Below are positions 1 to 64,000 of a stretch of 64,000 nucleotides of DNA, one piece after another; within the stretch, counting starts at the first letter, position 1; every line of letters starts with the position of its first letter. A program made the position numbers and the translations under genes. Under the pieces are notes generated by a model. That model searched no databases. It saw only the letters and a list, made by a program, of their open reading frames with translations, and was not told the origin of the DNA. Source of the DNA: Candidatus Obscuribacterales bacterium (GTDB lineage Bacteria > Cyanobacteriota > Vampirovibrionia > Obscuribacterales > Obscuribacteraceae); assembly GCA_019637435.1 (NCBI GenBank), contig JAHBVO010000003.1, positions 1,178,001 through 1,242,000 of the forward strand, in the 5' to 3' direction.

Positions 1-3000
1 CCACCGCCGGTCGTCCCGTTAGTTACAATCGTTGTATTCCCGAGATTAATCGAACCTGTTCCTCGGCTAGTGATCGTTCTCTCTAAGTGATCAGGTCCGA
101 CCGTTCCAGTTGTGGTTGGCGTGAAGTTAAAACCGGCAATAAGCGTTAATCCATGGCCATCCCCGGCGTTATTGCTCAAATCCAATGTCAGAGTGTTGCC
201 ACCATCAGTGATGTCACCAGCTGACATGATTGCCAGGTCACTTGTGTAGATTAGTGAGCCGAGTGTGGAAATATCCAGCGCTGAACCGGTTGAGTTCGCG
301 ATGGTAGCGCCCGCATTTAGTATCAATGGATTTCCAGTCAGAGTGCCGTTTAAGGTCAATAGAGGTGTTGCTACCGCAGTGTAAGCGTTGCCTGTTACGA
401 CGACTCCAGCGTCTATCGTGATGAATTGGTTGCTTCCTTCCGCAATCAAATTCAACTTGCCGCTGAATGTTTGACTGCCCGTGAATTGGATGCCGTTAGA
501 CGATGCTCCGGATGCGACGGCCTGAATGTTTGTGAGGGTTGTGGAACTCATCACACCAGCGGATGGACCGCCTCCAATTACTATATTGCCGCCAGCCATT
601 CCGGCTGCCGTGCTTGTGATGCTAAGTCCTCCGGCGGTGGCTGAGATATTTCCCTGATTGTTGATTAGAAGGTCTGTGCCTAACGGACTGCTTATAGTGA
701 CGTTATCGCCGCTCAGAGTATCGCCGCTGCTGACTGTCAAGCTTGTTGCTGAGATCGTCAAATTGTCGGTTGGTATGGTGTTACCATTGGTGGTTATTGC
801 TCCTGTGCTATTAACGGTAATGTTTCGCCCCTCTGAGCCTTTAAGGAGCAACACCGGCGAGCTGTTGTTGAAAATTGGATTTGATTGACCAGCGTGAAAC
901 TCCATGGTTGAAACATTTGTGGCTATTGCCGAGGACATTGTCGCTCTGATGAATAGCGAGTCCGCTGCGATTGTGCCCGTCGCGGCAAGCGCGCCTCCAC
1001 CGCCGGCATTGATTGTCACGCTACCACCGCCGGCATTGATGCTGTTGAGCGTTATGTTGTTTTGCGGATTCAGGTATTCAACCGTGCCGGAAACAATTCG
1101 ACCGTTTTGGACACGCAGTCCTCCAGTGATTTGAAGAGGTACTGACGTGATTGAGACGTCCCCGGAGTTGGCTGACACTGCATTACTCGTGTCAGTTAAA
1201 CCATTTTGGCGAATACTGACGCCTGCCATCACCACGTCTCCGCTGGTTCCGCTGCCACCAGTGGTGGTGATGTTTCCAATGGTTACACCGCCCCTTCCAT
1301 AAAGGTATACATCACCACCATCGGTTGAACCAGTCGTGATAATCGAGGTGTTTCCAAGACTGATGCGCCCACCGCCGAAGGGGGTAGTGAGTGTGTAGTC
1401 ATCGTGATTGGGTCCGACTACGCCGCCGGTGTCGGGCGAAATTACGAATCCGGCCATAATGGTTAGCTGTCCGCCAGCGCCGGACGAGTTGCTCAGGTTT
1501 ATCGTCACATCATTTCCGTTATCGACGATGTTGCCGAATGAAATAATGGCCAGATCATGTGTGAATACGAGAGGTCCGAGCGTTGAAATATCCAGCACTG
1601 CGGAAGTCGAGTTTGCGTAAGTTAAACCCGGAGAGAGAATAAGTGGAGCGCCTATCAGTGATCCATTTTGCAACAGAGTTGGAGTATCCACGAAAACCGC
1701 GGAATCTCCGATAACCGATACGCCAGGTTGCACGCTGACACTCTGTCCGGTTGCGCTGGCTGTGATACTTGTTGTGCCTGAGAAAGTTTGATTTCCTGAA
1801 AAATCGATTGAATTGCTCGCAGTCGTTGGAGCGACAGCTGTGAGTTCTATGACACCGAATCCGGTGCTTACATCGAGTAAGCCGCCACCCGTAATTGTCA
1901 GATTTCCACCAATGCCACTGGCGGCAGTGCTTGTGACCTCAATGTTGTTCTGAAGTGCTGTTATCGCGTTTTGATTGTTGAGTATCACATTGAAGCCAGC
2001 CGTTCCATTTACTGAAACGTTGTTGCCTTCAATGTTTCCCTGGTTTATAACTGTTAAGTCGGAACTTCCTGCCGAGACTTGAACCAGATTGCCTTTAAAT
2101 GTGTTGCCTGTGCTGATGGTTACTTGCGGGCTGCTAACCGATAGCATCTCTGTTGCATTGAAATTGCCTGTTGTATGAAATGGGCTGGTTGTAGCTAGCG
2201 ACACATTCTTGCCGAAGGTATCGCCCCCGACGTCAATCGAGGAGCCGCTTACTAAAACGTCCCCGCCACCTTGGTCAAGAGGCGCGTCCCAACCCGGAAG
2301 ACCAGGACCGGTTATAGCCGGACCGACAGAACCTGAACCGCCTTTACCTAAACCAACTCCGCCAGTTGCCGGCGATGCACCACCTCCGGTACCGCCGGTT
2401 AGCGCGCTGCCGTCGCCGGCTGGCGTCACCGCGCCCTCACCGCCTCCAGGGAAAAGCTGGTTAGTTCCGCCGCCGCCACCACCTGCCGTCGCTCCTGCTC
2501 CGCCACCGAATACACCGCCTCCGCCTCCGGCACCGTTGCCGGCGAGGTCGCCACCGCCGCCACCTCCGCCGCCGAAGCTGCCGCCGCCACCGCCCGCGCC
2601 ACCGGGCGTTGAGTAGTAGCTCGAGGTGCCGGTACCACCAGCTCCACCATCGACTGCGAAGATGTTTCCTGTGATGTTGGCGGAGCCAGCTGCTGTGATG
2701 CTGATTGCTCCGGCAACCCCGCCCGCTCCCCCAAGTTGATAGAGCGACCCGGAAATGCCATTGCCACCGCCGCCGCCACCACCACCTCCGCCACCTGAGG
2801 TGTTGACGCTTCCACTAATATTGATGGAGCCATTGATCGATTCCAGGCTCACTGTGCCACCATCACCGCCCTCTCCGCCGGCTCCGTTGGATATGCTTCT
2901 ACCGCCCAAGCCACCTTGACCAAAAGCGAGCAGGTTATTCGCGCTTATGTTGTTTCCGGCTCTGATAGAAATATCGCCGGCGCCTGAAGCCTTTTGGATT

Positions 3001-5114
3001 GGGGTAATATTGCTAGTCGACATTCCTGGTGCCGCAGTTACGAGGTCGCCACCGATAACGACGTTTGCGAAGTTGCTGGCAACGTTGGGAGCGCTGACAA
3101 TTGAAAAGCCATCGATGATCTGTCCGACCGTGTTAAACGTCACGGTGTCTCCGCTGCTACTGAGAGGAGCGGACGTTGATATTGTTATGTTGCCGGAGTT
3201 TCCTCCTTGCTGTCCGTTGGTTAGATCTGCTCCTGCTCCCGTGTTTACAGATCCGAGTTGAATGGTTGTTTGGGAGGCGACAGGTGTCGCTCCGGCAAAA
3301 ATCCTGACATCACCGCCGCTGAGGTTACCTGTGCCGTATGAAGTTAGAAGGCTGTTGACCGCAAGCGTTACAGATCCTTTGCCACCGCCACCAACCGCAG
3401 TAAGCGTGATGTTTCCGCCCTTGCTTCCAGTGCCACCAGTGGTGCCACTGGTATCGATTACATTGACCGCGGCATTCGATAGATTGATGTTGCCGCCGGC
3501 ACCAGTCACGAAGTTGACGATAGCTGTTTCAGCGCCCTGGAGTTGAGTTATTGAGCCGAGATCGTTTGACGGTTGATTAGAGCCGCCGCCGGACGTTATC
3601 GACGCGCCCGCAACCAGCGTTACGTTGAAGCCGTGAGCGACTATCTGCGACGTTCCGCTTCCGTCGTCGAGAATGTCTCCCGATGCGAGAATTGCCACAT
3701 CTTCGTTGAACGTATTTAGTCCATTGATAATGATGTTACCGCCTTTATTCACAAAGGTCGGGTCCCCTGTAACGCAGTTGTTGCCGAGATACAGATTCTC
3801 AGTGTCAACGTAGAAATGCTCTTCGCCTGCAACCGTGTTGAGATGAGCGTTTGTTTCTCCGAATACCCCTATTATTTTTCCTGTTCCTGAATACAGATTG
3901 AGGTTGTTTGCGAAGTAGTCTCCGCCGACCAGTGTGATGTTACCTGGTCCTGCATAATCTGCCGAACGAATATTTATATCGCCTTGGAGAGCTTGAATGG
4001 AGCCGTTTCCGCCGATCACGGTTATGTTCTGCTCAAGAGTCGCACCTGCGACGTTGACATTGCCGGCCAGCGATTGCATTGTTCCGGAGTTGATAATTTC
4101 ACCGTTGCCCGAAACGATATTTAGATCTCTTTCTGCCGTAATAGTCGGCGTTGATTGCGGTGATGTGCTCCCTTCTGTAGCACGTCCGTTTCGAGCTACT
4201 GAACCGACGGTATTCTCGATGCCACCGCTGGTAGTGACTAGTGTCAGGTTGCCGGCGCTGGAAATTTGTCCGTGGTTTGTAATCCCTTTTCGGGCTTCCA
4301 GCTCCAAGCTCAGGTCTTCAATGCCGCCTTTTACAAGGCTTTTGGCGGTGTCACTTAAAGTAGTGGAGATCGTTGCACCGGCTTCGTTCGTGATTTCTTT
4401 AGCAATAATTCGCCCAGAATTTAAACGCTCATCTGTTGAAACGCCGTAGATTGATCCGAAGTTTTGGATATCGCCGGAAACTGCTATCTTGCGACTGGAA
4501 GTGACGAGATTAATTGCCGTTACATTCGTCGGGATGACGAGGTCTCCAACTCGGCGAGACGCGACTGAGTTTAAAGAGAAGGAACCACTTTGAGCAATTC
4601 CGTCGGAATTAATGCCCAGTGTTTGCGTTCCGTCTTCTGCTAATTGTTTGAGTGCCACATACTCGGCGGCTGTCACTCGCGAGCCGGCTGAGAAGGTTTT
4701 TTCCTCGCCTCCGACTGTGATTGTTAGGTTGGGGGAGGAGCGGAATAGCGACCGATCCAGAGTTACCGAGAGCTTCGTTGAGGTCATGTCCAAATCCCGC
4801 AAATTGGTATTGCGGATAAGCTGCTCGCGTCGTTCTAAGCGCAGTTCGCGTGATAGTGGCAAATCTCGCGCGCCAATTCGGTGAGCGCCTCTGTTGGCTG
4901 TCTCGACTTGCGGAACGGGAATTTGACCGGCGCCAGTTATGTTTGGAGCCCGATGGCGAACATCCGTCCACCCCGTTGAGATTCGATTGCCCCGACCTTC
5001 GGGGCGTCCACTCAAAACTGGGAGATCGCTTGCCTCGGCCTGCGAGCCGAAGGAAGCAATCGGAGAACACGCAAAAACGACCAACGGGAGCGTGCCTCTG
5101 GAAAGCCTTTTCAT
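1..5114 (-). CDS. Giant filamentous-haemagglutinin-like adhesin, N-terminal part (paralogue 1, cut by left edge)
   Basis: A continuous minus-strand frame of about 1704 codons runs from an ATG at 5114 to the window edge. GAGG lies about 11 nt upstream of the start. The N-terminus MKRLSRGTLPLVVFACSPIA is signal-peptide-like. Then comes a module shared with the two other large proteins here: a VTAAEYVAL segment, GTQTLGINSDG, and an internal TGDPTF motif. The rest is hundreds of short beta-strand repeats rich in G, N, S and T (patterns such as GGNITI, VISAG, LSVSSG), as in right-handed beta-helix adhesins. Around the middle there is a glycine-rich block. The protein is probably exported and surface-exposed, acting in adhesion or biofilm. 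I see no TpsB-type transporter in the window, and the C-terminus is not visible, so the export route is unknown. It is divergently arranged with the macroglobulin-like gene at 5392. Confidence 0.85.
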   Translation of the reverse strand, partial: MKRLSRGTLPLVVFACSPIASFGSQAEASDLPVLSGRPEGRGNRISTGWTDVRHRAPNITGAGQIPVPQVETANRGAHRIGARDLPLSRELRLERREQLIRNTNLRDLDMTSTKLSVTLDRSLFRSSPNLTITVGGEEKTFSAGSRVTAAEYVALKQLAEDGTQTLGINSDGIAQSGSFSLNSVASRRVGDLVIPTNVTAINLVTSSRKIAVSGDIQNFGSIYGVSTDERLNSGRIIAKEITNEAGATISTTLSDTAKSLVKGGIEDLSLELEARKGITNHGQISSAGNLTLVTTSGGIENTVGSVARNGRATEGSTSPQSTPTITAERDLNIVSGNGEIINSGTMQSLAGNVNVAGATLEQNITVIGGNGSIQALQGDINIRSADYAGPGNITLVGGDYFANNLNLYSGTGKIIGVFGETNAHLNTVAGEEHFYVDTENLYLGNNCVTGDPTFVNKGGNIIINGLNTFNEDVAILASGDILDDGSGTSQIVAHGFNVTLVAGASITSGGGSNQPSNDLGSITQLQGAETAIVNFVTGAGGNINLSNAAVNVIDTSGTTGGTGSKGGNITLTAVGGGGKGSVTLAVNSLLTSYGTGNLSGGDVRIFAGATPVASQTTIQLGSVNTGAGADLTNGQQGGNSGNITISTSAPLSSSGDTVTFNTVGQIIDGFSIVSAPNVASNFANVVIGGDLVTAAPGMSTSNITPIQKASGAGDISIRAGNNISANNLLAFGQGGLGGRSISNGAGGEGGDGGTVSLESINGSINISGSVNTSGGGGGGGGGGGNGISGSLYQLGGAGGVAGAISITAAGSANITGNIFAVDGGAGGTGTSSYYSTPGGAGGGGGSFGGGGGGGGDLAGNGAGGGGGVFGGGAGATAGGGGGGTNQLFPGGGEGAVTPAGDGSALTGGTGGGASPATGGVGLGKGGSGSVGPAITGPGLPGWDAPLDQGGGDVLVSGSSIDVGGDTFGKNVSLATTSPFHTTGNFNATEMLSVSSPQVTISTGNTFKGNLVQVSAGSSDLTVINQGNIEGNNVSVNGTAGFNVILNNQNAITALQNNIEVTSTAASGIGGNLTITGGGLLDVSTGFGVIELTAVAPTTASNSIDFSGNQTFSGTTSITASATGQSVSVQPGVSVIGDSAVFVDTPTLLQNGSLIGAPLILSPGLTYANSTSAVLDISTLGPLVFTHDLAIISFGNIVDNGNDVTINLSNSSGAGGQLTIMAGFVISPDTGGVVGPNHDDYTLTTPFGGGRISLGNTSIITTGSTDGGDVYLYGRGGVTIGNITTTGGSGTSGDVVMAGVSIRQNGLTDTSNAVSANSGDVSITSVPLQITGGLRVQNGRIVSGTVEYLNPQNNITLNSINAGGGSVTINAGGGGALAATGTIAADSLFIRATMSSAIATNVSTMEFHAGQSNPIFNNSSPVLLLKGSEGRNITVNSTGAITTNGNTIPTDNLTISATSLTVSSGDTLSGDNVTISSPLGTDLLINNQGNISATAGGLSITSTAAGMAGGNIVIGGGPSAGVMSSTTLTNIQAVASGASSNGIQFTGSQTFSGKLNLIAEGSNQFITIDAGVVVTGNAYTAVATPLLTLNGTLTGNPLILNAGATIANSTGSALDISTLGSLIYTSDLAIMSAGDITDGGNTLTLDLSNNAGDGHGLTLIAGFNFTPTTTGTVGPDHLERTITSRGTGSINLGNTTIVTNGTTGG
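2255..2800 (-). repeat. Glycine-rich low-complexity tract inside adhesin paralogue 1
   Basis: On the minus strand this stretch codes for runs of glycine broken by A, S, N, T or F (for example GGAGGGG, SFGGGGGGGD, GGGGVFGGG). On the plus strand it appears as CCGCC/CACC-rich DNA. The other two adhesin paralogues in the window have no comparable block. The composition resembles PGRS-type flexible linkers. Long plus-strand proline-rich open frames here are only its antisense shadow. Confidence 0.75.
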
Positions 5115-5391
5115 GGAAATCGTTGCCTCAAAATGATGGAAAGCCAGCAATCAGCTATAAAGAGTACATGTCAAACCCTTCGGTGTCTATGATTTCCGCC
5201 GGCTTTGTAAATCATGCTGGCTAACGCGATATGCGGTCTCGTCACTGGCTAGAGAAATTTCGAACCTGCAATCGACTTCAGTAATCGGTTTGGTCGGTGT
5301 GGTTCGGCGAGGGCGGAAACTTGCTGTCTTTGGCAAAGAACTGGACCTTCACCTACAATTGAGACACTCGGATCAGCGGAGAGTTTTGGCT

Positions 5392-8300
5392 ATGGCTTTA
5401 CGGCTTATGCGTGCTGCGCGCATCGTTCAGGTTTCTATGTGTTTGATGTTGATTGTGGTCCAGGCTTTGCCTGAACCGTGTTCAGCGTCAGTCCGGATGC
5501 CAGTGCCCGAAGAGGAAAAGAAACGGCAAGCTGCGGTTTCGGTCATTTCAGCCGTCTATCCGTTAAAGACCTCCTCGGTGAGAGATTTCGTTGAGTTTGA
5601 AGACTACAGCCGCGATATGGTTTGGGACGCTCTGGTTAACCACCCCTACTATCGGAATGCTCCCAGGCACTCGTTCGAGCCAATCAAGGCATCGCCATTG
5701 AGTCGTGTACAGCGACAAGAGGAGCATGCGGTTTCCCCTGAGACTAAACGCAACGTGTTGCACATCTCCACATTTGCCAAGCCACAAAATAGTGCACAAC
5801 AGATGCAGAGCTCCTATCCGTTTACGGTTTCTATAAAATCAAAAGACGGCAAGCATGTGTCAATAGTAAGTTCGAAGACCGACGTTCAATCTGAATTGAG
5901 ATTGCGATCCGATTCGAAAAAAGAACCGCTTGTGGTGCGAAGGTTGTATCCGGTTTGGGAGCAGCAGGCTGTCAGTGACATGCCGGTTCCCGGAATTGTT
6001 TTGGGTTTTTCTAAGTCAATGGTTGCATCGAGCGAGGTGGGACACAACACAAATATCAATGCATCTGTTGCACCGCCGATTAGCGGATCGTGGAGATGGT
6101 TAGATTCGAAGACATTAATGTTTGACCCGGAAGCCGGTCAGCTTGCGTTGGGCACCGCATTTGAAATCAAGGTGCCGAAGGGTACAAAGGCTCTTGATGG
6201 AACGGCGTTAGAGCAGGAGTTTCTGTCGAAATTCAAAACCTGTCTGAGTGTTCCGGTAATCGACTTCACAACATCTCCGGAATTTTCTGCGCTGTTTCTC
6301 TTCAAGTCACCGATTGAGGTAAAAACTCTCGAATCCAGAATCGAAGCGACGATCGAAGACAAACCTGTGTCGATGGGAATGGCACCATCTAAGGCGCAGC
6401 AGAGACCCTTGAAACTGCGCCTTGCGTCAGACGATCAGGCGCGGCGACTACTGGGAGAGCGATACAAGAAGGAGCAAACTTTTGCGTTTGTGCCCGAAAC
6501 ACAACCTCCTGATGGCGCGCGAATCTCGCTCAATCTCAGGGAAGGTGTGGAAGCGCTCAGCGGGTCCAAAACAATGAACCCTTTGACAACAGGATTCTTA
6601 TTGCGAAGCAAACAGCTGTTGATTAGAGGAGCCGATGCGGAGAGGGTCTATGAACCTGGTGAACCGCTGGAAGTCGTATTCAGTCAGATGATTGCAGATA
6701 ACAATAAATCCGATAGGGTTTCGGTTTCCCCACCGATCGAAAACCTGCAGCTTGGATTTTCGAACAGCCGTCTCTACCTGAAGGGTGATACCGTTCCTGG
6801 TACCAATTACACTATTACGCTGAAGCGCGGTTTTAGAAGCAAAGAAAGCGAGTTAGAGCTTGACCAGAGTGTTACATGTCGTGTTGGCTCTTACAAGCCG
6901 CGATTGATTCCGCCTGCGCATCCTTATGCGCTGATTGATAGCTCCAAGCACACATATTCGATCAGTTCGGTGAACGTAAATCGGCTGCGAGTGCGAGTAT
7001 ACAATGAAGATGGGGACCAAACCAACGAGGAGAGTTTTCTTTGGAAGAGGCAGAATTTACTTCAAGAACGCCGACCGACTGCCGCACCGCTCCTGGATAT
7101 CACAATGGAGCCGCACGGAGTCAAAGATCGAATTACGGAAACTCCTGTCGATCTTTCCAAATTAATTCTCTCCGGCAGGCATCAGCTGTACATTTGTGTT
7201 GACCAGATTGAGACGAGCAATGCTGAGTCGTCACAGTCAGGCGAGCCCGGTGCGCTCAAACCGATCAAGTCATTTTCGGTAATCCTCCAAGTGAGCGATT
7301 TAAGGGTGACATGTTTCCCTTTGGAGGACAAACTTGCATTTTGGGTAATCGATGGCAAGACGGGCTCGCCGGTTAGAGGTGCCCGGGTTTCACGCTACCA
7401 GCGGTGGAAGCAAACGATTTTACCGACTTCGCCACCAGCTTGGGCTGCCCATTACAAGAAGTCCAACGATGCACAGGATGTTGTTACTCTGACGAATGCA
7501 GATGGAATAGCTTGGCTTCCTGCTGGTGCCGCGGAGTCGGGCGGGGCACCGTTTTTGGTTAAAACCGCAAACGATGCAGTTGTTGTTTTCGGCGAGGCCG
7601 CTCCGTTGCTCTTGGGTCTCGTGCGTGCGCAGTTGGACAATGAGATGGTCGTTGCGGATCGCAAAGGTTCGGACGCTTATATCAGGCTTGAGCTACCGTT
7701 CGAGTCATCAATCGGAGTTCTTGCTTGTAAGAGCGATAAGCGATTCGCTCTAATTCCTCTCAAATTTGATTCTAGAGTTGCGCAAATTGCCGTTCCTCAC
7801 TATCGAAACGATGATCTGGCTATGCACTTCGTACTGAAAGTTTATGATACCGACTTTGGTAGCAAACCCATCTCGCCAACATCCCGGCGCTCGGCAATGA
7901 TGGGTCTCTCTTATGACCCCAGGCTAAATGACCGACCTGCTGTAAATCAATACGAGGGGTTGCTTCGACGAACCGCTCTACCTGCAAAGGTTGAATTCGA
8001 GATTCAACCAGAAACAACTAAGCGGCTGAACAGCATGCCGAAAGGCGAATATTCTGAAGTGCGTTTTGCCTGGCCCACATCAGTCGATGGACTTGCAGCG
8101 TTAAATGATTCAAAAATCGAACTCAATTTTCAAGTTGGCGAACTGCATGCCAGATACAGCTCTTCGCACTCCGGTGTAAGGAGAAGCACATACTTCCCGA
8201 TCCCAATCAGGGAGGCCTGCGCACCTAAAAAGGTTGAAGAGCCGAATGCTCAAGAGTCGAGTGTTCCGCTGCCCGTAACGAAATCGGAAGCGCATGTGGT

Positions 8301-10311
8301 ACTTCCAAAGTCGGTTGTTCTGGGCGACACGCTTAACCTGTGTATTCAAATTCGCAATGCTACATCGATGACCTCAGCGTTCGAGATCTCAATTAAGAGT
8401 AAGGACGATTCTAAAACGTTTCAATCGAAAATCGTAGATATCGAACCTGGTGTCACGGATGTTTACATCGACAATTTTGAAGCTCTAGTCGCGCAGCTGG
8501 AGGGGCAGGGAGCAACACTTCATGTTAGAGAAGTGTCCGGTACCACTGCTCTGGATCTTGAATTCGATACAGCGATGCTAAAGCGCTATAGAGAGACCAC
8601 GAAGTTTTTGCCTGGTGTCAGCGGCAGTACCGTCAATCGAGGCATGCTCGTCGATCATTCTGACGAACCACTAAAGGGAAAGCTGCTCCTTTCTAATTAT
8701 TTTGCACCAATTATTCAGGAGCTTGAGTATAGATTCGAATCAACGCCAATGCTCTCCTCTAATTTGCGTGCTGCCAGGTTGCTTGCTTTTCTAGAGCGTC
8801 GGCGGTTAGACAAATCACCTCACATCGAGCAGATTATTAACGAAGATGTGCGCCTATTCGAGGATGTTTCGAGACAAGGCTTCGAATGGAAATCTTGGTT
8901 GCCTACCGGCGAGCATCAGAACGTGCATGGCTCAATGTATCAATGGAGTCCGTATCTAATGGTGGAAGCGCTGCTTGCCGCTCAGGAAGCAGGTATTGAT
9001 TTTGACAAGTCTGGCATGAATTCATTTCTTCTTAAAGGTCCGTTCGTGTTTTTGAAAGGGCAGAAGGACATCCCGAGAGATCTCAGTCAGTTACAAAGTT
9101 TCGCTTGCTATCAATCGACTCGCGGTTTGAAAGAAATTCACAAAGCCGACTCGGCGTCGTTGAAATACGATCAGCAGAGGTACGCCAAAGATCTCGATGA
9201 ATGGTTGGCATCGCGGGATCTCACCACGATGGATGGTGAGGAACTAGCATGGACCGTGATGACCTGCCGCTTACTGCCGGTTTTGACTGCGAACAAAAAT
9301 GCGTTGGAAAGCCGGCTCTGGGCGGTTGCTTCGCGAAGTCCAGAGTCTGATGCCGCTAACAAGACCTTGCCACCGCGCACTGCAAGAACGCCAGACGAAC
9401 AACTTCGCTACGAGCCTATCGAGCCAATTACAGACGACACGACTGCGGTTGCTGCGCTGCTAATGGCTGTTTTAGATGAGAACGCGCCCCAGGACATTCA
9501 CGATAATCCGGAGATTGTTCTTAAGTTGACGAAGAAGCTCGAGACAAACTTCTACGAGACCGGGTGGACTAATCTAGCGAAAGCTGGATTTTGTCTAAGG
9601 TCTTTGTACAAAACTGAGAAGCTCGGCAAACCAGCTTCGAGCGGTAAGTTTGTGTTTGCTCCAAGAGGTGCAGGCAAAGCAGAGGTTGAGTCCATCTCGC
9701 GCAGTTCAGGGGGACTGGAATCTCGCGAATACGATGTCGAGCTAACGTCGGAGCATCCGATTCAAATGGTCCTGTCCGGCGAAGTATTTTTCAACATCAG
9801 GACCAAGTTTGTTGATAGGTCCGCCGAGTTAGCAGCGGAGTCTGAACTGTTTGCATTAAGACGAATGTTGCTCCCGGCGGATTCGTCATCATCATCAGTA
9901 TGGCGCACCGCAGATGGTATCTGGCATTGCAAGAAGGACTCGACGGTGACCATGCGTGTGTTCCTACTGCCGAAGTATGAAGTGGATTGGCTGGCTACGA
10001 TGGTTCCATTTCCAGCGGGATTCGAGCCGATTCCGCCAAAAGAAGAAATCACATATGATGCGGTCCCTGTCTGGGAGACTGACCCGGGCGTTCGCGAAAT
10101 CTACAACCGAGTTCCGCAAAAGATAATCGAAAAGGACCAGAAGCTAGAACTCTATTCTCGAAAGCTGATACCACTTCTTTATCGCTTCGAATATAACTTC
10201 AAAGCCGCTAACACCGGAACATTCCATCTACCTCCGGTAGAGATCAACAAGGTATTCGATTCCACGGACTTCGCGCGCACCGGATGCGACACCGTGGTGA
10301 TTGAGGAATAA
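5392..10311 (+). CDS. Alpha-2-macroglobulin-like secreted protein without a thioester
   Basis: The protein has 1639 residues from the ATG at 5392. I prefer this to the longer frame from 5290 because MALRLMRAARIVQVSMCLML begins a clear signal peptide ending near EPCSA, and GGAGAG lies just upstream. The order resembles bacterial macroglobulins. N-terminal beta-sandwich domains include a YEPGEPLEVVFSQMI segment. A carrier-like domain follows (KLAFWVIDGKTGSPVRGARV), as in MG domains. The C-terminal third is helical and looks like a thioester-domain fold (WSPYLMVEALLAAQEAGIDF). No CxEQ thioester is present, so it cannot trap proteases covalently in the classical way. It may protect the envelope or act as a scaffold. 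Its end faces the GH3 gene, 49 bp away. The family assignment is moderate and rests on domain order. Confidence 0.65.
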   Translation: MALRLMRAARIVQVSMCLMLIVVQALPEPCSASVRMPVPEEEKKRQAAVSVISAVYPLKTSSVRDFVEFEDYSRDMVWDALVNHPYYRNAPRHSFEPIKASPLSRVQRQEEHAVSPETKRNVLHISTFAKPQNSAQQMQSSYPFTVSIKSKDGKHVSIVSSKTDVQSELRLRSDSKKEPLVVRRLYPVWEQQAVSDMPVPGIVLGFSKSMVASSEVGHNTNINASVAPPISGSWRWLDSKTLMFDPEAGQLALGTAFEIKVPKGTKALDGTALEQEFLSKFKTCLSVPVIDFTTSPEFSALFLFKSPIEVKTLESRIEATIEDKPVSMGMAPSKAQQRPLKLRLASDDQARRLLGERYKKEQTFAFVPETQPPDGARISLNLREGVEALSGSKTMNPLTTGFLLRSKQLLIRGADAERVYEPGEPLEVVFSQMIADNNKSDRVSVSPPIENLQLGFSNSRLYLKGDTVPGTNYTITLKRGFRSKESELELDQSVTCRVGSYKPRLIPPAHPYALIDSSKHTYSISSVNVNRLRVRVYNEDGDQTNEESFLWKRQNLLQERRPTAAPLLDITMEPHGVKDRITETPVDLSKLILSGRHQLYICVDQIETSNAESSQSGEPGALKPIKSFSVILQVSDLRVTCFPLEDKLAFWVIDGKTGSPVRGARVSRYQRWKQTILPTSPPAWAAHYKKSNDAQDVVTLTNADGIAWLPAGAAESGGAPFLVKTANDAVVVFGEAAPLLLGLVRAQLDNEMVVADRKGSDAYIRLELPFESSIGVLACKSDKRFALIPLKFDSRVAQIAVPHYRNDDLAMHFVLKVYDTDFGSKPISPTSRRSAMMGLSYDPRLNDRPAVNQYEGLLRRTALPAKVEFEIQPETTKRLNSMPKGEYSEVRFAWPTSVDGLAALNDSKIELNFQVGELHARYSSSHSGVRRSTYFPIPIREACAPKKVEEPNAQESSVPLPVTKSEAHVVLPKSVVLGDTLNLCIQIRNATSMTSAFEISIKSKDDSKTFQSKIVDIEPGVTDVYIDNFEALVAQLEGQGATLHVREVSGTTALDLEFDTAMLKRYRETTKFLPGVSGSTVNRGMLVDHSDEPLKGKLLLSNYFAPIIQELEYRFESTPMLSSNLRAARLLAFLERRRLDKSPHIEQIINEDVRLFEDVSRQGFEWKSWLPTGEHQNVHGSMYQWSPYLMVEALLAAQEAGIDFDKSGMNSFLLKGPFVFLKGQKDIPRDLSQLQSFACYQSTRGLKEIHKADSASLKYDQQRYAKDLDEWLASRDLTTMDGEELAWTVMTCRLLPVLTANKNALESRLWAVASRSPESDAANKTLPPRTARTPDEQLRYEPIEPITDDTTAVAALLMAVLDENAPQDIHDNPEIVLKLTKKLETNFYETGWTNLAKAGFCLRSLYKTEKLGKPASSGKFVFAPRGAGKAEVESISRSSGGLESREYDVELTSEHPIQMVLSGEVFFNIRTKFVDRSAELAAESELFALRRMLLPADSSSSSVWRTADGIWHCKKDSTVTMRVFLLPKYEVDWLATMVPFPAGFEPIPPKEEITYDAVPVWETDPGVREIYNRVPQKIIEKDQKLELYSRKLIPLLYRFEYNFKAANTGTFHLPPVEINKVFDSTDFARTGCDTVVIEE

Positions 10312-10360
10312 GGTGCTCGAGAGGACTAGCTGAGGCACTGCATCTCCCGCGACTTCTTCT

Positions 10361-12031
10361 TCAAATCAAACGGTCCTCGAAGAAAACACGAGTGTCCTCT
10401 TTCGGATTCAAATGACTCAATTTCACCTGAGAATCCGGCGTGCCTTTTGACGCCAGCTCTTTGCGTAGAGCTTCGTAGCTACCGGGCTTTATCACTCTGA
10501 TACCGGGCGGATCAAGGCGCAGCGAGCGGCGTTTGTCCGAGTATTCGTGATTCACTTGCGAAAGTTCGCGGTCGAAGCTAGACGCCAGTTTCTCCAGAAA
10601 AGACGATGGGCAGGCAGCATCCGGGTTTTGCAGTTCCAACCACAAACTATAATGAGGTGTTGGATCGAATTGCGGGATCACAGTGAAGAAACGGGCTCCC
10701 AGACTGCACTCCGAAAGCGCACGAACGATGCTATCAGTGACTTGAAGCTCAGTGATTTTCTCACCGGAGAACGAGAAAACATTACCGCCACGGTATTGGA
10801 ATTCGATAAGAGGAGTTTCGTTGTGAAAACCAACTACTTTGACGACATCCCGAATGTTGTAACGATACAATCCGGCGGATGTGGTGAGAAGGATGTAGTA
10901 GCTCTCGCCCAGTTCAAGCTGATGCGCGAGCTTAAAAGTCGGGTTTGTCGATTCTATTTCGGACACCGGGATGAATTCGTAAAAGTGCGATCTAACTGCA
11001 AGAGCCTGTTTGTCGGGAGACAGAAAAATGGTTCCTCGTCCTTCGCTTGCACCATATGTGATGTCACAGATAGGAGTTTCACCTAGCAACTCTTTCAAGC
11101 CTGGCAAATAGAAACTCGCCGCAGCTTTTGTCCAGCACGAGGACACAGCAAGCTCGGGCCAGACTTTCCAAGGCACGCACTGATCGGACTCCACCAATTT
11201 GTCCAGCAGTCGGCCTTTCGTGCGGTCTCGATTGATGAGGGACGAAATCTTGTCGAGGATAGCGCGAGGTACGGTGTCTGGCGCTCGCAGTGTGCCATCG
11301 AAAAGATCGCGCGCTAGCGCGGCACCATGCATTTTCAGACGACTTCCAAGCAGGAAAATCGTGCTGGGATTAAGTGTGTAAAACGACGTAACCGGCTGAG
11401 CCAGAGCGGTTCTCAAAATGCAGTAGTAGCGGGTCTCGTAATCTTTAAGCGTAAACACATCATATGGAACAGAGAGAATCGACTGGCGAACCGGCTCCGG
11501 CTCCATTAAATACAGGGCACCGGATATGGCGCCAAATGGTATTCCACTAACGGTTCTGCCTTCTTCGGCCGGCGACGCTATCGTCAGAGCGCAACCATCC
11601 GCCAGTGCAGGAAAGTGCTGAAAGAGTTTGTAGCAGGAAACCTTAGATGCTCTGCGGAACTCACTGATGTAGTCCTTCGTGATTGGAATCAGCTTGCGTT
11701 TATTTGTAGTGCCGCTGGTGGTAGCAAACATAAAAGGGTCTTGAGCCGTGAGAATCCCCTTTTCGCCCTGCACAAGGCGGTCGACGTACGGTCGAAAGTA
11801 CTCATAGTCGTTCGGCGGCAAGGCGCGACAATAGTCATCGTAATTCCGCACGGAATTGAAGCCGTGTTCTCGACCGAACGCAGAGTTACGTCCACTCTGG
11901 ATAATTTCGGAGAGCCGCGACAACTGAGCGCTCTTCGGATCTTTGCTGGCGGACTCGAACCGGCGCACTTCCTCGCCGGCAAGAGTCGTAAATGTTTTAT
12001 AGATTAGCTTCCTTATCATTTGATCCGGCAT
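10361..12031 (-). CDS. GH3 family acyl-acid-amido synthetase-like protein
   Basis: The protein has 556 residues from the ATG at 12031. An ATG at 12019 (MIRKLIYKTF) is also possible, and the frame extends upstream to a TTG at 12073. The three GH3 / ANL adenylation motifs are visible. They are TTSGTTNKRKLIP (about residues 104-116), YGASEG (327-332) and GLYRYNIRDVVKVVGF (from about 388). GH3 enzymes adenylate a carboxylic acid with ATP and conjugate it to an amino acid. In plants they modify auxin and jasmonate. Scattered bacterial members exist with unknown substrates. The protein has no signal peptide, so it is presumably cytoplasmic. It is divergent from the membrane protein gene at 12205, sharing about 170 bp of upstream DNA. 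The family is confident; the substrate is not known. Confidence 0.85.
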   Translation of the reverse strand: MPDQMIRKLIYKTFTTLAGEEVRRFESASKDPKSAQLSRLSEIIQSGRNSAFGREHGFNSVRNYDDYCRALPPNDYEYFRPYVDRLVQGEKGILTAQDPFMFATTSGTTNKRKLIPITKDYISEFRRASKVSCYKLFQHFPALADGCALTIASPAEEGRTVSGIPFGAISGALYLMEPEPVRQSILSVPYDVFTLKDYETRYYCILRTALAQPVTSFYTLNPSTIFLLGSRLKMHGAALARDLFDGTLRAPDTVPRAILDKISSLINRDRTKGRLLDKLVESDQCVPWKVWPELAVSSCWTKAAASFYLPGLKELLGETPICDITYGASEGRGTIFLSPDKQALAVRSHFYEFIPVSEIESTNPTFKLAHQLELGESYYILLTTSAGLYRYNIRDVVKVVGFHNETPLIEFQYRGGNVFSFSGEKITELQVTDSIVRALSECSLGARFFTVIPQFDPTPHYSLWLELQNPDAACPSSFLEKLASSFDRELSQVNHEYSDKRRSLRLDPPGIRVIKPGSYEALRKELASKGTPDSQVKLSHLNPKEDTRVFFEDRLI

Positions 12032-12204
12032 CTCAGCGACGAAAGCGAGTGCGCAAAATGAGAACTCGTGCAAACTTTGACAAAATAAGCACTGTATCAG
12101 TGACGCGGCGCCTGAGGGTGTGAATGAAAGAAATTAAACAGGGTTGTCATTTAGGGCTTGATAAAATCAGGCTGTGAAATTCAAGCCGGATCGCTCGTCT
12201 GAAA

Positions 12205-13761
12205 ATGCGATCGGATTCGGGCTTTATTCGGCCGCCAGGCGGTTATGAGCGATTAATGACGACACGAGCGCTGCCAAAACTCAATATCGGTTTCTACGCA
12301 CTGCAAGTGGCGCTGCTCATGTTCGCGTGTTTCACTATTACTATTTTCTACACAATCGCCTGGGATGTGTTGCGCTCGTACCCCTACGCCATCGAGTACG
12401 AGGGGCACATATTCTGGGCCTCGCACAGCCTTTCGCTGGGCAAAAACATCTATGACGCGGCAATGCTCTCCAACCAAAACTGGGGAGTGATTATCTACAA
12501 TCCGCTCTACATCGCGATCGGTGCTTGCCTTGTGAAGTTGTTAGGTCTGAGCTACGAGCCATTGCGATTGCTTACGATGGTTTCGACCCTCGCCGCATTT
12601 TCAGGAATCGTTGTCGTCCTGATTAATCACTGTAAATTGCGGCACTTCCATGCCATCATCGCCCTTGCGCTCTTCGCAAGCAGTTTACCGGTCTTTTACT
12701 GGTCCGGCGTCGCAAGAGTAGACATGCTCGGTTTAGCACTTTCCGTTTGGGGGCTGGAAAGATTCTTGAGCGCCTGGAATAAGCGCGCGGTGACCGCATC
12801 AGCAACCCCTCAGAAGCGATTCAACTGGTCGCTTGTCGCATCCATCCTGTTGTTGGTCGCAGCGTTCTTCACCAAGCAGCAATATTTCGTATTTCCGGTT
12901 TCGATTGCGATTTTCTGTTTCCTAAACAGTCAGAGAAAGTTGGGAACTGTTGTCCTCGCGACCTGGGCTGTCAGCGTCGCGACGATAGTTGCTTTCATCC
13001 AACAAATAAGCGGCGGATATCTGGCTCACCTCGCCTATGCAAGCGGACTGCCCTGGGAATGGAGCACCATGAAGCAGTTTCTGTTTCCTTTTCTATCGGA
13101 TTATAAAACCATCGCATCAATATCAGTGATACTTCTCGCCGGTTTCGTTTCTCGACGAAAGCACCCACACGAGGCTCTGGCAAAGGTTTTGCTTCTGATT
13201 TCCTTTGCGCTCTGTATGTACACAATGGGACTGCGCGCGGCTTACCACAATCATCTTATTTGCACTGAAATCGCGCTTTATTGGCTCGCCGCAATTAGTT
13301 TGAGCAAGCTTTCCGGCGGTCCGTCGCTTGCCGTGATCCTGGCAGTCGTTTTGAGCTTGAACACCATGCAAATCTATTTCGCGGTGCTCTGGGAGCGGCT
13401 CAAAATTCTTCCCCAAACGAGGCAATCACTGAAGCTATTCAAAGAGAATAATTTCGCCGGCAAAACCATTCTCTCTGAAGATCCAACTCTGCCAATGCTT
13501 GTCGGGGCGAAGCCTTCGATGATCGATGGAACAACGATCATGAATATGTCAGAAAAACATCCGGAGCAGATCCAGGCGTTAAGAGATGCCATTGCAGCCA
13601 AGCGCTTCAACGCGATCATCATAAACACAGCGGATGCGGAAAAACTAAACCAAGAAATATGGACGGAGCCAATGGTCCGCCTCATAAAACAAAATTATCG
13701 GTTGGCAGGACGCACCGGCGGAAACGGATTACCGCAGAGCGTCTACTTTCCCGTTTACTGA
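12205..13761 (+). CDS. Polytopic membrane protein, glycosyltransferase-like (GT-C / DUF2029 style)
   Basis: The protein has 518 residues from 12205. An ATG at 12256 (MTTRALPKLNIGF) would give a shorter N-terminus and is a plausible alternative. There are about ten hydrophobic segments. After the first is a periplasmic loop with an acidic pair and aromatic residues (YAIEYEGHIFWASHSL), then an IIYNPLYI segment, then WSGVARVDMLG. This layout is typical of GT-C type lipid-linked sugar transferases and related mannosyltransferases. A soluble C-terminal domain of about 120 residues follows. I would expect it to act in surface glycan or glycolipid assembly at the inner membrane, but the exact donor and acceptor cannot be read from the sequence. 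Its stop overlaps the end of the convergent small gene by 7 bp. Confidence 0.65.
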   Translation: MRSDSGFIRPPGGYERLMTTRALPKLNIGFYALQVALLMFACFTITIFYTIAWDVLRSYPYAIEYEGHIFWASHSLSLGKNIYDAAMLSNQNWGVIIYNPLYIAIGACLVKLLGLSYEPLRLLTMVSTLAAFSGIVVVLINHCKLRHFHAIIALALFASSLPVFYWSGVARVDMLGLALSVWGLERFLSAWNKRAVTASATPQKRFNWSLVASILLLVAAFFTKQQYFVFPVSIAIFCFLNSQRKLGTVVLATWAVSVATIVAFIQQISGGYLAHLAYASGLPWEWSTMKQFLFPFLSDYKTIASISVILLAGFVSRRKHPHEALAKVLLLISFALCMYTMGLRAAYHNHLICTEIALYWLAAISLSKLSGGPSLAVILAVVLSLNTMQIYFAVLWERLKILPQTRQSLKLFKENNFAGKTILSEDPTLPMLVGAKPSMIDGTTIMNMSEKHPEQIQALRDAIAAKRFNAIIINTADAEKLNQEIWTEPMVRLIKQNYRLAGRTGGNGLPQSVYFPVY

Positions 13762-13952
13762 CTGTTAGGATTGGAGCTGGAGTTGGAGCTTTCCTGACGT
13801 TGCTTCAACAAGATGAGCTGAGCTTGTTGTTCGCGCTCGGCTTCTGCACCACCGCCACCTTTGCCAGCGTTGGCGCTGTTTGCGAAGGCTACGAGCATAG
13901 TAAATACAGCCAAGACGACAAGACCTGTAATTCTGCGCTGAGTTTTGGACAT
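13755..13952 (-). CDS. Small secreted or periplasmic protein, unknown function
   Basis: The protein has 65 residues from the ATG at 13952 (MSKTQRRITGLVVLAVFTML). A TTG at 13970 would add six residues. The N-terminus is a clean signal peptide ending at NSANA. The mature part is only about 35 residues: a glycine run (GKGGGG), a Q/E-rich helix (REQQAQLILLKQRQ) and a serine/asparagine tail. I do not recognise a family. GAGG lies about 11 nt upstream of the ATG. It converges on the membrane protein gene to its left and overlaps its 3' end by 7 bp. The signal peptide is the main reason to believe it is real. Confidence 0.55.
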   Translation of the reverse strand: MSKTQRRITGLVVLAVFTMLVAFANSANAGKGGGGAEAEREQQAQLILLKQRQESSNSSSNPNSQ

Positions 13953-14172
13953 AGTCTCAAAGGACCTCAAGAAACTGACTAGTACAGTTGAAGTTTATAT
14001 CTCAAATGCCGCGCCTGTTTCTATCCACCGTCGGATTAACTTTTGCACACGCAGGCAATTCGTAGGCGTTTCCGACCATTGAGAAAACTATTTGCAGCTT
14101 TATTTCACTTAGAAACTAGCACTCACAGGTTATATTATCCGCTGGATATAAATTACTGAATTCAAGTTTGCA

Positions 14173-14796
14173 ATGAGCAATATTGCCGCCGCGCCTCGAG
14201 AAAAAACTGCAAGTACAACCGTCGTCGGGCAACTCTATCGCCCTCAGCCCGGGCGCAGATTCGTAGCGGCTTGGGCGTATGACTATCTCGTCTGTTTCTG
14301 GCTCGCTGTTTGGACCGTCGAGATCTTGAAGGCGACACTCGGAAGCGCCGTCGCTGAGTTGCCACTATTGGTGGTGACATGCCTTTTTATGTTGGCAAGG
14401 GATTTTCCCTTCGAAGGACGCGGCGTTGGGAAGAATCTGCTTGGACTCAGGACGGTGGATGCCAGGACTGGCGAAAAGCCGTCGCTGTTTCAATCGATAA
14501 TTCGCAACAGCGTTCTTCTCGGTCCCTTCCTTCTTTACCAGGTAGTTCTTGGACTGCACAAAACCGTGTGGGCAGGTCAAACGACTGATTTATTGATGCT
14601 GGTGAAAGGCATCTGCTTATTGGCAGGCAGCCTGCTTCTTCTCCTTGAAGGTCTCAGTCTGCACCGCGGTCGTGGTCTGCGCATCGCAGACAAACTGGCA
14701 GGCACGAAGGTCGTGTTAACAGACAAGCCGTGTTTTCGAAATCCGGTTTCCCTTCCTCTTTTTGCTGTAGGAAACAATAGATCGCGCTCTGATTAA
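14173..14796 (+). CDS. RDD family membrane protein
   Basis: The protein has 207 residues. Residues 20-40 contain the family signature in the first segment (RRFVAAWAYDYLV, an Arg then Asp pair). Next comes the second segment, then the characteristic cytoplasmic loop GRGVGKNLLGLRTVDARTGE with RN at the start of the third membrane segment. RDD proteins are small multi-spanning inner-membrane proteins, some linked to ion transport, most of unknown role. The gene sits 15 bp before the next membrane protein gene on the same strand and is probably co-transcribed with it. No strong ribosome binding site precedes the ATG. The family call is confident; the function is open. Confidence 0.8.
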   Translation: MSNIAAAPREKTASTTVVGQLYRPQPGRRFVAAWAYDYLVCFWLAVWTVEILKATLGSAVAELPLLVVTCLFMLARDFPFEGRGVGKNLLGLRTVDARTGEKPSLFQSIIRNSVLLGPFLLYQVVLGLHKTVWAGQTTDLLMLVKGICLLAGSLLLLLEGLSLHRGRGLRIADKLAGTKVVLTDKPCFRNPVSLPLFAVGNNRSRSD

Positions 14797-14811
14797 TAGC
14801 TCAGAGTATCT

Positions 14812-16296
14812 ATGGTTGCAACCATGTTCTCGATTTCGGAAGAGTCAATTAACAAGCTAGAGAGAGCCGCAGAGCTTGTCTTTGCGATCGTCCTCGGAGC
14901 GATATGCGTATCGCTCTTTAGCGATAACGTCTGGCGGGTCTTCCAATCTTCCGATACTGCATGGCTTGTTAAAACCGGCGAGTACGTATTGAATCATGGA
15001 TTGCCGGCAACTGATTTATTCAGCTGGACTCAGCCCGGCAAACCCTGGATTCTGTATCAATGGTTTTTCGAAGTGTGTCTCGGTTTCTTTTATAAGGTCG
15101 GTGGTTTGTGGCTCACTGGTCTTGTTGGTCTGTTCGTCTTTTCGCTCATCTATTTCTGGCTGTTGCCAATATCGATGGCAACGAAAGGAGTGAAGCCAGT
15201 CTTCATCGCAGGATTTTTGTGTCTTATAGTCACTCCCTCCTGGTTCTGGCTTCGTCCGCAACTGTTTTCATTTCTTCTGATTATTGTTTTCTTGCGGATA
15301 TTAGAGGACTTCCGAATCAACGGACTGAAGCGAACACTCTGGCTGTTGCCACCACTGATGATACTGTGGGCAAATTCTCATTCATTCTGGTTTATCGGCT
15401 TAATCCTGATCCTGTCTTACTTCGTTCATAATCTTTCTCAGAGAAGCAACAAAGATCGACTGACAGTCTTGACCATCGCAGCTCTCAGTGCCGCCGCGGT
15501 TTTCATAAACCCATACGCGGGTGAGATTCTGCCCTACAATTTCGGGTTTGTCTCGCGCCCAGAAATCGCAGCAATTAAAGAGCTGCATCCAATTTTGCTC
15601 ACTGAACCACTCGCTAATTTGCCGCTGCTGCTCTATTTCATCCTGACCTGGAGTGCGCTGATCGTCGGGCGGCTCCACGTCCCATCAGTGGGACTGTGGC
15701 TCTCTATTTCGGGAACGGTCGCCGCTCTCTGCTGCTATAGATTCGCACCACTGGGAGTGCTTCTCACCTGGCCTTATCTGAGCCTGGTGCTTTCGAGCTG
15801 GAAGTTTACAAGTCGCGAAAATACCGAGGCTCCATGCGGCAAACGAGGTGCTCTTGTCCTGACCGTGGCACCGATAGTGGTAGCATCGCTGGTTTGTCTC
15901 GCGACATACAATTCGGTTTTTCCGTATAACAAAACAGTCTGGTTTACTCACCAGTACAGCAATCAAGGCGCAATCGAGTTTCTCAAAGAGCATCCGGAAC
16001 TTGTTAAACAGATGTTCTGTGACGACGCGGCAGGTTGCAGCATGATTCTGGAAAACATTGGACCGGTCTTCATTGACACGCGATTCGATTTCTACGGTCA
16101 AGATTTCTCTAACCAGTATCGTCAGTGCCTGTACGCTCAACACGGGTGGCAGAAGCTGTTTCAGTCGTGGGGAATCAAATCAGCATGTGTTAGGAACAAC
16201 GCGCCGCTGTGTTTTGAACTGAAAAACTCCAAGCAGTGGAAATCCCTGTTTGATGACGGTCAATACACTGTTTTCGTATTGGTCAAAACCGAATAG
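14812..16296 (+). CDS. Polytopic membrane protein, glycosyltransferase-like, unknown substrate
   Basis: The protein has 494 residues with about ten hydrophobic segments. After the first helix there is a periplasmic loop with SSDTAWLVKTGEYVLNHG, then DLFSWTQPGKPWILYQW. This loop type occurs in a family of bacterial proteins distantly related to GT-C glycosyltransferases. A conserved-looking WLRPQLFSFLL segment follows, and the C-terminal 110 residues are soluble (FIDTRFDFYG). I infer a role in building or modifying a surface polymer. The start is the ATG at 14812; a second ATG lies 12 nt further in. The gene converges with the LptF/LptG gene, 14 bp apart. The specific family is not certain. 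Confidence 0.6.
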   Translation: MVATMFSISEESINKLERAAELVFAIVLGAICVSLFSDNVWRVFQSSDTAWLVKTGEYVLNHGLPATDLFSWTQPGKPWILYQWFFEVCLGFFYKVGGLWLTGLVGLFVFSLIYFWLLPISMATKGVKPVFIAGFLCLIVTPSWFWLRPQLFSFLLIIVFLRILEDFRINGLKRTLWLLPPLMILWANSHSFWFIGLILILSYFVHNLSQRSNKDRLTVLTIAALSAAAVFINPYAGEILPYNFGFVSRPEIAAIKELHPILLTEPLANLPLLLYFILTWSALIVGRLHVPSVGLWLSISGTVAALCCYRFAPLGVLLTWPYLSLVLSSWKFTSRENTEAPCGKRGALVLTVAPIVVASLVCLATYNSVFPYNKTVWFTHQYSNQGAIEFLKEHPELVKQMFCDDAAGCSMILENIGPVFIDTRFDFYGQDFSNQYRQCLYAQHGWQKLFQSWGIKSACVRNNAPLCFELKNSKQWKSLFDDGQYTVFVLVKTE

Positions 16297-16310
16297 CGTA
16301 TCGGTTTCGA

Positions 16311-17402
16311 TCAAGAATTTCGCCGCAAAATCGTGAAGCCCAAACCGATCAAACACAAGACCGAGAGCGGTAGCCAGGCTGCAACCAGTGGATCCAGTCT
16401 GGAATTCTCGGATAGCGACAGGCAGATTTGCTGGAGAAGGAAAAACATCACAACAAGAACGCCACCATAAACGAATGAGACGTTGAGGCTTCTGCGCCTG
16501 CGGACGGTCATGAGCGGCAGCGCTGCTAAGACAAGAAAGAAGCAGCTTGCGGGATGGGAATAGCGCCTGTAGTACTGGGTTCGCAATTCCGCCGGCGCTT
16601 TTTTTCCGGACTTCTCAAAGCCGTCGATTTCTGCTCGCAGTTGGCTGGTGGTTTTCTCAAGCGAGCTGGTCGGTCCCTGGGCGATGTAACTAGCAAGTTT
16701 CGCATTGCTGCCGAATTTCATGCGTCGAAAGTTACCGCGGGTGATGAGACCGTCTCCTTTGACGAAGTCAAAGAGGTTGCCATTTTCCAGAACCCACTGA
16801 CCTTCCAGCCACGTCGCACGTTCCGCCCAGATGATGTTCATCTCTTTGTCGGAGGCTTTGTCCAAAAACAAAAGTCCTTTTACTTGTCGTCCATTAGGGC
16901 ATCCAAACACCATCGTCTGGCTCATACGGTCATTGGCATCTTTGACTTGAACAATCGGCTGTCCCACGAACGGCCTTTCTGCAGCATAGATACCGAGAAG
17001 AACGAGTTTCTGTGACAAAAGCTTGTTCTGCGGCGCCACGTATTCATTCATCCCGTACGCCAGGAAAGAAGCGGCCAGACCCATCATCAGGTATGGCACA
17101 ACCAGCCTGCGTGTAGGTACACCAGAGACCTGTAGAGCCAGGAATTCGGAATCGTTGTGTTGCCTTGCCAGGGTGACCAGCGTTGCGATCAAAACGCCCG
17201 CTGGCAGGCAATACGCAATGCCGGTGGGTAGCTGCAACATCATTATGGACAGCACTGTATTCGGTGGCAGCCCGAACTGGTTGAGTAAGTCCATCACTCT
17301 TTGAAATTCAATCGTGCCGAAGAAAATTCCGATCACGCAGAGCGAGCCCACAATGAGCACTTGCATTGCTTCGCCGATCAAATACCTGTCGAAGAGCTTC
17401 AT
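16311..17402 (-). CDS. LptF/LptG family permease (YjgP/YjgQ)
   Basis: The protein has 363 residues, the usual length for LptF/LptG. It starts MKLFDRYLIGEAMQVLIVGS, matching the typical first helix. Two more N-terminal membrane segments follow, then a periplasmic beta-jellyroll region (residues about 125-265), then three C-terminal helices. An LPAGVLIATLVTLARQHNDSE stretch matches the cytoplasmic coupling region that contacts the LptB ATPase. In known systems LptB2FG extracts lipopolysaccharide from the inner membrane and passes it to the periplasmic bridge. It lies 10 bp downstream of the Lnt-like gene on the same strand, so the two are probably one operon. No LptB, LptC or second permease is present in this window. 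Confidence 0.9.
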   Translation of the reverse strand: MKLFDRYLIGEAMQVLIVGSLCVIGIFFGTIEFQRVMDLLNQFGLPPNTVLSIMMLQLPTGIAYCLPAGVLIATLVTLARQHNDSEFLALQVSGVPTRRLVVPYLMMGLAASFLAYGMNEYVAPQNKLLSQKLVLLGIYAAERPFVGQPIVQVKDANDRMSQTMVFGCPNGRQVKGLLFLDKASDKEMNIIWAERATWLEGQWVLENGNLFDFVKGDGLITRGNFRRMKFGSNAKLASYIAQGPTSSLEKTTSQLRAEIDGFEKSGKKAPAELRTQYYRRYSHPASCFFLVLAALPLMTVRRRRSLNVSFVYGGVLVVMFFLLQQICLSLSENSRLDPLVAAWLPLSVLCLIGLGFTILRRNS

Positions 17403-17412
17403 TTAGATCCTG

Positions 17413-19002
17413 TCAAAAGGAGAGGCGGGTGAACGGAGTCGTATCGGTTTCCAGGGTGACCTCTGCACTGATATGCGCTGGTTTTTCGACAGGTGCATCG
17501 CACATCTTTCGACCGACTGAATCGAAGATTGCTGATGGACCAAGAAGCGTGGAGAATACGAAGGCTCGATGATTCTCGACGGCACGCATGGTGCAAAACG
17601 CATGCATCTGATCCATGAGAATACTCGGGTAAAACCAACCCATATTGCTGCAGTCGACGAGCAGTTGAGCTCCCGATTTGACGCTGTCTGTCGAGAGCTT
17701 GGGCAGCACGCATTCGAAGCACAACATAGAACCGATCTTCATATCTGAGCAATCGAAGACAACTACTTTGCTATCAGGGGTGGTGTCAGTATATTTGTGA
17801 TTGGGACCGTACATGAGAAAGCCGATTGGGGTTTCTTTCACCCAATCGGGCGTGAATTCACCAAACGGAACCAGATAACGTTTGTGATAGATTGGCTGAC
17901 AAATCTTGCCCGTTCTATCAAACGCGCACACTGAGTTGTACTCGCAGCCCTTCTCATCAGTGTCCAGCAAACCGACTACCCATGTTTGATTTCGTTGAGG
18001 CGGAAATTTCGCAACCATATCGATAACATCGCGGTTCTTCGTAAAATTGGATATTAGCGACCACTCCGGCCAAACACACAAGCCGTCTTTCGGGCACTCT
18101 TCAGTTAGAGAAATATGCTTGTCCAGTATTTTGACCGAGTCGACCTTGTGAATTACTGTCGACAAACAGCCCTGCACAGCAGAGACTGTGTATTTCTTCG
18201 CGGTGGAATTCTTCTGGGTTTCCAGCCGCCAGATGCCAAAAACAGGCAGGGCAAAAATCAGTGAAAGGGCAACGGTCGTATTCAACAGCATCGACGCGAT
18301 GCTGTTGTAGGAGAACTCCTTGAGCGCTCGAATCCGGAAGCTCAACAAACCCAGAAGGACTACATTAGCCAACACAATTACGGCACCGAGCCCGACGCCG
18401 CCGATTACCGAAGCAATCTGAATCAGGGCGGTTTGTTTGTACTGGCTGTATTCCAGAGAAGCCCATGGAACGCCAAATAGCAGAGGAGAGTTGCACATCT
18501 TGTCTATCAAGACGTATAGGAAAGGCACGACAAGGAAGGCTGGAAAGTACCACCGCCCCTGGTGGCAGGCGGGCAACCAACCGTTTCGCATCGGCACCGC
18601 ACGCAAGACGCAGATGAAAATCGAAAAGAACAAGGCCTGCCAGGCCGACATAGTAGTCCAGAAGAAAAATGATACGAAGGCTGGACACTGAGAAAACGGT
18701 CCCAGCCCGAACTCCGGACGGAAGAACAAATAAAAGTTCTGGTACACCAGAAAGTATGCCATCGCGAAAAACCAGCCGCGAACGCCGGCATACCACGGAT
18801 CGCGCGCAGTGACTGCGAGATAGAGAATGGGCATTAGCCCGAACCAGGCCAGATACGACTGTTCGAAGCCCGGAGCGGAAAGACCCAGAATCGCTCCCGA
18901 CAAAAAGGCGACCGCCCGGTAGGGAAGTTCCTGACGAAAAGTGAGCGGAGTGTTAGTCCGACCCGAATCCGTCAATGAGAGAAGAGTAGAGAGTTTAGAC
19001 AT
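17413..19002 (-). CDS. lnt: Apolipoprotein N-acyltransferase (Lnt)
   Basis: The protein has 529 residues from the ATG at 19002 (MSKLSTLLSL). The open frame extends 54 codons further upstream, but that part shows no signal or homology. About six N-terminal membrane helices precede a nitrilase-fold domain. The Lnt Glu-Lys-Cys triad is intact: Glu313 in VWPEWS, Lys374 in YHKRYLVPFGEF and Cys428 in GSMLCFE. The enzyme transfers the third acyl chain to the N-terminal cysteine of lipoproteins in the inner membrane, which allows their sorting to the outer membrane. Placement just before LptF/G makes an envelope-biogenesis operon. The ATG lies 125 bp from the divergent alpha/beta hydrolase start at 19127. 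Confidence 0.9.
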   Translation of the reverse strand: MSKLSTLLSLTDSGRTNTPLTFRQELPYRAVAFLSGAILGLSAPGFEQSYLAWFGLMPILYLAVTARDPWYAGVRGWFFAMAYFLVYQNFYLFFRPEFGLGPFSQCPAFVSFFFWTTMSAWQALFFSIFICVLRAVPMRNGWLPACHQGRWYFPAFLVVPFLYVLIDKMCNSPLLFGVPWASLEYSQYKQTALIQIASVIGGVGLGAVIVLANVVLLGLLSFRIRALKEFSYNSIASMLLNTTVALSLIFALPVFGIWRLETQKNSTAKKYTVSAVQGCLSTVIHKVDSVKILDKHISLTEECPKDGLCVWPEWSLISNFTKNRDVIDMVAKFPPQRNQTWVVGLLDTDEKGCEYNSVCAFDRTGKICQPIYHKRYLVPFGEFTPDWVKETPIGFLMYGPNHKYTDTTPDSKVVVFDCSDMKIGSMLCFECVLPKLSTDSVKSGAQLLVDCSNMGWFYPSILMDQMHAFCTMRAVENHRAFVFSTLLGPSAIFDSVGRKMCDAPVEKPAHISAEVTLETDTTPFTRLSF

Positions 19003-19126
19003 GTCATTATTTCGTGAAAAGAGACTAACGCATGTATTAGACCTCGACATTAATATGCGATTCATATTTCGATGAAATTTCACATATATAATTTCTCGGT
19101 TCGAAGTCGCGTCTGTCTTGAAGTCT

Positions 19127-19885
19127 ATGGCCTTCCAAAGATTAGCTCGAAAAATACTGCTCACCCTTGTGGGAAGCAGTTTCTTACTAATTCTCGCCGG
19201 CGTCCCACAAGCGGACGCACGGGCCGCCGCGCCGGTCGCAGCTTCGGCTGACCAGCGACTTGTACGTGTTTACTTTCTCACAGGTGGTCCTGTCGACATC
19301 TTCAGCAGAGAGACTGCAAACAACATTCGTACCAAGATGGATAGTTACTCGCAGAACCTCGCAATCCCAGCGAAATTTGAACGCCACTGGTTTGCGCACT
19401 GGCGCGGACTGTCAAAACGAATCGCCCGGCTAAACGGACGAGATAAGATCGTCTTAATCGGACACAGCTGGGGAGCTGCCGGTGCCGTTCAAGTGGCACA
19501 TCAGCTCAAAAAGAAAAATGTGCCTGTCGATTTGTTGGTCACCATCGACACGGTTCCCATTCCCGGACTGTTAGGACACGCACGCATACCAGACAACGTG
19601 CTCAGCAACTACAATTTCTACCAGGCAAGCGATTTGTTCGCTCACACCGCCCACAAAAATCATCGCAAAGACGATGGAACTGATACAGGCATCCACAATG
19701 TTCAGGTCGTTATGGGAGCCGTTTATTCGCCGCACATGCGTATCGACGATCGCATCGAACCAGTTATTTCGAGTATGGTTGGCATGCTCATGAGAGGCTG
19801 TATCGATAACGTCAGACTGCCAGAGAAGCTGGATAAACAGCTCATCTGTGATGTAACCAAAGAACTGGAACGTTATCCCAACTAA
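19127..19885 (+). CDS. Secreted alpha/beta-hydrolase (lipase or thioesterase-like)
   Basis: The protein has 252 residues from the ATG at 19127; a TTG nine bases earlier is less likely. The signal peptide runs to about PQADARA. The mature protein shows a lipase-like nucleophile elbow, VLIGHSWGAAGA (Gly-His-Ser-Trp-Gly). An Asp follows in LVTIDTVP, and a late His lies in IHNVQV or YSPH. A TATAAT hexamer at 19087-19092 is a plausible -10 box. The protein probably acts in the periplasm on an ester or thioester. It is followed after 22 bp by the O-antigen ligase-like gene on the same strand and may share its transcript. The substrate cannot be inferred. Confidence 0.7.
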   Translation: MAFQRLARKILLTLVGSSFLLILAGVPQADARAAAPVAASADQRLVRVYFLTGGPVDIFSRETANNIRTKMDSYSQNLAIPAKFERHWFAHWRGLSKRIARLNGRDKIVLIGHSWGAAGAVQVAHQLKKKNVPVDLLVTIDTVPIPGLLGHARIPDNVLSNYNFYQASDLFAHTAHKNHRKDDGTDTGIHNVQVVMGAVYSPHMRIDDRIEPVISSMVGMLMRGCIDNVRLPEKLDKQLICDVTKELERYPN

Positions 19886-19907
19886 TTCGAATTGCGACGG
19901 CGTTGCG

Positions 19908-21308
19908 ATGAACCGCAGGAATATTTTGACATACAGCGTCAGGCGTAACACCGGTTTATCGGTGAGCATCGATTATCAAAGGCACAGCGTTGACAATGGA
20001 ATCGAGCTTCCGCACGGTCGCTCAATTGCGCCATCCGAAGGGCGTTTGGAAGAAAGCCTTTCAGAAATTTTTGTCCGAAATTTTGTTAGTGTCCTAGCGA
20101 TTGTTGACTTGCTGTTTTTGCTTTTGTGCAAGTCGGCGCTGGACAATGCTTTGTTTTTGACGTCGAAAGGGACTGTTTATATCGACCTTGCGATACACCT
20201 CTGTATCCTTGGAGCCGATGTGTGTTTGTGTCGAATCAATTTGTCGTACGCGAAGAGACAGGACCCCATCTTGATTGGATTGATTTCAATCTTCGCTCTG
20301 GTGGTGTTTTGTTCGGTACCGGCTGCGGTGTCGCTTGGTGTTGAGAAACTGCCGAATGCGATTCTGCACGCTCTCTTGGTTGTTAGCCCAGTAATCTCGT
20401 ATGGTTATATCTGTCCGCGCATTTTGAACCGGCGCAACTTTATGGCGATCTTTGCTGCTGTTCTCCTGGTGTTCAGTATGCATGCCCTTCTAACTGCGGG
20501 ATTGTGTATCTCGGACACGACGGCGATTGCCGGCCGTGAAATCGTAAGCGATGTTGGGCGCGCGCCGGTTTTTTTCGGTCATTCAGGAACGTTTGTTCCT
20601 GGTCTATGTTGGAATCCTAACACTCTAGCTATTGCCTTGATGATGCTACCAGCTGTGGTGCCCATTGTTTTGGACGGATGTAAATCTTCCTGGGCTAGAC
20701 TGAGCGCACGAGTGGCGATGATATTGATCAGCTGTCACTTATTGCTTACGTTTTCGAGGGCGGCAATTTTTAGCGTGTTGCTCTCTTTTGCATTGTGGCC
20801 TCTGTTGTCTGCGTCGAGAAGTCGCCGGACCGTTTTTATATCAATGTTGACGATTGTCTTTCTTGGAATTTTTCTTGTGCAGCAAGCGCTCAATTTAACA
20901 AGCGATTCTTCTATGCTCGCGCGAATCGACATCTGGAAAAATGAGTGTGCGGGGATTGTGCTAAATCCGTGGGGGCAGGGTCTGCCGGCTTTGGGTGCGG
21001 AGCGTATGCCTCATAGTTTGATTTTGGGTAGTCTTCAGTACTTTGGCTTCCAGGGACTGTTCGTCTTCAGTCTGCTGCTTGGGTATCAGTTAATCAAGCC
21101 AGCACGAAGCGCCTTGCAAAGCTCGTCTTCGCGCCTCTTGCTTGTGTTTCTTGCAAGCGTTGTTATCGTTCATGGCACGTTCGAATACTTCATTGGTCAT
21201 CCGTTGCTTTTTGCCAACTCTCTGTTCTGGATAATGCTTGGTTACTTGAATCTATTGCCGCTCGAGGACTCGAGGGGCTTGGCTCAGGTTGAGGCGCGGC
21301 GGGTTTGA
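19908..21308 (+). CDS. O-antigen ligase / polymerase-like membrane protein
   Basis: The protein has 466 residues and about eleven membrane segments. The Wzy/WaaL-type core is recognisable: a periplasmic stretch with GLCWNPNTLAIALMMLP, then LLLTFSRAAIFSVLLSF, and a periplasmic Arg-containing ARIDIWKNE motif before NPWGQGL. These Asn, Ser-Arg and Arg motifs are typical of the family. The family joins or polymerises undecaprenyl-linked glycans at the outer face of the inner membrane, either O-antigen or exopolysaccharide. The hydrophilic first 60 residues are unusually long, so a later start is possible. It lies 22 bp after the hydrolase gene. Confidence 0.75.
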   Translation: MNRRNILTYSVRRNTGLSVSIDYQRHSVDNGIELPHGRSIAPSEGRLEESLSEIFVRNFVSVLAIVDLLFLLLCKSALDNALFLTSKGTVYIDLAIHLCILGADVCLCRINLSYAKRQDPILIGLISIFALVVFCSVPAAVSLGVEKLPNAILHALLVVSPVISYGYICPRILNRRNFMAIFAAVLLVFSMHALLTAGLCISDTTAIAGREIVSDVGRAPVFFGHSGTFVPGLCWNPNTLAIALMMLPAVVPIVLDGCKSSWARLSARVAMILISCHLLLTFSRAAIFSVLLSFALWPLLSASRSRRTVFISMLTIVFLGIFLVQQALNLTSDSSMLARIDIWKNECAGIVLNPWGQGLPALGAERMPHSLILGSLQYFGFQGLFVFSLLLGYQLIKPARSALQSSSSRLLLVFLASVVIVHGTFEYFIGHPLLFANSLFWIMLGYLNLLPLEDSRGLAQVEARRV

Positions 21309-21437
21309 GTTTCTAAGTTATTACTTGTCCATTCATGTCGCAACAGATGCTCAAAAAACGGATGGCTCGTGCGATAGAATGATGCACTGTTGTACGTGAC
21401 CAGAGGCCCATGAAGGCGCGCAGCACTGGAGAATTTT

Positions 21438-22850
21438 ATGAAAGCCCTTATTGTGTTTGTCGTTGTTTTGCTAATCACCTTCGTCGGAGTCGCGGCATAC
21501 GGCAAGGATGAGGGGCAAGCCTCTCATAAGGACATCTATCAGGAAGCTTATGTCTACGGCTTTCCGATGGTGATGAACTACGGCATCATGTATGAATACT
21601 TCGTTGACCGAAATTCAGGACAATTCAAGGCGCCGTTCAACCAGATCTACAATGAAGCTCGGGTGTTTACACCCAAAGACACCGCGATTGTTACTCCGAA
21701 CAGCGATACTCCGTATTCATTTGTTGGAATGGATCTGCGGGCTGAGCCCCTCGTGTTCTCGTTACCCGAGGTTGAGAAGAATCGCTATTATGTGCTGCAG
21801 TTTGTCGACATGTACACCCACAACTACGCTTACCTGGGCACGCGCAGCACGGGAAATGATGCGGGCTGCTACATGGTGGCAGGACCGAATTGGAAAGGAA
21901 AGACGCCTTCGGGGATTAAGAAGGTAATTCATTGCGAGACGCAGTTTAGTCTTGCTGGTATTCGAACTCAGCTCCTGGGAGCCGACGATATGCCGAATGT
22001 CGCAAAGGTGCAGGCTGGCTACAAAGTGCAGCCGCTTTCTCAGTTTTTGAAACAGTCCCCACCGGAGCCCGCGCCGGCGATTGATTTCCCGCCATTCGAG
22101 AAAGATGGTATGAAACTGCAGTTTCCGAAGTTTCTGAACTACGTGCTGCAGTTCTGTCCGCCAGTGGATGAAGAAAAGGCGCTCCGGGCGCGGTTCTCTA
22201 CCGTTGGAATTGAGGCTGGTAAACCTTTTGAACTCGAAAAGCTGTCCGACGCAGACAAGACTGCTGAGGCGCTTGCTGTCAAAGACGGCTACGATTCTAT
22301 CGCGAAGCGAAGAGACAACATCGGTAACAACATCAACGGTTGGCTCATCGGCTCCATTCTAGGCGACAGGGCGTTTTACCATGGCGACTGGGTAATGCGG
22401 GCAGCCGGTGCGATGGCTGGGATCTATGGAAATAGTGCTGAGGAGGCTGTTTATCCGCTGGCGAAGAACGATGCGGATGGTCAGCCACTCGACGGCAGTA
22501 AGAATAACTACAAACTGACTTTTGCTCCTGGTGAATACCCTCCGGTGAACGCCTTCTGGTCGGTGACTATGTATGATGGCAAGACGCAGCTACTGGTCGA
22601 GAACTCCATTGACCGCTATCTTATTAACTCGCCCATGCTGTCTTCAATGAAGAAGAACGACGATGGCTCGGTCTCGATCTACATTCAGAAAGATCCTCCT
22701 GCGGCTGAGTATAAGTCAAACTGGTTGCCCGCACCGGATGGTCCGATTTATCTGGTGATGCGCCTTTACTGGCCGAAGGATACTCAGCCTTCAATCCTGC
22801 CGGCAGGCTCAGGGACCTGGAAGCCGCCAGCGATAGAAGTTGCGAAATAG
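21438..22850 (+). CDS. DUF1254 / DUF1214 domain protein, exported
   Basis: The protein has 470 residues with an N-terminal signal peptide (MKALIVFVVVLLITFVGVAA). The first half matches DUF1254: an EAYVYGFPMVMNYGIMYEYF segment, TPNSDTPYSF, and YVLQFVDMYTHNYAYLGTR. The last third matches DUF1214: FWSVTMYDGKTQLLVENSIDRYLIN and an IYIQKDPP / NWLPAPDGPIYLVMRLYWP ending. The length is normal for two-domain members. The family is common in soil and aquatic bacteria and its biochemical role is not established. A good ribosome binding site (GGAG) precedes the ATG. It stands alone between the O-antigen ligase-like gene and a small membrane protein gene. Confidence 0.9.
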   Translation: MKALIVFVVVLLITFVGVAAYGKDEGQASHKDIYQEAYVYGFPMVMNYGIMYEYFVDRNSGQFKAPFNQIYNEARVFTPKDTAIVTPNSDTPYSFVGMDLRAEPLVFSLPEVEKNRYYVLQFVDMYTHNYAYLGTRSTGNDAGCYMVAGPNWKGKTPSGIKKVIHCETQFSLAGIRTQLLGADDMPNVAKVQAGYKVQPLSQFLKQSPPEPAPAIDFPPFEKDGMKLQFPKFLNYVLQFCPPVDEEKALRARFSTVGIEAGKPFELEKLSDADKTAEALAVKDGYDSIAKRRDNIGNNINGWLIGSILGDRAFYHGDWVMRAAGAMAGIYGNSAEEAVYPLAKNDADGQPLDGSKNNYKLTFAPGEYPPVNAFWSVTMYDGKTQLLVENSIDRYLINSPMLSSMKKNDDGSVSIYIQKDPPAAEYKSNWLPAPDGPIYLVMRLYWPKDTQPSILPAGSGTWKPPAIEVAK

Positions 22851-22906
22851 ACAGCAAATACTCACCGCGGAACAGTTTTTTGTTTGGAATAGGCAATGCC
22901 AACACA

Positions 22907-23509
22907 ATGGACGAATTAATCATTCCAGAAACGGCGCACGCCGTTGCCACTGCGAGAGTTAGGGCCTTACCGCGCGTAACTGTGTCAGGCGGTCTCTCTG
23001 TGCTGTTCGCAACCGCTTTCTTTTACTTTGTGTGGGTTTGGATTTCATTCGTTGGCCGACCTGAGACCGAGGTTTTTGGTTTGGTCTTAGCTAACACAAG
23101 ATTCAATTTCGCTATTTTAACTGTCTGCATTGTCTTCAGCTGGACGCTATCTGTTCACTTCTTTAGAATTGCGAATTTATGGTTACGCTGGAGGGCTGAG
23201 GTAACAAAAGCGCTTGAGACCCAACCTCATCCATTTGAGGTCTTCATTGATGATAGGAACTCGAAGTTGAACGTCCAGCTTCGAGATCCCAATTGCCCCA
23301 AACGAAAGTTCGGCGCCGCAGAAGTGGTTTCTCAAGGGGATTTAGACGGAGTCTCGCGGGGGCAGTGGCTCAACGCAGAAGTTTTTAGGGGACCGCGTTT
23401 CAATCAGCCTGTCGCAGTAAGTCTGGAAACATCAAAGATACAAAAAGCTGTGGTTCTGCTGAAACCGACTCGCGAACAATCTTATTTTGCATTACGTTAT
23501 CGCGGTTAA
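22907..23509 (+). CDS. Hypothetical protein with two membrane segments
   Basis: The protein has 200 residues from the ATG at 22907 (MDELIIPETAHAV); an in-frame TTG at 22880 is possible. Two hydrophobic segments are visible: GGLSVLFATAFFYFVWVWI and FNFAILTVCIVFSWTLSVHF. A soluble C-terminal domain of about 110 residues follows, of beta-rich look (HPFEVFIDDRNSKLNVQL). I do not recognise a family. The gene is 57 bp after the DUF1254 gene. A short GC-rich palindrome at 23501-23515 spans its stop codon. It lacks a following T-run, so it is not clearly a terminator. Confidence 0.5.
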   Translation: MDELIIPETAHAVATARVRALPRVTVSGGLSVLFATAFFYFVWVWISFVGRPETEVFGLVLANTRFNFAILTVCIVFSWTLSVHFFRIANLWLRWRAEVTKALETQPHPFEVFIDDRNSKLNVQLRDPNCPKRKFGAAEVVSQGDLDGVSRGQWLNAEVFRGPRFNQPVAVSLETSKIQKAVVLLKPTREQSYFALRYRG

Positions 23510-23720
23510 ACCGCGACTGTCTTACGTGTCGTGACGATGCTGTGAAGCCGTTATGGATGGTTCGGGATTGTCTGTAGTCGACTCCTACGAGTCAACTTTG
23601 CATGCCATCATATATAGTGCATTGTCGGACCTTCTGCTGCAAGCTGAATCGCTTTTTGCACTCCGCGATGACGCATGTTGCCTCCCTCTGTTATGGTCTT
23701 CTGCGAAACCAATTTCCCAA

Positions 23721-24815
23721 TTACTTTGCCGCTTTTCGCACGTACAGATAATCTCCTTTATATGTCGGGTCCGGCTCCGCCGTCAAATCTGCACCGGGCG
23801 TGTTGGTTCGATGCATGTTTCCAATGACTCCGTACTGAATACTATGTCCCATCTTCCCGGAGTCCACCTCTGTGAAATTAACAGTCTGCGTGCCTTCGAT
23901 ATTTCCAGGCAGTTCCCAAGGCTGTTCGTCTTTCGCCAAATCGGATCCCGTTCTAGGATTGCCGTGGACGAACTTTGAGAGCCGCAGCGGCAAATCCTTT
24001 TTCGACACGAAGATTCTCGTCTTCTCGCCGTTTGCGGCGACTTTGTAAAAGTAATTTCGGAACGTCGCCCGGTCGATGTCCGGAGACGTCAAAACAACTT
24101 CAGAAAACTTCTTCGGTTGCGCATTGCCATTGTCGAATCGCGACTGTAGATACCAGTTCACCAAACGGTTTCCCATGCTATGCGAAACTGTCATCACTTG
24201 CTTCGCTTCAAAACGATTCACCAATCCCTGTAGAAAAACCTGGAACGGACGCACGCTCCACTCAGCGTTGCATTCGTCCGTGGTGTAGTTTTTCGTCTTG
24301 CCAGCGGACGGCCAGGAGAACAAAACGACCGGCTCTTTCAACGCAATCGATAGGCGAGCAGCCGAGCGTGCCGCCGCGCCGAACTTGTTGTTGTACCCGT
24401 GGACAAAGACGCATGTCTCTTTGAACTCTGTGCTTTGATGCTTCATCTGAAGTGATTTGTAGAAGTCTTCTATCGGAAGTTGCTCGATGTTCTCCAACTT
24501 TTGACCAGCTTTTTTGTCCGTCAACTTCCATCCGAGTTTCGACACTCCTTGTTTATCGATTGTCTGCCCAGGCGCGAGATCGACGGCGACAGTCACAATT
24601 CCATAATCGACGTTTTGATTGTGCTTCTCTCGATTTCTATATCCTGTATAAGTTTTTTTCTGGTCATCAAACTGCCTGGAAGTCGCAAAATAAACTGGAA
24701 CCGAAACCCAAGATGCTTTCTCCGCGCCGGATGCTGGTGTGGGAGCTATCGCTGTGCTAAAAGCAATGACTAGCGAAATTGCGGTGATTGTTTGCATCTG
24801 AACGTCTCGTCGCAT
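23721..24815 (-). CDS. DUF900-type exported alpha/beta-hydrolase (paralogue 1)
   Basis: The protein has 364 residues, starting at an ATG with AGGAGAAACAA directly upstream. A signal peptide ends near PASGA. The start of the mature domain, VPVYFATSRQFDD, is characteristic of the DUF900 / YbfF-like hydrolase family. A VFVHGYNN oxyanion-loop motif lies at about 136-143, and the nucleophile elbow SHSMGNR places Ser213 as nucleophile. An SPDIDR motif supplies the acid, and a late GHSIQYG can supply the His. These proteins are predicted serine esterases of unknown substrate. Two further members occur at 34867 and 36147. It is divergent from the macroglobulin gene at 25071. Confidence 0.8.
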   Translation of the reverse strand: MRRDVQMQTITAISLVIAFSTAIAPTPASGAEKASWVSVPVYFATSRQFDDQKKTYTGYRNREKHNQNVDYGIVTVAVDLAPGQTIDKQGVSKLGWKLTDKKAGQKLENIEQLPIEDFYKSLQMKHQSTEFKETCVFVHGYNNKFGAAARSAARLSIALKEPVVLFSWPSAGKTKNYTTDECNAEWSVRPFQVFLQGLVNRFEAKQVMTVSHSMGNRLVNWYLQSRFDNGNAQPKKFSEVVLTSPDIDRATFRNYFYKVAANGEKTRIFVSKKDLPLRLSKFVHGNPRTGSDLAKDEQPWELPGNIEGTQTVNFTEVDSGKMGHSIQYGVIGNMHRTNTPGADLTAEPDPTYKGDYLYVRKAAK

Positions 24816-25070
24816 TTGTTTCTCCTGAGGAGGTATGGCATGAATCGGTCTTGCGTTCTACCACGACTTGATGTGCTTTGATATCCCCCGAACGGGTTGA
24901 ATTCGCGAGATTTAGATTGGAAGCGGTTTATCTAATCGGTTAGAAAATTTTCGAGAAAACCATTTTGCGCGGTTCGCGGGTATTGCTGTCACTCAAAACC
25001 GGCTGTTTTTGCTACAATCAGCGCTTCTCAAATACTTACCGCGCTGCCAAAACAGCCAGGAGCGTTCGCC

Positions 25071-28000
25071 ATGTCTGACGGAAGATTCACCAGGGTTGTG
25101 TCTGCGAGCCTCGCTTGCTCGATACTTCTCGTAAATCTGGGCTCTGCGACGCCATCCTGCGCGAAGTCATCGAAACATTCGAAGGCGTCCAAAGCTTCGA
25201 AGGGCGCGAAGATTATTGAGACGAAAGTTGAAGAAACAGCCAAGCCGGCAGAGCCTGTTCCGGTCAAAAAAGTCATGGCGACTTCCTATTCGCTGGGCGG
25301 AACTGAGCGCTACTTAACCATGCTCAGCACCGACAAGCCTATTTATCGTGCTGGCGACAAGCTCTATCTCCGTGGAGTTATGTTGAATTCTCTGAACAAA
25401 CAACCTTTTCCTCGCTTTTCCGACTTGCGATATGGCGGTCACATTGAAATCCGAGGTCCCAAGGGGGAAATAATCGCGAGAGACAATGCACAGATACAGG
25501 ACAGCGTGTGGAGTTACATTTGGGATGTTCCTCGCGGCGCGCTTGGCGGGGAGTACACCGCCTACCTCTCATTTGCGCAAGCTCCATTTGCGCCATCTGA
25601 GCGGAAGTTTGATGTTCGCGCTTTTCGAAATACGCGTTTGAAATCGCAGATAACTTTCGTTCGAGATGGATATGCGCCGGGTGAGAAAGTTTCAGCAGTT
25701 CTCGACGTTAAACGTGCTGAGGGCGGTATTCCCGCTTCGGCGAAAGTCATGGTGACTGCAACGATAGATGGTGTCGCGATGAACTGCGGCACGGCTTCCG
25801 TCGATAATAACGGTCTATGTCAAGTCTCCTTCGATCTTCCGCATGAAATCGAACGCGGCGAAGGAACTTTAGCGCTGGTTATCTCTGATGGGGGCGTCGT
25901 CGAAACCGCCTCGAAGACGATTCCAATCCTGCTCAAAACCGTGGACTTGCAAATGTATCCTGAAGGCGGTGATTTGCTCGCTGGGCATAAAAACCGCGTT
26001 TACATCGAGGCGTCGCAAACAAACGGAAAGCCTGCCGATCTCGTCGGCAGAATCATGCTCGCGGGCACGAATGGTGAGGCACCACGGGAAGTGGCAGAGG
26101 TTAAAACTGAACACGAGGGGCGTGGGCGGTTTGAGTTTACACCTGAAGCTGGCAAGAAGTACTATCTAGCGGTTTCTCAACCAAGCGGTATAGCAAAAAC
26201 TTTTCCGCTTCCAGAAGCGAAACTGACGGGCGCGACGATAACCACCGACCAGGAAGTTTTTCGCCGCGAACAACCAATTGTTTTGCTTACAGATAGTTCT
26301 GAGAAGACTTACAAGGTAAGCCTTTATAAACGTGAGGTGAAAATCGCCGATTATAAAGTCGATCTGCAGAATCAACCAAAGGATGGTCAGCAACGCGTTC
26401 AGTTCAATTTGTCGGATGATATTGACGGCGTTTTGACTGCCACTATATGGAGTGCCAGTGGTGAGCCTCTTGCGGAGCGGCTAATTTTTCGCGAGACGTC
26501 TTCTCCAATCAATATAAGCATTACTCCAGCGAAAAAATCTTATATTCCCGGTGAAACAGCAGAGCTGACGGTGAAGGCGACGGATGAAAACGGAAAGCCG
26601 CTCTCAACGGTGGTTGGCTTGACGGTGTCTGATGAAACTGTCATTGAGATGATCGACAAGCGTGAGCAATCACCGAACCTGGAGGTGATGTACTTCCTCG
26701 AGCCGGAGGTTAAAAATCTTGCTGATGCTCACGTATATATGGATGCAAAAAATTCCAAAGCTCCATTAGCAACTGATTTGCTTTTGGGAACGCAGGGGTG
26801 GCGTCGATTTGCTTTGCTTGATGCAAAAGATTTTGTCGCGAAAAATGGCAGCAAGGCTAAGCGCGTTTTGGGCGGTTGCCTGGGTCGACCAATTGGAAGC
26901 CGCATTGGCGAGGACGGCAGACCTCTGCAGGTATCAACCATCAGCGTGGACCACTTCAAACGCTGAACAGCATCGATAGATATACTTTCTTTCCCTCGGT
27001 TCCCGAACTTCCGGTGGAGCAGATGCGAGTTCGGGAGGAGATTGGTCGGGTTGAGGGACCACGTGATGTTAACCTGTTCCAAGTTGAGCCCACCGTGCTC
27101 GACGAACGTCACTTCACGACAGGTCGTGCTGAGCGCCATCAGAAGACTTCGCCGACTTTGCCTGAAGGCCTACCTATTCCGGATTCTGACGGGCAAATCA
27201 GTATGCATGGATACAGTCTGGCTGTCGGAGCAACGAGCCCCTCAGTGTATGTGCGAGAGTATTCGCATAAAGTGCGTCCCGGGAGGCAGCCAGGCGACCG
27301 AAACGATTTCACCGAGACTCTCTACTGGAATTCCGGCGTGAGAACCGACGCCAAGACCGGCGAGGCGAAAGTTAAATTCGCTTTGAGCGATAACGTCACG
27401 ACGTTCCGCGTAAGTGCGGATGCGTTTTCCGAGAGTGGTGGCATTGGCAGTACCAGCCTTGGCTTGCAATCGCAGCAGCCGTTTTACACGGAGGCGAAAC
27501 TGCCGCTTGAAGTTACTGCTGGTGACAAGATTCTAATTCCCGTCAACTTCGTTAACACCACCGATGGTGCATTATCTTCACCGGTCGCGACCATAGATAT
27601 CAAAGGTCAAATGACTCAAAGCAGTTTCAAAAAGTTTGATGCCGCTCTTGGTGCGGGTGAGCGGGCTCGTTTGATTGAAACTCTCACAATCGGCGACAAG
27701 ATTGGCGATTCAACAATCACGGTCAGCACAAAGGCTGGTGACTTCCGTGACAAGGTGACGCGCAACCTGAAGGTTACGTCCAACGGTTTCCCGCGCGAAC
27801 AGGGTTTCGCTGGAATAATCGAAGGCGGAAAGAGTGTCGTGAAGACTATCAATGTTCCAAGCTTCGTGCCGGGCAGTTTGACGGTCAAAGGTGTTGCGTA
27901 TCCGTCGCCGCTCGGCAATTTGACCGAGGCGCTTCAACGATTAATTCAGGAACCAAGTGGTTGCTTCGAGCAGACTTCATCTACGAGTTATCCGCTCACG

Positions 28001-29401
28001 ATGGCTCAGCAGTACTTCCTGACGCACCAAAACGTGGACGCCAAATTCGTTGAGGATTCGCGCAAGAAATTGGATGCTGGCTATAAACTGCTGGTGAGCT
28101 TCTGGTGCCCCGACCGCGGTTACGAGTGGTTCGGTGAGAATCCGGGTCACGAGGCACTGACCGCCTTTGGTCTGATGCACTTCAATGATATGAAGAAGGT
28201 GCGGGAAGTTGACAACGATATGATAGCGACGACACAGACTTGGCTCATGAAGCAGAAGGATGGACAGGGCGGTTTCAATCGGAAACGTCGCAGTCTGCAC
28301 ACGTGGGTTGAGGACAAGGAGTGCTCGGACGGTTACATTGTGTGGGCGCTGCTCGAGTGCGGCCAGCCGGTCGCGTCGTTGAAGGATGAAATTGCGCGGC
28401 TGAAGAAGCAAGCTGAGTCGAGCAAGAATTCGTATGTGGTGGCACTGGCTGCGAATGCGTTGTACTTGGCTGGAGACAAAGCGGCTGCGAAAACTTTGAT
28501 GGACCGCCTAGCTGCTAAACAGAAAACTGATGGTAGCGTTGACGGTATCACGCAGAGCATCGTCGGTAGTGGCGGTGAGGCGTTGCAAGTTGAGGGAACC
28601 TCGCTCGCGACGCTTGCCTGGCTTCGTGATAATGCCTACGCCGGAAACGTCAGCAAGAGCATCAAGTTCCTCGCGGACTCGTGCAAAGCCGGACGTTATG
28701 GTTCGACCCAAGCGACGGTATTGGCGTTGCGATCTGTTTTAGAGTACGACAAGAACTGTGCGAAGAAACGCGAATTCGGAACCATCAGTATATTTGTAGA
28801 TGATAAACAAGTTGGCGAGCCGGTTGCGTTTAGTGACACCGCTCAAGATGCGCTCACTTTCCCAAACTTGGTCGATTCGTTGACGCCAGGCGAGCATAAG
28901 GTGGAATTGCGCATGAACGGTGGCAATACAATGCCGTACTCCGTCGCGTTGAACTACAGCGCGCTGACGCCGCAGTCATCGGAGGAGTGCGCGGTTGATA
29001 TCTCGGTGAAGATGTCGGATACGAAACTGTCCGAAGGCGAAGCTGCGGAAGCGTTGGTAACCGTGGAGAATAAGACTAAAGGGCTGATACCGAACCCGGT
29101 GGCGATTGTAGGCGTTCCTGGTGGTATGGAAGTTCGGCATGACCAGCTTAAGGAGTTGGTGAAAAAGGGCAAGATTGACGCCTATGAAGTGCGCGGCCGT
29201 GAGGTTGTGCTTTACTGGCGTGGTATCGCGGGTAATGCGATAATGGAAGTGCCGGTGAGCTTGATTGCGGCGGTGCCAGGTACGTATACTGCGCCGGCGA
29301 GCCGGGCGTATCTGTATTACACGGATGAGCACAAGTGCTGGATTGATGGAGCGAAGGTGGAGATTGCGCCGAAAGTGCAGGTGGCGGAGTTGACTAAGTA
29401 G
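25071..29401 (+). pseudogene. Alpha-2-macroglobulin family protein with thioester, split by a frameshift
   Basis: Two overlapping open frames (25071-26966 and 26861-29401) together make one macroglobulin of about 1440 residues. The first begins with a signal peptide (VVSASLACSILLVNLGSATP). It carries the MG1/MG2-like TDKPIYRAGDKLYLRGVML and reaches LLLGTQGWRRFALLDAKDF. The second continues with the alpha-2-macroglobulin domain (YWNSGVRTDAKTGEAKVKFA). It then has the thioester domain with GCFEQTSSTSYP (Cys-Phe-Glu-Gln codons at 27962-27973), a helical toroid and a receptor-binding-like end. The frame changes by one missing base (or two extra) between about 26858 and 26966. Either the gene is inactivated or the base call is wrong. 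Intact family members trap proteases covalently in the periplasm. TACAAT at 25013-25018 is a possible -10 box. Confidence 0.85.
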
Positions 29402-29443
29402 GATTAGTCTGTTTAGCTATTCTGTGCGGCGCTGCGAGGAGTC

Positions 29444-30748
29444 GTGGAATTAGTGAAAAGTATGTTTCAGGGGTTTTATAGCTCCCCAGTCGTTGACGAT
29501 GAATTTGCGAGTAAATGCGTAGTGTCATTTGACACAAACGTTCTTCTCCATCTTTATCGCTATTCAAAGGAAACATCTGATACCTTCCTACGAATACTCC
29601 AAAACAAGCATCTTTCGAGTCGACTTTTCTTAAGTCATCAAGTCGCACTAGAGTATCATCGGCACCGCGAGCAGTATCAAAATATCGACCGGGACTACTT
29701 TGATTTAAGTGAAATAAAGACCCTAAAAGCAATACGAGATAAGTGGCAAGCTCGTGTACATACTTACTATGATTTTCCCAACGCTTCGAAAATCTTGAAC
29801 GGTGCTATCGAGTCGCTAGATGGAATTTTAAGACAACCTCAAACTCCAGCTTATCGAACGCAGGCCGAAAGTATTTCGAATTCCCTGTCGGAGATTTTTC
29901 ACGGTAAAGTTGGGGAGCCTTATGATGAATCCCAGTTAAGTGAGATTTTTCGATTGTCCGAAATTAGAGTTGCCTGCGGGAAACCTCCAGGACTTAAAGA
30001 TTATTCGAAGGAGTCCAACAAACTTGGAGATATCATCATCTGGCTTCAGCTGGTCGATTACATGAAGAGCTTGGATAGATCAACATTGCTATTCATAACC
30101 GATGAAAGCAAGCTAGACTGGTGGCATTTGTCCGCAGGCAGCAGGATTTCCCACCCTGAGCTGGTGTCCGAATTAAGGCTAAAGGCGAAGGCCGACTTGG
30201 CGATAATGAGCGCTGCGGAATTCGTGAGCTCGTTTGTTAAAAGACTTGATTCCACCGTCAACGAATCTTCACTGTCCCGAACTGCGGCAGAAATTCAATC
30301 ATTCGACGATGTTCTGTCTGGCGAACGACCACTCGGCCTTAACGCTCATAACGAACTTTATGCATTTGAAAAGCTTGGACGCATACTCCTGGAGGCTGAT
30401 CTGGATTACGAGCAACTGCCAGCCGATGAATATCTGGATGGATTTATATTTGCCAGGGAAGGAATTTTGAACGAGAGACGTATATTTTTCGCAATGAAAG
30501 TGGCTGCTCGGAGCAGTTTGAGTTCGTTAACGGTTAACTTCTCTATGACCGGTTTGAAGCGGCTCTACCAAAGACAAAAAGTAGACTCAATTCTCTTGCT
30601 CATTTATGATCCTCTCAACCGCGAACTTTACTGGTCAAAAGATTTCGCAAGTTTTGTCATTGGTCCTTCGCACAGGGCAATGCTAAGAGTGCCTAGGTCA
30701 CAGCTGTTAACCCCGATTGCTCTTCTCGAATTATTCGAGGACATTTAA
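29444..30748 (+). CDS. PIN-like domain protein (DUF4935 / PIN_8 type), putative RNase
   Basis: The protein has 434 residues from the GTG at 29444. A GTG at 29453 and an ATG at 29462 are alternatives; GAGGAG lies at 29436-29441. Residues 25-35 read VVSFDTNVLL, the first acidic motif of PIN-like nucleases. An LEYHRHREQ segment provides a middle acidic residue. KLGDIIIWLQLVDY and LFITDESKLDWW supply the later acidic residues. HPELVSEL follows, as in the PIN_8 family. The remaining 170 residues form an unrecognised C-terminal domain. PIN_8 proteins are often found near defence genes, and RNA cleavage is the expected activity. Neighbours are a putative PD-(D/E)XK protein and a HEPN-like protein. 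Confidence 0.75.
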   Translation: MELVKSMFQGFYSSPVVDDEFASKCVVSFDTNVLLHLYRYSKETSDTFLRILQNKHLSSRLFLSHQVALEYHRHREQYQNIDRDYFDLSEIKTLKAIRDKWQARVHTYYDFPNASKILNGAIESLDGILRQPQTPAYRTQAESISNSLSEIFHGKVGEPYDESQLSEIFRLSEIRVACGKPPGLKDYSKESNKLGDIIIWLQLVDYMKSLDRSTLLFITDESKLDWWHLSAGSRISHPELVSELRLKAKADLAIMSAAEFVSSFVKRLDSTVNESSLSRTAAEIQSFDDVLSGERPLGLNAHNELYAFEKLGRILLEADLDYEQLPADEYLDGFIFAREGILNERRIFFAMKVAARSSLSSLTVNFSMTGLKRLYQRQKVDSILLLIYDPLNRELYWSKDFASFVIGPSHRAMLRVPRSQLLTPIALLELFEDI

Positions 30749-30760
30749 GTGAAGGTGCTC

Positions 30761-30786
30761 ACAATGAACTTTATTTGACTCATTGT
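30761..30786. terminator. Inverted repeat between convergent genes (possible terminator)
   Basis: ACAATGA at 30761-30767 and TCATTGT at 30780-30786 form a perfect 7-bp stem with a 12-nt loop. It lies in the 94-bp gap between the ends of the PIN-like gene and the PD-(D/E)XK-like gene. There is no strong T-run, so termination is only a possibility. Confidence 0.35.
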
Positions 30787-30842
30787 CACGATAGCTCCCT
30801 CGGGGGTTTGGCGTGTAAGCCGAGATCAGCTTTTGCACCAAT

Positions 30843-31535
30843 TTATTCTTCAACAGACAAATCCTGACCGTTTAGGATCCAGTCCTTAAAGTAGTCTTCC
30901 GAATGCAGGTGATTTGCAACTAATCTATTGAATAGTTGCGCACCATCTTCGGTATCACTGGCAGTGGTCTGAAGCAGCTTTTGTATGTCGATCATGACGG
31001 GCCCGGTATGAAAGCTATTATTTTGCGCCCACTTCTCGATTAGGTTTCCAGGGGCTATGAGACCCCACTTCGCACCCAACGGATAGATCTCTCCGTCTAA
31101 ATTGACATGTATCCTTTTAAAAATTTCTTCCTTATTTCCGAAGAGAGTGACTAACGTGTCTGAGTGGCTTGCGTCTACGCGTTGATCAAGAATTCCCAGT
31201 ATATTGCCCGATAGCCGAGTGCCCTTGTGAGATATTCCACACTCTTTGATTTGCGGTATCTCGTTTCCGACCTTCACTTCCAGGGGAATCACAGTCTGCT
31301 TTTCAATTAAAAGACAGAGGTCTAACTTGTGACCACCATCAAAGTAAAGTTTCGCCGGCGAATCTTCGGCGTCGTACGCGATTGGCATAAGCGGAACGGA
31401 TTGATACACCGTGAGTGCTTTACTAGGAGCTGCGTGCTTCTCAAACAGTGACAGCATGTAGCTTTGTGCTGCGGGACTAGAGCGGATAACTTCTTCCAAA
31501 ATACACTCTACGATTACCGAGAAAATCGAATTCAT
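30843..31535 (-). CDS. Putative PD-(D/E)XK nuclease-like protein
   Basis: The protein has 230 residues, with GGGAG seven bases before the ATG. The segment HKLDLCLLIEKQTVIPLEVK gives the spacing of a PD-(D/E)XK active site: Asp72, then Glu86 and Lys88 in a hydrophobic strand (PLEVKVG). An upstream helix with Glu14/Glu15 (CILEEVIRSS) could supply the extra acidic residue. I do not recognise a named family, so the nuclease call rests on this motif alone. It lies end-to-end with the PIN-like gene and downstream of a polytopic membrane protein gene on the same strand. That setting fits a defence-type locus, which is inference. Confidence 0.5.
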   Translation of the reverse strand: MNSIFSVIVECILEEVIRSSPAAQSYMLSLFEKHAAPSKALTVYQSVPLMPIAYDAEDSPAKLYFDGGHKLDLCLLIEKQTVIPLEVKVGNEIPQIKECGISHKGTRLSGNILGILDQRVDASHSDTLVTLFGNKEEIFKRIHVNLDGEIYPLGAKWGLIAPGNLIEKWAQNNSFHTGPVMIDIQKLLQTTASDTEDGAQLFNRLVANHLHSEDYFKDWILNGQDLSVEE

Positions 31536-31885
31536 CAGAACTCCCTGGTGATATATGACTGGCTATAAAAACAAGATCTTGATTCGATGATGCGTCGAAT
31601 GTTCTGGTCAGCTTCTGAATCATGGCTCACAACTTATCGCTAACACTCTGTTTGAAGTGGACTCATCTTTATCATTCACAGGAGGATAGTTAATTGACAT
31701 CGTAGGTTAAAAGATCGCTGAACGATGAGTTAAGTGGGGTGTCTGAGGGGGCACCATTGGTAGTGGCATGTTATTCGGCGCGTCTTCTCGAGGCGTCATC
31801 GGGAGAACATATTGGAATGTTGAAGATTCGCTGGTTCTCGGGATTTCGGCATGCGCTCAGTCTGGGCAGCCTAGTACTAATCATC
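31536..31885. other. Intergenic stretch upstream of the PD-(D/E)XK-like gene
   Basis: No convincing gene is visible in these 350 bases. A short plus-strand frame from about 31739 with one hydrophobic stretch runs into the 3' end of the membrane protein gene and lacks a ribosome binding site. The stretch presumably carries the promoter of the minus-strand gene starting at 31535. Confidence 0.4.
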
Positions 31886-33688
31886 CTATGCATCGGTGTC
31901 TTCTGTCTTCGTTGGTGCAGTTATTGTCGATGAAACATCTGCAGTCACTCCGGGTCCATCTCCTGGTCTTGGCTCATTTTTGCCGTACTTCCAAACGGAT
32001 ATCAATCGTTTTATCACAAGCAAGTCGAAATCCATTAAATACTTGAAGCTAAAGGCACAAATCAGTGCTGCGGACATAAGTGAAAGAATTCCGTTGAAAC
32101 GCAGCCAGTGTGAACAGATAGTAGAGAACGATTGTAGAAATACAAAATAAACTGCAAGTGAAAATAGGATCAGTGCGATTGCACGAGTTTTCCAGAGCCC
32201 AATCGAGAAGAGAACTACCGCTAAAGCGGTAATGGTAGATTTAGGCTCGTGCGGATTGTCGACACACGCCTGAACCCAGCGTGGTGGACTCCTTCTCTTG
32301 AAGATGTAGAAGGCGAGCGTAGAAGCCAGTGTCAGAAAAGCCGCTGCCGTCGTGATGATCGGGACGCTCAACAGGAATAGGGCAAAATCGACTTCTATAT
32401 CGAGAGCGTTGTTGGCTACAGAAAGGTTGAATTCAGGAAAGATATGAAATATAACGAAAGTGCATGCGACAGTCTGCGCAAGCGCGACTAAAGGGATGAG
32501 AGTGAATGCAGCTAATGTCTCATCCAATACTTTTCTTAATCTGGATGTTTGAGACTCGATCGAGCTTTTAGCTACCAACTCTTGGAAGGACTTCCAATCT
32601 TCTACCACCAATTTTTTTATCTCTTGAAATAGAGTGAGCGTGCATGGGGCTATTTGTTCAGGCGACGCACCTGCTCTCAAAACCGACCCTTCGTGCAGAA
32701 AGTTCTCATGAGATTTCCACTCCTTTTGCTCTTGGATAATGTTTGAGCTGAGTTCTATGCCTAAATGTCGCGCAAGGTCCGTCCTGTGCAGATCGAAGAC
32801 CGCGCAAGTTAGCTCACCATAGGCAATTCCCGCTGAGATGAACCACCGACCAAGCGTCTGTACCAAAAGAAAGAGAAGTACGATTTCGACTCCGAACGTT
32901 AGAATTTTCAGCCAGCCCAGCTGGAGTGGTTCCCAGCACGTAAGGTAGCCGTGCCAGCTCAGGTGTAGATGAGATGCGCTGATCGCCTGACAGAGAAGTA
33001 ATCCAACTAATGACAACAAAATGAATCTCAAAGTGGACGTTCGATCAATGAGCATCAGCGTGAGCCCGGCAATGATTTTATATCGTTTGAATGCAAATGA
33101 CACAGCCACATTCATGTGTTCGTTGTAAGCATACAGCACGAGCATTAACAGAAATCCGAGTAGGTACAATGGGCGCTCGTTCCTTTCGCATATCGCAAGA
33201 TAAAGGAGCGCGCCGGAGAGAAGAGGACATAAAAACCTGAACCACCAAAGGCACGACGAGCCCAAGATACCAGCTGTGATATAACTGCTTCGAACTTGAA
33301 CGAGCGTCTCCTTTGTCGCTACTGGTAAAACTAGGAAGAGGCGAGGCCAATACACGTTAGCATTTATGCCGTATCTGAGGCCTGGATACTCTTCGAAGTG
33401 ACTCGCATAAAACACCAACTCACTGAATCTTTTATTGGCGAGGCCGATGTGATGAGACCAAGGCGAGTCAGAAAAGTAGGGAAGAATCGATAGATAGCTT
33501 GTGACGATGTACGTGAAGGCGCCGACGGCAATGAAAAGTTTTGTCTCCGCATCAGCGTCCACAAGTCTGGTGTAGAAGTCGTCAGGTCCCAGCATCGACA
33601 GAATCAGAAGAAGCGGAATGGCGAAAGAACCGAGCGCCGATAAAATTGTGCGCAGCCAAGGTTTGTCTAGTATTGAGAGCGCGTTCAT
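31886..33688 (-). CDS. Polytopic membrane protein, unknown function
   Basis: The protein has 600 residues with about ten to twelve hydrophobic segments. They are grouped as an N-terminal set (residues about 10-290) and a C-terminal set (about 400-560). These are separated by a soluble central region of about 100 residues (HLGIELSSNIIQEQKEWKSH onwards). The C-terminal tail is short and polar. I do not recognise a family and see no catalytic motif. It starts at the ATG at 33688. It sits between the HEPN-like gene and the PD-(D/E)XK-like gene, all on the minus strand. A membrane partner of nuclease-type effectors is one possible role, but nothing in the sequence proves it. Confidence 0.6.
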   Translation of the reverse strand: MNALSILDKPWLRTILSALGSFAIPLLLILSMLGPDDFYTRLVDADAETKLFIAVGAFTYIVTSYLSILPYFSDSPWSHHIGLANKRFSELVFYASHFEEYPGLRYGINANVYWPRLFLVLPVATKETLVQVRSSYITAGILGSSCLWWFRFLCPLLSGALLYLAICERNERPLYLLGFLLMLVLYAYNEHMNVAVSFAFKRYKIIAGLTLMLIDRTSTLRFILLSLVGLLLCQAISASHLHLSWHGYLTCWEPLQLGWLKILTFGVEIVLLFLLVQTLGRWFISAGIAYGELTCAVFDLHRTDLARHLGIELSSNIIQEQKEWKSHENFLHEGSVLRAGASPEQIAPCTLTLFQEIKKLVVEDWKSFQELVAKSSIESQTSRLRKVLDETLAAFTLIPLVALAQTVACTFVIFHIFPEFNLSVANNALDIEVDFALFLLSVPIITTAAAFLTLASTLAFYIFKRRSPPRWVQACVDNPHEPKSTITALAVVLFSIGLWKTRAIALILFSLAVYFVFLQSFSTICSHWLRFNGILSLMSAALICAFSFKYLMDFDLLVIKRLISVWKYGKNEPRPGDGPGVTADVSSTITAPTKTEDTDA

Positions 33689-33787
33689 TGGTCACCGAAT
33701 GGGGGCGTTAGATAGTGTCATGTCTAATTCTGGATGCTTCCAAAATTTCTTTCGAACAACTGGGAATGACACCCATAGCAAAAAAGG

Positions 33788-34423
33788 TTAGAGATTGTGA
33801 ACGACCACGTGCGACACTGTGTGAGCGAGATTTCTGAGAAAAGTCCATCGCTCATCAGTCATCTCGAACACTTTGTCGCCATCCCAGTATTTAAATGAGT
33901 TGGAACTGCTAGCTGTGTTGGCAGTCCATGTTGCGTGAGAGAATGCATTTCGTAGACTTCTTACTTCGGAATTCAGAAAGAACTGCGATATTCGAAGCAA
34001 TGCAAAATCGGAGTGCGATTTCATTAATGCCTGTCTAAGCCCTCGAAACAAAGACTCTTTCAAAAAGACGAAGTAGTAGTAGTTTTCTAAATTAAGTTGT
34101 GCAGAGGCTGTGAAGATTGATATCCTATCTGAATCAGGAGTTGCTTCAAGCGCTTTTCGATTCAGAAGTTCCGCTATCTCTCTAAACCCTGTAACTGTGA
34201 AGTGTTGCGTTTGTAAGTCTGCGAAAGTAACTGGAGCTATCGATGCTTCGAAATTTTGTCGATGGATCGGAGCTATGCTCTTAATTTCAGTATCCATTGT
34301 GTGTGCTAATGCGCTTGAGTGATGAGGCGATATCTTGAATTCGGTCATTAAGGTCGCCTGATGTTTTCGCATAATCTCATCGAGTACGAACAGCATCTCG
34401 CTATAGGAGGGAATAAATACCAT
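33788..34423 (-). CDS. HEPN-like protein with an RNxxxH motif
   Basis: The protein has 211 residues from the ATG at 34423, which has GGAGAGA seven bases upstream. A GTG at 34435 would overlap that site. The protein is mostly helical. Near the C-terminus EVRSLRNAFSHATW contains Arg-Asn-x3-His (residues 158-163), the signature of HEPN ribonucleases. It is preceded by a long helix (YYYFVFLKESLFRGLRQALM) as in HEPN four-helix bundles. No nucleotidyltransferase partner is adjacent. HEPN proteins act in toxin-antitoxin, abortive infection and RNA processing systems. Two other putative nucleases lie within 5 kb. The assignment depends on one motif plus predicted helicity. Confidence 0.5.
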   Translation of the reverse strand: MVFIPSYSEMLFVLDEIMRKHQATLMTEFKISPHHSSALAHTMDTEIKSIAPIHRQNFEASIAPVTFADLQTQHFTVTGFREIAELLNRKALEATPDSDRISIFTASAQLNLENYYYFVFLKESLFRGLRQALMKSHSDFALLRISQFFLNSEVRSLRNAFSHATWTANTASSSNSFKYWDGDKVFEMTDERWTFLRNLAHTVSHVVVHNL

Positions 34424-34866
34424 TTGTCTCTCCACTCAGTTGTTTTGATTTTGAAGGCAACGTGGCGTTAAGGGCTATCATTCGAAGCTCGAATAAGAAA
34501 TTTGCGTTTCGGAATTCAACAGGTATGCAGGACTTTGAATCACACGAAATCGTAGCTGCCATCGTGAGCGACAGAGGTCGCAAACACGTCTTGATTTTTG
34601 ATAGAAACAGATTCTGGTGACGTGAATTTCTATGGTCGCTCGAAAGCGTCCTCGTGATCACCCCGATTGTCCACCATATTCAATCTATACTCGGGCTTCC
34701 TTGTCCGTCTTACCCACGATTTGCGATTCCCGAACTCACCCGAGAGAATGAGTTTAACAGGCGCACACCTGTGGAACTTTGGTTCAGAGTCAGACGATGC
34801 TTGTCGGTGTAAACCGTCGGAATCTGTTGGTCACATCTGTGAGTTAGATTTGGAGCAGAGGGCGGA
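34424..34866. other. Intergenic region between HEPN-like and DUF900-type genes
   Basis: This is a 443-bp divergent region. On the plus strand a frame open from about 34414 to 34620 reads naturally (for example SNKKFAFRNSTGMQDFESHE). It has only a GTG at 34462, with GAAGG upstream, as a start and would give 52 residues. It could be a very small gene or a gene remnant. The rest holds no gene I can support and probably contains promoters for both neighbours. Confidence 0.35.
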
Positions 34867-36042
34867 ATGAGATCTAGCACCTTATTGGTTTGTCTAATCC
34901 TGTTTGTCTTAGGTCCATTGCAGCCAGTACGCTCGGAGGAGTCGGTAGAAGTCTGCCCTCCTATTGTCGAGATTCCATTGTTTTACGCGACCGATAGGGA
35001 GAGAATCACATCGAACCAAGATCCGTCTGGAAGTCAAATTTCGGAGCTATCCGTAGGAACAGGTCGCGCTTATCTACCGCTTCAATCCGAGTGGTTGAAT
35101 TCCGGGACTAGTGATTTGCAACCGTTTGCTCAAAGTTTAAATTGGAAACTGAACAAGGAGCGAACTACCCTCAAGCCATTTATTGAAGTGCGCGGTTATG
35201 TAGCTGAACCTCAACCAGAGAAAGTTATTTCGATCGACAAGAACGAGACTGACTTTTGGACCGATCTAAAGAGTGCGGTTTCCGCCACTCCCGGAAAAGC
35301 TCTCTACGTATATATCCATGGCTTCGCATCAAGTGGTAACAACGCTGTCTACAGTGCTGGCATATTGAGCGCTAATCTGCGAAGTCCTGTTGTTGCGTTC
35401 ACCTGGCCATCTGCCGGCACCGCAGGATTACGGCCGCTGCGTCTTGTTGGAAGAAAGCGAATGCGCGCGATGTACCTTGCGGATCGCGAGATGATTGATC
35501 GACCTCAAGTTCAACGAGATCTGGCAAAATTCATTTCCGATGCTCAGAGTCGACTTGCCGATGATTGTAAGATTTGCCTAGTTGCGCATAGTCTCGGTAA
35601 TCGGTTGATGGCGAAATATCTGGCGAGTGCGGAAATGACGAAACTGGATTCAGTTTACTTTCTAGCTGCGGATGTGGACGAGAATCTGTTTATGAGCACA
35701 TTGCCGAATCTGCGGGCGAGGGTTCGATATACAGCGATTTACACGAATCCGGGAGATCGCGTCCTCAAGATTTCTGGCGCGAACGATTTGCTTAGTATGA
35801 AAGTCACCAAGAAAGTGGGAAACGCTAGTTTTTCTGTGCCGGGGATAGAGTTTGTTGATTACAGAAAAATTGCGATGCCGGATTCGATAGAGTATCTCAA
35901 AGTTCGACATTACGTTCCGTTCGAGCATTTCGGATCAATCGTAAGAACTGGTGTGCCTGCTAAATCTATCGACGGTAGCGACGAATACTACTTGGTCCGA
36001 CGAACCTCGATTGAACGCCATTCAAAACGTAAGTCTAATTAG
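34867..36042 (+). CDS. DUF900-type exported alpha/beta-hydrolase (paralogue 2)
   Basis: The protein has 391 residues. A signal peptide (LLVCLILFVLGPLQPVRS) is followed by the family-typical start of the mature domain, IPLFYATDRERI. The oxyanion motif YVYIHGFASSGNN and the nucleophile elbow VAHSLGNRLM (Ser in His-Ser-Leu-Gly) are present. LAADVDEN supplies an acid and a late YVPFEHFG could supply the His. GAGGGCGG sits directly before the ATG. It is followed by a second DUF900-type gene 104 bp downstream on the same strand, so the two look like a tandem duplication that has diverged. It is a predicted periplasmic serine esterase with unknown substrate. Confidence 0.75.
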   Translation: MRSSTLLVCLILFVLGPLQPVRSEESVEVCPPIVEIPLFYATDRERITSNQDPSGSQISELSVGTGRAYLPLQSEWLNSGTSDLQPFAQSLNWKLNKERTTLKPFIEVRGYVAEPQPEKVISIDKNETDFWTDLKSAVSATPGKALYVYIHGFASSGNNAVYSAGILSANLRSPVVAFTWPSAGTAGLRPLRLVGRKRMRAMYLADREMIDRPQVQRDLAKFISDAQSRLADDCKICLVAHSLGNRLMAKYLASAEMTKLDSVYFLAADVDENLFMSTLPNLRARVRYTAIYTNPGDRVLKISGANDLLSMKVTKKVGNASFSVPGIEFVDYRKIAMPDSIEYLKVRHYVPFEHFGSIVRTGVPAKSIDGSDEYYLVRRTSIERHSKRKSN

Positions 36043-36063
36043 TTCGGTATCTTAAATGGTGCC

Positions 36064-36081
36064 AGGCATTTTATGCCTTTC
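36064..36081 (+). terminator. Small hairpin with short T-run between the tandem hydrolase genes
   Basis: AGGCAT (36064-36069) and ATGCCT (36073-36078) form a 6-bp stem with a 3-nt loop, followed by TTTC. It is weak and may only attenuate read-through into the next gene. Confidence 0.3.
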
Positions 36082-36146
36082 TGGATCAAGGAGCTTCGTT
36101 GCCCTTCGAACTTAGTAGAGTCGCTAGAAAAACATGTGGAGTGGTT

Positions 36147-37373
36147 ATGCGTCGAAAACTTTTTTGCTGTTTTGCGGTATTCGTATTTCTGAACTTATTT
36201 TGTTTACCATCGTATTCGAAGAAAGAGGAGACGACTTTTGTGCTCGCTCCCGTCTACTTCGTGACAGATAGAGTTCCAATCAAAGTAAATGGAAAAATTT
36301 CAAAATTTATTGACTATGGACAGGCATTGAGCAACTACTCAGCCGGAGTTCGATACGTGCCGGTTCCGGTTCGAGATGACATTAAAGCAAAATGGTCGGA
36401 GCTAGAGTCTTTAGGATGGATTGATTCAGCTGGTTACCCTGCGCCTGACTCGACTAGTAAAAAGTTAAGTCAGAAACAGCGAGCGGAGTTCGCCGCAAGT
36501 CAGCTGTCCGATTACGATCTCTCCGACTCCGAAGTGATTGGAAGAATCAAGGCACTCCCTTCATTTGCCGGTGGCGGCAATTCTTCTGGCGAACTCGTTG
36601 TGTATGTGCATGGTTTTTATAACAGTTTCGAAGATGGCACTGCTGGCGGTGCAGAAGTGGCCTCGTATTTTAAGCGACCGGTTTTGGTTTATTGTTGGAC
36701 GACCCCAAAGGTTCAGGTAAAACCAAATTCTATGCCGGTTCCTCTTACAAGTTTGCGAATTCCAAATCTTACACCAAAGATTTGGCAGTCATACAGAGAG
36801 TCGGAAGTGACGCATCAACATGGGCAAGACAAATTTACTGCATTGGTGCAAGGGCTTTCCCATTCGTTCGATCCAACTCGTTTAGTGTTGGTGGCTCACA
36901 GCATGGGTTCCCGCGTTTTGGACCAGGCTCTATTATGTCGATACGGATTCTACGACGTTGTACCTGAGGATAAAAAGTTTGGAGCGATACTTTTTTCAAA
37001 TCCGGATATCGATGGAAAGTATTTTGCTAGTCATGCAGAACAACTGAGCCAACAAGCAAAGACGATGCGCGTATTCTTTGTGAAGCAGGATGGCGCGATG
37101 GAGGTGTCAAGGTTTCTTCACGGTGCGCATAATAGGTTGGGATCGCCTAATCCCGGAGTTTTTGCAGAGCTTCGAAAACGAAAGGTTAGTATGGTGGACA
37201 TGTCCAAACTTGGCAAAGGCCAGCTGGGGACATTGGGACATACGATGCCATCGTGGCTGGTGGCAAATTTTTACAAGTATCAGACATCAGATTCTACGCA
37301 GCAGAAGTATCTAGATAACCGACCAAACGGGGATGACTCGATGATTATTGTCGAGCCATTGAATGCTAAGTGA
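36147..37373 (+). CDS. DUF900-type exported alpha/beta-hydrolase (paralogue 3)
   Basis: The protein has 408 residues from the ATG at 36147, chosen because GGAG lies 6 nt upstream and a signal peptide follows (MRRKLFCCFAVFVFLNLFCL). A longer frame from a TTG at 36099 adds 16 residues without support. The mature part begins LAPVYFVTDRVPI. The oxyanion motif is VVYVHGFYNS, the nucleophile elbow is VAHSMGSRVL, and SNPDIDG supplies the acid. LGHTMPSW offers a late His. It carries a longer insertion (about residues 85-135) than the other two paralogues. It is a predicted periplasmic serine hydrolase of unknown substrate. Confidence 0.75.
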   Translation: MRRKLFCCFAVFVFLNLFCLPSYSKKEETTFVLAPVYFVTDRVPIKVNGKISKFIDYGQALSNYSAGVRYVPVPVRDDIKAKWSELESLGWIDSAGYPAPDSTSKKLSQKQRAEFAASQLSDYDLSDSEVIGRIKALPSFAGGGNSSGELVVYVHGFYNSFEDGTAGGAEVASYFKRPVLVYCWTTPKVQVKPNSMPVPLTSLRIPNLTPKIWQSYRESEVTHQHGQDKFTALVQGLSHSFDPTRLVLVAHSMGSRVLDQALLCRYGFYDVVPEDKKFGAILFSNPDIDGKYFASHAEQLSQQAKTMRVFFVKQDGAMEVSRFLHGAHNRLGSPNPGVFAELRKRKVSMVDMSKLGKGQLGTLGHTMPSWLVANFYKYQTSDSTQQKYLDNRPNGDDSMIIVEPLNAK

Positions 37374-37521
37374 GGGTTCAGATCAACCCTGCTTCTAACA
37401 GAGAGGATGCAATAATCACCGAGAAACGAGATCCTTAAATTGGGTAACTGGGACGCAGAAAAGAATTGACCGCCCGAGAGGAACCCCTGGGTGAGCGTAA
37501 ATATCGAGGCTACTAATCATA

Positions 37522-38349
37522 ATGACAAAAAGTACTTTCTTCCGAACACTTGCACTTTCGATTTGCGCGCTCAACTTGCAGAGTTGTGGCGATACCACGT
37601 TTTTGAGATACAGCCAGAATCTTGCGGAGAAGGCGAAAGGGACATCAGAAAAGGTCCAAACGTTCTACGGTGGTCTGCGAAAGGCGCACTCGCAGATGCG
37701 CATAGATGAGTTGAAATTGCAGGCTGATGCCGCCACGCCATTGGACTCGGCGGCTCCGGGACCAAATTGTCCATTCACTTCTGATGATGTTGCTAATCGT
37801 GTACGATCTGCCCAGTTTATTGAGACTTACAGCGTTAAGATGAATGAGCTTGTGCACTCGAGAAATCCTAATGAGATGCAAGCCGCAATTTCAGACGTTA
37901 GCGGACAACTCGTCGGTTTTAACATCAAGAATTTCAATCCACTCGCGGCGCTTCAGTCTGCAGGCACTCCGCTCACCACTGGATTGAAAATAGCGGGGCG
38001 TCGTGGTTTCGCTGTGTGGGCAAATCGATGGCTTAAGCAGGCTCTAGTGAAAAGTGATTCAGTTTTTGTAGAACAATCGAAATTGCTTAAGCTCGAATTG
38101 GCCGCTGATGCGAATGAAGCCATTACTCGCGCAACTACACTGCAAGGAAGAGCCGAGAGAGTCTATCGCAAGAAGGTTGCCGCTCATGCCTCTGAAGAAG
38201 AAAAGCAGGCAGCACTTGATGAAGCGCAGCGGATCTCGACGTTCCGCGATAGCGTTGCTAAAGACAATCCAAGTCAAACTTACGATGATCTCCTGGACAT
38301 TCACGCCCAATTGATGTCTCAAGTCCCAGATAAATTCAAGAAGAAGTAA
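37522..38349 (+). CDS. Lipoprotein, unknown function, helical
   Basis: The protein has 275 residues. The N-terminus TFFRTLALSICALNLQSCGD ends in a lipobox-like LQSC, so Cys22 is probably lipidated. The mature protein is mostly helical and charged, with EEEKQAALDEAQRIS and KSDSVFVEQSKLLKLELA stretches that suggest coiled coils. I recognise no family. Processing would need Lgt and LspA (not seen here) and the Lnt encoded at 17413-19002. The next gene starts 5 bp after its stop on the same strand, so the pair is almost certainly one operon. Confidence 0.65.
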   Translation: MTKSTFFRTLALSICALNLQSCGDTTFLRYSQNLAEKAKGTSEKVQTFYGGLRKAHSQMRIDELKLQADAATPLDSAAPGPNCPFTSDDVANRVRSAQFIETYSVKMNELVHSRNPNEMQAAISDVSGQLVGFNIKNFNPLAALQSAGTPLTTGLKIAGRRGFAVWANRWLKQALVKSDSVFVEQSKLLKLELAADANEAITRATTLQGRAERVYRKKVAAHASEEEKQAALDEAQRISTFRDSVAKDNPSQTYDDLLDIHAQLMSQVPDKFKKK

Positions 38350-38354
38350 ACTAC

Positions 38355-38699
38355 ATGGAAGAAACAGATAAACCAAATGTCAACGAAGAACTTTATGCTG
38401 AACTGGAAAAGTCTGAATTCAAACTTCAACGTGCGATAGTTGATGCGAGATTCGGTGAGGACGTCGACTTTACCGACCAAACGAACGCGCTCAGAAATTT
38501 CACGACAAATCTCCGAACCCGATTGAGAGATTCTGCCAATGCTATTTCGATTTCCAATAATAAGTCTCTCAAATCATTTCTTGAGGAGATGGGAATTCAT
38601 TCCGACAAGATGAAGGATTTGCGCGAAGACGGACAGTTGGCAGAAGCTGTTGGAGCAACGGTAGAGCGTGTGCTTAAGGTCGCTTACCCTTTGCTCTAA
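38355..38699 (+). CDS. Small helical protein, partner of the upstream lipoprotein
   Basis: The protein has 114 residues, starting 5 bp after the lipoprotein gene. It is acidic at the N-terminus (MEETDKPNVNEELYAELEKS) and predicted helical throughout, with no signal peptide and no membrane segment. I do not recognise a family. Tight coupling to the lipoprotein gene suggests a related role. It converges with the adhesin paralogue whose stop lies 74 bp downstream. Confidence 0.55.
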   Translation: MEETDKPNVNEELYAELEKSEFKLQRAIVDARFGEDVDFTDQTNALRNFTTNLRTRLRDSANAISISNNKSLKSFLEEMGIHSDKMKDLREDGQLAEAVGATVERVLKVAYPLL

Positions 38700-38773
38700 T
38701 GTGAGCAAAAGGATACTGGACTATAAGTCACTTTAGATAGGTGGTGATGACGCAGCAAAATCCTTTGATGTAG

Positions 38774-41700
38774 CTAGTTCGACTCCGCCCGCACGTTGCT
38801 TCCGGTGGTGATGACGATGTCACCGGCGCCTTGATTGTTGAAGTAAACGCTTCGTTTTATTGCAGTAATCGAAGCGGGACCGACGGGCACCACGCCGCCC
38901 GGACCGAATCTAACTTTGCCGCCGCGTTCTTCATTGACTGTAAGGAACATTGTCGGTGCATTATTTGCGTTCGTCTTTTGGAGCTTGCCGATTGCGATAA
39001 TTATGTCTTTGCCTTTGCCGGAAGTTTCGACTCGGTCGCCAAGGATAATATCACCGTTAGTGGTGTCAGTGTTCAAAAGTGAAACTCCACCATTTTGGGC
39101 CTTGAGCGGAGCCGAGACGGTCAGTGTTCCGCCATTGGCGGTCAATGTTATCGAACCCTTCTCCGTGGTCGCTCCGTTGACGTTGAGCCCTTGAGCGACG
39201 CTCAAGGTCAAACCTTTTGCGACTGCAGTGTTCTGCAATTCTATTTCACCGTTATAAACGCTGGTCACTTTGGCCGCACCGCCAGTAGTGCTTAGTTCGA
39301 GAATTGGCGCGTTTACGAAGAAATCTTTTCGGCCGATGTCGCGCGATTCGGTTTTGAGCGTAATGGAGTTCGATGCGCTCAGCACCGCATTCTTAGGGAT
39401 CTCTATAGAATTTTTTCCGTAAGTTCGGAGTGCGAGGTCGCCAACGATCAATGAGGATGGGTCGGCAATTTCGATGGCGCCCAGGGTGTTCTCTACAAAT
39501 ACCTTGCCCACCGTTAAGGTTCCAACAACGGCGTTGGTTGGGGTTCTGCTATTACCGACAGTCGCCAGTGAAGTGATCGTGAATGGAGTTTTACTTTCAG
39601 TGTGAATATTCAAGGCGCCGGCAGCCAAGTCCTCATAAATTAGAACCTCCCCTGGCCTGCCACCGCTGGAGGTGGCCGTCAGGTTTATTGTGTCAGTCAG
39701 ACCGACCCTCAGCCCGCCCGCGTCGACTACCAAACTTCCGACCGCCGACAGGTTCACAACGCCGCCATCCGAGCTCGATAGTGGCATGAACGTTTTTGCC
39801 TCGATGTAGAGGTCAGCGCCGCCGCTGTTGCTAACGAATAAATTTCCGGGTGAAGAGAAATTGATCGTTCCGGCGCGTCTAAGTCCATTCGCAACTAGCT
39901 GCAAAGGTCCGAAGTTCGTGGAAATTGATGTCGCGTTTATCGTGATTGATCCGCCGAGATCGGACACTTCGTACACGTAGAACGAATTTCCCGTCAGCGA
40001 TATCGAGCCTTCTGTTTGAATATTCAACTGATGGGACTGAATCCCTCCTATCGTGATTGGAGCGGTCTTGTTCCGGATGTCTACCGAAAAAGCATCAAGG
40101 TGGAAAATGCTGATCGGTCCATTCGTCAGCTCTCCCCCTCGAAAACTTATGAAGCCGGGACCTGTTGATTCTCCGTTCCTGTAATTAACCAAACCAAGAG
40201 TATTCGCAACAGCGGCCCGAATAGAGGCATCACCGCCAAGTGGCAATTCCCCAGAATTGGCTGTGACGTAGCTGGTGAGATTTATTCCTTCGGGAGCGGT
40301 GATCGAAATGGTGCCTCCTTGCCCCGATGTCGCATTCGAATCAATATTACCCGTCAACATAATTGTTCCGGTGGCAGCAATTGAAATATCACCCGCGTTG
40401 CCACCAGTAGCGGTGCTGCTGGTGTTGTAGAAACCAGAACCATAAATATTTCCAACGCGAGAAGAAAGGCTGACGTTAAACAGTTGAGACGTTTGAATCT
40501 GGCCGGAGCCCGCGCCGGAGAGGTCGTATCCAGCAAGTATTGTCAGGTTGCCGCCATCGCCTGTCGAACTCGAAAGGTCAATGTGATAATAGCTAAGGTC
40601 GACGTTGTCGCGCGCTGCAATCACCAGGTCTCGTCCGCTGAAGAGCAGGTTGTTTTTCAGGACAACATCGCCATCAGGATTGATAATGGCGGTTCCGGCG
40701 AAAGCCAAGTTGTTGCCCGTGATGTTTCCGTTGCCTTGCTGAATCCAGGTTCCGGCGCCTATAGTAATGTTGTTGGCACCGACGAAAAGCGATCCATTAG
40801 CAGAGATAAGCTCAGCTGTCGAGTCCAATTCAACGTCTCCGGACAGATTCATCGTGCCTTCCAAAATCAAATCGCCGCCGGTGAATGCGGCCAATCTGAT
40901 TGCAGGAGGCGAACTTGGTGAACCGGGTGGTCCCGGCAGAGGCGATGTCGCAGTGAGACTTCCGCCGATGCCACCAGCGACCCAGAGTTCATCGCGTGGC
41001 GAACTAATATTGATTGATGCCGCCGTCAAATTGTTTCCGTTAGCTGAAAATCTGCGAGTGGCTATGTTCACGGTGCCGGTTGTGTTGATGCCGCCTAGAT
41101 ATGAAACACCTTCCAGCACGGAACCATCAAGAGAAAGTCTCAAACTCTGTGTTGGGCCGATTGACCCGAGTTTGAGTGGTGACAAACCGTTGTTGAAGAT
41201 GATGGTGCCCTCTCCCTGGCCAATTAGAGTGCCGACGCCGTTTCCAACCGACAAATCGGCATCACGTGGGTTTGAGCCCACCAGGTTAATCGTCAATGTG
41301 CCATCAGCTGGTGTGAACATTCGTCCAAGCGTTTGCGAAATACCGTTTGGTGCGGACAGCGTGATGTCTTGTGCCATCAGATTAGAACCAAGCGCAATTG
41401 AGTTTTCCGCGGCAATCGTGATTGAACCTTGTGCGGTCGATGTCTCGTACAGGTTCGAGAAGTCGACAGCGTTTATTTGAATGTTCGCCGCGGACTTCAA
41501 CGCACCTTGAAGCACAACGTCACCAATTACGGTGCCGGTGTCCAACCCACCACTTAAAACTGCGCCTGTGGTGCTATCGATTGCGAACGGTCCGACGACC
41601 TGCGGCTGGCTGGCGTGGATTATTATCGAGCCGGTTCCGGTCGTTGTTCCGACCGTCGTATCAACCCTGCCCAGTTGCATGCCACCACCGGCGATGAACG

Positions 41701-43426
41701 TTATAGTTCCGTTGGGTTGACCGTCACCTACAGCAATGATCGAAGAATTGAATGGCAGATTAATCTGCCCGGTGTTTGGAGCGGATGCGAATGCAGCCAA
41801 GGTTACATTTCCGGCAGACCCATTTCCGGATGCTAAAATGACTGGTGCCGCCCCTGTCGCACCGATGTTGCCACCTGAGGCTGATGCACCGGTGACCTCG
41901 ATGTTACCAGCGTTGACTGTGAATGCAGCTCCGGCAATCAACATTATGTTTCCAGCGCTAGTGACATTGCTGTTTGTGATTAGAACCGCATTATCCAGAA
42001 TTATGTCTTGCCCTGACACCACTGTTAGTGGCGCACCGCCTGTAACTTGTTCGCCGCCGAGAACCACGGTGTTGGTGTTTGAGATCAGTGGGTCGCCCGA
42101 TGCTCTTAGCGCCTGGATGTTTAACACATCTGTTTGAGCGTTGATGATCGCAGTGCCTGCGCGAGCCCGTACTTCACCAGTCAATTTGTTTACGTTGACG
42201 TTTAAATCGCCGTCGCCAGCGTTCAGCTGCACCTGTGACGACAACCAATCGCCGCCATTTATTGTCGTGCTGAATTTCTCGCTGAAGTCTTCGGTACGAA
42301 CCCGAATGGAACCATGAAGCGCACTGATTGTTCCACCCGAATTATCGATCGCAATGTTTGACGGCAGCGAACAGTCAAAATCTATGTTGCCCGAAACCGC
42401 ATCCAGTGCACCGCTGTTCGTAACCGATGGCGCGTCGATATTCACGCTTTGACCTCTGACGGTGCCGAGATTCTGGAGATTCGTTCCGGCGCTTATCGAA
42501 AGATTTCCGGAACTGCTGATCAGTCCCTCATTGCGAAAATTTCGTTCTGCTCGCAAATTGAGGTCTATTGGTCTTGAGGAAGCGCTGGTTTCGATTGATG
42601 CGCCGGCACCATTGGTGATATCACGCGCAAAGATGTCGGCGCGGTTGTTTCCAGATTCGTTGCTCTCAGCAATTATGTTTCCAAGATTCGTAAGGTCTCC
42701 GGTCAGTCGGAAATCCGATTGCCGACTGAAGTCGCCGGAAGCTAGCACGCTTGTCGGTACTACTAACGACTTCGCATGAATATCGCGACCGCCATCATCG
42801 ATGGAGCTGAGCGCGAAGGAACCTCCGATTGCTCTACCGGATGAATCGAGATTTAAGGATTGCGAGCCGTTATCAATCACTTGCTGCAGGGCAATGTACT
42901 CGGCGGCGGAAACCGTAGAGCCACTCGATAATTCTCTTTGCTCACCGCCGACATTGATTTTGTAGGATGACTTGTCAGAGAACAAAGTGTCGCCAAGTGT
43001 GATGCCGCGCTCGTTTGACGTCAGGTCAAGCTCCAAGCCGCGAGTGATTGACCGTGCCGTTCCATTGGCGGCGACAAAAGTGGATTGGGTTTCGGCTAGG
43101 CGGTTAAGAGAAGACTCTTGGAGCCGATTGAGTCGAGGAATGTTCGTGATAAGATGCTGCGCCGCGGCGCGGTGAGCTGCCGGATTTTGCATCGGCGGAA
43201 TTTGCCGGGCTATAGATTCTGGCCTAGCTAAACGGAATAGCTGTCGAAGTTCCCGCCTGGAAAGGTCAGGGTTCGCCGCTTGCATGCTGCGTATCGACGT
43301 TTGCGAACCTCGATGCGAATGTTGGTCCGGACTCGCAAACGAAGGTGCCGCTAGGATTAGCGAACCGGCGCAGGCCATCACATGACCTGTGGTGGTGAGT
43401 CTGATCTTGATGAAATTGGCTCGCAT
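38774..43426 (-). CDS. Giant filamentous-haemagglutinin-like adhesin (paralogue 2)
   Basis: The protein has 1550 residues and is complete in this window. A signal peptide ends near AAPSFA. The N-terminal module is shared with the other two paralogues: LRQLFRLARPES, then LELDLTSNERGITLGDTLF, VSAAEYIALQQ, a GSQSLNLDSSGRA match, TISALHGSIRVR, an LTGEVRARAG segment, and SGDPLI at the place of TGDPTF. The rest is about 1100 residues of short beta-strand repeats (patterns like GNLTILAG, GGTISITA). No autotransporter beta-barrel, sorting motif or anchor is visible at the C-terminus (DIVITTGSNVRAESN). It is a likely surface or secreted beta-helix adhesin. It lies downstream of the toxin/immunity genes on the same strand. 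Confidence 0.85.
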   Translation of the reverse strand: MRANFIKIRLTTTGHVMACAGSLILAAPSFASPDQHSHRGSQTSIRSMQAANPDLSRRELRQLFRLARPESIARQIPPMQNPAAHRAAAQHLITNIPRLNRLQESSLNRLAETQSTFVAANGTARSITRGLELDLTSNERGITLGDTLFSDKSSYKINVGGEQRELSSGSTVSAAEYIALQQVIDNGSQSLNLDSSGRAIGGSFALSSIDDGGRDIHAKSLVVPTSVLASGDFSRQSDFRLTGDLTNLGNIIAESNESGNNRADIFARDITNGAGASIETSASSRPIDLNLRAERNFRNEGLISSSGNLSISAGTNLQNLGTVRGQSVNIDAPSVTNSGALDAVSGNIDFDCSLPSNIAIDNSGGTISALHGSIRVRTEDFSEKFSTTINGGDWLSSQVQLNAGDGDLNVNVNKLTGEVRARAGTAIINAQTDVLNIQALRASGDPLISNTNTVVLGGEQVTGGAPLTVVSGQDIILDNAVLITNSNVTSAGNIMLIAGAAFTVNAGNIEVTGASASGGNIGATGAAPVILASGNGSAGNVTLAAFASAPNTGQINLPFNSSIIAVGDGQPNGTITFIAGGGMQLGRVDTTVGTTTGTGSIIIHASQPQVVGPFAIDSTTGAVLSGGLDTGTVIGDVVLQGALKSAANIQINAVDFSNLYETSTAQGSITIAAENSIALGSNLMAQDITLSAPNGISQTLGRMFTPADGTLTINLVGSNPRDADLSVGNGVGTLIGQGEGTIIFNNGLSPLKLGSIGPTQSLRLSLDGSVLEGVSYLGGINTTGTVNIATRRFSANGNNLTAASINISSPRDELWVAGGIGGSLTATSPLPGPPGSPSSPPAIRLAAFTGGDLILEGTMNLSGDVELDSTAELISANGSLFVGANNITIGAGTWIQQGNGNITGNNLAFAGTAIINPDGDVVLKNNLLFSGRDLVIAARDNVDLSYYHIDLSSSTGDGGNLTILAGYDLSGAGSGQIQTSQLFNVSLSSRVGNIYGSGFYNTSSTATGGNAGDISIAATGTIMLTGNIDSNATSGQGGTISITAPEGINLTSYVTANSGELPLGGDASIRAAVANTLGLVNYRNGESTGPGFISFRGGELTNGPISIFHLDAFSVDIRNKTAPITIGGIQSHQLNIQTEGSISLTGNSFYVYEVSDLGGSITINATSISTNFGPLQLVANGLRRAGTINFSSPGNLFVSNSGGADLYIEAKTFMPLSSSDGGVVNLSAVGSLVVDAGGLRVGLTDTINLTATSSGGRPGEVLIYEDLAAGALNIHTESKTPFTITSLATVGNSRTPTNAVVGTLTVGKVFVENTLGAIEIADPSSLIVGDLALRTYGKNSIEIPKNAVLSASNSITLKTESRDIGRKDFFVNAPILELSTTGGAAKVTSVYNGEIELQNTAVAKGLTLSVAQGLNVNGATTEKGSITLTANGGTLTVSAPLKAQNGGVSLLNTDTTNGDIILGDRVETSGKGKDIIIAIGKLQKTNANNAPTMFLTVNEERGGKVRFGPGGVVPVGPASITAIKRSVYFNNQGAGDIVITTGSNVRAESN

Positions 43427-43517
43427 TGGTCTTTCTACTTACTGAAGAAGCGATCGAGTTTACAAGAAGGAGGCTTAAATGTCTATCTTTGAGTCTCTCT
43501 GTCGCCTCGCATGCGTA

Positions 43518-43871
43518 TCAGGAAAAGTTGGAGCCCTGAATTTTTTCATTACTCACCACGACCCATTGATCGTTTAACCATCGTTTTTTGATCAGCCTGG
43601 TGTCACCGGGCTTTTCTAAACCATATTCCTGTTTGGCTGTTTGATACTCATGATCTTCGGGTTTTACGACAAAGCCTCCAACGCCATGCCGACCGCCAGG
43701 ACCGTTATCAGTGACACGCACGCAAATTTCCCCAGTGAGCTGCATTTGTGCCCATTCCAACATTGTGCCGTATTCCGCTTTTCGTTCGGCGTCGAAAAGA
43801 GCGGCCTGTTCAGGCGTCGGCCATTCCTGCTCTTGGATCCAATCTTCGAGAGATTTCTTCGGTTCCACCAT
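43518..43871 (-). CDS. Small immunity-like protein
   Basis: The protein has 117 residues from the ATG at 43871 (MVEPKKSLEDWIQEQEW), with GGAGG 11 nt upstream. It is acidic and soluble. Its C-terminal part, HEYQTAKQEYGLEKPGDTRL followed by KKRW and QWVVVS, resembles the same region in the neighbour at 43982 (Tyr, then Gly-x-x-x-Pro-Gly, then a basic-Trp strand). It is therefore probably a diverged member of the same small family. It lies directly after the toxin-immunity pair on the same strand. I infer an accessory immunity gene; no function is known. Confidence 0.5.
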   Translation of the reverse strand: MVEPKKSLEDWIQEQEWPTPEQAALFDAERKAEYGTMLEWAQMQLTGEICVRVTDNGPGGRHGVGGFVVKPEDHEYQTAKQEYGLEKPGDTRLIKKRWLNDQWVVVSNEKIQGSNFS

Positions 43872-43981
43872 TTCGGTTATTTCCTCCACAACCCGTTTGA
43901 TCGCTCGACCATCGTTTTCGATTGCTTGACCCGTGAGGAACGGCACCGAATGTAGTGGCGTTTATTGCAGCCTCACAATTC

Positions 43982-44362
43982 TCATGGACATTGGCTATTG
44001 GGATCAATCGGTTGAATAACCTCATCTGATTCTGGCAACAGAATCCAGTTTCCGTCAACTTTCTTGCGAACGAGGGTATGTGCCTTTCCTGGTGTCAATA
44101 AACCGTGTTGGCGCAGTAACTCATCGTAATCGGAATCTCCAGGTCGTGACTCGGAAGAACCGTCAGCTACGCCACCACTTATAAGGTACTGTGTGCTTAC
44201 GATCATCAAGCGGCCATCCTCATTCATTGTGACTGTCTCGAGCCATTTGCCTTCCATGGCTTTTCTCGCGGCTTCGTTAGCTGCCTTCTCTTCATCAGAT
44301 GAGTCGGGTTGCTTGGCAGCCCAGTCAAGAAATTTATCCATGCCATGTTTGTCTTGAGTCAT
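43982..44362 (-). CDS. Candidate immunity protein for the metallopeptidase toxin
   Basis: The protein has 126 residues. Its ATG starts one base after the toxin stop codon, and the toxin's last codons (GAGAGGAAG) form its ribosome binding site. The two are therefore translationally coupled. It is acidic and soluble (FLDWAAKQPDSSDEEKAANE, then an ESRPGDSDYDELLRQHGLL segment, then PGKAHTLVRKKVDGNWILLP). A copy about 80% identical by eye lies at 53171-53533, next to a decayed copy of the same toxin. The family is not one I recognise. Position and small acidic nature make an immunity role likely, by inference. Confidence 0.6.
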   Translation of the reverse strand: MTQDKHGMDKFLDWAAKQPDSSDEEKAANEAARKAMEGKWLETVTMNEDGRLMIVSTQYLISGGVADGSSESRPGDSDYDELLRQHGLLTPGKAHTLVRKKVDGNWILLPESDEVIQPIDPNSQCP

Positions 44363-44363
44363 G

Positions 44364-45929
44364 TTACTTCCTCTCCATGAAGAATTCGAGCACAGACGGA
44401 AACTTCTGTTTCATCAATTGCGAATATGGATTGTTGGATGAGAACCCTGTCGAGTGTGCCCATAGATCAGCGAAAACCTCATCACGGGCGGCGTTTATTG
44501 TTTTGAAATTTTGAGAAAGTTGGAGTGTTTCTTTCATTGGCAGTGGCAAAACGTCAAAGTCTCGATTGAACGCTTCGATAAACTCCCTTTTGTCAGACAG
44601 CGGATCGCCAAATGGGTGTGCCTTTACATTGAGGGCATGTCCATATTCATGGCGCAGAATAAAGGAGATGTCGTTGTTCTTAACCCATTGCCCGTTTCTT
44701 AAAACTTCTTCCGGTATGTATATCGTGTTGTCGGCTCGACGATAGCAACCACCTAATTTGTCCGTGACTTCAGGTACATCTGTGATCCGACGTACCGCTT
44801 TGACTTCGACGCCATGCTGATGTAGAAAGGCTCTTTCATTTTCCGGGAGACCGTCCACAATGCGGCTTAATTCAGTGACGAACTGTTCGGATGGTGGTAG
44901 CTTCTCTGTCACCGGCTCTCGGTCTAGCTTGCTCTCGTTTCGGCTTGGTATTCCTTCGGCTGAATCGTCAGCCTTGGACATGGCGAAGAAGGTATCGTCC
45001 TTTGCCGCTCCGCGCTGAATGTCATCAAAGAAACCGCGCGGGATTCCTGCCGCTTCAACCTGCTGTGCTGTTAGCTCCTGTCCCTTCAGAAACTCGTAGA
45101 GTCCTTGCTTTATGTCTGCTGCCAGATCCGGAGCGGTCTTGATAGCTTCTAGTGATTTCTCTATTGTTTGCATGACGGCGGCGTCCACATGAGTTGCGAC
45201 AGCATCGGCGGTCTTCAGCGTCGCTGATTCTCCGGTGGTTCCAAGTCCGTCAGTGAAAACGAGAGGCATAATTTCGCCGGCTGTTTTTGCGCGTTCTTTC
45301 GGTGTGTGTGCGAACGAAAATGTTCTGTCGAGGGCGTCGCCTATGGTGCTCAGTACACCTTGCACGTCGGAGACCGCTTGAGCGACTGGTGTATCTGCAT
45401 AGTAATTGACCGCATTGTCGAGAGCCGGACCAATTCCTAGAAGTGCGTCATTTACTGCATTTTGAGTTGCCATCCATTGTTCAATGGGTTTAACGGCCTG
45501 TGCTCCAGCTGCAAATGTAGAATCGATATGCTGCAGCCATTGTTGTGGAGCGACGCCTTTTGAAACTTCCGGAACGTTGGTTATCTGAATGTTGAGCACG
45601 ACTGGCGAGGCATCGGGCGCATTCTTAATCGAGTCAGGCACCGGCGGGATTTGCTCTGTAGCTTGAGTTGCGGCCTTTTCGATGACGCGAGGACCTTCAG
45701 CTTCGGCTTTTGGGTCGTAAATCTCCAGTTTGCTTTTCGCTTTGTCCGCATCAGTTATGCACATCAGGTCAGTCGCCGATTCGTGTTTGCCTAAGATGTG
45801 CCGGGCATTCATCTTTTCCCATAACGCCTCTTCTTCTGACGTCCGAATGACGCCGTCCGTGCGAATACGTTCAGGAGTCTGCACCTTTGTGATTTGTGCA
45901 TCAAGCCTTCGTTCGTCTGTGTCAGACAC
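44364..45929 (-). CDS. Modular toxin with C-terminal zincin metallopeptidase domain
   Basis: The protein has 521 residues from the GTG at 45929. Residues 1-100 are polar. Residues about 160-320 form a helical pre-toxin region ending in AGIPRGFFDDI (294-304) and FFAMSKADD. The same module occurs in the toxin at 47410. Residues about 345-521 are a metallopeptidase domain: HEYGH (427-431) for zinc, and downstream DEVFADLWAH (483-492) for the third ligand. This pattern resembles the anthrax lethal factor-like (ATLF) zincins. No signal peptide is present, so delivery by an unidentified apparatus is inferred. The coupled immunity gene follows. A TATAAT at 45962-45967 is the likely -10 box. Confidence 0.7.
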   Translation of the reverse strand: MSDTDERRLDAQITKVQTPERIRTDGVIRTSEEEALWEKMNARHILGKHESATDLMCITDADKAKSKLEIYDPKAEAEGPRVIEKAATQATEQIPPVPDSIKNAPDASPVVLNIQITNVPEVSKGVAPQQWLQHIDSTFAAGAQAVKPIEQWMATQNAVNDALLGIGPALDNAVNYYADTPVAQAVSDVQGVLSTIGDALDRTFSFAHTPKERAKTAGEIMPLVFTDGLGTTGESATLKTADAVATHVDAAVMQTIEKSLEAIKTAPDLAADIKQGLYEFLKGQELTAQQVEAAGIPRGFFDDIQRGAAKDDTFFAMSKADDSAEGIPSRNESKLDREPVTEKLPPSEQFVTELSRIVDGLPENERAFLHQHGVEVKAVRRITDVPEVTDKLGGCYRRADNTIYIPEEVLRNGQWVKNNDISFILRHEYGHALNVKAHPFGDPLSDKREFIEAFNRDFDVLPLPMKETLQLSQNFKTINAARDEVFADLWAHSTGFSSNNPYSQLMKQKFPSVLEFFMERK

Positions 45930-45961
45930 CGCAGTGGCCTCACTAAGGTCCCGTCTGTTCT

Positions 45962-45967
45962 ATTATA
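45962..45967 (-). promoter_or_regulatory. Putative -10 box of the metallopeptidase toxin gene
   Basis: TATAAT on the minus strand lies 32 bp upstream of the GTG start. The same TATAATAG sequence and the following leader (CAGAC, then CTTAGTGAG) are conserved before the decayed copy at 53906-53911, which supports it as a real promoter element. No good -35 box is visible. Confidence 0.45.
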
Positions 45968-46115
45968 TACGTCGTTGTTTGGAGCCCGCGCAGAAAGCCT
46001 ACCTGCAAGCGGTTAGCAAATTATAGTCATGGCGGATTTGTGTGCATCAGCAGTTCGTAGCGGATGGGAACAACCGGGTTGCCGGAAACTAACGCTTGGC
46101 CTTATTGTTTCAGGC

Positions 46116-46532
46116 ATGAAAAGGATCATTGTTTCCCTACTTCTACTTTTTATTGGTACTAGTGCCTTCTGCACGGTCCATGCGCAGGGTCTGATAGGCG
46201 CCCGGAACTGTCCCCGCAGTGCGTCGCAGGCAGTGCCATTGATACAAGGCAAGTCTGACTCAGAGCGATGGTCTAACGTTCAGGAGGTCCAGGCGTCACT
46301 TATCGGGATGACTTATGAGCAAGTCAATAATGCGCTCGGAAAAGGAAAACCCTTTATAAAGTCGGACCAACTTACGCTAAAGGCACAGACCGCGCAGGAA
46401 AGGAGTTGTCTACTGTATCAAATTGCGGAGACCAAGATTCCTGGGAAGTCCGGAAACAGGGCTCCGGTAGAGCTTACAATCGTATTCAAAGATAATGTTG
46501 TTCAGTCCTTCATTATTGAAGCAGTGTATTAA
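46116..46532 (+). CDS. Small secreted protein, unknown function
   Basis: The protein has 138 residues from the ATG at 46116 (MKRIIVSLLLLFIGTSAFCT). The longer frame from 46029 is not needed because this start begins a full signal peptide ending near VHAQG. The mature part has a GMTYEQVNNALGKGKPF segment reminiscent of BamE/SmpA-type folds, which often begin with a GMTxxQV helix. It ends in beta strands (VELTIVFKDNVVQSFII). That resemblance is weak and I do not name it BamE. It is divergent from the metallopeptidase toxin. Its stop overlaps the end of a decayed minus-strand gene. Confidence 0.55.
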   Translation: MKRIIVSLLLLFIGTSAFCTVHAQGLIGARNCPRSASQAVPLIQGKSDSERWSNVQEVQASLIGMTYEQVNNALGKGKPFIKSDQLTLKAQTAQERSCLLYQIAETKIPGKSGNRAPVELTIVFKDNVVQSFIIEAVY

Positions 46533-46765
46533 TCGTTGATGTAATGCATCTTGATTAGACTTGAACGATTGTCTTTAAATTCTTCTTTGTATCGCCCATG
46601 GGCTTTACCGTAGTGGAGCGGATAATCGTTCATATCATAATTTCCGCTTAGGTCTTTAGTGTACCCACCCGCTCGATCCCTGATGTATGCTTGTTCGGGT
46701 CATCTCCTGCATGCATCGGGGTAGGATGGGAACTGTGAAGCTCCTCATTGGTTTTGATTTCCTGA
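46529..46765 (-). pseudogene. Decayed coding remnant with a frameshift
   Basis: On the minus strand two adjoining frames read like protein. The upstream one gives EIKTNEELHSSHPTPMHAGD. A frame change near 46703 then gives AYIRDRAGGYTKDLSGNYDM and continues to a HYIND-stop at 46529-46531. Neither part has a start of its own. The composition is unlike the surrounding noncoding DNA. I infer the C-terminal shard of a gene lost from this toxin region, possibly a toxin tip. No family is recognised. Confidence 0.4.
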
Positions 46766-46789
46766 AAAAAACGCCAGCAGGAGAAAGGT

Positions 46790-47278
46790 ATGAAGCCAGT
46801 TGCTTTATTCGTATCCGGCGATAACGAGTATGCGATGCAGTTCGAAGAAAACGGCGAACGCTTGTTCGGTTCGCTGCGTTTTAATGATGAGTCGTTTCAG
46901 TTCGAGCAGAGTTGCACTTTCACCGACGCCGAGAAGAAATTGGTGTTGGAGTGCGTCGAAGCGTTTCATGAGTCGCGTCGCACGCTGTTTGAAAACTCTG
47001 AACCGATGGTTTCGGTAGTTAGCGGCAATCCAGTTGTGAGTACCAAAAAGAGTTTGAGTCCGAAGCGGCTTGAGGTAGGAAAGGAGCTTAGCGAGTTTCG
47101 TGCTGACATCGATTGTGAGGGGCGTCCAACAAGTTACGATTTTAAAGTGATCGATAACGGCGTCTACATTGGTATCGATGGCGATGAAAATTTTTGGCGA
47201 GACATTGGGGGCGAGCTGCATACGGCGAAGCCGCTGTTCAAGGCGCTTACCGCATTCTATAAATTGCGATGCGGATAG
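46790..47278 (+). CDS. Hypothetical cytoplasmic protein upstream of the papain-like toxin
   Basis: The protein has 162 residues with a strong ribosome binding site (AGGAGAAAGGT) directly before the ATG. It has no signal peptide and no membrane segment. The sequence is mixed alpha/beta (LFVSGDNEYAMQFEENGERL; TFTDAEKKLVLECVEAFHES). I do not recognise a family. About 50 bp coding for the RLEVGKELSEFRADI region is repeated, in decayed form, at 50733-50795. It is followed 131 bp downstream by the toxin gene on the same strand. It could be a delivery adaptor or chaperone for that toxin, or unrelated; the evidence is only position. Confidence 0.55.
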   Translation: MKPVALFVSGDNEYAMQFEENGERLFGSLRFNDESFQFEQSCTFTDAEKKLVLECVEAFHESRRTLFENSEPMVSVVSGNPVVSTKKSLSPKRLEVGKELSEFRADIDCEGRPTSYDFKVIDNGVYIGIDGDENFWRDIGGELHTAKPLFKALTAFYKLRCG

Positions 47279-47409
47279 CTACGTGAAAGAACAACCTTCC
47301 AGCGCTTTCTGTTCAATTCAACAGTTACGATTTCGCCTGGATTCGACATACTGTGTTTGGTAGCCCAACGTGGATAGAATCCATACAAGGAGTGGCGGGA
47401 GGCTGTGCC

Positions 47410-49050
47410 GTGAGTGAAAAATCTGAAACTGGCGACGCGAGCGACAAGCACATCGAATCACAGAAGTCGGTCGAAATAAAGGAGCAATTAAATCAGAGCC
47501 GGGCTGTTTCTGGCTCCGAGGTGCAGGCTGCGCGTGATAACAATGACAGTATTGTGGAAAGCGTGCGACGGTTGCCGGCGCTTCAACCTGGGATGACGCT
47601 TGAGCAGGCGCGTCAACTGCAGGACAAAATGGACGCCTTTGGTATCGACTATGGAACGCATGTTGAAACCGCATCTGGTGTCACGCAAAAGGGTTCCGCC
47701 GAGGAAACCGGCACCGTCATTGATTACGAAGTTCAAAAATCCGGCAAGAATTCTTACGCACTTGGTATGGATTATGAAGCGCGACCTGACATTCGTCTAC
47801 CGAGTGAGAAGCTGAGTGATTTTGTGAAGGCTGCCGCGGGACGAGTCACCGATCCGGATGGCTGGCAAAAGTTTTTGGATGGTGAAGTTCAGAAGGTAAT
47901 AGGTATCGGTCAGGGTCTCAACATTGCGAAGGAGCATACGAAGAGCTCTGTTGCAGCAGGATGGATGGCTTTGACGGATGGAACAGTCGCAAATGTTTTG
48001 TCTAAACCAAATGCAATCAACGATCCGCTGTTTAAAACTTTAGGAGGCGCACTCGATGCGATGGCTCGTGATCCAAATGCTGTGAATAGGGCATTGGAGA
48101 AACTAGGCAGCGCCGTCCATGCTGCTAGCGACCAGTACACGAAGTCCTCGTCCATCGAACAGGGGCGGGTACTCGGGGAGATTGGTTTCTTTGCGTTCAA
48201 TCCGGAAGGTTCCACGGAAGCTGGAGAATTGGCTATCAAAGCCGCGGATCGGCTCGCGACTGGCGTGGATAGGGTTTTTGAAAACGGAATTCGCGCGTCT
48301 GTCAAATCGATTCAAGAGTTGAGCGCAGCATCGCCAGAAGCCGCGAAGGCGGCGCGCCAACTGTTTTATGATCAAATGGAGAGAATCGGACTCACTCCGC
48401 AGCAACGCGAACTTGCCGGAATTCCGCGTGGATTTTTTGACTCAATTGAAAGCAATGGCACGAAGGGAAACGATTTCTTTGCGATGTCGAAAGCTGACGA
48501 AGTCGGTGCTGGAAAAGACTTCGGAACTAGAAAGTTCCGTGATACCGTAGGTAGTGGTGAGTATCAGATTGATGAAGCCACCGGGCGGCTTCAGCGCACG
48601 AACCATGGTGAGCTTCGAACTCCATACAAATGGCCGGTGATGAACGAACGTTTCGGAGGCATCGCACGACAAAGCCTTCCGGATTCATGCGTCTCGACTG
48701 TTGGTGCAGAGCTGTCGGAGGGGGCGTTTACGGAGAAGCAACTGATCGAGCGGCTGGGAACGCCCGGCGATATCGACGATCTGCCCGCAGTTCTAGGTGG
48801 GCGGTGGACGACGGAGAAGGGACCGACGCGTCTACCGCAGCTAGATGCTGGCGGACCCTGGGTCGCGGAATTTAGAGAACGTGCTTGGACGCAGGTTCCT
48901 AAAACGCCACACGTAGTTATTGTCGATGGACCCGCATCGAATATCGCCGTGAAAATTCGTGACCCTTTGGAGGGGACTAGTTACGAGATGACGCTAGCGG
49001 ATTTTAAGAAGGCGTGGACCGGTAGAGCGGCGTACCGAAAAGTGGACTAG
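47410..49050 (+). CDS. Modular toxin with C-terminal papain-like cysteine peptidase domain
   Basis: The protein has 546 residues from the GTG at 47410, chosen because GGAGG lies 7 nt upstream; a longer frame from 47353 is unlikely. An N-terminal polar region is followed by a helical pre-toxin region. That region ends in AGIPRGFFDSI (336-346) and FFAMSKADE, the same linker as in the metallopeptidase toxin at 44364. The C-terminal 120 residues differ. They carry DSCVSTVG (Cys427), PHVVIVDG (His501) and VKIRDP (Asp518), with Gln421 before the Cys. This is the order of a papain-like or C39-like peptidase. It ends with TLADFKKAWTGRAAY. Known polymorphic toxins use such domains. A candidate immunity gene follows 48 bp later. 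No signal peptide is seen. Confidence 0.7.
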   Translation: MSEKSETGDASDKHIESQKSVEIKEQLNQSRAVSGSEVQAARDNNDSIVESVRRLPALQPGMTLEQARQLQDKMDAFGIDYGTHVETASGVTQKGSAEETGTVIDYEVQKSGKNSYALGMDYEARPDIRLPSEKLSDFVKAAAGRVTDPDGWQKFLDGEVQKVIGIGQGLNIAKEHTKSSVAAGWMALTDGTVANVLSKPNAINDPLFKTLGGALDAMARDPNAVNRALEKLGSAVHAASDQYTKSSSIEQGRVLGEIGFFAFNPEGSTEAGELAIKAADRLATGVDRVFENGIRASVKSIQELSAASPEAAKAARQLFYDQMERIGLTPQQRELAGIPRGFFDSIESNGTKGNDFFAMSKADEVGAGKDFGTRKFRDTVGSGEYQIDEATGRLQRTNHGELRTPYKWPVMNERFGGIARQSLPDSCVSTVGAELSEGAFTEKQLIERLGTPGDIDDLPAVLGGRWTTEKGPTRLPQLDAGGPWVAEFRERAWTQVPKTPHVVIVDGPASNIAVKIRDPLEGTSYEMTLADFKKAWTGRAAYRKVD

Positions 49051-49098
49051 GGTTGCGCGATAGTTTAGGATCTTCAAACTGCGAGCGAGGTATTCTGC

Positions 49099-49467
49099 AT
49101 GGCTTTGATCGATGAAAAAACTTTGAACGCGCTGCGGGCGCGAGGCTTGCATATATCGTCTCCGATAGCCGCTTTCGGCGATGGCGTTTATGTTTGCAAA
49201 CCGACATCGACGCCCGGCAATAAACTGACTCGCCCGGTCGGTCAGTATATCGCAATTGACGATGACGTTCCGTGTCCAGATATCGATGCGCCGATGCTTC
49301 GGCTGCTGTCGGAGAATGGGAAATGGATCGTGGACGCGCAGGATTCTGCTGGTGGCATGGGCGGTGCCGATTTTGTCAACGAGTGGAGTTCCGCTGAGGA
49401 TGCGATAGCGGACATCTGCGACTTCTATTTTGGTGACCCTGCGCGCATGGCTAAGAAAGAACGCTAG
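49099..49467 (+). CDS. Candidate immunity protein for the papain-like toxin
   Basis: The protein has 122 residues, starting 48 bp after the toxin stop on the same strand, with GAGCGAGG upstream. It is acidic and soluble with no signal peptide. It ends in a helical, acidic part (NEWSSAEDAIADICDFYFGD). It does not resemble the candidate immunity protein of the metallopeptidase toxin. That is expected if each immunity gene matches its own toxin domain. The family is not recognised; the immunity role is inferred from position. Confidence 0.55.
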   Translation: MALIDEKTLNALRARGLHISSPIAAFGDGVYVCKPTSTPGNKLTRPVGQYIAIDDDVPCPDIDAPMLRLLSENGKWIVDAQDSAGGMGGADFVNEWSSAEDAIADICDFYFGDPARMAKKER

Positions 49468-49547
49468 AACGCGCTCTGAGTTTAAGGATTGATAATGCCG
49501 TTCTATAGAGGCATTGCTGTGCCGATAAGCTACATGTTTGCTGTTCG

Positions 49548-49805
49548 CTATGCACCATCTGTGATGTCATCAGTAAACTTGCGCTTATCGGCGTAGTAGG
49601 AATAGCAATCGCCAGGATTCTTGATTCCTGTGATTTTCAAAAGCTGTTGATAGGCTTCGTGGTCCGGTTTGTAGACGTGAACGACGCGAGAGTAATGCAC
49701 CCCTGGACCCTTAGAGTCGTGTCTGAGGTCGACTCTAACACTTCTATCATCGAGCATGGTTACTAAGCGAAATTGTTCAATTGAGAATTTAAATGTGTCA
49801 GTCAT
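49548..49805 (-). CDS. Small orphan immunity-like protein
   Basis: The protein has 85 residues from the ATG at 49805 (MTDTFKFSIEQFRLVTMLDD), with GAGGG 5 nt upstream. The longer frame to 49892 is not needed. It contains HEAYQQLLKITGIKNPGDCY, which matches the HEYQTAKQEYGLEKPGD region of the protein at 43518 and, more loosely, that at 43982. It has no adjacent toxin gene in this orientation. It looks like an orphan member of the same small family, kept after cassette loss. Confidence 0.45.
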   Translation of the reverse strand: MTDTFKFSIEQFRLVTMLDDRSVRVDLRHDSKGPGVHYSRVVHVYKPDHEAYQQLLKITGIKNPGDCYSYYADKRKFTDDITDGA

Positions 49806-49953
49806 TGAACCCTCTACCAATGATGTTCCGCAGCCATTCGATATGTCCCGAAGGTCTGTTCCCGGAGGAAGTCCGCTGCACCGCAGGCTCAAAAAATTAA
49901 TTGAGGCTCTGTCAAGAATGAGCTCGCCGACATCGAGATCCTATCAATAAAAT

Positions 49954-50433
49954 CTACACTTTGAGCCTTTGTACCCGCTTTAGCGCTTTCTCGACACAGT
50001 CCTTGATTGTTGAAATTTGCAAATCATCACCCGTAGTGGCAATAGAAATCATCAGGCGAATGACGATTAAACCGTCACGGACAGTGCACCAAACATGCAG
50101 ATAGTTTTCTTCTCCCTCCTCAAATTGATGTTCGGGAGTTATTACACAAAGAATCTCATCAGCAATATCAAGCGCAATAAAAGTTCCAACTCTAGCTAAT
50201 CGATGTTTTTCATCTTGCATAAATGCTTCGGCATTATCGAGTTCTCCGAATTGCGCGATTAGCTCCTCAAGCGCTTGGAGTTGCATCCCCTCATCGAAAA
50301 CGTAGGATACGAGCCCTCGACAGCGAGCCCCTCTAGTCCTGAAGTCGAACAAACTCACTAGTAAGTTTGTTCCGGCCTTCTTGATTATCGTGTAGCCGGG
50401 GAAATCTTCCTCGTTTAAGAAGAGATCGCTCAT
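49954..50433 (-). CDS. Candidate immunity protein coupled to an orphan toxin tip
   Basis: The protein has 159 residues. Its ATG overlaps the stop of the upstream toxin fragment by 4 bp, so the two are translationally coupled. It is acidic, soluble and alpha/beta (FPGYTIIKKAGTNLLVSLFD; EILCVITPEHQFEEGEENYL). The sequence has an EspG- or Imm-like length but I do not recognise a family. It does not resemble the immunity candidate at 43982, although the associated toxin tips are related. Role inferred from context. Confidence 0.5.
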   Translation of the reverse strand: MSDLFLNEEDFPGYTIIKKAGTNLLVSLFDFRTRGARCRGLVSYVFDEGMQLQALEELIAQFGELDNAEAFMQDEKHRLARVGTFIALDIADEILCVITPEHQFEEGEENYLHVWCTVRDGLIVIRLMISIATTGDDLQISTIKDCVEKALKRVQRLKV

Positions 50434-50732
50434 TTTTTAGCCTCCAGACTTCTCATTGCTTGTTTCCATCTCGGCAACTCCTTCATCATAAACTCTACTG
50501 ATTTCGGAAAGTGATTGATTCGAAAGTTGCTCAGGTAGGATGAGGTTCGTAAGCCCGAAATATGAGCGTACACGTCTGAAAAGACTTCATCCGCCAAATC
50601 GTCCCTATCCTTTAGTTGTTCAGGTGTGAGCCCTTTGCCTTTCAAGCAATTGGAATCTTGCGCCGCTTTCAAGCCCGTGTCATTTAACCCAAGTTTCCAA
50701 ACTAACGAACCTCCTCCGCTGTTCATCACCAA
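50430..50732 (-). pseudogene. Orphan C-terminal tip of a metallopeptidase-type toxin
   Basis: An open frame of about 100 residues begins at a TTG and has no real N-terminus. LADEVFSDVYAHISGL and FPKSVEFMMKEL match DEVFADLWAHSTGF and FPSVLEFFMERK at the end of the toxin at 44364. The zinc motif HExxH is missing, so it cannot be an active peptidase on its own. Polymorphic toxin loci often keep such displaced C-terminal cassettes for recombination. It abuts a shard of the gene at 46790 and overlaps a candidate immunity gene by 4 bp. Confidence 0.6.
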
Positions 50733-50795
50733 TCGATGAAGTGGCTTGAGGTAGGAAAGGAACTTCGCGAATTCCGTGCGGACATGTCTTCGAAA
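50733..50795 (+). pseudogene. Shard of a gene related to 46790-47278
   Basis: About 50 bp here (from TGGCTTGAGGTAGGAAAGGA on) match 47067-47115 with few differences. It codes for WLEVGKELREFRADM against RLEVGKELSEFRADI. It has no start and no continuation. It marks the breakpoint of a rearrangement next to the orphan toxin tip. Confidence 0.6.
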
Positions 50796-50864
50796 TGTTT
50801 AAGACCACGGAACTCTGAAAGCCGTTAAGAGCTTGAGAATCTCCACAAACTGCAGGTCTGTTTC

Positions 50865-52940
50865 ATGAATAAGAAGCCGCCACATCTTCGCGCCGTTCCT
50901 GGTTCAAAATCGACTTTGAAAGATAAGCCGCAGCTTGAGCCTGAACCCAAAGTCATCGCGCTTGACGACCTTCCTGTGCTCGAGGAGGAGATTGACTATT
51001 TCCACGGAATGGCGCTGGAGTTTCGCATGGCGCAGAGCATGACCGACATGTCTGTTGCTGGAAGTGAGTTGGGTAAGATACAAGGTCTTTTCGAGGATGC
51101 GTTATCGCAGCTCGAGCGGGTCGGTGTTCTTCTGGACGCGGTCAGTGAGATGGGCCCGAATCAGAAACAACGGGCGCAGATCGAGCGCCATCGAGCAAAA
51201 TTGGCGGAGACGCAAGCAATTGTGAACGGCACACTGACTCGCATTCGCGATGATATTAAGAGTTCCATGAGCATGCCGGCTGCGAACGCATCGCCGTCCG
51301 GTTCCCTCAGTTCACTTGAGTTGCGAAGCGCAGGCGGTAATGTTCAGTTGCCATCAATGGGCGGGCTTGATATGCAAAGAGCCGTAATCCAGCCACCCAC
51401 AAATGCCATCGCAGGCGGTATCAGGCGAAACGAGTTATCTACGACGAGGATATCGGCGGAGAGCGCGACTGAGGAGTTTGCACGGCTAATGCGCGACCGA
51501 GATTTTAATTCGATGGAGGATATGCAGGCGTTTTTAGCCAAAATATCAGCGTTTAGAAACTCAAAAATTGTTGCTGAGAGGCTTGATTCCGGGCATGACG
51601 ATGACCCGGAACTAACGCGTCGAATGCAGAATGCGATCGCGCCTTATGTCAAAGACTTTCCCGAAATTGCGAAGATTGTCGAGGCCTCGAACGCTTTGTT
51701 AACCAAAGCAGAGCAGGCTCAATGCATTATGTACGACGCCTGGGGCGCCCGCGGTGCAGAGCGAGTTCGGCTGGCGAGAGAAGCACTCAAGAAAGATAAA
51801 AAATGTGTTGACGCCCACGTTTTGCTCGGCCAGGAGAGCGCCAAAACCATAGAGGAGGCGCACGATCTGTTTTTGAAAGCGGATGAACTTGGAGAAAAAG
51901 CGATTAGCGGACAAACCATCGGTCCCGATCAGTGGTGGGCCGATTTAAAAACGCGTCCACTGCTGCGAGCGAAGATGGAGCTTGGCTCGACCCTCTGGCT
52001 TCTGGGCGAGCGTGAGGATGCGCTCGATTACCTTCGCGAAGTCCTCCGCTTGAATCCTATGGATAATCAGGGGGCTCGGTACCGATTGGTTTATTTCCTC
52101 ATCTCCGAAAAGCTCTTCGACGAGGCGAAGGAGTTGACCAATCAATTTGCGGCTGACGGCGCCTCAACGTGGAAGTACGCGAAAGCACTGTTGGATTTTA
52201 ATTTGTACAAAAACAGTTTAAGAGCGAAACAATCAATGCGCGATGCGATCGCATTTAATGACTTCGCACCTAGATATTTCCTCGGCTACGAGGGGGTTCC
52301 AGAAGAGATGCCTGCATATGTAGGTTTTGGTACGCCGGGCGAGGCCGTTGAGTGTGCTGCGCTAGGCATTGACCATTGGCGCACCACCGATGGTGCTATA
52401 GAGTGGATGCGCACATGTGCCGACGAGATCAGTTCTCTTAATAAGCAACAGGCGTTTAAGCTTTGGAAAACCTCCAATGAATCTGCGAAACGCTACGCGA
52501 ATGACGACAAATTTTCGAAGGCCAAAGGGCAGTTCCTTTACGCGCTGAAACACGCCGAGAAGCTGGGTGATGAGCTGCTAATTAGCATTGCCTTGAAGGA
52601 CTTGTGCGAAGTGCTCGCTAATCACTTATCTGAAATCAAGAAGGCAGACGAGCCTTACTTTGTTCGCAGTTTAGAACTGGCTCAGCAAACTGTCGGCGTC
52701 GATGATCCTCGATACATCGGTCCATTGTTTGACTACGGCTGCTTTAAATTTGCCATGAGTCTCCATAACGACGCGGAAAAGTATTTGACTGATGCGATGA
52801 GTCTGGCTGAAAAACTGAACGACGATGAAGCGCTTCCGGCTATTTATTGGCTCCTCGGTGAAGTTTATGACGCGAAGGGCGAATTCGCTAAATCGAGGCG
52901 CTTCAAGGCGCTCGCTCAGGAGCTCTATGAAGATGAGTGA
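50865..52940 (+). CDS. TPR-like repeat protein, ST7-like region
   Basis: The protein has 691 residues from the ATG at 50865. It is soluble, with no signal peptide. The first 200 residues include coiled-coil-like helices (KQRAQIERHRAKLAETQAIV). Residues about 290-490 contain helical-repeat segments such as REDALDYLREVLRLNPMDNQ, GARYRLVYFLISEKLFDEA, then EEMPAYVGFGTPGEAVECAA and WRTTDGAIEWM. I recall this pattern from TPR proteins resembling ST7. The C-terminal 200 residues hold more TPR-like repeats (FSKAKGQFLYALKHAEKLGD; EFAKSRRFKALAQELYED). It is probably a protein-protein interaction scaffold. It does not look like part of the toxin cassettes on either side. Confidence 0.65.
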   Translation: MNKKPPHLRAVPGSKSTLKDKPQLEPEPKVIALDDLPVLEEEIDYFHGMALEFRMAQSMTDMSVAGSELGKIQGLFEDALSQLERVGVLLDAVSEMGPNQKQRAQIERHRAKLAETQAIVNGTLTRIRDDIKSSMSMPAANASPSGSLSSLELRSAGGNVQLPSMGGLDMQRAVIQPPTNAIAGGIRRNELSTTRISAESATEEFARLMRDRDFNSMEDMQAFLAKISAFRNSKIVAERLDSGHDDDPELTRRMQNAIAPYVKDFPEIAKIVEASNALLTKAEQAQCIMYDAWGARGAERVRLAREALKKDKKCVDAHVLLGQESAKTIEEAHDLFLKADELGEKAISGQTIGPDQWWADLKTRPLLRAKMELGSTLWLLGEREDALDYLREVLRLNPMDNQGARYRLVYFLISEKLFDEAKELTNQFAADGASTWKYAKALLDFNLYKNSLRAKQSMRDAIAFNDFAPRYFLGYEGVPEEMPAYVGFGTPGEAVECAALGIDHWRTTDGAIEWMRTCADEISSLNKQQAFKLWKTSNESAKRYANDDKFSKAKGQFLYALKHAEKLGDELLISIALKDLCEVLANHLSEIKKADEPYFVRSLELAQQTVGVDDPRYIGPLFDYGCFKFAMSLHNDAEKYLTDAMSLAEKLNDDEALPAIYWLLGEVYDAKGEFAKSRRFKALAQELYEDE

Positions 52941-53170
52941 GGACGCGATGTAAGGCGTGATTAATAATAATCTTGCTGTCTAACTTTAAGCTGCTGCTGG
53001 GCGGATTCCTATGGAACTGACAGTTGGAAATCGAACTGAATGGATTGGCTAAAACTCTTAGCGGAATGAAGTGGTGGCAAAATCGCTTCGACTATATGAG
53101 TGCGTGGTCTACGGTCAGACTTTTGTCTAGATGCGGGTCCGCATGAGGCCGTCGTTCTCATGGACACTGG

Positions 53171-53533
53171 CTATTCGGTATGCTGAATAACCGCATCGGA
53201 TTCTGGCAACAGAATCCAGTTTCCATCAACTATCCTGCGAACGAGGGTGTGTGCCTTTCCTGGTGTCAACGAACCGTGGTGGCGCAGGAACTCATCGTAA
53301 TCGGAATCTCCAGGTCGTGACTCTGAAGAGCCATCAGCTATGCCACCACCACTGAGGTACTGTGTGCTTACGATCATCAAGCTGCCATCCTCCTTCATCG
53401 TGACCGTCTCTAGCCATTTGCCTTCCATGGCTTTTCTCGCGGCTTCGTTAGCTGCCTTCTCTTCATCAGATGAGTCGGGTTGCTTGGCTGCCCAGTCAAG
53501 AAATTTGTTCAAGCCATGTTTGTCGTGAGTCAT
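53171..53533 (-). CDS. Candidate immunity protein, second copy
   Basis: The protein has 120 residues and is about 80% identical by eye to the protein at 43982. The N-terminus MTHDKHGLNKFLDWAAKQPD and the ESRPGDSDYDEFLRHHG segment are nearly the same; the C-terminal end differs (HTE against DPNSQCP). It is intact although the toxin copy just upstream is destroyed. It keeps the same coupling, as the ATG lies one base after the toxin-remnant stop. Retaining immunity after losing the toxin is common in polymorphic toxin loci and would protect against sister cells. Confidence 0.6.
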   Translation of the reverse strand: MTHDKHGLNKFLDWAAKQPDSSDEEKAANEAARKAMEGKWLETVTMKEDGSLMIVSTQYLSGGGIADGSSESRPGDSDYDEFLRHHGSLTPGKAHTLVRRIVDGNWILLPESDAVIQHTE

Positions 53534-53536
53534 GTT

Positions 53537-53887
53537 ACTTCCTCTCCATGAAGAATTCGAGCACAGACGGAAACTTCTCTTTCATTAATTGCGAATATGG
53601 ATTGTTTGAGTTCAGCGCTTTTGAATGAGCATACAAGTCAGCAAAAACTTCATCGCGCGCCTTCACCGCGTCGTCTGAAAGTTCCAGACTAGCAAGAATT
53701 TCTGAGGGTATCCCGTCTTTGTCTCCTTGGAAAAGGATTCTAAACGCTTTGGCATCAGAGATATTGTGCTCTGAGAGAACATTTGCTTTGACATTAAAGA
53801 CGTGCGAATATGTTCAGGATTCTGCGCCTGCGTGACTTGTGCATCTAGCCTTCGTTCGTCTGTGTCAGACACCGGCGTCGGACTCAC
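53537..53887 (-). pseudogene. Decayed, internally deleted copy of the metallopeptidase toxin
   Basis: From the GTG at 53887 the frame reads VSDTDERRLDAQVTQAQNPE, matching the start of the toxin at 44364. Near 53810 the homology jumps to the C-terminal domain in another frame, beginning YSHVFNVKA where the intact toxin has EYGHALNVKA. It ends NNPYSQLMKEKFPSVLEFF followed by MERK and a stop. About 1.2 kb of the middle, including the pre-toxin module, is gone. The zinc motif is broken and the frame is lost. Promoter and downstream immunity gene are conserved. Confidence 0.75.
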
Positions 53888-53905
53888 TAAGTTCTTGTCT
53901 GTCCT

Positions 53906-53911
53906 ATTATA
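53906..53911 (-). promoter_or_regulatory. Conserved -10 box before the decayed toxin copy
   Basis: TATAAT on the minus strand is followed by AGGACAGAC and CTTAGTGAG, as at 45962-45967. It lies just downstream of the end of hipA and may now drive only the immunity gene. Confidence 0.4.
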
Positions 53912-53927
53912 GATGCTTCGGTTCGTA

Positions 53928-55223
53928 CTATTTTTTTCTGCTCTTGCTGGTTGTCTTCGCAGAGGCTATCGGTTTGCCTTCTAGTGCTTTCCTTAGCTCA
54001 GTGTGCTCGAATGCCGATGCCATGCGATCAATCTGACTCGCCGGCATACCGAAGTCCGCAGCTACGCTGCGCCACGAGCTCACGGCTGTTCCCACCTCAT
54101 GAGCGATTTTATAGGCGTTCTCCTGACTGATTTCGAAGTAGGTGGCTACTTGAAGTGCGAGTTCTAGCGACGCTGTGGCGTCGTCGAGATCGATGGCTGT
54201 GCTGAGCACACGCGGTTTTATATCAATCGGTACCGGATTGATGTCGTATGCAGGCGAAAGGCGCCAGCCGGCTGGAGCGTTAAACAAGAAACCGTGATTT
54301 CTCAGGTGGTCGTCTGTGTTGGAAATTAAAATGTTTAGCACGATGCGACGCCACAGCATGCGCATATCCTCTATCGGTGAGCCGCCAACCTGGCGAAGAA
54401 CATCTACAAATTCCATATAACTCCGCTGTTCGTTGTCTCTTGCATTAAGCATACTCATTGAAGAAACAAATGGAATGCGGGTTCCTTCAAAGCGATCGAA
54501 GCGTCGCAGCAGAAGAACCGGCCTCTGGGCGACGTTTTCCAAACGCCATTCCGGAACGTTGACGCCTGCATTGCTAGCGAGTGTCAGGGCGACGGCTTCC
54601 CATAACACGGTATTGATCTCATCGCCTTCATGCGGAAATTTTGCTATCGCTAAATGACCATCCTTATCGCGTACGGAAGCCTTGGGGCGCGCGCCTCCGA
54701 GAGAGGAGCCTGGCGCGAGCAGCAGGCGTAAGTCTTCATCTGATTCTTTATCGCCTAGTACGTTTTCTGCTGCAGAGAGGAGGCGCGGTAATTCGATCAA
54801 CGGCGGTATCTTCCTCTTTCCATCTTTTGCTAGAAACGCTCCACCAGCGCTTGTCTTAAAGCGGAGTGCACCTTGACGTGCTTCGTCATCGACCATCAAT
54901 AAGTAATCAATCTCGCGGAGGGTTCGAGCTGTTTTCCCTTCCTGCTCAGCGCGTCGACGCTCGGCTCTGCGCATTAACACGCGTCCCCATCTATCCGGAG
55001 CCGAGTCACCGATGGCTCCAAAAAGAGCGCGATCACTATGGAACGGACCAGGACCGAGTGTCAGCGCGGGCTCCAATGAAAAGCGTAAAGGATTGGAAAG
55101 CCAGTCTTTGTCATATTCGAACGTTGCACTGTCTTTTTCTTTGTGCGTCCGCGTCCACAAACGCCCGACAAGAAATGGCTTGCCGGAAAGATCAACATAG
55201 ACTAGCGTTTCGGTTTCCATCAC
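53928..55223 (-). CDS. hipA: HipA-like serine/threonine kinase toxin
   Basis: The protein has 431 residues, typical for HipA. An N-terminal couple_hipA region (VYVDLSGKPFLVGRLWTR) is followed by the phosphatidylinositol-kinase-like fold. It has GGARPKASV (about 176-184), AIAKFP with the ATP-binding Lys, LLLRRFDR, the catalytic ISNTDDHLRNHG (Asp at about 304-305) and the metal-binding SPAYDINP (324-331). All key residues are present. HipA kinases phosphorylate targets such as glutamyl-tRNA synthetase and slow growth. The cognate HipB-like gene overlaps its start by 4 bp. The tail is Lys/Ser-rich. Confidence 0.9.
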   Translation of the reverse strand: MMETETLVYVDLSGKPFLVGRLWTRTHKEKDSATFEYDKDWLSNPLRFSLEPALTLGPGPFHSDRALFGAIGDSAPDRWGRVLMRRAERRRAEQEGKTARTLREIDYLLMVDDEARQGALRFKTSAGGAFLAKDGKRKIPPLIELPRLLSAAENVLGDKESDEDLRLLLAPGSSLGGARPKASVRDKDGHLAIAKFPHEGDEINTVLWEAVALTLASNAGVNVPEWRLENVAQRPVLLLRRFDRFEGTRIPFVSSMSMLNARDNEQRSYMEFVDVLRQVGGSPIEDMRMLWRRIVLNILISNTDDHLRNHGFLFNAPAGWRLSPAYDINPVPIDIKPRVLSTAIDLDDATASLELALQVATYFEISQENAYKIAHEVGTAVSSWRSVAADFGMPASQIDRMASAFEHTELRKALEGKPIASAKTTSKSRKK

Positions 55224-55573
55224 GACGCGTCCGGTGGGGCGGTTTTCTTTCGTGGGAGCCGGATGCGTTTTGGGAGGCGCTCTTCCTCTAGCTGGCGCCC
55301 AAGGTTGTCTTCACTGGCATCAGCCAAATTGCCGACTCGATCAATCATGCCGAGCACAAACAAAATTGTCGCGTATGTGCCCATTGATACGCTCGCGTCG
55401 CCGTTCTCTACATTGTACAAAGTCATGCGGCTGATGGATGCTCTTTCCGCCAGGAGCTCTGTCGGTATGCGTCGCCGCAGTCGAGCGTCCCGGATGTCTT
55501 GTCCGAGTTTGCGCAGCGCCCGACGAACGGGGATGGGAGTGGCGTTCGAAGCAGATTTAGGCATAATGTCCAT
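55220..55573 (-). CDS. hipB: HipB-like antitoxin, XRE-type HTH regulator
   Basis: The protein has 117 residues from the ATG at 55573; an ATG at 55564 (MPKSASNATP) also fits. A helix-turn-helix of the XRE/Cro type is clear (residues about 22-75: LGQDIRDARLRRRIPTELLA, then ERASISRMTLYNVENGD). The C-terminal tail is basic and Pro-rich. It overlaps hipA by 4 bp in the order antitoxin then toxin, as usual for hipBA. HipB binds its own promoter and neutralises HipA. Repeats upstream at 55581-55686 are candidate operators. Confidence 0.85.
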   Translation of the reverse strand: MDIMPKSASNATPIPVRRALRKLGQDIRDARLRRRIPTELLAERASISRMTLYNVENGDASVSMGTYATILFVLGMIDRVGNLADASEDNLGRQLEEERLPKRIRLPRKKTAPPDAS

Positions 55574-55580
55574 CAGGAGC

Positions 55581-55686
55581 GACGTTATCTGGTCTAGCGT
55601 AAATGATATTAGACATTATTGTCAAATTTTGGCTGTTGTATTGGATGATAAGGTATAAAATATTAGACGTTATACGGTTTTACGTC
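55581..55686 (-). promoter_or_regulatory. Candidate hipBA operator/promoter repeats
   Basis: The octamer GACRTTAT occurs three times on the plus strand (55581-55588, 55612-55619, 55666-55673). The middle copy is part of the palindrome GACATTATTGTC (55612-55623). The last overlaps two inverted repeats: GTATAA/TTATAC (55653-55658 and 55670-55675) and GACGT/ACGTC (55666-55670 and 55682-55686). The stretch is AT-rich and directly upstream of the HipB-like gene. This fits an autoregulated operator. Confidence 0.5.
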
Positions 55687-55742
55687 AATAATATTATACG
55701 CAAACTAGGTGCCGGGGTATCTCAGACCGCCCATCCTCAACA

Positions 55743-58700
55743 CTACTGATTCGCCACAATCAATACGTTGCCACCGAATGTGATGGCACCCTTCTTGAGC
55801 CCATTGTTTATCGAAACCGTTTTCGTCGCACCATTGATTGTGTTGGTCGGTCCTTTTGCCTTGATAGCGGCTCCAGTGAGAGACGTAGAGCCCGTCACCA
55901 TAACATTCGCGATTGGCTGTGGCATAGCTGAGACGCTATTCGGACCAAGCGAAATGACGATGTTATCAGCGCTGGCTCCAGCAGTTCTGACAGTTGCATT
56001 TGTTTCAAACCCAATCTTGCCCTTGGCGCCGGTGTTGAGTAGCGACAGGCTCTGATAGGCAGTTATGGTGCCGTTTACGGTCAAAGTTCCATTGTCGGTT
56101 TGAACGGAAATGTCTTTCGCGAAAAACTGGTTGAAGCCACTTCCATCTAACACCACTGATCCCCTAGCGACTACATCAAGAGTTTGTGCCAAATCGACGT
56201 TCGCCACGGTCAATGGCTTGGTGCTGTTGCTCTGAATGAAGGCAGAACCGGCACCGCCAGCAGCTTGCACTGAGAGAGCCGTGACTCCCGCGGGAACCAC
56301 AAAGCGATCAACGGAGGTTCCGATGCTGCCCTGCGCGATGAGGCTCAATGAGGGTGTCGTGACTGTGCCCTGAAACGATGAATTCGGTATTCCTGAAGCG
56401 TATGAAGTCGCCTGCAGAAATTGGGAAGCTGTAACATCGCCAAAAGTGAATTGGGCGGCGTTGATAATGGCACCCTTGCTAACAATGGCAGTGTTTGATG
56501 TGTCAATAGTTTTGAACTCCGCATTTACCAGCAAGGCGCCTCCACTGTACCAGCCGAATGTCGAACCTAAACTACCGTTGCCGAAAACAGTCACGATGGC
56601 AAGACCTCCAGCATTGAGGTCCAGCATGGATGTGATGAGTCTTAGCGGGGCAGTGGCGGTGCCTATGCTGTTTCCTGCGCGCAGAACGGTCGAGCCTGTT
56701 GAGTTTATTTCATAGTTATCGAGAACTTTTATGTCATGACCAGCTTGGAAAAATGCGTCCGCAGAGGTGTTCACTGTATTGTTGAGAAGAACATCGTTGC
56801 CGGCCATGGCGCTGAGCGTGCCGCGGAGATCAACCGTCCCGTTAATTTGAAGGCTAGCTTTTTTGTTTACCTTATCTGCCTTGAGAAACGCCGTGCTTGT
56901 TCTTACGCCATTTTGATCGTAAACGATGAGTGCTTTCTTCTCGCTCCCTATGATCGATCTTGTCATCAGCGTGATATCTGCATTGTTTCCGGTGCCTTCA
57001 TCAGCCCAGATTTTCCCAACCTTCAGTGGAATACCATCAGGAGCCTTTGTGCCCGCCGCGATAAGCGAGATGTTTCCATTCTTGCCAGTACCCCAACCGT
57101 TGGTGTTGATGGTGGCGCCCGTAGTGTCAATCATCCCGGCAGCGATACCATCGGCTCCCTTTCCGTCAAAAGCAAACATCTGTATATCGCCACTGTCTCC
57201 GTTGAAAGGAGCGCCCGTGGCTACGGTCCAAACGTTAGAGCCGGAGCCAAGAATTATGCTACCTCCGGTTTTCGAAGATTTTCCTGTTAGCGAAACCGTT
57301 CCAGACGCTCCGGCGGTATTGCCACCATTTAGTTCTGATCTGTTTGCACCACCGGTATTGGTGAAATCTGCTCCAGCAATGAATGTGATGTCAAAACCGT
57401 CAGTCGCGTTGCCGGCTCGCACAAAGACCCCGTCTGCGGTTCGCACATTGCCACTCGCGACAACTACAAGGTTCTCAGCGACGGTTAGATCGCCGTCAAT
57501 GACGATACTACCAGCGGTGTTGAAAAATGTTGGATCGCCAGTCAAACAAACTTCGCCGAGCTGCATTAAGTCGGTGGATGCAACGACATGCGCAGCATTG
57601 CCGGTTTGAGAAATTTTACCGGTAAGCTCACCAACATTCGTGTAGGCGGTGCCTTGCCCGGCATGCATGTTGTATGTTTTGCTGAATAAATCGCCTCCCG
57701 TTATGTAGGAATTCTGCGAGCCGTTGTAAGAGGAATCTCTGAGGTTAATCGCACCGCTGAGGGCGCTGATGGTGCCGCGACGGTTGTTAACCTGGAGGAC
57801 CGCATCTGGCGCTCCATTGAGATTCACGTTACCGCTCGCGGAGGATATCGTGCCACGATTATTGACGTTGGCTGCGCCGAGGTCTACATTGGTGGCGGCG
57901 CTTATGGTTCCTGAGTTGCTGATGGCACCACCTGCGGTGAGCGTCAAAGCGCCGGATGAGTTTATCGTGCCGGAGTTGTTTATAGTTCCAGACGCATCAA
58001 GTGTGAGATCAACATTGGATGTAATGGTTGCGTTTTTGAAGTTGTTTATGTCGTCAGCGCGAATTGCACCACTTCTCGCATTGCTGTTTCCTGAAACCGC
58101 CGAAACCGTTCCATAGTTGCTCAGATCACCAAGCAATCTGAAATCTGAACCTTTAGAAAAGTCACCGATGGTGGTGACATTGCCGGCGTTGACATAATTC
58201 GCCGCACGCAGCTTGTCGCTGTTCGAAGTGATGGAATCAAGCTCAACAGAACCACCGCTCGCGCGGCCGGATTGATCGACAGTCAATGTTTGGGTGCCGC
58301 CTGAGACAATTTGTTTGACGGCTAAGTATTCTGCTGCTGTTACGCGGGAACCGGCTGCAACAGTTTTGGTGCCATTTCCCGTTTTGATTTGAACCGAACT
58401 GCCATCGACGAAAAGATTTTTTCCGAGGACAATGTTTTGAGCATTGGAAGTGAGGTCGAGATCGAGGCCGTTTTTTAAACGGATGGAGTTGCCGAGTTCG
58501 TTGGTTTGTCTGGTGTGTGAACTCAGGCGACGGTCGATCTGAGTTGTGAAATCAATGGTCGGAGTGAACGATTCTATGGTTTGAATCCTGGCGTGCTCCT
58601 GCCTGCCACCAGCATTAGCGCTGTCCGAGAATCGACTCTCCCGAAATAGCTGCCGCGCCGCATGCCTGTCCAAACCAAGATTTTGTTCTCTAAACTCCTT

Positions 58701-58811
58701 GAAGTTGACTCGATCTTCGCCGCGTCCGGCGGCGGTGGCGGCGGTCGCGCAAACAGTTCCAGTTAGAATCGAGAGTGAAAAAGCCAAAACAAACTGTTTA
58801 GAGCGAGTCAT
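55743..58811 (-). CDS. Filamentous-haemagglutinin-like adhesin (paralogue 3)
   Basis: The protein has 1022 residues, with GAGG 8 nt before the ATG. A signal peptide (LAFSLSILTGTVCATAATAA) is followed by the module shared with the other two paralogues: RQLFRESRFSD, LDLDLTSNAQNIVLGKNLF, VTAAEYLAVKQ, GTQTLTVDQSGRASGGS, TISALSGAINLRDS, LTGKISQTGNAAHV and CLTGDPTFFN. The rest is beta-helix-type repeats. It is the shortest paralogue, lacking about 500 residues of repeats. It ends GAITFGGNVLIVANQ with no barrel or anchor. It lies upstream of hipBA on the same strand, 170 bp apart. Likely a surface or secreted adhesin. Confidence 0.85.
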   Translation of the reverse strand: MTRSKQFVLAFSLSILTGTVCATAATAAGRGEDRVNFKEFREQNLGLDRHAARQLFRESRFSDSANAGGRQEHARIQTIESFTPTIDFTTQIDRRLSSHTRQTNELGNSIRLKNGLDLDLTSNAQNIVLGKNLFVDGSSVQIKTGNGTKTVAAGSRVTAAEYLAVKQIVSGGTQTLTVDQSGRASGGSVELDSITSNSDKLRAANYVNAGNVTTIGDFSKGSDFRLLGDLSNYGTVSAVSGNSNARSGAIRADDINNFKNATITSNVDLTLDASGTINNSGTINSSGALTLTAGGAISNSGTISAATNVDLGAANVNNRGTISSASGNVNLNGAPDAVLQVNNRRGTISALSGAINLRDSSYNGSQNSYITGGDLFSKTYNMHAGQGTAYTNVGELTGKISQTGNAAHVVASTDLMQLGEVCLTGDPTFFNTAGSIVIDGDLTVAENLVVVASGNVRTADGVFVRAGNATDGFDITFIAGADFTNTGGANRSELNGGNTAGASGTVSLTGKSSKTGGSIILGSGSNVWTVATGAPFNGDSGDIQMFAFDGKGADGIAAGMIDTTGATINTNGWGTGKNGNISLIAAGTKAPDGIPLKVGKIWADEGTGNNADITLMTRSIIGSEKKALIVYDQNGVRTSTAFLKADKVNKKASLQINGTVDLRGTLSAMAGNDVLLNNTVNTSADAFFQAGHDIKVLDNYEINSTGSTVLRAGNSIGTATAPLRLITSMLDLNAGGLAIVTVFGNGSLGSTFGWYSGGALLVNAEFKTIDTSNTAIVSKGAIINAAQFTFGDVTASQFLQATSYASGIPNSSFQGTVTTPSLSLIAQGSIGTSVDRFVVPAGVTALSVQAAGGAGSAFIQSNSTKPLTVANVDLAQTLDVVARGSVVLDGSGFNQFFAKDISVQTDNGTLTVNGTITAYQSLSLLNTGAKGKIGFETNATVRTAGASADNIVISLGPNSVSAMPQPIANVMVTGSTSLTGAAIKAKGPTNTINGATKTVSINNGLKKGAITFGGNVLIVANQ

Positions 58812-58828
58812 TTATTCAACCTCATTAG

Positions 58829-59455
58829 TTGCCATTGGTCGGTCGGTCCGTCCTTACTTACGCGAATGTAAGAGAGTACTACAAATGCGGGTGTTGCCGC
58901 ACTAGCAAAGGTTTAACGAACAGACGACCTGGCGGCGGCTGTAGCCGATTGGTCACCTTTGCGATTTGTCTCATTGCACTCCCGCCGCGTCGCCCGCATG
59001 CGAGTACTGCACCTTCGACTCTCTTGTGAAAACCTTCACAAATTTCCTATTTCATCAATGCGAAGGGCGAAAAGGTTTCGCTTCCATCTGAAGCCGAAAT
59101 CTTTAAGAACGTCAAACGAAATGGCATTGTTCGCGCGGCGGCTTGGGGAGTGCCAATAGGCGTCTGCACTTTCGGACTTTTAGCGGGTCCAACCATTGTC
59201 GCATCAGGCGCTCATACAAAGGTCACAAACGGAACTGTCAAAGCGAACATACAAAAGAATTGTTTTCACGGCGGGCACCTGAGTCCGGAAGGGGCAGTTT
59301 CGACGATGGTATTCATTCCGAAGAAACAAAAGGAAATCCAACAAGTTGCTTTTGGACGCGTAATAAATTTGGAAGACGAAGTTGAGACAACCAAAATCAT
59401 TGGCATTGAGAACAATGAAGGTTCGGAGAAAAAACACCTTGCGAAGAAACAATAG
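58829..59455 (+). pseudogene. Exported protein gene interrupted by an in-frame TGA
   Basis: One frame holds a hydrophobic signal-like stretch (SRLVTFAICLIAL), then a TGA at 59027-59029. It then continues for 142 codons that look fully coding (ISYFINAKGEKVSLPSEAEI; GIVRAAAWGVPIGVCTFGLL; and on to a LAKKQ-stop). No ATG, GTG or TTG follows the TGA until a GTG at 59150, in the middle of a hydrophobic segment. Most likely a nonsense mutation killed a secreted protein gene. A base-call error is also possible. Its end overlaps the start of the next gene. Confidence 0.5.
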
Positions 59456-60254
59456 ATTCGCCGCCGTTTGCGCGATCAGTTCGATCATCTCCTCATTCCC
59501 TCTCAGTGCTTCCGCTGAAACGCTCAAGCTCGAGGAGGGAACAGCTGTTCGGCTTAAACTGCTAGATTCGATTTCATCTGGCTCAAATCATCAGGGTGAT
59601 AGCGTCAGCTTTAGAGTGGTCGATGATGTTTTGGGCGCCGATGAGAAAACCATTTTGATCAAAGCCGGGACGCCTGCTTGGGGCTCCATCTCCAACCTTG
59701 AGGAAAGAGGTCACATGGGAGAGAAGGGTCAACTTTCGCTTTCCATTGAAGGCACGAAGTCAGTTGATGGGAAAAAAATTCCTCTGCGAGCGGCTGTAAA
59801 CCGAGACGGCAAGGCAAAATTAGGAACCGTAATCGCGCTTAGCTTTATCGTGACGCCGCTGTTTTTGTTCATGCGCGGTAAAGATGCAACAATCGCAGCG
59901 GGAACTCAGGTGAATACTTATGTCGACCGCGACATGCACGTCGATGTTACGGCGGTGACTTCTAAAAGTGTCGCACAGAGCGAACCGGCCGCGTTAAATG
60001 TGACGGCGGCTGTGGTATCGCCCGCGGTTGCTGCTCCGGAGGCAAGTTCTTCTCCGAACGTTTCCGCCGATAGCGCTGAAACATCAACCACGACTGAGCC
60101 TAGTCCGCAGGCTAAGGCTACCGAGACTGTTCAAGACGAAACCGCCGCTTTGGACAAGTTGTATCAGTCAGGCCTTCTGACTAAGAAGGAATATGCCACC
60201 AAGTTGAAGGCGTTGACAAAGAAGCGCATTGCAGCGTTGGATGCGTCTAGATGA
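59415..60254 (+). CDS. Exported protein with C-terminal SHOCT-like segment
   Basis: The protein has 279 residues from the ATG at 59415; a TTG at about 59439 with GGAG upstream is an alternative. A signal peptide (RFAAVCAISSIISSFPLSAS) precedes a beta-rich domain: LEEGTAVRLKLLDSISSGSN, GDSVSFRVVDDVLG, IKAGTPAWGSI, and a SIEGTKSVDGKKIPLRAAV stretch. One hydrophobic segment follows (VIALSFIVTPLFLFM). After a disordered A/S/T/E-rich linker comes a short helical hairpin (ALDKLYQSGLLTKKEYATKL) like SHOCT domains. The domain resembles a periplasmic family I have seen without a name. It overlaps the 3' end of the broken gene before it. Confidence 0.6.
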   Translation: MKVRRKNTLRRNNRFAAVCAISSIISSFPLSASAETLKLEEGTAVRLKLLDSISSGSNHQGDSVSFRVVDDVLGADEKTILIKAGTPAWGSISNLEERGHMGEKGQLSLSIEGTKSVDGKKIPLRAAVNRDGKAKLGTVIALSFIVTPLFLFMRGKDATIAAGTQVNTYVDRDMHVDVTAVTSKSVAQSEPAALNVTAAVVSPAVAAPEASSSPNVSADSAETSTTTEPSPQAKATETVQDETAALDKLYQSGLLTKKEYATKLKALTKKRIAALDASR

Positions 60255-60397
60255 GAATCTGAGACAGAAGATAATTGGTAAGCGGCTTCTATGGTCGAGT
60301 CCACATAGAGAGTGTTCAATATAAGATCGAGGATTCACTTCTTCGTCACGGCGCTTATAATTGCTGATATTGCGTTTCCGGCGAATTCGCGATGCTA

Positions 60398-60449
60398 TGC
60401 GCAAGGGACTTGAACCCACACGTATTGCTACACTAGATCCTAAGTCTAG
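60398..60449 (-). pseudogene. tRNA-Leu(UAG) 3' fragment
   Basis: On the minus strand, CTAGA-CTTAGGA-TCTAG forms an intact anticodon arm with anticodon TAG (60440-60442). It is followed by a variable-arm-like stretch, a GTGGGTTCAAGTCCC T-arm and TTGCGCA of the acceptor 3' strand. The 5' acceptor and the D-arm are missing. It resembles the 3' part left when an element integrates into a tRNA gene, or a decayed tRNA. The 60255-60610 gap holds no other gene that I can see. Confidence 0.55.
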
Positions 60450-60610
60450 GGACTGAAGGTGTCTAAAAAAGGCTTAATCCTGTTCTCAGCAAACGAGTTC
60501 TTGGATCCTCGCTTCTTCGATAGCCATAGTTTGGAATTTCGGAATATACCTTTTGTGCAGCACTATTGGAACGAGCGTGCCCTTTTGAGCACGAGGGCGA
60601 GGTAGGCAGA

Positions 60611-61060
60611 ATGCGTCGAATACAACCGCAATCGATTATTTGCGAGAGCCCGGATCATTACTCCGTTCTCTTCAAGAAGACCGATACTCTAGTCGACTAT
60701 ACATTCTCCATCGAGCGGACCGGAGAAGTTGGCGTGTTGAATTGCGACCAGCGCGAGTTCTTTTTTGAGACTCATGATGACCCAGCAACAAGTTCTCTAT
60801 TGAAAGCAATCGATTTGTTTGGTGAATTTCGACAACGTGATTCCGGGACATCAGTGCTAAAGTCAATCTCAGCGGTTTCAGGAAGTCAAAACTCATACGG
60901 CGTTGTCGTTCAGACCAAAGGCGGGGATGTCGAATTCATTTTCGCAGTTGAAGACCAAGACTTGCCAACTCTTGTGAGCGCAAATTACGCTTCCGAAATT
61001 AGCAGCAGCGATTGCATAAAAGAAATGATCGCGCTTTTTCACCAAGCCAGGAACTCTTAG
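60611..61060 (+). CDS. Hypothetical soluble protein
   Basis: The protein has 149 residues from the ATG at 60611 (MRRIQPQSIICESPDHYSVL), with GAGGTAGG just upstream; a longer frame from 60566 is less likely. It has no signal peptide. It is alpha/beta and acidic (EFFFETHDDPATSSLLKAID; VEFIFAVEDQDLPTLVSANY). The size and style recall the hypothetical protein at 46790, but I cannot show homology. It is flanked by two tRNA 3' fragments, so it may be cargo left by an old integration event. Confidence 0.5.
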   Translation: MRRIQPQSIICESPDHYSVLFKKTDTLVDYTFSIERTGEVGVLNCDQREFFFETHDDPATSSLLKAIDLFGEFRQRDSGTSVLKSISAVSGSQNSYGVVVQTKGGDVEFIFAVEDQDLPTLVSANYASEISSSDCIKEMIALFHQARNS

Positions 61061-61129
61061 AACGAGGCAAGGCCTAAGTACACGATTCAAGATTTAAAGA
61101 CGGTAGAGCTTATACTCGGGTCGAAAACC

Positions 61130-61165
61130 GGGCAGGGTAGGACTTGAACCCACAAGTGTGGGCAC
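61130..61165 (-). pseudogene. tRNA-like 3' fragment (T-arm and acceptor)
   Basis: On the minus strand GTGGG-TTCAAGT-CCTAC is a well-paired T-arm. It is followed by CCTGCCC, which could be the 3' acceptor strand. Upstream only an inverted repeat (CCCACA-CT-TGTGGG) is seen. The tRNA identity is unclear. Confidence 0.4.
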
Positions 61166-61332
61166 CATATATAGTGACATCGAAAAGTTCCATTTTTAGT
61201 CTTGAAGTCGCCGGGTAAGACGAACGGTAAGCATTGAGCATCGCGAATCGCGCGGGTTAGGCGCGAGAACGGCGGAGGTTGTCGCCGGTTCGAGATTTCG
61301 CTATCGACAAGCGCTACCGTCTACGCGACCTC

Positions 61333-61368
61333 AATAAAAAACCGGCACCTCTTTCGAAACTGCCGGCC
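61333..61368 (-). terminator. Intrinsic terminator downstream of the tRNA-fMet fragment
   Basis: On the minus strand GCCGGCA, a 13-nt loop and TGCCGG are followed by TTTTTTATT. This is a textbook rho-independent terminator. It lies 16 bp past the CCA end of the tRNA fragment at 61384-61428, so it is probably the native terminator of that tRNA gene. Confidence 0.8.
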
Positions 61369-61383
61369 CTTCAAGCTTGTAAT

Positions 61384-61428
61384 TGGTTGCGGGGGTAAGA
61401 TTTGAACTTACGACCTTTGGGTTATGAG
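61384..61428 (-). pseudogene. Initiator tRNA-Met(CAU) 3' fragment, probable island attachment site
   Basis: The minus strand has the anticodon loop CTCATAA (anticodon at 61424-61426), then CCC, a variable loop, the T-arm GTAAG-TTCAAAT-CTTAC and CCCCGCA-ACCA. The 3' end matches initiator tRNA-Met from memory. The expected GGG on the 5' side of the anticodon stem is missing and no D-arm or acceptor 5' strand follows. The tRNA is cut at the anticodon loop, a usual tyrosine-recombinase crossover point. The integrase gene lies on the cut side. Confidence 0.75.
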
Positions 61429-61558
61429 TCTAAAGGTCGGCTGTTTTTTGCTGTTTTCTCACTATTTCTAGAAGTCGCTGGAGGTAACAAAAATCAGTCT
61501 TTCGAGAAATTACCATACTTATGTAGCTTTCCTTCGTTTACCCATTTATACTAGAAAA

Positions 61559-61593
61559 GGGTACGGCCTAGGGTACAACATGGGGTACGGCCT
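61559..61593 (+). repeat. Direct repeats upstream of the integrase (candidate arm sites)
   Basis: GGGTACGGCCT occurs at 61559-61569 and 61583-61593, with GGGTACAA at 61571-61578 between them. The three GGGTAC units are spaced 12 bp apart. They lie between the tRNA fragment and the integrase start, where arm-type integrase binding sites are expected. Confidence 0.55.
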
Positions 61594-61617
61594 GAAGACG
61601 GTGTGAGGTGCGCTCTT

Positions 61618-62895
61618 ATGACCAAAGACGGCAAAGGCGAGAAAAAGTTCTCCGCAAAGCACATCCGTGCTCTTCAATGTCCTCCGGGCATGCGGCAGCA
61701 GTACGTGCTCGTCTCTCCCGACATTCATCTCTATGTCTCAGTTGGCAATGGCGGAACCAAGGCGTTTTGCTTTAGAGCAAAGGTAAACCAAGCATGGCGA
61801 ACGCTCTTCCTAGACTGCAAGTTCGACGACTCGCTGCCTGATGCTCTAGTGAAAACGGCGATGTTAGAGGCGAAGTCACGCGCAGCCGAGCTAACAGCGC
61901 GCAGGAATCGTGGGGAAAACGTCTTCGATGCCGCTAAAGTGACCTCGACTGAACCAACCCTACAAGATTTATTTACTTACTATCAAACAGAACATCTAGA
62001 AAAAACCGGACGGCGAGTAAAAGATAACCTCGATAACTTCAACCGATGGTTCGTAAAGCGGAACTTGCAAAAGAGAAAAGCCAACGACTATTCTCACGAC
62101 GATGCTTCGCGTCTGCATAAACAAATGGAAAAAACACCGGGGAGTGCTAATCGCGCAGTACAACTTGGTCGAGCCATGTTCAACTTTGGAATAAAGACAA
62201 GGTTCCTTAAACGTACAGACAATCCATTCGCCGCTGTCTCGCTCTATCCAGAAAGAGAACGCGACCGTGTTTTGTCCGACGAAGAAGCTGGAAAGCTTAT
62301 TTCAGCAATTAGCGAAGCGCCCTACAGCCACTGTCAGGAGCGGTCACTTGCTGACATGATAATGCTTTGGCTACTCACTGGAGTCAGAAAAACAGTGGTT
62401 CTAAAAATGAGATGGTCAGAGATTGATGAACAAATCTGGCTTTGGACGATACCGGCTGCAAACATGAAGGGACGAAAATCTCAAGAAATCCTTCTCGGAC
62501 CAGCTGAGATCGAGATTTTAACTGCTCGAAAAGCGATGCTTTTGGAAGAATCTGAGAATTTTTCTGACTTTGTTTTTCCGAGCGAAAAAAGCGCGAGCGG
62601 GCATATCGAAGATCCAGGAAATGCGTGGGAGAGTCTTCGAGAACGACTTGATCTGGGTGATCTCTGGATCCATGATCTGAGGCGAAGTTTGGCCTCGGCA
62701 ATGGCAAATACCGGAGCAAATGTTGCGGTCGTGAAACAGGCTTTGGCACACACCGATGAGCGAACGACAATGAAAGCGTACATTAGAACTACTCGACAGG
62801 TACAGTTAGATGCCCGAAAAAAAGCGCAAGAGGCTTGGTTTAATGCCGCCAACAGTGCAAGCGCACCTGCCCAGAAATCCGAGGAGGAAGAATAG
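61618..62895 (+). CDS. int: Tyrosine recombinase / phage-type integrase
   Basis: The protein has 425 residues from the ATG at 61618, with GAGG 9 nt upstream; a GTG at 61603 is an alternative. The N-terminus looks like a DUF4102-type arm-binding domain (HLYVSVGNGGTKAFCFRAKV). A SAM-like core-binding domain follows (LQDLFTYYQTEHLEKTGRRV). The catalytic domain has all expected residues: Arg257 in LLTGVRK, Lys284 in MKGRKSQ, His352 and Arg355 in IHDLRR, His378 in ALAHTD and the nucleophile Tyr388 in KAYIR. It integrates mobile DNA, usually at tRNA genes. The cut tRNA-Met lies 190 bp upstream, and the gene appears intact. Confidence 0.93.
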   Translation: MTKDGKGEKKFSAKHIRALQCPPGMRQQYVLVSPDIHLYVSVGNGGTKAFCFRAKVNQAWRTLFLDCKFDDSLPDALVKTAMLEAKSRAAELTARRNRGENVFDAAKVTSTEPTLQDLFTYYQTEHLEKTGRRVKDNLDNFNRWFVKRNLQKRKANDYSHDDASRLHKQMEKTPGSANRAVQLGRAMFNFGIKTRFLKRTDNPFAAVSLYPERERDRVLSDEEAGKLISAISEAPYSHCQERSLADMIMLWLLTGVRKTVVLKMRWSEIDEQIWLWTIPAANMKGRKSQEILLGPAEIEILTARKAMLLEESENFSDFVFPSEKSASGHIEDPGNAWESLRERLDLGDLWIHDLRRSLASAMANTGANVAVVKQALAHTDERTTMKAYIRTTRQVQLDARKKAQEAWFNAANSASAPAQKSEEEE

Positions 62896-63024
62896 CGAAA
62901 TTGGAGATGCTGTAATAAAAGGCACCAAATACGATACCGATAATTTACGTGCCTTCTACGTGTGATCGATTAAAGTCACACCAACCATCCCGAAATGGCT
63001 TTATGCGATGTAGGAGAAAGAATT

Positions 63025-64000
63025 TTGGCTGACAAGACTCTTTACTTGAAAACGGTACTTCCGTTGAAAGGCGGCATTAAGCTCGCAGGTTGGCCAAATT
63101 TCAAAGAGCATGATTTTCCAACGTTTTCAAAAGATGGTATTGCAGTCAAATTTTCTTTTGATAACACCTCAGCATACAGTCCTCCGTCATTCTCGAACGA
63201 GGAGCTAGCAAGAATATCAAATCCGCCTATCAATCAGGTCTTTGTTAACTTAGAAACGAAAGGCATTTCAGCCGAACTCGCAGAATACATTATGACGACC
63301 AAGAAAAACTGGGAGCCGCCGGAATTAGCTAAAGAGTATAGAGATCTAGCTGACACCATATTTGATACCACAATGTACTACCTAAATCGACTAGTCGTCT
63401 TCTTTAGAACTGAGAAAGGTCAGTATTGGTTGGAAGAGTTTGTCGACTCTGCTCAAAAGGAACTTAATTCGCTTGGTGAAACAACGCACCCTAAAAGAGT
63501 CTTAGCCGAAGCTCGGTTTGACGACTCTGACTGGTTCCGTTGGGATCCCATGAGCCATCCCGGTGTACTAATTTTTTCGTTCGGTGACCCGCGCGCGGTT
63601 ACCGTTGAAGATTGGTCACGCGCCTGGGACTTTGTCGGTTCCGGGCGTAATACAGATCTCCCGCTTGAACTTCTTGTTCAAGCCGAAACGTTGGGAGAAA
63701 ACAAGCATGACCGAAGTGCATTAACTGAGGCTATTACCGCACTAGAAGTAGCCCTCTCAAGATTTGCTGAGAATCCTGCGTCTGACCTATTTCTGAATGA
63801 CCAATTGCGTGCCCGTTTCGGAACAACCAGACTCAAAAATCTTCGAGAACATCTCGGTCTTACTGGAACAGTTCACTACCTTCTTCCTATTATATTTAGC
63901 GAAGCAGAACTTGACTCAAAGACTCTTAGCGATTGCAGGCAAGCAATAGAACAGAGAAATAATGTCGTGCACAAAGGACAACGCAAAGTAAAAGACTTAA
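63025..64000 (+). CDS. HEPN-like protein, truncated by the right edge
   Basis: The frame starts at a TTG at 63025 with AGGAG 9 nt upstream, or at an ATG at 62995, and stays open to the window end (325 codons). It has no signal peptide. The first 150 residues are alpha/beta. The C-terminal visible part is helical (RSALTEAITALEVALSRFAE) and reaches AIEQRNNVVHKGQRKV. The Arg-Asn-x3-His motif is the signature of HEPN ribonucleases, and the segment before it resembles Apea-like HEPN domains. It is the first gene after the integrase and is likely island cargo with a defence or toxin role, by inference. The stop lies beyond the window. Confidence 0.6.
   Translation, partial: MADKTLYLKTVLPLKGGIKLAGWPNFKEHDFPTFSKDGIAVKFSFDNTSAYSPPSFSNEELARISNPPINQVFVNLETKGISAELAEYIMTTKKNWEPPELAKEYRDLADTIFDTTMYYLNRLVVFFRTEKGQYWLEEFVDSAQKELNSLGETTHPKRVLAEARFDDSDWFRWDPMSHPGVLIFSFGDPRAVTVEDWSRAWDFVGSGRNTDLPLELLVQAETLGENKHDRSALTEAITALEVALSRFAENPASDLFLNDQLRARFGTTRLKNLREHLGLTGTVHYLLPIIFSEAELDSKTLSDCRQAIEQRNNVVHKGQRKVKDL

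What the first reader, a model, noticed from the sequence alone, without database searches (positions are those of the whole stretch)
60398..61428. Three different tRNA 3' fragments in the same orientation within 1 kb
A tRNA-Leu(UAG) fragment, an unidentified T-arm/acceptor fragment and a tRNA-fMet fragment lie in tandem, all on the minus strand. The Leu and fMet pieces are both cut in the anticodon arm. This may record successive integrations by elements with different tRNA targets, or a decayed tRNA cluster.
Basis: partly seen in the sequence, partly recalled or inferred. Interest (0 to 1): 0.55.

Follow-up and report, generated by a model that had tools for sequence, protein, structure and literature searches.

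The report
Island-end scars: fMet and leucine tRNA pieces
Three broken tRNA ends lie beside an integrase gene because mobile DNA islands repeatedly inserted into tRNA genes; the start-codon tRNA piece marks one end of a large island and the two leucine pieces are older leftovers, a known kind of scar that is well preserved here.

Summary
The fMet piece (61381-61428, -) is an exact copy of the 3' half of the genome's initiator tRNA gene, which lies on another contig. The Leu piece (60405-60449) is exact Leu(UAG) anticodon stem to T arm. The "unidentified" middle piece (61130-61157) is a Leu T arm plus acceptor, best fitted by Leu(UAG). The fMet piece is the displaced 3' end (attR) of an island whose tyrosine integrase sits next to it (61603-62895). 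The five closest integrase homologues examined have an fMet piece at the same place and orientation; in one, G011, only about 20 bp remain. A paired 10-bp word (GGCCGTACCC) occurs at two places in 7.66 Mb: beside the intact fMet gene on contig C2 and beside this piece on C3. I infer that C3 tail and C2 head form one island of at least 118.8 kb with coupling-protein, relaxase and efflux genes. Beyond the piece lies the decayed end of an older fMet island (like G011, G018), so islands were stacked here. The Leu pieces are relics of Leu(UAG)-targeted elements, common in this family (Obscuribacterales); how they came to lie in an fMet scar is unresolved. Known mechanism; modest interest.

The parts
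61381..61428 (-). displaced 3' half of initiator tRNA (anticodon loop to CCA plus 3 bp): attR core of island A
   Evidence: 48 of 48 bp identical to the intact gene on C2
61411..61439 (-). inverted repeat CGACCTTT / AAAGGTCG round the anticodon-loop sequence: probable integrase core sites and crossover region
   Evidence: sequence read directly; crossover position inferred
61559..61592 (-). repeats GGCCGTACCC (arm-type sites by analogy)
   Evidence: the paired word occurs at two places in the genome, here and beside the intact fMet gene
61603..62895 (+). tyrosine integrase of island A (start codon uncertain)
   Evidence: PF00589, E 1.2e-21; homologues carry fMet pieces
62896..64000 (.). interior of island A, running on to the contig end (C3:1247582) and, by inference, to C2:1-110603
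   Evidence: gene content shared with islands of G023 and G011; arm words; no contig overlap
61162..61380 (-). decayed tRNA-side end of an older fMet island (B): terminator, eroded arm repeats
   Evidence: aligned with the stretch after the intact fMet gene in G011 and G018
61130..61157 (-). Leu T arm plus acceptor piece (best Leu(UAG))
   Evidence: 23 of 25 and 25 of 28 to own Leu(UAG)
60405..60449 (-). Leu(UAG) piece, anticodon stem to T arm, acceptor end missing
   Evidence: 45 of 45 to G011 and G012 alleles, 43 of 45 to own gene
60566..61060 (+). 164-aa ORF between the two Leu pieces, no Pfam family; cargo or chance ORF

Best explanation
The fMet piece is the distal attachment-site scar (attR) of a large integrative island (A) that its own tyrosine integrase inserted into the anticodon-loop part of the genome's single initiator tRNA gene. 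The island brought a replacement 3' half, so the tRNA stayed whole on C2, and pushed the old 3' half to the far end, beside the integrase gene in this window. The sequence beyond the piece is the decayed tRNA-side end of an older island (B) at the same gene, so the locus records at least two stacked fMet insertions. The two Leu pieces are worn attachment-site remnants of elements that target Leu(UAG), left within or beside island B. Shown: identities, order, orientation, homologue pattern, matching arm repeats, homology of the B end. Inferred: crossover position, C3-C2 contiguity, history of B. Weakest step: how the Leu pieces came here.
For: Exact 48-bp copy of the fMet 3' half beside a tyrosine integrase. 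Five integrase homologues, from four unnamed relatives and one further named contig, all have an fMet piece 155-233 bp upstream of the integrase on the opposite strand, one of them decayed. The paired word GGCCGTACCC occurs at two places in 7.66 Mb, one at each proposed end; in G023, G007 and G011 the word also agrees at both ends. G023 shows intact gene, island, integrase, piece, and a second piece on one contig. The stretch beyond the piece aligns with the fMet-side island end of G011 and G018. C2:28-34 kb genes recur in the islands of G023 and G011. Displaced Leu(UAG) pieces: 13 of 26 sites in 40 genomes, own included; 7 of the 11 in relatives have an integrase-like ORF within 500 bp.
Against: Intact gene and piece are on different contigs and the contig ends do not overlap. 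G011, whose integrase is a homologue, has only about 20 bp of the piece. No integrase of island B or of a Leu element was found between 60450 and 61380. No arm repeats were found round the window's Leu piece, and its acceptor end is missing. Genes left of the pieces show no synteny with fMet neighbourhoods of relatives.
Confidence: 0.83

Rival explanations
1. Decayed tRNA cluster: an fMet gene and Leu genes once stood here in a row and lost their 5' halves.
For: Three pieces in one orientation within 1 kb.
Against: The fMet half is 100% identical to the living gene, not worn; only 3' parts are present; pieces begin at the anticodon or T arm; the same fMet piece stands beside the same integrase in five other genomes.
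Confidence: 0.03
2. The window's integrase site is an attP carried on a free or elsewhere-inserted element, and the C2 fMet gene belongs to another island.
For: The intact gene lies on a different contig and nothing bridges the contigs.
Against: The paired arm word occurs at just these two places, one per end; the sequence beyond the piece is like the fMet-side island end of relatives; G023 shows the full arrangement on one contig.
Confidence: 0.08
3. For the Leu pieces: the two pieces are the two ends of one small unit of about 0.7 kb. They share the direct repeat TGTGGGTTCAAGTCC, and their outer parts would form one Leu site if the unit were a circle, so a small circle with a Leu site may have inserted through the T-arm repeat into island B.
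For: 15-bp direct repeat and complementary outer parts, read from the sequence.
Against: No recombinase inside; the middle piece differs from Leu(UAG) at 3 of 28 positions while the other is exact, so they need not be of one age; T-arm words are shared by many Leu tRNAs; no uninterrupted version found in relatives.
Confidence: 0.1

Closest known systems
tRNA-targeted genomic islands as defined by Islander (PMC4383910; passages read)
   Same: Intact tRNA gene, displaced 3' piece in the same orientation, tyrosine integrase inside, anticodon-centred attachment site.
   Different: Gene and piece are on two contigs; the integrase is at the far end, next to the displaced piece; the target is the initiator tRNA.
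Tandem arrays (accretion) of integrative elements at one tRNA gene (PMC4383910 passages; search listing only)
   Same: Second island end beyond the first piece; G023 has two fMet pieces in a row.
   Different: Island B has lost its integrase and most of its body; Leu-type pieces lie at an fMet locus.
Integrative and mobilizable or conjugative elements (PMC5704250, search listing only)
   Same: Integrase plus MobA/VirD2-type relaxase, ribbon-helix-helix protein and coupling protein in the inferred island.
   Different: Two coupling-protein modules, so probably a composite; mating-pore genes were not searched for.
tRNA gene fragments misread as genes (PMC9897764; passages read)
   Same: Partial tRNA genes left by integration of mobile elements.
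   Different: Here ARAGORN and Rfam miss the pieces altogether.

Membership tests
tRNA-targeted genomic island | intact tRNA gene plus displaced 3' piece of the same gene, same orientation | tested here: met
   fMet gene C2:110604-110680 (-) and piece C3:1239381-1239428 (-), identical over 48 bp
tRNA-targeted genomic island | tyrosine integrase inside the island | tested here: met
   61603-62895, PF00589
tRNA-targeted genomic island | gene and piece on one replicon, island between them, 2-200 kb | tested here: inconclusive
   two contigs; inferred size at least 118.8 kb plus an unknown gap; arm words and shared genes support it
tRNA-targeted genomic island | circular form or excision | not testable with these tools
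   needs reads or PCR
Tandem island array | each member has its own tRNA piece and its own integrase | tested here: not met
   island B: end sequence present but no integrase or second fMet piece found near it; it is a relic of stacking, not a full array
Integrative and mobilizable element | relaxase and coupling protein | tested here: met
   PF03432 and PF02534 in C2:30-34 kb, if C2 head belongs to the island
Integrative and conjugative element | own mating-pore (type IV secretion) genes | not tested
   not all island genes were scanned (20 proteins, and the integrase and next ORF)
Decayed tRNA cluster | worn genes in place, with 5' parts or synteny in relatives | tested here: not met
   fMet half unworn; no tRNA found in the window

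The most novel reading that the evidence does not exclude
In this family one integrase group keeps a fixed core (the initiator tRNA anticodon arm) but changes its arm-site word from element to element, with the same word at both ends of each. The words would act as barcodes that keep stacked islands from being excised by each other's integrase, and so allow stacking at an essential single-copy tRNA gene.
Probability: 0.25. Interest if true: 0.5.

Novelty: new member of a known kind. Interest (0 to 1): 0.32.

Why it matters
It gives exact island ends in an uncultured lineage related to cyanobacteria for which two paper searches listed no island study. It shows the single initiator tRNA gene as a recurrent insertion site there: 9 of 19 intact fMet genes of the family with enough downstream sequence carry a paired arm word within 250 bp. 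The arm words let separate contigs be paired as ends of one island. If the barcode reading held, the question of how stacked islands avoid cross-excision would become testable.

Tried and rejected
Covariance and ARAGORN searches of the window gave no tRNA hit and cannot judge half tRNAs; the three weak Rfam hits at E<=10 (S4-Bacteroidia leader, TUG1_2, IRES_Cx43) are far under their cut-offs and were dropped. Integrase in viral contigs: no hit. In plasmids and phages all matching records (164 and 74) are under 60% identity and the rows shown are 23.6-29.0%, so neither ties it to a known plasmid or phage. Synteny of the window's left-hand genes with fMet neighbourhoods of relatives, to prove C3-C2 adjacency: no convincing match; the 290-aa ORF at 59382 has no match in the two same-genus genomes. 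Contig-end overlap: none for C3 end and C2 start. I first read 61380-61162 as ancestral host flank (note); some searches showed arm repeats like the island ends of G011 and G018, so I now read it as an older island end. Arm repeats round the window's Leu piece: none found. The palindrome CACYNTATAYGGTGC first looked island-specific; it is genome-wide, so it was dropped as island evidence. The second half printed nothing because of a pattern slip; redid it. In one search, two family loci cut off by contig ends and one at a contig edge (which had a pair) were left out of the 9 of 19; 8 loci from outside the family had 0 pairs. The arm pattern was defined on some of the same loci, so its control (16 of 20000 random pieces) is optimistic. 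Paper search gave nothing on fMet genes as targets.

Full report
WHAT IS THERE. The window is G000:C3:1178001-1242000 of a 7.66-Mb, six-contig genome. Three tRNA pieces lie on the minus strand. Piece 1, 61381-61428, is identical over 48 bases to the initiator tRNA locus on contig C2 (110604-110680), from the anticodon loop to CCA plus three bases. At up to 3 mismatches the genome holds this 3' half at these two places only. Piece 2, 61130-61157, is a Leu T arm plus acceptor: 23 of 25 with own Leu(UAG), 25 of 28 with Leu(UAG), and 20 of 21 with Leu(CAG) over a shorter stretch. Piece 3, 60405-60449, is Leu(UAG) from anticodon stem to T arm, 45 of 45 with the alleles of G011 and G012 and 43 of 45 with the own intact gene; its acceptor end is missing. 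None of 100 shuffles matched any of the three patterns. ARAGORN and Rfam score none of the pieces, which shows only that these programs do not see half tRNAs.

ISLAND A. Directly beyond piece 1 lies a divergent tyrosine integrase, 61603-62895 (PF00589). In 40 genomes searched, own included, its closest homologues are in G023 (73%), G007 (70%), G017 (65%) and G011 (63%). Of three loci from named genomes, L182 (71%) is new; L180 and L181 equal the G023 and G007 contigs in length. All five homologues have an fMet 3' piece 155-233 bp upstream of the integrase, on the opposite strand: 45, 45 and 47 bases in G023, G007 and G017, the 18-base core in L182, and only about 20 bases in G011. G023 carries the whole arrangement on one contig: intact fMet 57837-57913, integrase 82419-83666, piece ending at 83943, then 5 kb and a second piece ending at 89030.

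ATT-SITE ANATOMY. On the minus strand the window reads CGACCTTT-AGACTCATAACCC-AAAGGTCG at 61439-61411, an inverted repeat round the anticodon loop CTCATAA; I infer that the crossover lies there. Next to the integrase gene lie GGCCGTACCC repeats (61592-61559). A paired GGCCGTACCC occurs at two places in the genome, here and 71-92 bp downstream of the intact fMet gene (C2:110512-110533). In the other three elements with both ends read, the word also agrees at both ends: G023 and G007 GCCTTACCC, G011 GCCTAACGC. "Arm-type" is a name recalled from known integrases; no binding was tested.

EXTENT. If the C3 tail (8.15 kb beyond the piece) leads to the C2 head (110.6 kb before the gene), the island is at least 118.8 kb. 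Orientation fits and the arm words match. Islands of G023 and G011 share a block with C2:28-34 kb, and the last ORF of C3 matches inside G011's island. The contig ends do not overlap, so contiguity is inferred. Twenty proteins were scanned from C3 tail and C2 head: among them two conjugative coupling proteins, a MobA/VirD2-type relaxase, ribbon-helix-helix proteins, SSB, an RND efflux pump, a cation-efflux protein and three consecutive tyrosine recombinases. Two coupling-protein modules suggest a composite.

ISLAND B. Just beyond piece 1, 61380-61162 aligns with what follows the intact fMet gene in G011 (90% over 68 bp, then 73%) and G018. There it is a terminator followed by arm-word pairs, that is, the tRNA-side end of an island. 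In the window the first arm pair is deleted and the second eroded. So an older fMet island preceded A; the two pieces of G023 show stacking too. I first took this stretch for host flank and changed that. Of 19 intact fMet genes of the family with 250 bp readable downstream, 9 have a paired arm word there; 8 loci from outside the family have none.

LEU PIECES. In the same 40 genomes, 26 sites matched the Leu(UAG) pattern, 13 intact and 13 displaced. Eleven displaced sites are in relatives; 7 of these have an integrase-like ORF running away from them within 500 bp. A tree of 13 integrases puts the 6 fMet-linked ones on one side of a branch (support 100/99) and the 7 Leu-linked on the other; the program flagged long branches. 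The Leu-linked ORFs were judged integrases by similarity, not by a Pfam scan. G023 and G004 show the same arm word beside the intact Leu gene and beside the displaced piece. So Leu(UAG) is a second standing target in this family. Piece 3 is nearer to alleles of other genera than to its own, so it most likely came with such an element. How Leu relics came to lie beside an fMet island end is unresolved: nested insertion, a secondary site, or the 0.7-kb unit among the rivals. Apart from the Leu and fMet-flank matches described above, 60300-61378 has no match in the relatives searched.

NAMES AND NOVELTY. Relatives carrying the integrase are titled Candidatus Obscuribacterales bacterium (two) and Cyanobacteria bacterium (one). 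The mechanism, an intact tRNA gene plus displaced piece round an island, with anticodon-centred sites as one class, is described in Islander (PMC4383910, passages read). Integration as a common source of tRNA fragments is described in PMC9897764 (passages read). Tandem accretion is in print (search listing). Searches for Obscuribacterales with integrase and Obscuribacter with mobile-element terms listed no paper on these islands by title or abstract start; that is a limited search. Verdict: a new member of a known kind, with a well-preserved history.

Noticed in passing
window 61162-61176 (-); whole genome: Palindrome-like word CACYNTATAYGGTGC: 39 strand matches in G000 and 63 in G002, with 0 for the reversed pattern in both; absent from 8 of 9 genomes outside the family (G027 has 2). 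Possibly a binding site of a family-specific regulator.
   Followed up: partly
G000:C2:823600-823793 (L028, L112): Own Leu(UAG) gene has a displaced, native-type Leu 3' half only about 0.1 kb downstream: looks like an island collapsed to a scar.
   Followed up: partly
G000:C1:1666461-1669934 and C5:63948-64833 (L002, L020): Dense tRNA arrays: 21 ARAGORN genes within 3.5 kb on C1, with some odd anticodons or loops, and 5 on C5; possibly carried by a phage or other mobile element.
   Followed up: no
G000:C2:40408-43950 (L047): Three consecutive, overlapping tyrosine recombinase genes in the inferred island, like a recombinase trio (name recalled).
   Followed up: no
window 53928-55573 (-): HipA-like protein with an upstream helix-turn-helix gene, a hipBA-type pair, about 6 kb from the tRNA pieces.
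   Followed up: no
G023:C46 (L117, L127): Apparently complete 37-kb Leu(UAG)-targeted element: intact Leu, matching arm words TAGCCCAGA at both ends, integrase beside the displaced piece.
   Followed up: partly
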